22,042 nt of DNA from the IMG/VR virus record IMGVR_UViG_3300008450_000519, positions 1-22,042 of that record; one strand, 5' to 3'. The notes below the pieces were generated by a model. The model was not told where the DNA came from, did not search any database, and was given only the letters and a program-made list of their open reading frames with translations. The DNA is from a virus. Shown one piece after another: positions 1-22,042 of this stretch. A program made the position numbers and the translations under genes. The stretch's first letter is position 1; each line of letters starts with the position of its first letter.

Positions 1-318
1 GATAAACCAAGTCTTATCGCCATCTCTAAATTCAGTTAAAGGATTGCCAGAAACCCATAAATACATTGGTCTGTTTGGCTTAATTAAATCAAAATCTTGT
101 TTATTATTTACCCTCGGCACATTATCATAATGCCAATTTGGGATACATGGAAATTGCGAGGGCATTAACATATGCACCTTAATATCCCAAATAAAATCAC
201 TAGGATTTTCTGGAAAAGTATTTAATAAATCTTCTAAATCAGGCATATATTTAATCACATCTTCATAATGTGCTTGATGTAATCCACAATGCTGTTTACT
301 CCAATCTATCTTGCTCAT
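1..318 (-). CDS. Conserved phage protein, 3' part missing (possible metal-binding HxD protein)
   Basis: The gene begins at ATG 318 with a good SD (AGGAGA, about 6 bases upstream) and runs off the left edge in frame, so only the first 106 codons are visible. The visible part contains MLMPSQFPCIPNWHYDNVPR (about residues 50-69) and MYLWVSGNPLTEFRDG (about 85-100). I associate this pattern with conserved hypothetical proteins of tailed phages. The HYD triplet would suit an Fe(II)/2-oxoglutarate oxygenase-type metal site, but the second His and the Arg would lie off the window, so function is only a guess. It is the last gene of the leftward operon here, 10 bases after the stop of its neighbour. 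Confidence 0.6.
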   Translation of the reverse strand, partial: MSKIDWSKQHCGLHQAHYEDVIKYMPDLEDLLNTFPENPSDFIWDIKVHMLMPSQFPCIPNWHYDNVPRVNNKQDFDLIKPNRPMYLWVSGNPLTEFRDGDKTWFI

Positions 319-328
319 TTCTATTCTC

Positions 329-505
329 CTATTCTTTAAAAGTTACTTTCTTTTTAGCCTTTTCAACCTTCTTTGGCTCTGGTTCTGGCGAAGGAGTTCT
401 TTCGTCTTCTTCAATTATAGATTCAACACTAGGTTCTTTTAGTATTGTCCCCCTTTGCTCTTTGGTTTTAATAAAGATACTGTTGAATTTTCCTGTTTTT
501 TTCAT
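329..505 (-). CDS. Small charged protein, unknown function
   Basis: A 58-residue reading frame with ATG at 505 in the context GTTAAACTT-ATG (no SD) and a stop just before the SD of the next gene. The N-terminal 25 residues are basic (MKKTGKFNSIFIKTKEQRG). The rest is low complexity, with an acidic stretch, a PSPEPEPKK proline segment and a Lys-rich tail, so most of the chain is probably disordered. No family is recognised. The overlapping plus-strand frame at 270-521 has no protein-like character and is taken as a shadow. Confidence 0.55.
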   Translation of the reverse strand: MKKTGKFNSIFIKTKEQRGTILKEPSVESIIEEDERTPSPEPEPKKVEKAKKKVTFKE

Positions 506-578
506 AAGTTTAACATTTTAATTTTAAAGCCTTTGTTTGTGTTTATTTTTGACGATAAATAACGTTGTGATATTTTTA

Positions 579-737
579 TTATTTCTGCTCATAAGGGTTA
601 ATTTCCAAAATAGGAACAACAGGAGGATTATAAAAATAACCTTCCTTAACAAAAAACTGCTTTAAGTTAACATAGCACCAAGCTACAGCGACCAAAAGAA
701 GTGGTAAAAAATACCAATGTTTCCAAAGTTTTTTCAT
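579..737 (-). CDS. Small single-pass membrane protein
   Basis: A 52-residue frame with one hydrophobic segment (about residues 8-24, YFLPLLLVAVAWCYV) after a short basic N-terminus (MKKLWKHW), then a polar tail with NPPVVP. It lies 1 base from the stop of the upstream gene, so it is probably translated by coupling. The predicted topology is an inner-membrane anchor with the tail outside. A role in lysis or superinfection exclusion is possible for such a protein in a phage, but nothing in the sequence shows it. Confidence 0.6.
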   Translation of the reverse strand: MKKLWKHWYFLPLLLVAVAWCYVNLKQFFVKEGYFYNPPVVPILEINPYEQK

Positions 738-738
738 T

Positions 739-972
739 TTATTCTTTTGTAAAAGTTATAGAATCAAGATTAAAAACTCTTATTACAGAATTATCGTCTT
801 TGATAATATCGCAATAATGTCTATCTCCATCACCTTGCGCTGCGTGATATTCTATTTTAACAACTCCATGTTGACCAACTTCGCAATAAGAGTAATCTTC
901 ACCAAAACCTTGATTAGGACTTCCTGTCCAAAAAAAATTGTGTGTTATTTTTTTTACTTTCATCTCTTTCAT
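739..972 (-). CDS. Hypothetical phage protein
   Basis: A 77-residue protein, or 74 if translation begins at the second ATG (963), which is preceded by AAAGAG. It is mostly beta-prone, with Tyr, Cys and His residues (EDYSYCEVGQHGVVKIEYH) and a segment GDGDRHYCDI. I do not recognise a family. It is the first gene downstream of the noncoding island at 980-1250, so that RNA could be its 5' leader. Confidence 0.6.
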   Translation of the reverse strand: MKEMKVKKITHNFFWTGSPNQGFGEDYSYCEVGQHGVVKIEYHAAQGDGDRHYCDIIKDDNSVIRVFNLDSITFTKE

Positions 973-979
973 AATTATT

Positions 980-1250
980 AAATTTGGCGCGAGGTTACAA
1001 ATTTAACTGCTATCAACCCAGATTTTCTTGAACCTAACCCGTAACTTTCTGAGTTGACCCCCGCCGATGAATTAATAAGTTTCGCTGCTGACCGAGAAAG
1101 CCCAGCCAGCAGCCCAGTCTTCACTGGTTCGCCTACACCCGCTACGCAGTTCTTGGCTGTACCGATTTAACCACAACCAACTACCCATTCTTTAACCAAT
1201 AAAATACATTTGCTATTTATTCAGCATAGCTGCTGGCTGGTTGTGGTATT
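980..1250 (-). ncRNA. Candidate structured RNA in a G+C-rich noncoding island
   Basis: The 973-1322 gap has no convincing reading frame and is clearly richer in G+C than the surroundings. It holds long complementary segments: 1102-1113 (CCAGCCAGCAGC) with 1229-1240, 12 of 12; 1170-1179 (ACCACAACCA) with 1238-1247, 10 of 10; 1084-1090 with 1107-1113, 7 of 7; 1114-1118 with 1123-1127; and 1013-1021 with 1049-1057. The last helix needs a G-U pair on the minus strand but has a C-A mismatch on the plus strand, favouring a leftward RNA. The first two helices are in pseudoknot order and share 3 bases. The 7-bp hairpin competes with the 12-bp helix. I match it to no known RNA class. It may be a free RNA or the leader of the next gene. 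Confidence 0.55.
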
Positions 1251-1255
1251 CTTTT

Positions 1256-1283
1256 AGTTTAAAGTAAAAAATAAGATACTCAA
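1256..1283 (-). promoter_or_regulatory. Possible promoter for the structured RNA
   Basis: Read leftward, TTGAGT (1283-1278), a 16-base spacer and TAAACT (1261-1256). Each box matches the sigma-70 consensus at 4 of 6 positions. The 16-base spacing equals that of the two better promoters in this window. The start point would fall near 1249, exactly at the first base-paired segment of the candidate RNA. The boxes alone are weak evidence. Confidence 0.3.
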
Positions 1284-1322
1284 AACTTTTATTAAATATT
1301 TTTTAATCTTTTATTTTCTGTA

Positions 1323-1850
1323 TTACTTTGAGGCAATATAATCTTTTCTATGTACAAAACACGCTTTTGACATTGCATAATTTGATGAAGGAAAAACTTG
1401 CTCACCAGTATTTTTACAAAGGTTCTTAACTCCTCTTTCTAAAAAAGCACACTCATTGCAATTAGCATCAATTTTCTGACATTCATAAGATTCTCTTTTA
1501 AATCCCTCTTCTTTACAATCTTTATGACTTAAATAAATTGCTTTTCCTGCTGTCCAATATCCATGAGTTATTACTGCTTGATCTCTTTCTACTTCATTTC
1601 TGCAATATCTGCATTTTGTAGTAAATAAATAATGATAACTATTCCACTCATATCCGCTTAGATTGTTTAATATTTGTTCTCCAGCCCTGTATCCTCTTAA
1701 TCTTAGATTTAATTTAAACCATCTCTTTTTAGCATATTGCTCGCTTTGCTGATAAAGTTTTTTTATAAATTTGCTTTCATAAGTTCTACCAAAACAAAAA
1801 TCAAAATAAACTTCTTTATCGAAGTTTTTTTTATCAATATATTTTTTCAT
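1323..1850 (-). CDS. Cys-rich phage protein, possible zinc binding
   Basis: A 175-residue protein. Residues 1-75 are basic and aromatic. The second half is rich in Cys and His: CRYC (about residue 80), HKDC (about 109), then C, C-x2-C and further Cys up to CFVH near the end. CxxC pairs of this kind usually bind zinc. I do not recognise the family. It follows RusA in the operon, separated by about 20 bases, which fits an accessory nucleic-acid role but does not prove it. Confidence 0.7.
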   Translation of the reverse strand: MKKYIDKKNFDKEVYFDFCFGRTYESKFIKKLYQQSEQYAKKRWFKLNLRLRGYRAGEQILNNLSGYEWNSYHYLFTTKCRYCRNEVERDQAVITHGYWTAGKAIYLSHKDCKEEGFKRESYECQKIDANCNECAFLERGVKNLCKNTGEQVFPSSNYAMSKACFVHRKDYIASK

Positions 1851-1872
1851 TATATCATTTTATTCTAAGATA

Positions 1873-2205
1873 TTAAGCGGTGAAGGTTTCAATCTTTACC
1901 TTGATGTATTCCTCACCTTTTGCTACTAATATCTTTTTTACTCTTCCTTCTATAATATCCCTATCGTCAAAATCATACTTCTTACAAAGCACATCTTGAA
2001 GAACTTTAACACAATTATCATAATCTGCTAACTTACTACTCAAGCCAAATTCAAAATAAATTGAATAAGGTTTTGGAGGAAGTTCTTTTTTAGGAAGAGT
2101 TAAAAGTAACTTTTGCTCGTAAAATTTATACTTAGGAGTCTTAAATCTTTTTCCTTGCCAAGCTTCGTTTACTGACAATGGTTTTATTTTTTTAAAAATT
2201 TCCAT
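1873..2205 (-). CDS. rusA: RusA-like Holliday junction resolvase
   Basis: A 110-residue protein of the usual RusA length. The N-terminal segment SVNEAWQGKRFKTPKYK (residues 11-27) corresponds to the family's start, and the catalytic core shows DYDNCVKVLQDVL (61-73) followed by DFDDRDI (78-84). The Asp residues 61, 63 and 80-83 fit the metal-binding acidic residues of RusA. Members cleave four-way junctions as homodimers and act in phage recombination and packaging. The gene overlaps the preceding one by 14 bases and shares the operon with RecT, the exonuclease and SSB. Confidence 0.85.
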   Translation of the reverse strand: MEIFKKIKPLSVNEAWQGKRFKTPKYKFYEQKLLLTLPKKELPPKPYSIYFEFGLSSKLADYDNCVKVLQDVLCKKYDFDDRDIIEGRVKKILVAKGEEYIKVKIETFTA

Positions 2206-2551
2206 TATCTGGCATAAAAAATTGTTTTCCGTTTCTAAAGATAATATTTACAAAATCTTCTTTAATATATCCAGCTTGTGTTGACCATGTTTCTCCTGTA
2301 TAAAAGCAAAAATCACCCCTAAAAGTAATACCAAGATCATCAATTTGTGGCTCAAATAACTTGCTAAATTCAAGAGATATAAAAGGAAACCTCACTCCAC
2401 TACTATTATAAACATTCCTGATCTCGTCCTCATCACTATATCTCTCGTAAATTACATCAGACTTATCATTACAATAACTACAAAATTCCACTCCAAAATT
2501 CTTATTCATGTATAAAGCTTCTATAAGGCAGTTATAATAATATCTTTTCAT
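2192..2551 (-). CDS. Hypothetical phage protein
   Basis: A 119-residue protein, beginning MKRYYYNC. The ATG at 2551 is chosen because GAGGTG lies just upstream; an in-frame TTG at 2563 is less likely. The sequence has CSYC near residue 24 and is acidic and aromatic thereafter (FPFISLEFSKLFEPQIDDLG). No family is recognised. Its end overlaps the start of rusA by 14 bases, which suggests coupled translation. Confidence 0.65.
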   Translation of the reverse strand: MKRYYYNCLIEALYMNKNFGVEFCSYCNDKSDVIYERYSDEDEIRNVYNSSGVRFPFISLEFSKLFEPQIDDLGITFRGDFCFYTGETWSTQAGYIKEDFVNIIFRNGKQFFMPDNGNF

Positions 2552-2567
2552 TTTACACCTCAATCAT

Positions 2568-3002
2568 TTAAAAAGGGATATCATCATTTAAAACAAAATC
2601 TTCTTGAGGAGTTGATTGCGCAAAAGCTTCATCAACTTTTTGATATCCAGCATCTTCAGTTTTTTTAGAAAGAAGTTGCAAATCGCTTCCATACCCACTA
2701 AGGACAATCTTAGTTACATACTTTTCAATTCCGTTTTTATCGGTGTACTTTTCAGTCTTAAGCGAGCCTTCAACATAAAGCTTACTTCCCTTGTCAACAT
2801 AAGATTCAACAATTCCAGCAAGTCCGCCAAAAACAGATATATTATGCCATTCTGTTTTCTCCTTTTTCTCTCCCGAATTTTTATCTTTCCAACTATCAGA
2901 AGTTGCCAAAGAAAAGCTGGCAATCTTTTTGCCGTCTTGTGTTGTTCTGATTTCTGGTTTTTTTCCGACCATTCCTAATAAAATTACACGATTTACACTC
3001 AT
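2568..3002 (-). CDS. ssb: Single-stranded DNA-binding protein (SSB)
   Basis: A 144-residue SSB. The OB fold covers about residues 1-110, with family landmarks SVNRVILLGMVGKKPEIRTT, ASFSLATSDSWKD, KTEWHNISVFG and GSKLYVEGSLKT. A short variable linker leads to the acidic tail DDIPF at the extreme C-terminus, the standard docking peptide for partner proteins. It coats single-stranded DNA during replication and recombination, and fits the neighbouring RecT and exonuclease. GGAGTAAAATA precedes the ATG. The core most resembles alphaproteobacterial SSBs from memory, the best host hint in the window. Confidence 0.95.
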   Translation of the reverse strand: MSVNRVILLGMVGKKPEIRTTQDGKKIASFSLATSDSWKDKNSGEKKEKTEWHNISVFGGLAGIVESYVDKGSKLYVEGSLKTEKYTDKNGIEKYVTKIVLSGYGSDLQLLSKKTEDAGYQKVDEAFAQSTPQEDFVLNDDIPF

Positions 3003-3006
3003 TATT

Positions 3007-3396
3007 TTACTCCTTATTTTTAATTGAATTAGTTATAGCTTGATTTAAAATCTCTTCTTTTCTAGCAAGTGCCTCAAAGGCTTCAGCTATTCTTTTCTCT
3101 TCTTCTTTTACCTTTTTCTTTAAAGCTTCCTTTTCTTTTTCAAGTTTTTCAAGAGCATCTTTGGGAAAATTCTTTCTAATAGAGTCAATAATAAATTCAC
3201 ATTTATCTTTTGTGTCTACTCCTTTTATATGATAATACAAAGAAGAAAATTCTGGAGTATTTTTATTGTACAACTCTCCTTTGATGTCCAAAATCTCTTT
3301 AAGAATATTGTCTAAACCATTATTTAGTCGGATCGCTTCTCTAAATTTATCCTCTAATTCTTTTATTGTCGACTTCTCAAAATCTATTATTTGCAT
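3007..3396 (-). CDS. Coiled-coil protein in the recombination operon
   Basis: A 129-residue, highly charged protein. Residues about 78-125 (Lys/Glu-rich, EKLEKEKEALKKKVKEEEK) predict a long coiled coil. The N-terminal part is helical with no recognised motif. AAGGAGTAAA sits directly before the ATG, a strong ribosome site. It lies between ssb and the NinB-like gene. A role as an assembly partner in recombination is plausible from position only. Confidence 0.7.
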   Translation of the reverse strand: MQIIDFEKSTIKELEDKFREAIRLNNGLDNILKEILDIKGELYNKNTPEFSSLYYHIKGVDTKDKCEFIIDSIRKNFPKDALEKLEKEKEALKKKVKEEEKRIAEAFEALARKEEILNQAITNSIKNKE

Positions 3397-3397
3397 T

Positions 3398-3844
3398 TTA
3401 CTCCTTATAATAATTAATTAACTCCACCTTTTCCCTTTCTTCAAGGTAACAGTTATGAATCCCTTTTTCAATTGCATAATTTAGAATGGACTCAATAATA
3501 TTCTTCATCTCTTCCTTGGTTGTGTCTGATTTACCATTAATTGACCTAACAATTTTTATTCCTTCAATAACCTTTACATGACCCGCCTTCTCAAGCATTA
3601 AATCTTTTATTTCATCACTAAAGAAAAAATGACCTCTTTCTTCCAAAGTGTCTCTGATGCAATCAATTAAACGCCAAAATCCTCTTAGCTGCTTAGGACT
3701 TCTTTTTTCTTGAATATCTTGCACAACAACCTCAAAATCTTTTCCTGATTGGAATAATAACAAAGCTTTCTGCTTAGCATTATTTATCTTAAGGCTAAAC
3801 TCGTCTTGCTTCTCTCCTTTGTAGAAATAGAATTTATTTTGCAT
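3398..3844 (-). CDS. Possible NinB/Orf-like recombination protein
   Basis: A 148-residue protein. The stretch KRSPKQLRGFWRLID, then DEIKDLMLEKAG, then KSDTTKEEMKNIIESI and YAIEKGI follows the order of landmarks in lambda NinB (Orf), a protein that helps load recombinases on SSB-coated DNA: basic RSxxQ start, a middle region with an acidic-Lys segment, then Thr-Lys-Glu-Glu-Met and a terminal helix. The match is from memory and loose. The setting next to ssb, YqaJ and RecT supports it. Its start overlaps the preceding membrane protein gene by 11 bases. Confidence 0.45.
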   Translation of the reverse strand: MQNKFYFYKGEKQDEFSLKINNAKQKALLLFQSGKDFEVVVQDIQEKRSPKQLRGFWRLIDCIRDTLEERGHFFFSDEIKDLMLEKAGHVKVIEGIKIVRSINGKSDTTKEEMKNIIESILNYAIEKGIHNCYLEEREKVELINYYKE

Positions 3845-3998
3845 TTTCCAATATATCTAACACAATAAAAACACCAATAACTGAGACGCTTAACATAAAG
3901 AATGCAAACATATTCTTATAGATGTCACCGCTCGTTTTGAAGATTTCAGTAATCGAATAGATCATAAATACTAAATTAGCAACTAACAAAAAACCCAT
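3834..3998 (-). CDS. Small two-helix membrane protein
   Basis: A 54-residue frame with a very strong SD (GGAGGG, about 9 bases before ATG 3998). Two hydrophobic segments, about residues 2-18 (GFLLVANLVFMIYSI) and 32-48 (FAFFMLSVSVIGVFIVL), are joined by a short polar loop with Lys and Asp, so a membrane hairpin is predicted. Function is unknown. It sits within the recombination operon and overlaps the next gene by 11 bases. Confidence 0.7.
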   Translation of the reverse strand: MGFLLVANLVFMIYSITEIFKTSGDIYKNMFAFFMLSVSVIGVFIVLDILENAK

Positions 3999-4020
3999 AC
4001 TACTTACCCTCCTTTAGTTA

Positions 4021-4647
4021 TTAATTCAATTTTTTCAAAAACTCATTTCTAATCAAAACAGCCTTTAAAACTGCTTGTTCTAACTTTTTAATAAATTCCT
4101 CATCTCTAAAAACCCTTATTATAATTAATCTTTTACTCTCATCTTTGATTTGATTATTATAAGCCACAAAATCGCACCATTTTCTTTCGCTAATCCATAG
4201 TTGACCTTGAACTTGGCATTTATAATCAGCGGGCATTTCTGGCTTCTCTTGCATTAATAAGTTAGAATGCGCTTCTGCTTCTAAGCATTTAATCTCAATC
4301 AAACCATCATCTCCCACGAGACCGTCTGGTGAACAACCAAAATTCCCACAATCACTTTTTATAAAAGTTATCTGCTCGACCTCTTCCAATTTTTCTTCAC
4401 AATAAGCTTGTCTTGCTTCTGCTTCAAGCTCGTTTCCCAAAATCATTGCATCACTCTTAAATTCTTTTGCTGTTAAGGCTTTATAAGTTAATTCTAAGGC
4501 TAATTGTTTTGCGTATTTATCTAAAGAAGCTGATTCTTTTGCAGTTGCTGGAGTTAAAACTTTACTAAAGTTAGAAGCTGTTGCAACGCCTTTTCTTAAA
4601 TCTAACCACTCTTGCGTTCCTTGGTCTATTCCATTAATTATTTGCAT
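4021..4647 (-). CDS. YqaJ-like recombination exonuclease
   Basis: A 208-residue PD-(D/E)xK nuclease of the YqaJ/lambda-exonuclease type. Landmarks are GTQEWLDLRKGVATAS (residues 10-25), GNELEAEARQAY (71-82), SPDG with Asp108, EIK with Glu118 and Lys120, and QVQGQLW near 150. These are the expected active-site residues. Such enzymes resect double-stranded ends 5' to 3' and hand the strand to a RecT-type annealase, here encoded directly upstream with a 14-base overlap. ATG 4647 is preceded by GGAGGT and is preferred over an in-frame TTG one codon earlier. Confidence 0.9.
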   Translation of the reverse strand: MQIINGIDQGTQEWLDLRKGVATASNFSKVLTPATAKESASLDKYAKQLALELTYKALTAKEFKSDAMILGNELEAEARQAYCEEKLEEVEQITFIKSDCGNFGCSPDGLVGDDGLIEIKCLEAEAHSNLLMQEKPEMPADYKCQVQGQLWISERKWCDFVAYNNQIKDESKRLIIIRVFRDEEFIKKLEQAVLKAVLIRNEFLKKLN

Positions 4648-5566
4648 CAACCACCTCCACTTTTAAATCTGGTGATAAATTCAACTTGTTGATAATTATT
4701 TGAAATTTGTCTGAAGGTAAATCAATAATAGAATTTAATTTTAAGGCTGCACAAATTGTTTTAATGTCTTTACCTTTCTTTTTTGCAAGCTCTTGAATTT
4801 CAAGACCTTGTTCTTGAGTAATTTTCTCTTGCGCCTCTTGCTCTATAACAACATCGTTTTTGCTTAAATCATATTCTTGATTGTCAAATTCAGCAATATT
4901 GGCAATATCTTGAAGACCGCTAAAATGAACTTTACAAGCTCTTTTAATGATTGCCGCTTTGGCTTTTTCTTCAAACCAACTATCCCAAATTGTTTGAGTT
5001 TTAGCTTTTCCTTTTATTTTGTTAACTTCCAATAAAGAAACTGTTTCACAAAACGATACGAGGCGATTATTGATTGTGTAGGAAATATAACAGAATCCGC
5101 CGACAATATCAGTTTTATTGCCAAAAGGATTATTTCTAACCAAAGTATAACTCGTCAGATCTCCTTCTTTAATAACCTTAAACTCATCATCTTTATAAAC
5201 CATTTGCACATCAATATTAGCATCTTGGATAACTCGTTTGATTGAATAGATAAATCCACGATAACCAATCCATAAAGAAGCCTCACTAATCCAATTTGGC
5301 TCTTGGTCAGTTCCTATGTTTTTGCTGTGTTTAACTAGATGGCAATGCTGTCTCGAATCTATCTCTAAATTTAAATCACAAGCTGTTTTAACTGCTCTTA
5401 CAATGCTTTCTGGTGTGCAAGTTGTTAAATCTTTTGCCTTATCTCCTTGAGTCTTCTTGATCTCATTTAAAACGCTCAGAATGTACTTATCTTTTTTAGA
5501 ACCCAAACATTCTCTAAGTATCGGCGAATTTAACAAACTTTTTTCCAAAACTACTAGTCCACTCAT
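4634..5566 (-). CDS. recT: RecT-family single-strand annealing protein
   Basis: A 310-residue RecT homologue. The family core is visible: TPESIVRAVKTACDLNLEID (about residues 50-69), then the conserved WIGYRGFIYSIKR segment (about 97-109), the central beta region, and KIKGKAKTQTIWDSW followed by FEEKAKAAIIKRACK (about 205-220). The C-terminal 80 residues are Gln/Glu/Lys-rich with an extra helical region. It anneals complementary single strands and pairs with the exonuclease downstream. No clear SD is seen before ATG 5566. Confidence 0.92.
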   Translation of the reverse strand: MSGLVVLEKSLLNSPILRECLGSKKDKYILSVLNEIKKTQGDKAKDLTTCTPESIVRAVKTACDLNLEIDSRQHCHLVKHSKNIGTDQEPNWISEASLWIGYRGFIYSIKRVIQDANIDVQMVYKDDEFKVIKEGDLTSYTLVRNNPFGNKTDIVGGFCYISYTINNRLVSFCETVSLLEVNKIKGKAKTQTIWDSWFEEKAKAAIIKRACKVHFSGLQDIANIAEFDNQEYDLSKNDVVIEQEAQEKITQEQGLEIQELAKKKGKDIKTICAALKLNSIIDLPSDKFQIIINKLNLSPDLKVEVVDANN

Positions 5567-5603
5567 AATTTTTATTATTAATTTTTATTCATAAGCAATT
5601 AAA

Positions 5604-5747
5604 TCAAGCTCTTCCATTCTTACCTTTCATAAACTTTTCCAAAGCAATTCTAATAAACATACTTAAAGACAAGTTATTATCTTTAGCTTGTTGTTTAGCT
5701 TTTGCGTGTAAATCTTCTGGTAATTTAATTGTATATCTTTTAAGCAT
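5604..5747 (-). CDS. Ribbon-helix-helix DNA-binding protein
   Basis: A 47-residue Arc/MetJ-type protein: a beta strand (KRYTIKLPEDLHAKA, residues 3-17) followed by two helices (KAKQQAKDNNLSLSMFIRIA and a short tail). These proteins dimerise and bind operators, usually repressing. I place the start at ATG 5747. A longer frame from ATG 5840 would add a (Thr-Glu/Asp) repeat, but that stretch is better read as the neighbouring Gly-X gene in another frame, which stops 16 bases before this ATG. Confidence 0.75.
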   Translation of the reverse strand: MLKRYTIKLPEDLHAKAKQQAKDNNLSLSMFIRIALEKFMKGKNGRA

Positions 5748-5763
5748 AAAATAATCTTCTAAG

Positions 5764-5907
5764 TTACCAGCCGTTTCCGTCTCCGTATCCGTATCCGTAT
5801 CCGTTTCCATCTCCGTTTCCGTCTCTGTCTCCGTATCCATATCCGTTTCCGTTTCCGTTTCCGATTAACGCAGAATGATTAACTTCTTTATTAAACTGAT
5901 CTGACAT
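5764..5907 (-). CDS. Gly-X repeat microprotein
   Basis: A 47-residue frame: a 15-residue head (MSDQFNKEVNHSALI), then about 15 Gly-X pairs with X = Asn, Tyr or Asp and one Arg in place of Gly, ending GDGNGW. The ATG lies 1 base after the stop of the upstream gene (TAATATG), typical of coupled translation, and the stop lies 16 bases before the regulator start. This supports this frame over the overlapping Thr-Glu frame. Function is unknown. Such a chain would be disordered or could make sticky, low-complexity contacts. Confidence 0.5.
   Translation of the reverse strand: MSDQFNKEVNHSALIGNGNGNGYGYGDRDGNGDGNGYGYGYGDGNGW
5770..5862. repeat. Imperfect hexanucleotide tandem repeat (TCCGTN)
   Basis: About 15 tandem copies of a 6-base unit (TCCGTT, TCCGTA, TCCGTC, with rare TCCATA or TCTGTC). 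In the leftward frame used by the Gly-X gene, each unit is GGA-NAY. Copy-number changes would add or remove two residues without shifting the frame, so variation would alter length rather than switch a gene off. Confidence 0.9.
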
Positions 5908-5908
5908 A

Positions 5909-6232
5909 TTAAGCCCATTTAGATTGTTCGCAATTCATCACCAGAACTACATTACAAGTTTCGACCGTAATATCTGGACATTTATCAAGTTTAGTTTCTG
6001 GAAACTTACCATTCATAGCTAATTCCCCTAAGCCGTTTTCAGTTCCCCAATTTCTAATCACTGAAGCATTTTGAATAATAGTTTTTGAAGCTTCTTCTTG
6101 AACATTACCAACTACAATCCAACCTCTATTTAATACAACAATTTGAACAGGAGAAGGTTCATATTTTTCTAACTTCTTTATTTCCGATTCTTTGATATAA
6201 ACTTCGCCGTTTAGTTCTATTTTATTTGTCAT
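5909..6232 (-). CDS. Conserved hypothetical phage protein
   Basis: A 107-residue protein. The block IVVLNRGWIVVGNV (about residues 31-44), NASVIRNWGTENGLGELA (about 56-73) and a last strand VVLVMNCEQSKWA is a pattern I recall from small conserved proteins of phages and prophages, related to or resembling the DUF6948 group. No function is known to me. It is the first gene after the internal promoter at 6277-6304, with no obvious SD before ATG 6232. Confidence 0.75.
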   Translation of the reverse strand: MTNKIELNGEVYIKESEIKKLEKYEPSPVQIVVLNRGWIVVGNVQEEASKTIIQNASVIRNWGTENGLGELAMNGKFPETKLDKCPDITVETCNVVLVMNCEQSKWA

Positions 6233-6276
6233 AGTTTTTTAGTTATTAATTAATATTGAAGATTGTTAGTGTACAT

Positions 6277-6304
6277 ATTTTATACATACAAAATGCATAG
6301 TCAA
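6277..6304 (-). promoter_or_regulatory. Leftward sigma-70-type promoter
   Basis: Read leftward: TTGACT (6304-6299), 16 bases, TAAAAT (6282-6277), about 45 bases before ATG 6232. It overlaps the 3' end of the upstream gene, so it would give the gene pair with the RHH regulator and the RecT operon an independent transcript. The 16-base spacing matches the other promoters in the window. Confidence 0.5.
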
Positions 6305-6573
6305 CGATTATCAAAAATACTTTTACAATTTATTTTTTTTGCCTTACTTTGAGACAAATCGCAATTGAGAAACAAGATGTTTCTAAACTCCCCGCCTTTT
6401 ATGACTGTGTTCTTTATCACAGACATTTTCCTTTTACCTTTAAATTTTCCTTCAACTATTTCTAATTTATTTCGCCAGTTTACTACTGCGTTTTCAATCT
6501 CAATTTCCCGCAAGAATGGAAAGCAGCCTTCTAAGTCTCTTTGGGTGATGTTTAAGTCGCTATTTATTTGCAT
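6301..6573 (-). CDS. Hypothetical protein
   Basis: A 90-residue basic protein. Residues 9-50 carry a helix-rich region (TQRDLEGCFPFLREIEIENA), and the C-terminal half is strand-like with NTVIKGGEFRNILFLNCDLS, faintly like pentapeptide repeats but not regular enough to call. No SD is seen before ATG 6573. No function is assigned. Confidence 0.6.
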   Translation of the reverse strand: MQINSDLNITQRDLEGCFPFLREIEIENAVVNWRNKLEIVEGKFKGKRKMSVIKNTVIKGGEFRNILFLNCDLSQSKAKKINCKSIFDNR

Positions 6574-6579
6574 ATAAAT

Positions 6580-6831
6580 TTATAATTCTTCTTTCTCTGG
6601 AAGGTTTGGAATTGGCATCCAGTGTGTTGGATTTATAACGGAGCACTCATAATAGTAGTAATGTACAGCAGTCCAAATTTCCTTATCTTCATAATTTGTC
6701 CATACTGTATCCACTATCATTGGAATATTTCTCGAACCTGCCGACTCGAATTCACCTCCAATAACCATTATTGCAGTTCCGTCTCTTGGTGCTGTTTCAA
6801 TTTGTTGCCATTTATTTTCAAGTGTTTTCAT
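6580..6831 (-). CDS. DUF551-like phage protein
   Basis: An 83-residue protein with the DUF551 pattern: WQQIETAPRDGTAIMVIGG at the N-terminus (residues 8-26), a central VDTVWTNYEDKEIW, and PTHWMPIPNLPE at the C-terminus. DUF551 proteins are small and common in phages and have no established function. The start overlaps the end of the Ref-like nuclease gene by 14 bases. Confidence 0.8.
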   Translation of the reverse strand: MKTLENKWQQIETAPRDGTAIMVIGGEFESAGSRNIPMIVDTVWTNYEDKEIWTAVHYYYYECSVINPTHWMPIPNLPEKEEL

Positions 6832-7105
6832 ATCCTAATATTTGTTGAACTTTTTTAACTAAACTCTTCTGATCGCCAAAGCGTTCCTCCCAAGTTTTAA
6901 CGCCTGCATGAACAGCCTCACCCCTATTGCCTAAACGATGATGAAACGGACAAAGTGGCAATGTATCATAATGACTCGCTCTCCCTCCAAATCCTCTTGC
7001 TGTTGTAATATGATGAATTTCAGCTGGCATCTGACAAATCAAACAGCTAAGATCGGCTACGCGTGATAGATATTCTTTTTCTGCTTTAGTTGCGGGTTTT
7101 TTCAT
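6818..7105 (-). CDS. Ref-family HNH nuclease (RecA-dependent type)
   Basis: A 95-residue protein. CxxC at residues 21-24, HH at 31-32, then CPFHHRLG (52-59) and HAGVKTWEERFGDQ (66-79) give the zinc-binding and HNH-like arrangement of the P1 Ref group, whose founder nicks DNA in RecA filaments. P1 Ref is about twice this length; this is the short, phage-common form that contains essentially the nuclease domain only. It belongs with the recombination genes further down the operon. A generic HNH endonuclease is the alternative. Confidence 0.75.
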   Translation of the reverse strand: MKKPATKAEKEYLSRVADLSCLICQMPAEIHHITTARGFGGRASHYDTLPLCPFHHRLGNRGEAVHAGVKTWEERFGDQKSLVKKVQQILGYENT

Positions 7106-7322
7106 TTAAGAATTTATTTATGCGTTGTTCAATTTGAAAAAATATTGGGTTAATCTCTTCTTGATATTGCTGAATGAATTCTTCTAATGTGCAAAAAAGA
7201 TATCTATTACCATCTTCTTTTATTAGTTGCCAATCGTAACCTTTTTGTCTTAAAGATTTAGTAGCCTCTCCAAATTTACCATAAATTATTTCTCCTGTTT
7301 TCCTGCTTGTAAATTTTTTCAT
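7086..7322 (-). CDS. Hypothetical protein
   Basis: A 78-residue protein: basic N-terminus (MKKFTSRKTGEIIYGKFGEA), then a helical, Gln- and Glu-rich remainder (EEFIQQYQEEINPIFFQIEQ). GGAGAAAAGGAA precedes ATG 7322. It overlaps the Ref-like gene by 20 bases. No family is recognised. Confidence 0.6.
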   Translation of the reverse strand: MKKFTSRKTGEIIYGKFGEATKSLRQKGYDWQLIKEDGNRYLFCTLEEFIQQYQEEINPIFFQIEQRINKFLNEKTRN

Positions 7323-7420
7323 TTCCTTTTCTCCAATTTTTTTATTCTTGCATTATGCTTATTAAGCAAGAATAAGATTTTTCTTTGTTGATTTATTATT
7401 GTTTGTAAGAGCTTAATCAT
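7319..7420 (-). CDS. Very small basic protein, coupled at both ends
   Basis: A 33-residue frame (MIKLLQTIINQQRKILF then a Lys/Arg-rich tail, KKLEKRK). Its ATG overlaps the stop of the upstream gene (CATGATTAA) and its own stop overlaps the next ATG (ATGA). Such overlaps at both ends are typical of real coupled genes. The predicted form is one amphipathic basic helix. Function is unknown. Confidence 0.45.
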   Translation of the reverse strand: MIKLLQTIINQQRKILFLLNKHNARIKKLEKRK

Positions 7421-7730
7421 GCAATATTTCATTAAACTTTCTTTGGAATTCCTCGCTTTGAGCTTCAAGAGTATTAAAGCCGTTTTCATCTAAAGCTAAA
7501 AAATCCCACCTAGACATTCTCCAAGTTTCATTTATTCCAACATCTTCTATTTCTTGATACAGATAGCCTGTTGTATATACACAAAATTGATCTAAGCAAT
7601 TATTCCTTAAAGTTAATAATATTTTCTCTAAAGTAAAAATCTCCCTAGTCTTTAAAGGAATCCCCAAATCTTTTAAAGCATCTAAGATAAGGTTTTTATT
7701 TTCTTCCTGTATTTCTCTTAATGTTTTTAT
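7413..7730 (-). CDS. Phage protein, likely AUA start; relative of the 12339 gene
   Basis: The frame has no ATG or GTG near its start. A TTG at 7667 would give 84 residues, but the frame upstream is clearly protein-like (KTLREIQEENKNLILDALKD) and resembles the N-terminus of the gene at 12339 (LKQIQEENRKLILEAI). An AUA at 7730 sits 5 bases after AGAGGG and overlaps the previous stop as ATAA, giving 105 residues. Further similarity to the same gene: FTLEKILLTLRNN versus ITLSKVLLTLKNK, and WDF...TLEAQSEE versus WDL...TLENQSEK. The family is known to me from phages but has no assigned function. Confidence 0.6.
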   Translation of the reverse strand: MKTLREIQEENKNLILDALKDLGIPLKTREIFTLEKILLTLRNNCLDQFCVYTTGYLYQEIEDVGINETWRMSRWDFLALDENGFNTLEAQSEEFQRKFNEILHD

Positions 7731-8002
7731 ATTCCCTCTTTTAAATTATTTTCTTGCAACATTTGTTTTAAGTCTACTATTTGCTCCTGAAGAACTTCGA
7801 TGTTTTTTTCTAACTCCTCTTTTTCTTCCTCAAGTCTTAAATTTTCATTTCTTAAAGCGCTATTTATATCTCTGACTTTCTCCAATTCATCTTCAATCTC
7901 TGCATAAAGATGTTCTGCCAGAGTATCTTCAGTAATTTTTAAAACTCTATTAATATAAGGGCAAGAATCATAGATCGCTCCTTTACTATTTCTGATCGAC
8001 AT
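7727..8002 (-). CDS. Coiled-coil protein flanked by a direct repeat
   Basis: A 91-residue protein. Residues about 30-85 form a clear Leu/Glu heptad coiled coil (NENLRLEEEKEELEKNIEVL). The N-terminus has DSCPYINRVL. Its last seven residues, NNLKEGI, are identical to the end of the next gene upstream (8007-8153), because both carry the same 20-base repeat. No function is assigned. Confidence 0.65.
   Translation of the reverse strand: MSIRNSKGAIYDSCPYINRVLKITEDTLAEHLYAEIEDELEKVRDINSALRNENLRLEEEKEELEKNIEVLQEQIVDLKQMLQENNLKEGI
7731..7750. repeat. 20-bp direct repeat, copy 1
   Basis: ATTCCCTCTTTTAAATTATT, identical to 8011-8030 and in the same orientation, 280 bases apart. Read leftward, each copy encodes the C-terminal NNLKEG residues of one gene and carries the AGAGGG ribosome site of the next. 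The sequences on either side of the two copies differ. Confidence 0.95.
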
Positions 8003-8006
8003 TTCT

Positions 8007-8153
8007 CTAAATTCCCTCTTTTAAATTATTAAGCATTCTAATCAAAGTTTCCCTCTTAATCCCATCTTGCTTTTGAACAACAGGAGATTTCAAGAGAAGT
8101 TCAATTCTATTCTTTAAGATTTGAGCTTTGTTTTTTCTGAAAAAAAAGAACAT
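8007..8153 (-). CDS. Small basic protein
   Basis: A 48-residue frame with a Phe-rich, basic start (MFFFFRKNKAQILKNR) and a helical remainder (LIRMLNNLKEGI). The ATG is 2 bases after the stop of the upstream gene (TAGCCATG), so coupled translation is likely. The end lies inside the direct repeat. The Phe cluster could be a weak membrane contact. No family is recognised. Confidence 0.55.
   Translation of the reverse strand: MFFFFRKNKAQILKNRIELLLKSPVVQKQDGIKRETLIRMLNNLKEGI
8011..8030. repeat. 20-bp direct repeat, copy 2
   Basis: Second exact copy of the repeat at 7731-7750. It is the end of the 8007-8153 gene and carries the ribosome site for the coiled-coil gene at 7727-8002. Confidence 0.95.
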
Positions 8154-8155
8154 GG

Positions 8156-8374
8156 CTAATCAATTGCTATTTCTTTTACAATTCTCGGTTGTTGGATTCT
8201 TTGGATGAAATCTTCAGCTTCTTCAATCCTCCAAAAACTAACTGGAGATGAAAAAATATTAGCGCTATAACATTCCTTTGTTCTAACTTTAATCCAAAGA
8301 AAAACAAACTTTTTTTCAATAAGAAAAACTGGTCTTTCTTCTAATTCTCTTCTAATAATTCTATATTTTTTCAT
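8156..8374 (-). CDS. Hypothetical phage protein
   Basis: A 72-residue basic protein: YRIIRRELEERPVFLIEKKFVFLWIKVR, then FWRIEEAEDFIQRIQQPRIVKEI. Short proteins with an aromatic FLWIKV strand and an EEAEDFI helix recur in phage genomes, but I know of no function. No strong SD is visible before ATG 8374. Confidence 0.65.
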   Translation of the reverse strand: MKKYRIIRRELEERPVFLIEKKFVFLWIKVRTKECYSANIFSSPVSFWRIEEAEDFIQRIQQPRIVKEIAID

Positions 8375-8392
8375 AGCTTTAAATTAAAAATA

Positions 8393-8824
8393 TTATTCTC
8401 CTTTTTTCCCTGACAATCCAAGTATTTGTCTTTTTTCTTCATCGGACAAAAATTTAGCGCTGTTTAAATCATTTAAATTATTGAAATGAATATTTCTGTA
8501 AGGGTTTTGTTCTTTGAATTTCTTTTTCATTTCTTCATAAACCGAAGACTCTTCAAAACCTATGGTCGGAGTTCTAAATTTTACTATAATGCAATTATTT
8601 CCTCGTCCAATATCTTCGCAATTAAATATATATTGTTCAGATAATCTATGTTTATATCCATCTAATTCTCTATTTATGCCTACTATTTGCCCTTCTAACT
8701 CCTTCTTCTTCTCGATCAAAGATTTTATACTTACTTTATCGTCGTCAGAAATATTTGTTCTCTCTAATTCAACATAAAATGTTTCCTTAAGTTTTTTTAG
8801 AATTTCAATGCTTTCTTCATTCAT
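8393..8824 (-). CDS. Hypothetical protein with N-terminal coiled coil
   Basis: A 143-residue protein. Residues about 1-65 are helical and charged (IEILKKLKETFYVELERTN, KKKELEGQIVGINRELDGYK). A strand-rich middle follows (GRGNNCIIVKFRTPTIGF) and the end is helical with SDEEKRQILGLSGKKG. No family is recognised. Confidence 0.65.
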   Translation of the reverse strand: MNEESIEILKKLKETFYVELERTNISDDDKVSIKSLIEKKKELEGQIVGINRELDGYKHRLSEQYIFNCEDIGRGNNCIIVKFRTPTIGFEESSVYEEMKKKFKEQNPYRNIHFNNLNDLNSAKFLSDEEKRQILGLSGKKGE

Positions 8825-8836
8825 ATAGTCTTTAGT

Positions 8837-9121
8837 TTAAATTAAAAAAATTCTTTGTAACAACTCACTCCTTGACTCCTCACGAGCTTCGGAATTCTCT
8901 TTTGCTTCTCTTCTCCATTGCTTTACTTCCTCTTCAATGTAATCTTCAATTTTTCTAATTCCATTTTTACAAAGCTCTTTTCCACTTTCTGAAAAAATTG
9001 CTTCGATTTGAGGCAAATCTTGATCATCGTTTATGCCATAGTAAGAAATCATGCGATTTATTACCCTTTTCTTTCCTGCGGATTCAAAAGCTCCTTTGTT
9101 TGTTTGAATTATCCAGATCAT
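8837..9121 (-). CDS. Hypothetical protein
   Basis: A 94-residue protein. It starts MIWIIQTNKGAFESAGKKRV and becomes strongly acidic and helical (EEEVKQWRREAKENSEAREE). Its ATG overlaps the previous stop (ATGA type), so it is translationally coupled. No family is recognised. Confidence 0.6.
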   Translation of the reverse strand: MIWIIQTNKGAFESAGKKRVINRMISYYGINDDQDLPQIEAIFSESGKELCKNGIRKIEDYIEEEVKQWRREAKENSEAREESRSELLQRIFLI

Positions 9122-9306
9122 TTGCTAATAAAATTATTTACCCAAGAATTAAAATCAAAAGATGATTTACTTCTGATAACTTCTTGCATTTTTTTAAAAT
9201 CTCCTGCTTGTATCATAAAGTCATAAACTTGACTTGCTGACCATTGCCCGCAATCTTCAAAATATTGTAAGAATATGTCTTTATTGTTCTGAAAAAACTT
9301 ACTCAT
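9118..9306 (-). CDS. Small hypothetical protein
   Basis: A 62-residue protein, MSKFFQNNKDIFLQYFEDCG and so on, with three predicted helices and aromatic residues (WSASQVYDFMIQAGDF). AAGGAGGAATAA precedes ATG 9306, the strongest ribosome site in this stretch. It directly follows dnaB. No family is recognised. Confidence 0.65.
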   Translation of the reverse strand: MSKFFQNNKDIFLQYFEDCGQWSASQVYDFMIQAGDFKKMQEVIRSKSSFDFNSWVNNFISK

Positions 9307-9332
9307 TTATTCCTCCTTATATTTCATTAAAT

Positions 9333-10598
9333 TTAAAAATTCTTTGTTTCATTATAACAGTCACTAAATCTTCCAAACTCACTTTGAAAAATAAGATCAA
9401 ATTCGCCCAAAGCACCCCATCTATTTTTGACAACCTTAGTCTTTACAATTCTTGGTTCTTGATCCATTTTTGCAGTATGTAATGCAATGACCATGTCAGC
9501 ATCTTCACCAATACCACCAGAACCTTTTAAATCCTCAAGAGTAGGCTCTTTGTTGTCATTTCTTTTTATCTGCGAAAGAGCAATTACCGCAACATCATAT
9601 TTCTTAGCCATGGACTTTAAAGCTGTTGTATTTTTCTTTATTAGATCTGCCATGTTCTTATTTTTTGAATCTTCAACCTCCATGATTTGGACATAATCTA
9701 ATACAACCAAATCAACAGGAGTCTGCGCTAATTGCTTTTTAAGAATAGTGTGAATTGTATCCGCGCCAATCTTATCAGTGCCGTTGATGTAAAGTTTATA
9801 TTCATTAATAGTTAATTTGGCTTTTTCCGTTGCCTCTGTCTCAAAATGACTCAACTTGAAGTCTTTTTGATATTTCCAAGAAGGCACAGAAGAATAAATA
9901 CTTAATGCTTTAAAATAAATTTCTTGTTCGTCCATTTCCATGGAAAAAAACAAACAACTAAAATTATTTTTAGCAGCTGTAAGCAACATCTGTAAGCATA
10001 AACTTGTTTTTCCTGCTCCTGCGGAAGCGGCAAAAACATAAAGCCTTTTTGAGTAAAAACCACCATTTAGCTTTAAATCGAGTTCTTTTAAGTTTGTAGG
10101 GATTATTTTTGGCTTAATGCCTAGTTGTCTATTTTTTTCAATCATACTGCCAACATCGCTAAGTTTGACCGTTTTTTTTACATCTTGCTCAATATCAAGA
10201 CCAGAAATTTTATTAGTTAGATCAGAAATTAAAAAACCTACTTTTCCAGTAACAATTTTTTCGATTGTTTCTTGGCAAAGAGTCCTTACCTGTCTTTTTG
10301 TCCACAACTCTACAATAATTTTAGCATATTCTCTTGGTGAAACCATAGAATAGGGTATTCTAGTAATATTTTGCACATATTCTTTCTGTTCGGAAGTCTT
10401 AGCAAAGTTTAAAGCAGTTGCGCAATCAATCGCTGATTCGTTGTGAGTTTTGAGAATAAAACTAAAAAATTCTTGGTGAAATTCTTCGCAAAAGTGGTGT
10501 GGCTTAAGAATATCAGCCACAGAATCAATTAAGGCATTATTCCTGATTATGGCGTTAAAAACTCCCCTTTCCGCTTCTATGTTAATTAATTCTAGCAT
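9333..10598 (-). CDS. dnaB: DnaB-type replicative helicase
   Basis: A 421-residue DnaB helicase, somewhat shorter than the host enzyme (about 450-470). The N-terminal domain covers residues 1-110 (ERGVFNAIIRNNALID). The RecA-like domain has Walker A ASAGAGKTS (191-199), FFSMEM (217-222), Walker B DLVVLDYVQIM (296-306), IALSQIKR (339-346), KGSGGIGEDADMVIAL (358-373) and the Arg-finger segment KNRWGALG (391-398). All catalytic residues are present. It unwinds the phage replication fork as a hexamer. ATG 10598 overlaps the stop of the upstream initiator gene (TAATG). Confidence 0.95.
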   Translation of the reverse strand: MLELINIEAERGVFNAIIRNNALIDSVADILKPHHFCEEFHQEFFSFILKTHNESAIDCATALNFAKTSEQKEYVQNITRIPYSMVSPREYAKIIVELWTKRQVRTLCQETIEKIVTGKVGFLISDLTNKISGLDIEQDVKKTVKLSDVGSMIEKNRQLGIKPKIIPTNLKELDLKLNGGFYSKRLYVFAASAGAGKTSLCLQMLLTAAKNNFSCLFFSMEMDEQEIYFKALSIYSSVPSWKYQKDFKLSHFETEATEKAKLTINEYKLYINGTDKIGADTIHTILKKQLAQTPVDLVVLDYVQIMEVEDSKNKNMADLIKKNTTALKSMAKKYDVAVIALSQIKRNDNKEPTLEDLKGSGGIGEDADMVIALHTAKMDQEPRIVKTKVVKNRWGALGEFDLIFQSEFGRFSDCYNETKNF

Positions 10599-11359
10599 TA
10601 GTAAGTTACCTCCAAAGTTTTGTTTGGATATTTGCTGAGAATTTCAGCTTTTATCTTTCCTCTGACATCTTCTGGCAGTTGGATTGCTAAGTTTTTATGG
10701 TCAATATCAATGCAACGAAGCAACACTTTGTCGTAAGAGGTATCAACTGATTTGAACAGAAAATTGCCAGCAATTGAATTTAATTTTTCAGATAAGCTGT
10801 TTGGCTTTACCGAGGCTTCTGAATACTCATCATTCCAACATTCTTTGTTTAACCAAGTTTCGGGTAATTTCCAAAACTTTTTGTCAGTACTTCTAGCTTT
10901 GACATAGCTTTGTAAGCCCATCATTATTTTTTCAAAAGGATCTTTTTTTAAAGCTAACTCAAATTTTTTCTCGCAATCTTTTCTTCCCTCTTTTTTGTCA
11001 TACAATTTCCAAAATTCTTCGAATTGATTTTTTAGATTTAGATTATGATTTAGATTAGGATTTAGATTCTTATTAGCTTCGACTTTGCTTTCCTTTTGCT
11101 TCGGTTTTGCTTCGGTTTTGCTTTTAGTCTTCTCCTTACAACCATTCTCAAACCGCTTTCTGTTTGCATCGAGCTGTGGTCGGATTAGTGTAAAAATTGA
11201 TGCAGAAATGCCTGTTAAATTCGGTTCGATTCCGTCAAAAGAGTAGAAAAAAATCGCATCATAAATTTCGGTCTTTTTTTCGTTTTCGAGGTTTTTTATT
11301 GCATCAAAAAATGATTTATAAAAGATAAAACTTTCTCTAATTTTTGTTGTATTTGTCAT
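10598..11359 (-). CDS. Phage replication initiator or helicase-loader-like protein
   Basis: A 253-residue modular protein. The N-terminus (RESFIFYKSFFDAIKNLENE, residues 8-27) is a domain of the DUF6291 type common in phage replication regions. Residues about 80-112 are a Lys/Asn linker with repetitive DNA. The C-terminal part has FEEFWKLYDKKEGRKDCEKK and a FWKLPETWLNKECW segment, the pattern of phage proteins placed next to DnaB that resemble initiators or loaders. The pairing with dnaB, with overlapping start and stop, supports such a role; direct loading activity is an inference. Confidence 0.7.
   Translation of the reverse strand: MTNTTKIRESFIFYKSFFDAIKNLENEKKTEIYDAIFFYSFDGIEPNLTGISASIFTLIRPQLDANRKRFENGCKEKTKSKTEAKPKQKESKVEANKNLNPNLNHNLNLKNQFEEFWKLYDKKEGRKDCEKKFELALKKDPFEKIMMGLQSYVKARSTDKKFWKLPETWLNKECWNDEYSEASVKPNSLSEKLNSIAGNFLFKSVDTSYDKVLLRCIDIDHKNLAIQLPEDVRGKIKAEILSKYPNKTLEVTY
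11031..11072. repeat. AGATTT-type short repeats in the initiator linker
   Basis: The linker DNA repeats TTTAGATT with small variations at least five times (11031-11072). It encodes NLNPNLNHNLNLKNQ in the leftward frame. A second short tandem, TTCGGTTTTGC, lies just to the right near 11099-11122. Such tracts often vary in length between relatives. Confidence 0.75.
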
Positions 11360-11537
11360 TTTCCTGATTTTCCTGAATTAATTGTTGAACATCTAAATAA
11401 AAATAGTTCCAGTATTTTTCAACTGCGTCTAAAACAATTTGGGGAGTATTAACAGACTTCAACTGTTCCATTAACCGACCAAGCTGCCGAGACTTTATTT
11501 TTTTTAAATTTTCCTGTATTTCCTCTTTATCCTGCAT
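11337..11537 (-). CDS. Small helical protein upstream of the initiator
   Basis: A 66-residue charged, helical protein (MQDKEEIQENLKKIKSRQLG then AVEKYWNYFYLDVQQLIQEN). Its end overlaps the start of the initiator gene by 23 bases. AAGGTAAGTAAA precedes the ATG. No family is recognised. A hairpin pair lies directly upstream (11557-11619) and may control it. Confidence 0.6.
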   Translation of the reverse strand: MQDKEEIQENLKKIKSRQLGRLMEQLKSVNTPQIVLDAVEKYWNYFYLDVQQLIQENQENDKYNKN

Positions 11538-11556
11538 TTTACTTACCTTTTATAAA

Positions 11557-11581
11557 GGAGTAGCCCTAAACGAGCTACTCC
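11557..11581 (-). other. Hairpin, 8-bp stem
   Basis: GGAGTAGC (11557-11564) and GCTACTCC (11574-11581) are perfectly complementary around a 9-base loop. On the leftward transcript the stem is followed by UUU only, so it is a weak terminator candidate. It lies about 20 bases upstream of ATG 11537 and could act as an attenuator or protect the 5' end. Confidence 0.6.
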
Positions 11582-11593
11582 CCAACTTATGAA

Positions 11594-11619
11594 AACTAAC
11601 TTTAGTTGTAAAGTTAGTT
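11594..11619. other. Perfect 11-bp inverted repeat
   Basis: AACTAACTTTA (11594-11604) and TAAAGTTAGTT (11609-11619) flank the 4-base spacer GTTG. No T-run follows on the leftward strand. The symmetry suits a dimeric repressor operator or a structured mRNA hairpin. It lies in the 105-base gap between two leftward genes. Confidence 0.7.
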
Positions 11620-11642
11620 GCTTCAATTTAATACGCGATTTT

Positions 11643-11864
11643 TTAATTGAAACTAAAACTTTCAGCTTTCTTTAAAACCTTTTGTTCTAACTCTTCTAAG
11701 TTCTCACCGGCTACTTTAAGTCTTAAAATATCTTTCCATTTCTTTAATTCTTGACGATAAAATTTTAAGTGTTTAGCAATTTCTGTTTCTGGTAATTTTG
11801 CATTGTTAATCATTTCAAGCTGAACTGAAAACTTACCATATTCTAACATTTTTTCTTTATCCAT
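11643..11864 (-). CDS. Small helical protein
   Basis: A 73-residue protein from ATG 11864, which is preceded by AAGGAGG; the longer in-frame start lacks such a site. It is helical and charged (MDKEKMLEYGKFSVQLEMIN, then EELEQKVLKKAESF). No family is recognised. It overlaps the stop of the preceding gene by 8 bases. Confidence 0.65.
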   Translation of the reverse strand: MDKEKMLEYGKFSVQLEMINNAKLPETEIAKHLKFYRQELKKWKDILRLKVAGENLEELEQKVLKKAESFSFN

Positions 11865-12018
11865 TTGCCTCCTTTTTCTTGCAATCAGCAAGAAGTTTAT
11901 TAATATTGTTTAACATAAAAGAGTATGCTTTGGCTCTTTCTGGCAACTCTTTCAACTCCCTTTTGTTTAGTACGACTCCACTTAGTTGCAATCTTGATAC
12001 TTTTCTTAAGATTTTCAT
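11857..12018 (-). CDS. Small basic protein, frame B of an overlapping pair
   Basis: A 53-residue frame with ATG 12018 preceded by AAAGGAG. The C-terminal part (LNKRELKELPERAKAYSFML) has real protein character and the stop falls inside the next ribosome site. It overlaps a second frame (11900-12091) whose N-terminal half looks equally real. Either two genes overlap, or one gene has been split by a +1 frameshift near 11985-12005. Confidence 0.5.
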   Translation of the reverse strand: MKILRKVSRLQLSGVVLNKRELKELPERAKAYSFMLNNINKLLADCKKKEANG

Positions 12019-12091
12019 AAAACTCCTTTGCTTTGTTAGTCCTTTCAAATTTCTCAAAAGGAAATAAAATTGTTTCAATTGAATTCTTCAT
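11900..12091 (-). CDS. Small protein, frame A of an overlapping pair
   Basis: A 63-residue frame from ATG 12091. Residues 1-37 (MKNSIETILFPFEKFERTNK and following helix) look like a genuine N-terminus; after about residue 38 the sequence turns Arg/Ser/Lys-rich and less protein-like, while the other frame becomes convincing. It is the first gene of the leftward operon. It may be the front half of a frameshifted gene whose back half is the 11857-12018 frame. Confidence 0.35.
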   Translation of the reverse strand: MKNSIETILFPFEKFERTNKAKEFYENLKKSIKIATKWSRTKQKGVERVARKSQSILFYVKQY

Positions 12092-12338
12092 TTTCTAAAA
12101 AATTGATTAGTGTTGCAAATATAGTTTTAACTGCTGCTTCTTAAAAGTTAAAAGTTTTTTAACAAAAATCTATAAAAGAAAAAAAGCGTATCAAAAAAGA
12201 GCATATAATGTTGATGACTTTGTTAATAAAATGTTAATAACTTTAATAAATAAAAAAATATTTAACATTTACTTGACATTTAGTTTTACATGATTAATGT
12301 AATGAATTCTTGCTGTTCTCTAATAACTATTAAAACTT
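12092..12338. other. Divergent intergenic region
   Basis: About 250 bases of very A+T-rich DNA between the leftward and rightward gene blocks. It contains a direct repeat of (T)GTTAATAA at about 12221 and 12232, poly-A tracts, and the rightward promoter at 12273-12300. I see no convincing leftward promoter boxes, although transcription of the leftward block should begin here. It could also hold a replication origin or operators, but I cannot show it. Confidence 0.6.
12273..12300 (+). promoter_or_regulatory. Rightward sigma-70-type promoter
   Basis: TTGACA (12273-12278), 16 bases, TAATGT (12295-12300), 38 bases before ATG 12339. A 24-base block covering the -35 and its upstream flank (12256-12279) is repeated exactly at 15523-15546 with the same spacing, which strongly supports a real promoter or shared operator. 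Confidence 0.75.
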
Positions 12339-12908
12339 ATGACTAAAGAACTTAAACAAATACAAGAAGAGAATCGTAAATTGATATTAGAGGCAATTCA
12401 TGGTTGTGGTTATAAAGAAGCTTTAAAAAAAGAATTAGAAATAGGTTGTTTAATTTCAAGATATTCGCTTGGGATATGGGGACATTTGGCTAATAAAATA
12501 TTTTATAGACTTGATAGTTTTACAAAATCTGAAAAAATCTATAATAAAAATTTAGTTTTTTCTTATATTGGTTTTCAAAAACCTTATTGGGGCTATGTAA
12601 GTGAGGAATTGCCAGAGCGATTTGTTATAAAAGAAGAAGATTTAATAAATGAATCAAGGGAAAAATATAATTGTCGCACTAAAATTATCGGTAAACCAAT
12701 CACTTTATCAAAAGTTCTTTTAACCTTAAAAAATAAAGTTTTCGGAAATATAGATTCATTCGGAAAATATCATAAAATGCTTTTCCAAAACGATAAATTA
12801 CTTTTTGTTCATAGTGAAGGAGAGTTTTATTGGGACTTAACCCAAGAAACTTTAGAGAATCAGTCAGAAAAAACCCAAACAACAATTAACAACTTATTAA
12901 CAACTTAA
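12339..12908 (+). CDS. Phage protein of unknown function, paralogue-like to the 7413 gene
   Basis: A 189-residue protein, the first rightward gene. The start context is AAAACTT-ATG without an SD. It begins with a helical segment LKQIQEENRKLILEAIHGC. The middle (residues 36-115) is absent from the 7413-7730 relative. The end, ITLSKVLLTLKNKVFG, WDLTQETLENQSEKTQ and NNLL, matches that relative's end. I know this TLExQSE...LL pattern from phage proteins, but no function. The gene ends with a tandem TTAACAACTTA repeat. Confidence 0.7.
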   Translation: MTKELKQIQEENRKLILEAIHGCGYKEALKKELEIGCLISRYSLGIWGHLANKIFYRLDSFTKSEKIYNKNLVFSYIGFQKPYWGYVSEELPERFVIKEEDLINESREKYNCRTKIIGKPITLSKVLLTLKNKVFGNIDSFGKYHKMLFQNDKLLFVHSEGEFYWDLTQETLENQSEKTQTTINNLLTT

Positions 12909-12912
12909 ACTT

Positions 12913-13491
12913 ATGAAAATAAAACCAATAAAAACAATTACAGAGAATGAATATCAATTTTACGCAAAAACAATTGAACAACTTCTTAATATTAGACTCG
13001 CACTTTATTTGCATGAACCTTCAAGAATTGGCATAAACATCACTGACATTATAGCAAGTGTCAGCGTCCAGAATCGTGTTAATATTTCTGTTTCTGCAAG
13101 AGTAAATAATGAAAAATTTTATTTTAATCCAATACCAAACAAACAAGAGCATCTCATTAGTTATGAAATAGCGGAACTCAAGGATCAAAAAAGTATTGAT
13201 TTAATAATCTCTGATCTTTGTGAGAAAGTGCAAGATGGAGTCTATTTTATTCATAAAACTCAAGCTGATAGGAAGAAGAAAGAAGAGTCTGAAAATAAAG
13301 AAAAAGAAAGGGTGCATTCATTGTTGTTTAATGCAAAAAAAGCAAAAGTAGAAATGATTGTCGATTTATTAAGCGAATCTAGCTTTGAAGAATTGGACGC
13401 TGCTGAAGATTTACTAATTAAAATTAAAGAAAGCAAAATTCCAATAAGCAGCATTGAAGTATTATTAAAATTAATTAATAAATCAAAATAA
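12913..13491 (+). CDS. Hypothetical protein
   Basis: A 192-residue protein. ATG follows TTAAACTT without an SD. Residues 1-115 are strand-rich; from about 117 there is a charged Lys/Glu helix (RKKKEESENKEKERVHSLLF), then Leu-rich helices (EELDAAEDLLIKIKE). No family is recognised. Its stop overlaps the start of the tRNA synthetase gene by one base, so the two are probably translated together. Confidence 0.65.
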   Translation: MKIKPIKTITENEYQFYAKTIEQLLNIRLALYLHEPSRIGINITDIIASVSVQNRVNISVSARVNNEKFYFNPIPNKQEHLISYEIAELKDQKSIDLIISDLCEKVQDGVYFIHKTQADRKKKEESENKEKERVHSLLFNAKKAKVEMIVDLLSESSFEELDAAEDLLIKIKESKIPISSIEVLLKLINKSK

Positions 13492-14294
13492 TGAAAAAGA
13501 TAGTTGTTTCAGGAATTCAGCCAACAGGCAATTTGCACTTAGGAAGTTATCTTGGTGCAATTAAGCAATGGAAAGAATTGCAGGAAAATCCTGATTATGA
13601 ATGTAGATTTATGATTGCTGATTTACACGCAATGACAACTAAGTCAACCATTCCAAATGATAGCGAAATTAACATAGAAGCTTACAATACTTTTAGGCAA
13701 TTGGCTAACTTTGGGATAGATTATAAAAATCTATTTTACCAATCGCTAGATGTAAGTATTATAAGAATGTATTGGAAACTTGCCTGCAATTCTTCCGTTG
13801 GGCAGCTTAAGCGAATGACGCAATTTAAAGAAAAAGCTGACAAGAATAATCAAAACTTAGGTTTATTTTCTTATCCCGTTTTAATGGCTGCTGACATCTT
13901 AGCTTTAGAGGCTGACCTAGTACCAGTTGGTGAAGACCAAAAACAACATTTAGAACTTGCAAGAGACTTGGCAAAGAAACTTGGTTTAAAAGTGCCAGAG
14001 CCTCTTATTTCTAAAAACTGTGGAAGAATTATGTCTTTAACCGACCCAACCAAGAAAATGAGTAAATCTGATCCTAATGACAATTCCCGCATTAATTTAA
14101 ACGATGATGCAGAAACGATTAAAAAGAAGATTAAAAAGGCAGTGACAACGCCAGAAGGTAAATTAAATTTACAAATTATTTATAAAGGTTGTGGTGGTAA
14201 AGAAAACTTGCTAGAAATGCTTAATGAAAACGCTGCAACAGCTAAGCAAATTATTGCAAAGCAAATTATTAACGAATTAAATAAAGGAGAATAA
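13491..14294 (+). CDS. trpS: Tryptophanyl-tRNA synthetase, shortened C-terminal domain
   Basis: A 267-residue class I synthetase that attaches Trp to tRNA-Trp. Clear TrpRS landmarks are GIQPTGNLHLGSY (residues 8-20, with the HIGH-type HLGS), ADLHAMT (43-49), NSSVGQLKRMTQFKEK (100-115), GLFSYPVLMAADIL (124-137, with the Trp-binding Asp135), VPVGEDQKQHLEL (144-156) and KMSKS (189-193). The catalytic half is complete. Typical TrpRS is about 330 residues; here roughly 55-65 residues are missing from the helical anticodon-binding region, while the final helix (AAKQIIAKQIINEL-like) is kept. Seeing this gene in a phage is unusual. tRNA-Trp is not in the window. Confidence 0.93.
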   Translation: MKKIVVSGIQPTGNLHLGSYLGAIKQWKELQENPDYECRFMIADLHAMTTKSTIPNDSEINIEAYNTFRQLANFGIDYKNLFYQSLDVSIIRMYWKLACNSSVGQLKRMTQFKEKADKNNQNLGLFSYPVLMAADILALEADLVPVGEDQKQHLELARDLAKKLGLKVPEPLISKNCGRIMSLTDPTKKMSKSDPNDNSRINLNDDAETIKKKIKKAVTTPEGKLNLQIIYKGCGGKENLLEMLNENAATAKQIIAKQIINELNKGE

Positions 14295-14687
14295 ATGCAA
14301 AAAACTTACATAAATTATTACTTAAATAATATAAATAATCTTGTTAGTTGGGGTTATAAGAAAAGTAATTTGGAAGATTCTAAAGAAGAATTTACTAGCC
14401 ATGACAGAGGCGATCGATATCTATTCACTGTAGAAATAAACGAGAACGGGGAACCAAGAACTTTTAAGCACGAGTTACCTAAAGAGCCAGTCAAGAGTTT
14501 TATTAATTTTTTTAAAAGCGGTAACGGATGCATTATTGCGGGGAGCTCCTTCTCTAGCCTTAAAGCAGCCCGAGCAAATGCAGGAAAAGCATTCACTAAA
14601 TGCTTTGACGAAACAGGAAAAGAGTATCTAATTGAAGGGGGGAATGTTTGGGGGTGTCGCCCGCATCTTCTCTTGTTAAGGAAATAA
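14295..14687 (+). CDS. Hypothetical phage protein, C-terminus probably frameshifted
   Basis: A 130-residue frame directly after trpS, with AAAGGAGAATAA before the ATG. It contains RGDRYLFTVEINENGEPRTF, then SGNGCIIAGSSFSSLKAARA and TGKEYLIEGGNVWG. The last residues after W-G (CRPHLLLLRK) look poor. A -1 shift at the G run 14650-14654 gives WGVSPASSLVKEIKSLNKKV and a good charged helix ending at 14740, directly before the next ATG. I think the true product extends to 14740. No family is recognised. Confidence 0.65.
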   Translation: MQKTYINYYLNNINNLVSWGYKKSNLEDSKEEFTSHDRGDRYLFTVEINENGEPRTFKHELPKEPVKSFINFFKSGNGCIIAGSSFSSLKAARANAGKAFTKCFDETGKEYLIEGGNVWGCRPHLLLLRK

Positions 14688-14740
14688 AATCTTTAAACAA
14701 AAAAGTAGAAGAAGTCTTAAATAAAATTAAGGAGGAATAA

Positions 14741-15118
14741 ATGAGAACAATTAAATTTAGAGCTTGGATAAAACAAAGGAATGAAATGACCTATGATTCT
14801 ACTGATGACCAAGATTCAATTCTAGTTGATTCACTTAATGCTATAAATGGGTCGTTAGAATCAGACAGGTATGATTTTATGCAATTTACAGGGTTGCTCG
14901 ACAAGAATGGAAAAGAGATATACGAAGGTGATATTGTTAAGTATTTTGATTATAAATATGATGTTAAATTTCACGCTGGAATGTTTGGAATTATCTTTAA
15001 GGATGATTTTGATCCTATCTCCCATTTTTATTTAGATTCTAATTTAGTAAAATTAAATCTCGAAGTAATTGGCAACATTTACGAAAATAAAAACTTACTT
15101 GAACGAGAAGATGGCTGA
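14741..15118 (+). CDS. YopX-like phage protein
   Basis: A 125-residue protein with the YopX pattern: IKFRAWIKQRNEM at the N-terminus (residues 4-16), QFTGLLDKNGKEIYEGDIVKY (about 47-67) and LEVIGNIYEN at the end (about 106-115). AAGGAGGAATAA precedes ATG 14741. YopX proteins are frequent in phages of many hosts; function is not established. The last 14 bases lie inside the following tRNA gene. Confidence 0.88.
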   Translation: MRTIKFRAWIKQRNEMTYDSTDDQDSILVDSLNAINGSLESDRYDFMQFTGLLDKNGKEIYEGDIVKYFDYKYDVKFHAGMFGIIFKDDFDPISHFYLDSNLVKLNLEVIGNIYENKNLLEREDG

Positions 15119-15190
15119 GTGGTCAAAAGCGACAGACTGTAAATCTGTTACCGAAAGGTTACGCAGGTTCGAATCCTGCTCTTCTCACCA
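15105..15190 (+). tRNA. tRNA-Tyr (GTA anticodon)
   Basis: An 86-base class II tRNA. Acceptor stem GAGAAGA (15105-15111) pairs with TCTTCTC (15180-15186), then A and the encoded CCA. The D arm is GCT...AGC. The anticodon stem is ACAGA/TCTGT with loop CTGTAAA and anticodon GTA at 15139-15141. A long variable arm follows (UACC-GAAA-GGUUA). The T arm is GCAGG-TTCGAAT-CCTGC. All arms are intact, so it should be functional. It overlaps the end of the YopX-like gene by 14 bases. Confidence 0.95.
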
Positions 15191-15203
15191 ATTTAATTAA
15201 ACT

Positions 15204-15425
15204 ATGACCCCAGAACAATTTAAACAAGCAAGACTGAAACTAGGATTAACTCAAAAGAAATTAGCCGATAAGCTTAAATTAAGTAGAGTCACGATTAGCT
15301 ATTATGAGACTGGAGCAGTTAGAATAATGCCAAAAAATCTTAGTAAAGTTCTTAAACTTTTAAGAGAGTTCCATGAAGAAAGAGCGAAAAAAGAGGAAGA
15401 ATTCAGATATTTACTTAAAAATTAA
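15204..15425 (+). CDS. XRE-family HTH transcriptional regulator
   Basis: A 73-residue protein with a Cro/C1-type helix-turn-helix at residues 6-60: EQFKQARLKLGLTQKKLADK, then LKLSRVTISYYETG (recognition helix) and a C-terminal charged helix with LREFHEERAKKEEE. It should bind DNA as a dimer. It lies 13 bases after the tRNA, and its operators could be the palindrome at 15956-15988 or the duplicated promoter block, by position only. Confidence 0.88.
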   Translation: MTPEQFKQARLKLGLTQKKLADKLKLSRVTISYYETGAVRIMPKNLSKVLKLLREFHEERAKKEEEFRYLLKN

Positions 15426-15629
15426 TTTTTCGTCTTACTTCGAGACAGAAAACCTTGCGAAGTCTTTATAATACTGGATAGAGTTTTTTGTCAATATTAA
15501 GCTTTTTTACTACCATTTTAATAAATATTTAACATTTACTTGACATCTTATTTTACATCATTACTATTTTTTCAGAAATTGAGTCTATCAAATTTCTTGG
15601 TAAAAATATAAATTAAAAAGGTAAATAAT
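15426..15629 (+). other. Intergenic region with promoter
   Basis: About 200 bases, A+T-rich, no gene. It begins with a weak 6-bp inverted repeat (ACTTCG 15437-15442 with CGAAGT 15458-15463) and a TATAAT at 15467-15472 without a clear -35 partner. The only convincing element is the promoter at 15540-15567. Confidence 0.6.
15540..15567 (+). promoter_or_regulatory. Rightward promoter, near-duplicate of 12273-12300
   Basis: TTGACA (15540-15545), 16 bases, TACTAT (15562-15567). The upstream 24 bases (15523-15546) are identical to 12256-12279, and the spacer (TTTTACAT) is similar. It sits about 60 bases before ATG 15630 and should drive the packaging-side genes. Confidence 0.75.
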
Positions 15630-15923
15630 ATGGAAAATACAAATTTACAAAAATCTTTAAATTTTAATGATACAGAAATGAAAGATTGGATTTCTGGTAT
15701 TTGTAGAATCTTGGTCGAAGAATTTAAAAGTAAACTAGCAAAAGACGAAATTTATTTTCAAGAAGCTGTTAAACAATCGGTTATTTTATACACATCTCGT
15801 CAACAAAATATGGCTTCGCAGTTACTTCAAGGACCTTCAACAGGCGGCGGGATATCATATAAAATTAATATTCTTTCAGACTTACTCGTAGATAAAATTT
15901 ATGATTCTTTAAAGAAAAATTGA
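15630..15923 (+). CDS. Hypothetical protein
   Basis: A 97-residue protein, first gene after the 15540 promoter, with AAAAAGGTAAATAAT before the ATG. It is helical (MKDWISGICRILVEEFKSKL, then YFQEAVKQSVILYTSRQQNM) with a Gly-rich turn (GPSTGGGISYKIN) and a Lys-rich end. No family is recognised. Its place behind its own promoter suggests a regulator or morphogenesis-linked role, but nothing else shows it. Confidence 0.6.
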   Translation: MENTNLQKSLNFNDTEMKDWISGICRILVEEFKSKLAKDEIYFQEAVKQSVILYTSRQQNMASQLLQGPSTGGGISYKINILSDLLVDKIYDSLKKN

Positions 15924-15933
15924 ATTAACTGAT

Positions 15934-15988
15934 TTTTCTTTACATATATTCATCAACATGTAAAGAAAAAGCCATTTTCTTTACATGT
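15934..15988. other. Long palindrome plus third copy of the same motif
   Basis: ACATGTAAAGAAAA (15956-15969) and TTTTCTTTACATGT (15975-15988) form a perfect 14-bp inverted repeat around AGCCA. A third copy of the core, TTTTCTTTACAT, lies at 15934-15945. There is no T-run after the stem, so a terminator is not favoured; a repressor operator or a leader hairpin suits better. The following structured element starts 28 bases downstream. Confidence 0.8.
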
Positions 15989-16015
15989 ATCTGGGAATTG
16001 ATTTATAATAATTAC

Positions 16016-16069
16016 GCCGCAGGAATCCTTCGGGAGTTTACCATCTCTTCAATGAGAGCTGCGGCACCA
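16016..16069 (+). ncRNA. tRNA-like three-way-junction element in a leader
   Basis: A 54-base element. GCCGCAG (16016-16022) pairs perfectly with CTGCGGC (16059-16065), followed by A and CCA, as in a tRNA 3' end. Inside are a C-UUCG-G tetraloop hairpin (16026-16035) and a small hairpin CTCT-TCAATG-AGAG (16045-16058) directly next to the 3' strand, in the place of a T arm. There is no anticodon arm. It ends 19 bases before ATG 16089 and may be a degenerate tRNA, a tRNA mimic or an mRNA leader structure. I cannot match it to a known class. Confidence 0.5.
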
Positions 16070-16088
16070 ACAACTAAACAAAAAACTT

Positions 16089-16349
16089 ATGAAAAAAGAC
16101 GAAAAAATAATGCTACAGCACGCAATAAGTGGAAAATTTGGATTTGGAAATGGTATTGATATTTCTGAGGGTTTAACAAAGCCTCAAGAAATGATTATTA
16201 ATCATGATAAAAAAGAGATTATTATTAAATCTTATGATGGGGCTTTTGATTTAAAAGGTTTGGAAAAATATAAAGATTATCTACTACTATTTGTTTTAGA
16301 TGATGTTGCTATTTTGAATTGCAAAGTTGAGGAGGTTTTTAATGATTAA
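16089..16349 (+). CDS. Hypothetical protein
   Basis: An 86-residue protein starting in the context AAAACTT-ATG without an SD, just after the structured leader. It has FGFGNGIDISEGL, a strand EIIIKSYDGAFD and an end in LLLFVLDDVAILNCKVEEVF. No family is recognised. Its end overlaps the start of the putative glycosyltransferase gene by 8 bases and includes that gene's SD (GAGGAGG). Confidence 0.6.
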   Translation: MKKDEKIMLQHAISGKFGFGNGIDISEGLTKPQEMIINHDKKEIIIKSYDGAFDLKGLEKYKDYLLLFVLDDVAILNCKVEEVFND

Positions 16350-17406
16350 ATTTACTATTGATTTTCTCACTCATTCGCAAGATGCGGTAAATTATAAATG
16401 GCTATTTGACGCAATCGCGCCAGAATTTGCCAAACCTTTTAAATTTGATAGAAAGCGTTTTTTTGAGCTAAGCAATATTAATCCTTCTGAAAAATATTTT
16501 TATTTTAATGAAATATCTGCGGCAAGTATGGGTTATTTAGCCAAACAAGTGGGTAACGATATTTTGCTTGGTTTTGAGTTTAGTTCGCAAACAAAAAGAC
16601 TTTTGGAGAAGTTAGATATTACTTATATTAATTTTTGGCATCACCCTGTAAAATTCCTTGATGATTTGCCATTGGCTTTTGAGAGTAATTGCCCAAAAAT
16701 CCGCGAGAATTTAAAAAAGTTTTCGATAAGCGAAGATAAACTCAAGTTTTATGCAAAATATTTAAAGAACAAAATAAAAAATTCTAAAGATTTTAGAAAA
16801 ATAGAAATTCCAGCTAATTCTTTACTTCTGGTAGGTCAAAGCGAAAATGACCAATCTTTGATGAAAAGTGGGAAAATGCTTAGCTTTAATGATTTTCAAG
16901 AACAGATTGATAATTTTCAAGGCAACATTATTTACGCTCCGCATCCGCAAAATCTGAATAAAAAAAGAACAAAAATTCACATCAAAAATAAGCCAAATCT
17001 TGTAAAGTTTTTAGATAAAAATAAAGAAAGATTAACAATCTCTTTTGAGTCTACTTATTTGTTAATGGCTTCTGATAATATTAAAGAGGTTTGGGCAATC
17101 TCTTCAAGTATCATAAGAGAAGCTAAATTGTTTGGTAAAGACGCTAAATATCTTTATCAACCACTTTTTGACGATTCAATCTGTATAATGACAGATTTCC
17201 TTTATCCGCATTTTTGGAATAAAATTTTTGATCTTCAAGAAATTGAAGAGGTTAAATTTGATGATATTAAGAATCGATTAAGACTTATTACAAGAGATTG
17301 TAATTTGTTTTGGGGAATGTCAGAGATTGACGAAGTAGGAATCGCTTTAAGTAATTTTAGCAAAATAAAGAAAAGTTTATTAAATAAAATATTTAGAATT
17401 TTATGA
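16342..17406 (+). CDS. Putative KpsC/KpsS-like glycosyltransferase
   Basis: A 354-residue protein from ATG 16342, preceded by GAGGAGG. The middle holds SLLLVGQSENDQSLM (about residues 168-182), then IIYAPHPQN (about 199-207), and later WAISSSIIREAKLFGKDAKY (about 252-271). A 'GQ-exx-D' strand, a 'HP' motif and an 'SSxxxEA' motif in this order resemble the capsule Kdo-transferase/KpsS group of GT-B-like proteins. This is a motif-level match from memory. No membrane segment is visible. Such a gene in a phage would fit modification of the host envelope or of a phage component. Confidence 0.45.
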   Translation: MIKFTIDFLTHSQDAVNYKWLFDAIAPEFAKPFKFDRKRFFELSNINPSEKYFYFNEISAASMGYLAKQVGNDILLGFEFSSQTKRLLEKLDITYINFWHHPVKFLDDLPLAFESNCPKIRENLKKFSISEDKLKFYAKYLKNKIKNSKDFRKIEIPANSLLLVGQSENDQSLMKSGKMLSFNDFQEQIDNFQGNIIYAPHPQNLNKKRTKIHIKNKPNLVKFLDKNKERLTISFESTYLLMASDNIKEVWAISSSIIREAKLFGKDAKYLYQPLFDDSICIMTDFLYPHFWNKIFDLQEIEEVKFDDIKNRLRLITRDCNLFWGMSEIDEVGIALSNFSKIKKSLLNKIFRIL

Positions 17407-17561
17407 TAGAATTTACGCAAGAAAGTATTGACCAAGCCATTAAAACATTTGAAGAAGCCGAAACACAAGAAGAAGGTTTGGAAAAAATGTTTGATGAGCT
17501 TGAAATTGAAGAGCAAAGCGATGCAAAGACAGATAACACAAAAAAACCTAATAACAATTAA
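17403..17561 (+). CDS. Small acidic protein
   Basis: A 52-residue frame whose ATG overlaps the previous stop (ATGA). It is strongly acidic (FEEAETQEEGLEKMFDELEI, then EEQSD) with an Asn/Lys-rich end, and predicted helical. Acidic microproteins in phages often mimic DNA or bind host proteins, but no evidence for that is seen here beyond charge. Confidence 0.55.
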   Translation: MIEFTQESIDQAIKTFEEAETQEEGLEKMFDELEIEEQSDAKTDNTKKPNNN

Positions 17562-17572
17562 ACTTTTAACTT

Positions 17573-17746
17573 ATGAGAAAATTTATATTGATTTTAACAA
17601 CAGCTTTATTATTATCAACAGGCGCAAAAGCGCAATCCGTGAATTGCGGATTTCAGCCATTTAAACCAATGAACTGTATAAAAGGGCAAGCAATTTGTTC
17701 TTGCGATTTTAATGGGAATTGTAGTTGGCAACTTACAGGTTGTTAA
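17573..17746 (+). CDS. Secreted six-cysteine microprotein
   Basis: A 57-residue frame from ATG 17573 (AACTT-ATG context). Residues 1-20 form a textbook signal peptide: basic MRK, hydrophobic FILILTTALLLSTG, cleavage expected after AKA. The mature part of about 37 residues has six Cys (25, 35, 42, 44, 50, 57), enough for three disulfides, with ICSCDFNGNCSWQLTGC at the end. It would be exported to the periplasm and oxidised there. I have no family name. A phage gene for a small disulfide-rich exported protein is notable. Confidence 0.65.
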   Translation: MRKFILILTTALLLSTGAKAQSVNCGFQPFKPMNCIKGQAICSCDFNGNCSWQLTGC

Positions 17747-17863
17747 TAATTATCACAAAACAAACCCAAACTTAAAAAAGGTTTTAGAAAAATGATGATT
17801 AAAATGGTAAAAAATATTCAGGAGATTATGATTATATTTTGGTCAAAAAGAAGGAGATTATTA

Positions 17864-18277
17864 ATGTCTTGGCAGAAAGCGGCAGATGGATGGCAAAAAG
17901 CAGCCAAATTATGGGAAAGTGCTTTTATGGCAGAACGCGTTTTAGGAGAGGAATATAAAAAACGTTACAAGGAATACGAACAAAAGTATTGGGAACTAAA
18001 GGAAAGTAAGGAGATTTTTATGTTTTATGAGTTCAATAATAAAAGAAAAACTGTTTTTGATTTAAACCATGTGAAAGGAATTACCTTCGATTCAAGTGAT
18101 TTAGAAGTTGAAGATATAAATACAGAATGTCTCTGGATACTGACACTGTTTGTAAATGACAAAGAAGTAAGTTTGTATTATGATAATGGGATGGAAAATA
18201 TAGAATCATGTAAAGAAGAATTTATTAAGTGCAAAACAGACTACGAATTTGTAAAGAATTATCTATTAAGTAAATAG
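17864..18277 (+). CDS. Hypothetical protein, possibly with an internal start
   Basis: A 137-residue frame from ATG 17864, preceded by AAGGAG. The first 50 residues carry a WQKAA repeat (SWQKAADGWQKAAKLWES) and a Glu/Lys/Tyr-rich helix. The second part starts at an in-frame ATG (18020) with its own AAGGAG, giving an 86-residue product with VFDLNHVKGITF and LWILTLFVNDKEVSLYYDNG. Either one fused protein or two products are made. Upstream 17747-17863 is uncertain; an in-frame extension exists but looks poor. Confidence 0.6.
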   Translation: MSWQKAADGWQKAAKLWESAFMAERVLGEEYKKRYKEYEQKYWELKESKEIFMFYEFNNKRKTVFDLNHVKGITFDSSDLEVEDINTECLWILTLFVNDKEVSLYYDNGMENIESCKEEFIKCKTDYEFVKNYLLSK

Positions 18278-18312
18278 GTTGCACATTATGGGTCAGGGAG
18301 TGAATAATAACA

Positions 18313-18567
18313 ATGAATAATCACTGCGACTGGATAAGTATAGATAAAGCTTATGAAATAATTGATGAGCTAAAATTAAATAAGAAACAGTTTGCTTTAT
18401 TTTCTGGATTATCTCCAAAAAGTTCAAATCAATTTGGAAATTGGGAGAAAAAAGGTAGAATGCCTGCAATTCGTTTTGCAGCTGTAGAAAATGCTTTGAG
18501 AAAAGCAGAAGAGAATAGACATATTGAAGCAATTAAAAAGATTAATAAATTATTTGAGTATGTATAA
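18313..18567 (+). CDS. Cro/XRE-like HTH protein
   Basis: An 84-residue protein. Residues 10-60 contain a helix-turn-helix of the Cro type: AYEIIDELKLNKKQFALFSG, then LSPKSSNQFGNWEKKGRMP (recognition and wing) and a helix with AVENALRKAEE. It should bind DNA. It is short for a C1-type repressor and lacks a dimerisation domain, so an antirepressor, a Cro-like regulator or a packaging-linked HTH protein are all possible. Confidence 0.6.
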   Translation: MNNHCDWISIDKAYEIIDELKLNKKQFALFSGLSPKSSNQFGNWEKKGRMPAIRFAAVENALRKAEENRHIEAIKKINKLFEYV

Positions 18568-18949
18568 AGTAATCTGGGAAGAATATGGTAAATTTGATAT
18601 TTTTGACAAAGTTATTAAGAAAATAGCTATTGGGAAAGGTTACTTTGAAGCGGAAGCAAATTTTAACAACGAAAAAGAATTTGTTAAATTTCTAAATTTT
18701 CAAATAAAGAGAAGGAATGATGTTTTTAGTAATGAGATTATTATAAAAGAAATAAAGATGAAAGAATTTATACAAGGCACAGATCTGAAAATAACTGATC
18801 TTCAAGATATAACAAAGTGCAAACGAATGACAGTTAGCGGCGTTGATCAAAATGGCAACCAGATCACTGAAACAGTAGAATATAACGAAGATCTAACTCC
18901 AACGCCTTTGATTACATCAATTGAAATTTCGAATGAAAAAGAAAGTTAA
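18560..18949 (+). CDS. Hypothetical protein
   Basis: A 129-residue protein from ATG 18560, overlapping the previous stop. The N-terminal part (MYKVIWEEYGKFDIFDKVIK) is helical. From about residue 67, KEFIQGTDLKITDLQDITKC, VSGVDQNGNQITETVEYNED and a Thr/Pro tail are strand-like. An internal ATG with AAAG upstream (about 18758) could give a shorter product. No family is recognised. Confidence 0.6.
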   Translation: MYKVIWEEYGKFDIFDKVIKKIAIGKGYFEAEANFNNEKEFVKFLNFQIKRRNDVFSNEIIIKEIKMKEFIQGTDLKITDLQDITKCKRMTVSGVDQNGNQITETVEYNEDLTPTPLITSIEISNEKES

Positions 18950-19463
18950 ATCTACAGAAACATTAGCAGCTTTAAAAACAGTTAATCTTAGCTACTGCTT
19001 GCAAGTAGATACTTTAACAAAGAAGAATATTGAATATAGAAAAGAGTTAAAAGATAAGGCTCAATCAATATTAGACTTAGAAACGAAAATTTATGATTTG
19101 CAAGAAGATTTGAGAAAGTCTGAATCAGTCAGCGTAGAACAAGAGAAGAGCCAAAAAATAATAACTAGACAGGAAGTTATTATTGCAGAATTAAAAAATA
19201 TTAAGCTCAATTTAATTAATCAAGTAGGATTTTTAGAAAGAGCAAACTCAAAACTGACTGATGAGAACAATTCATTAAGGAAGCACAATATAATAGAAGA
19301 TTGTACAATAACAACACTTCAAAGTAATTTGGCAGAGGCTGAGGATGTGAAGACAAGAGCATTAGAAAAAATGAGAGCTGCAGTATTCGAAGCAGAAGAG
19401 CTTAAAACTACAATCTATTATTTGAAAAATAAATTGAAGAAAAAACCGCTATATGAAGAATAA
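18933..19463 (+). CDS. Long coiled-coil protein
   Basis: A 176-residue protein from ATG 18933 (MKKKVKSTETLAALKTVNLS). Nearly the whole length after residue 20 is Leu/Glu/Lys heptads (SILDLETKIYDLQEDLRKSE, ERANSKLTDENNSLRKHN and more), so an extended rod is predicted. Its position just before the terminase genes suggests structure or packaging, but no function is known. It overlaps both neighbours by 11-17 bases. Confidence 0.65.
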   Translation: MKKKVKSTETLAALKTVNLSYCLQVDTLTKKNIEYRKELKDKAQSILDLETKIYDLQEDLRKSESVSVEQEKSQKIITRQEVIIAELKNIKLNLINQVGFLERANSKLTDENNSLRKHNIIEDCTITTLQSNLAEAEDVKTRALEKMRAAVFEAEELKTTIYYLKNKLKKKPLYEE

Positions 19464-19779
19464 AAAAACAGTCAAAGCTAAAAATCTCGAAGAACAAAAA
19501 CAAGAGATTGACAAAATCGCAACAAATGCAGTAATGCAATGGAGCGAAGAACAGGCAGTTTCAAGTTTCTTCAAAAAACAGTTAGGTGAAGAATACGAGA
19601 AGGAAGGAATCAGCACAGCGCAGAAGTTATTTAAAGCTTCAGTAACTAAGGCAATTTTAGAAGAAAAGCCAGAATGGACAGCGATGATATTTAGTAATGC
19701 GGCAAAAGGTGAAGAAAAAGCAGCACAAACAAATGTGCAGGTAAATATTGGTAATTTTCTTGATAATTTAAAGGAATAA
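19453..19779 (+). CDS. Possible terminase small subunit
   Basis: A 108-residue protein directly upstream of terL. It has a basic N-terminus (MKNKKTVKAKNLEEQKQEID), helices (NAVMQWSEEQAVSSFFKKQL) and an end INIGNFLDNL-like. No sequence motif of small terminases is certain. The call rests on size and position immediately before TerL. It overlaps the preceding gene by 11 bases. Confidence 0.35.
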   Translation: MKNKKTVKAKNLEEQKQEIDKIATNAVMQWSEEQAVSSFFKKQLGEEYEKEGISTAQKLFKASVTKAILEEKPEWTAMIFSNAAKGEEKAAQTNVQVNIGNFLDNLKE

Positions 19780-19848
19780 TGCAAAAAACTGGAGCCTTGA
19801 TTTTATTGGTCAAAATGCTATTCGTCCACCGCACCAATAGAAAATAAA

Positions 19849-22042
19849 ATGGAACTAAATCAAGAACAAAAAGACAAAGCAAAACGGCTTCTCACAGACT
19901 TACCTTTCTTTGCTAAAAACTGTCTGAAAATCAGAACAAAAGACGCAGGCATTCAAAACTTCGCAATCAACAAAGCTCAAATATATATACACGAGCAGCT
20001 TGAAAAGCAAAAGCGAGAGACTGGCAGGGTTCGTGCAGTAATCGTAAAAGGCAGACAACAGGGATGCTGTTATTCACCTACCATGAGAGTGCTTACCGCT
20101 AATTATCAATGGAAAAAACTAAAAGCTATTGAGGTTGGAACTAGATTAATAGCAACAGATGAGAATGTGGGCAATACTAATAAGGCTGGCAGAAGGACAG
20201 AAAGAAGATTAAGAACTGCGACAGTTGAAGCAATAGCTTATTTAGAGAAGGAAGTCTTTGAGGTGAAGATGGATAATGGAGTTGTTCTCGAAGTTACTGG
20301 AGAGCATCGTCATTTATGCAGACAAAGGGGAGGAGATGAAGCTAGATGGCGAGAAGTTAAAGATATGAAGATTGGTGATTACATTAGAGCAGTTACTCAA
20401 CCACCAGTTGAAAGAGAGCAAGATTTTGAAGATGGATGGTTTGCTGGTTTGTTGGATGGAGAGGGAACATTCGCAGCTAGTCCACAGGTAAGAATAGGAT
20501 TAAGTCAAGTTGAGGGCGATGTTTTAAAAAGGGCAAGACGATATTTACAGGATAATGATATTCATTATTATGAATTAACAGATAAAAGAAAGTCTGGGTC
20601 ATCAAAATTAGGTAATAAGGAAGTTCATTGCCTGCGTGTAGATAGATTGACAGATGTGATGAAGTTAATGACTTTAACTCGACCATCAAGATTTATTAAG
20701 CGTGAGATATTTAATGGTAAGAAAATGCCAAAATCTTGTGAAGGATTTAATGCTTGGTCAAAAGTCATTTCTATTAAATCATTAGGAATCCAAGAGGTTA
20801 TTGATTTACAAACCAGTGAGAAAACTTTTATATGTGAAGGCTTAGTATCTCATAACTCAACATACATTGCCGCACGCTTCTATCATCAAGTAATCACTCG
20901 CAAAGGTTGTAAAGCTTTCATTCTTGGTCATCGCGAAGACGCAACAAACAACTTATATCAATTAGTTCTGCGTTATCAAGAGATGATGCCAGACTTTCTT
21001 AAGCCCAAAACTACAGTATCAAATGCTAAATCGCTTGCGTTTGGTGAGTTGCAATCAGGTTATAGTTTGGGGACGAGTGGAGGTGGAACAGTTGGAAGAT
21101 CGGACACAATCCAATTGCTTCACATGTCAGAAGCGGCTTATTACGAGAATACGGAAGAGTTAAGCTCTGGCGTGATGCAAACAGTATTGGACGGAGACAA
21201 CACAGAAATTATTTTGGAATCAACAGCAAATGGAATGGGTAATTTCTTCCACAAAATGGCAATGGGAGCTATTGCGGGAAAGAATGGCTATGAATTGATA
21301 TTTGTGCCGTGGTTCTGGCAATCGGAATATGTGGGAAAAGGTCAATTAGATTTGAGCGAAGATGACGAAGTTTATCAGCAATTGCACAATCTAACAGATG
21401 CGCAGATGATTTGGAGACAACAAAAGATTGGCTCAATGGACGGAGGAGTTGGACAATTCAAACGAGAATATCCTGCAACTATTCAAGAAGCGTTTGAGAA
21501 TTCTGGTGAAGATAAACTAATCCCAACGAGTGCCGTAATGAACGCAAGACTCGCCAAACTTGAAATAGATTATCACGCGCCTTTATTAATTGGCGTTGAT
21601 CCTGCGCACGAGGGAAAAGATAGAACGGTTATAATGTATCGCAGAGGTAGAACCCAATTTAAGTCTGAAGTTTATTCGAAATGGAATACTGGACAGATTG
21701 TCGGTCGAATTGTTCAGATCATTAAAGCAGAAAGACCCGCGAAAGTATTTATTGATAAAGGTTATAATCCCGGTATTTATGACAGATTAGTTGAGTTGGG
21801 CTTTAGTGAGGTGATAATGGGCATTCACTTTGGACAAACGGCAGACAATCCGAACAAGTACTACAATAAAAGAGCTGAGATGTGGGATAGAGTTAAGCAA
21901 TGGTTAATTGATGCGCCTGTCTCAATTGAGAACATAGACGATCTACAAGCCGAACTTTGCGCAGTTGGAAGGAAACCGCCAGATTCTAAGGGGCGTTTAT
22001 TACAAGAAAAGAAAGAGGATATTAAGAAGTTAATTGGAGTGT
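19849..22042 (+). CDS. terL: Terminase large subunit with intein, 3' end off window
   Basis: The DNA-packaging ATPase and nuclease. ATG 19849; 731 codons are visible and the frame is still open at the right edge. Landmarks are the P-loop start KGRQQGC (67-73), interrupted by an intein, then STYIAARFYHQ; LLHMSEAAYY, the Walker B region with Glu428; ESTANGMGN (segment after the ATPase core); the RNase-H-like nuclease with GVDPAHEGKDR (Asp584) and FIDKGYNPG (Asp636). Spliced P-loop would be KGRQQGCSTYIAARF, a form I know from related terminases. The visible spliced protein is about 468 residues, so little is missing at the C-terminus. Confidence 0.95.
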   Translation, partial: MELNQEQKDKAKRLLTDLPFFAKNCLKIRTKDAGIQNFAINKAQIYIHEQLEKQKRETGRVRAVIVKGRQQGCCYSPTMRVLTANYQWKKLKAIEVGTRLIATDENVGNTNKAGRRTERRLRTATVEAIAYLEKEVFEVKMDNGVVLEVTGEHRHLCRQRGGDEARWREVKDMKIGDYIRAVTQPPVEREQDFEDGWFAGLLDGEGTFAASPQVRIGLSQVEGDVLKRARRYLQDNDIHYYELTDKRKSGSSKLGNKEVHCLRVDRLTDVMKLMTLTRPSRFIKREIFNGKKMPKSCEGFNAWSKVISIKSLGIQEVIDLQTSEKTFICEGLVSHNSTYIAARFYHQVITRKGCKAFILGHREDATNNLYQLVLRYQEMMPDFLKPKTTVSNAKSLAFGELQSGYSLGTSGGGTVGRSDTIQLLHMSEAAYYENTEELSSGVMQTVLDGDNTEIILESTANGMGNFFHKMAMGAIAGKNGYELIFVPWFWQSEYVGKGQLDLSEDDEVYQQLHNLTDAQMIWRQQKIGSMDGGVGQFKREYPATIQEAFENSGEDKLIPTSAVMNARLAKLEIDYHAPLLIGVDPAHEGKDRTVIMYRRGRTQFKSEVYSKWNTGQIVGRIVQIIKAERPAKVFIDKGYNPGIYDRLVELGFSEVIMGIHFGQTADNPNKYYNKRAEMWDRVKQWLIDAPVSIENIDDLQAELCAVGRKPPDSKGRLLQEKKEDIKKLIGV
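20068..20856 (+). other. LAGLIDADG intein in TerL
   Basis: Codons 74-336 of the terL frame, 263 residues. The N-terminal splice block is CYSPTMRVLTANYQW (Cys1). Block B holds TGEHRH (Thr150, His153). A LAGLIDADG motif is FAGLLDGEGTF (198-208), visible only once. The C-terminal blocks are VISIKSLGIQEVIDLQ and LVSHN (His335, Asn336), followed by Ser as +1 residue. All catalytic splicing residues are present, so splicing should be efficient. The insertion splits the ATPase P-loop exactly between Cys73 and Ser337, so the terminase is inactive until splicing. Confidence 0.93.

Follow-up and report, generated by a model that had tools for sequence, protein, structure and literature searches.

What is a G+C-rich, gene-free island doing inside the leftward operon of an A+T-rich phage, and does it act as RNA or merely as DNA? 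The locus lies in a virus record of IMG/VR, 22,042 bases long with 32% G+C and analyzed over its whole length (hereafter the window). Genes run leftward to the left of ~12.1 kb and rightward to the right of it, and the leftward part encodes a DnaB-like helicase, a replication-initiator-like protein, RecT, an exonuclease, a NinB-like protein, SSB and a RusA-like protein. The island lies in the 350-nt gap between two leftward genes, g175 upstream and g77 downstream, with the recombination genes further upstream in the same array (Table 1).

The phage and the genes around the island

The two flanking genes give little indication of a role. No PHROG or Pfam match was obtained for g175, which carries CxxC-type cysteine pairs and whose C-terminal part has distant homologues (34-37% identity) in L002 and L003, two IMG/VR phages that are otherwise different. 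The same searches returned no match for g77, which has no recognisable function, and its AlphaFold model (single sequence, pLDDT 63) gave no useful structural match. The start codon of g77 follows the last structured base of the island by ~12 nt.

The host of the phage is uncertain. Cellular relatives of the RusA-like protein are mostly found in Bacteroidota, those of the terminase mostly in phages of gamma-proteobacteria and in environmental records, and a purine-rich ribosome-site word precedes only 14 of the 38 genes.

Several features of the rightward part deserve mention in their own right. A tryptophanyl-tRNA synthetase-like gene (13491-14294, plus strand; Pfam tRNA-synt_1b, 4e-65), whose best matches in phage collections are annotated as tryptophan--tRNA ligase, lies ~0.8 kb from a tRNA-Tyr (15105-15190), the only tRNA in the window. 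A second strongly folded intergenic region (15924-16088, plus strand, z -4.67) contains repeated operator-like arms (TTTCTTTACAT/ATGTAAAGAAA), a near-consensus promoter (TTTACA-18-TATAAT, 11/12, at 15980-16009) and, immediately ahead of the gene at 16089, a compact, G+C-rich RNA (~16015-16066) that resembles a three-way junction and includes a UUCG hairpin; this region has sub-threshold Rfam matches only, none at gathering score. The rightward part ends with the terminase large subunit gene (19849-22041, plus strand), which is interrupted by an intein with a weak LAGLIDADG-like domain.

Table 1. Positions of the island, its helices and the neighboring genes. Paired arms are written 5' to 3' on the minus strand; duplex energies as calculated.
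Feature	Positions	Strand	Basis or remarks
Recombination block, same gene array upstream of the island	1873-5566	-	PHROGs matches
RecT-like	4634-5566	-	PHROGs match
Exonuclease	4021-4650	-	PHROGs match
NinB-like	3398-3844	-	PHROGs match
SSB	2568-3002	-	PHROGs match
RusA-like	1873-2205	-	PHROGs match
g175, upstream gene, 175 aa, cysteine-rich	1323-1850	-	
Whole candidate structured RNA, ~263 nt (5' end near 1247, 3' end near 985)	985-1247	-	MFE, shuffles, window scan
5' domain, three-way junction closed by H1 (12 bp, 1247-1236/1181-1170)	1170-1247	-	H1 pair probabilities 0.86-1.0
First junction hairpin	1235-1231/1226-1222	-	Pair probabilities 0.89-0.96
Second junction hairpin	1221-1216/1203-1198	-	In the 5' domain
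Small 5-bp hairpin after a linker, CCAGU-GAAG-ACUGG, GAAG loop	1114-1127	-	Pair probabilities 0.98-1.0
H2, 13-bp hairpin 1113-1101/1096-1084, CUUU loop	1084-1113	-	Pair probabilities 0.93-1.0
3' domain	985-1064	-	H4, outer stem, alternative H5
H4, 11 bp, inside the outer stem	1058-1048/1022-1012	-	Pair probability 0.61-0.99; duplex energy -14.1
Outer stem	1064-1059/994-989	-	Duplex energy -8.6
H3, alternative, 1240-1228/1114-1102, 12 Watson-Crick pairs and one G-U	1102-1240	-	Pseudoknot order with H1, excludes H2
H5, alternative, 10 bp with 3 G-U	1045-1036/1003-994	-	Pseudoknot order with H4; duplex energy -6.7
g77, downstream gene, 77 aa, predicted all-beta at low confidence	739-972	-	

An apparently non-coding island whose predicted fold belongs to the minus strand

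The initial annotation had singled out the island as G+C-rich and gene-free, and the G+C profile, the gap length and the codon usage bear this out. G+C rises to 46% at 985-1247 and 57% at 1083-1180, the 100-nt windows of the island have the highest G+C anywhere in the window, and the gap is the longest intergenic gap there. Codon-usage scores are negative in all minus frames (-0.25 to -0.35, compared with 0.10 to 0.36 for the phage genes), and the single minus frame that stays open, for 62 codons (score -0.28), has no match in Pfam or in phages. A coding or decayed gene was rejected on both counts, and the island does not look coding. In A+T-rich genomes, G+C-rich gaps are well known to yield structured RNAs, and gap length and G+C, in both of which the island ranks first here, are the two properties by which such RNAs are picked (PMC6429828).

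The folding statistics, the strand asymmetry and the non-coding composition support the annotation of a structured RNA. From 1260 to 980 the minus strand reaches a minimum free energy (MFE) of -92.0 kcal/mol (z -3.94) and the plus strand -63.6 kcal/mol (z -1.86), so that one strand surpasses composition-matched shuffles in stability, as is generally expected of structured noncoding RNAs. The region was picked by eye before testing and the small shuffle fractions therefore overstate its rarity: none of 200 shuffles folds as low on the minus strand, 0.3% hold as many as its seven helices of at least 10 pairs, 0.5% have a hairpin as long as its 13-bp hairpin, 0.3% of 2000 dinucleotide shuffles of the 281-nt region contain a Watson-Crick helix of at least 12 pairs, none of these 2000 combines helices of 12 and 10, and the count of pairs in pseudoknot order, reached in 4.7%, is only mildly unusual. 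A scan of the whole window (438 windows of 200 nt, both strands) is a fairer comparison than island-only shuffles. Here, the lowest z (-4.8) belongs to 1101-1300 on the minus strand, and the lowest energies to 1001-1200 and 1101-1300, both minus. Several helices need G-U pairs that are present on the minus strand only, which is the strand of the operon. The strand of the RNA is settled as minus, in the same direction as the surrounding operon.

All four pairings described in the initial annotation exist, with each arm where it had been placed. Positions 1102-1113 (CCAGCCAGCAGC) and 1229-1240 (GCTGCTGGCTGG) form a perfect inverted repeat of 12 bases, and 1170-1179 (ACCACAACCA) and 1238-1247 (TGGTTGTGGT) one of 10; these are the only Watson-Crick helices of at least 8 pairs in the 281 nt. 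The helix between 1013-1021 (TCAACCCAG) and 1049-1057 (CTGAGTTGA), counted as 9 bp, indeed pairs fully on the minus strand only, where it extends to the 11 bp of H4. Although this helix had been given to the minus strand, the strands were otherwise mixed: the local hairpin reported to compete with the 12-bp helix does compete with it, but its 7 bp are a plus-strand remnant of the 13-bp hairpin H2, three G-U pairs of which become C-A on the plus strand. By computation, the lowest-energy fold of the minus strand consists of a 5' domain built as a three-way junction, a small hairpin, H2 and a 3' domain with H4.

Alternative pairings and the order of folding

The arm 1113-1102 can pair either backward, in H3, or forward, in H2. 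As an isolated duplex H3 is the stronger of the two (-26.9 vs. -22.2), but its formation breaks into H1 and the first hairpin, and full-length folds that contain it stop at -83.5, 8.5 kcal/mol worse than the optimum of -92.0. The 12-bp helix has a pair probability of 0 in nested-fold calculations, since 1113-1101 sits in H2 and 1240-1229 in H1 and a 5-bp hairpin. Pairs in the H-type order (i<k<j<l) of the pseudoknot proposed earlier exist, but the nested-fold calculations do not support it as the resting fold. The 12- and 10-bp helices, and with them H1 and H3, share three nucleotides (1238-1240) and therefore cannot both be complete. The pseudoknot is weakly supported, the two helices being an alternative or transient pairing, and by nested-fold energies it would be at most transient.

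When growing 5' fragments are folded, H1 gives way to H3 with the transcript end at 1102-1095, the only interval in which H3 is the MFE helix, and H1 together with H2 appears once 1084 is out. The earlier suggestion of a switch between folds is compatible with such sequential folding, but unproven. A second pair in pseudoknot order exists in the 3' domain, between H4 and H5, but H5 is weak; H5 and the outer stem, which are alternatives, meet at base 994.

Comparison with known RNA classes

The annotation had matched the island to no known class, and the covariance models lead to the same result. None of 4227 Rfam 15 families (ROOL, GOLLD, c4, riboswitches, ribozymes, group I introns, tmRNA, 6S and others) reaches its gathering score, and at E up to 10 only two eukaryotic models appear, both implausible and both matched on the plus strand, one for a miRNA precursor (16.8 bits, threshold 200) and one for an exon of a human lncRNA (11.6 bits, threshold 75). 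The c4 antisense RNA (RF01695) and the other phage RNAs of Rfam resemble the island in being noncoding phage RNAs, but do not match it. A certain likeness to tRNA and tmRNA is found in the 3' domain, where the final ...CCUCGC-GCCA faces GCGGGG; tmRNA, moreover, contains several pseudoknots. Both were rejected: ARAGORN detects neither RNA, whether with default settings or with introns allowed, no T-arm is seen and Rfam gives no match; with permissive cut-offs ARAGORN yields unconvincing hits only, with the tag not recognised.

Sites of the put type are much shorter and sit close to where early transcripts begin, whereas the island element comes >10 kb after the beginning of the leftward array. 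The comparison with the HK022 put RNA, which provides RNA-only antitermination in early operons, is limited to the way of working, that of a structured element on a nascent phage early-operon transcript (PMC9378689). Ornate RNAs are also known from phages, ROOL and GOLLD among them (PMC12286853). Like these, the candidate is noncoding, elaborate and phage-encoded, has pairings in pseudoknot order and is without an established function. Unlike these, which measure several hundred nucleotides, it spans ~263 nt, well under half their length, and it is far from tRNA genes (the only one is ~14 kb away), unlike many ROOL and GOLLD loci.

Search for homologues

Relatives of the island were sought with g175, g77 and the RusA and RecT neighbors as baits, followed by RusA and terminase alignments, and the loci and whole records retrieved were searched by blastn and two single-sequence covariance models. 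The genome samples comprised 11 host genomes, 395 Bacteroidota, 296 Bacteroidota for the model search (overlapping the 395) and 385 Alphaproteobacteria. No homologue was obtained by any route, whether from phages, plasmids, the several hundred sampled genomes or ~200 related loci, an absence that is weak evidence of rarity because the baits reached distant relatives only (at most 68% for RusA and 53% for terminase), a few hundred species were sampled and single-sequence models detect close structural copies only.

In particular, blastn of the island gave no match against phages or plasmids, and an exact-pattern search of genome contigs returned no homologue; in viral contigs it returned one match, rejected as lying in an unrelated 465-kb contig, and a second pattern search there gave none. 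Nothing convincing emerged from the sampled Bacteroidota and Alphaproteobacteria. Weak matches in the latter fall inside long genes, read from their translations as isocitrate lyase, fabD and sugar-nucleotide dehydratase (L208, L209 and L211), or span 34 bases (L210), and in the covariance-model matches L205-L207 (20-23 bits) helices are disrupted or long segments are deleted. A relative in RusA and SSB, L016, has a G+C-rich stretch at a similar place, but this is a different, tRNA-Leu-like sequence without a blastn match to the island. In that stretch (~6280-6510, ~1 kb downstream of RusA) a tRNA-Leu-like 5' half (TGGCGGAATAGGTAGACGC) is parted by a long insert from a T-arm-like sequence (GGCTAGTTCGATTCTAGC); neither ARAGORN with default settings nor Rfam calls it.

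Discussion

In this study, we propose, tentatively, that the island is a structured RNA element of the phage, read from the minus strand within the leftward recombination/replication operon and probably acting on its own transcript. Transcription presumably crosses the island leftward. Action in cis is the most likely mode since the gene array is co-directional, no promoter or terminator of its own stands out and the structure ends ~12 nt before the next start codon. H1 would form as RNA polymerase passes, H3 might form briefly after H1 and would then be replaced by H2, and the finished fold could bear on mRNA elongation, processing or stability where the recombination genes meet the downstream small-gene cassette. 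What we say here of function, beyond the fold, we infer. The bolder version, a new phage RNA class of ~260 nt in which H2 and H3, by sharing one arm, make up a timed strand-exchange switch on the nascent recombination-operon transcript, strikes us as rather doubtful.

Nearly as likely as the cis element, though itself on the unlikely side, is a discrete noncoding RNA of ~260 nt that starts on its own near 1247 or is cut from the operon transcript and works in trans, as free RNA or as an RNA-protein particle. The compact multi-domain fold, with limits close to the ends of the G+C-rich stretch, would suit such a molecule, a promoter could be accommodated in the 75 nt of A+T-rich sequence that separate the g175 stop from 1247, and ROOL and GOLLD provide precedents among phages (PMC12286853). 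The initial annotation had indeed placed a promoter-like pair at the first paired base. That pair is not supported, because a scan that covered promoters of the sigma-70 type finds neither promoter nor terminator at the island (shuffles of the 800-nt region average 2.7 sigma-70-like sites); the distance to the tRNA at 15105-15190 also speaks against an RNA of this kind. A stretch of DNA without RNA function, recently acquired or decaying, with repeats that are incidental or act as DNA, is unlikely. In its favor, the base composition is atypical of the phage, a minus frame stays open over 62 codons and no relative shows the structure to be kept, but the codon score of this frame is far from that of the genes, neither Pfam, phages nor plasmids give a match and the sampled Bacteroidota and Alphaproteobacteria no convincing one, notable flanking repeats are lacking, and a DNA palindrome would favor neither strand, whereas several helices need the G-U pairs of the minus strand.

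Control of g77 has little to commend it. A riboswitch-like or translational leader, in which the 3' domain would toggle between the outer stem and H5 to open or close the g77 start, is suggested by the last helix stopping close before the start codon and by the two alternatives meeting at base 994. Nested-fold control of g77 translation is not supported, however, because the start region is computed to be almost equally open whether the upstream domain is present or absent (0.47 vs. 0.49; 0.56 vs. 0.63), and with g77 of no recognisable function and no Rfam riboswitch match we regard this explanation as very improbable. Least probable is an RNA-primed replication origin. RNA-based phage origins exist, as reported for some extrachromosomal mycobacterial prophages (PMC7157519), and a long structured RNA within a replication and recombination gene array would fit one, but this phage encodes a DnaB-like helicase and a replication-initiator-like protein of its own.

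In summary, the island is best described as an orphan structured RNA, and one sequence makes it a strong candidate rather than a class. Should the RNA be real and conserved in relatives, it would represent an unassigned class of phage RNA within a recombination-protein operon, with shared-arm helices open to direct testing by probing.
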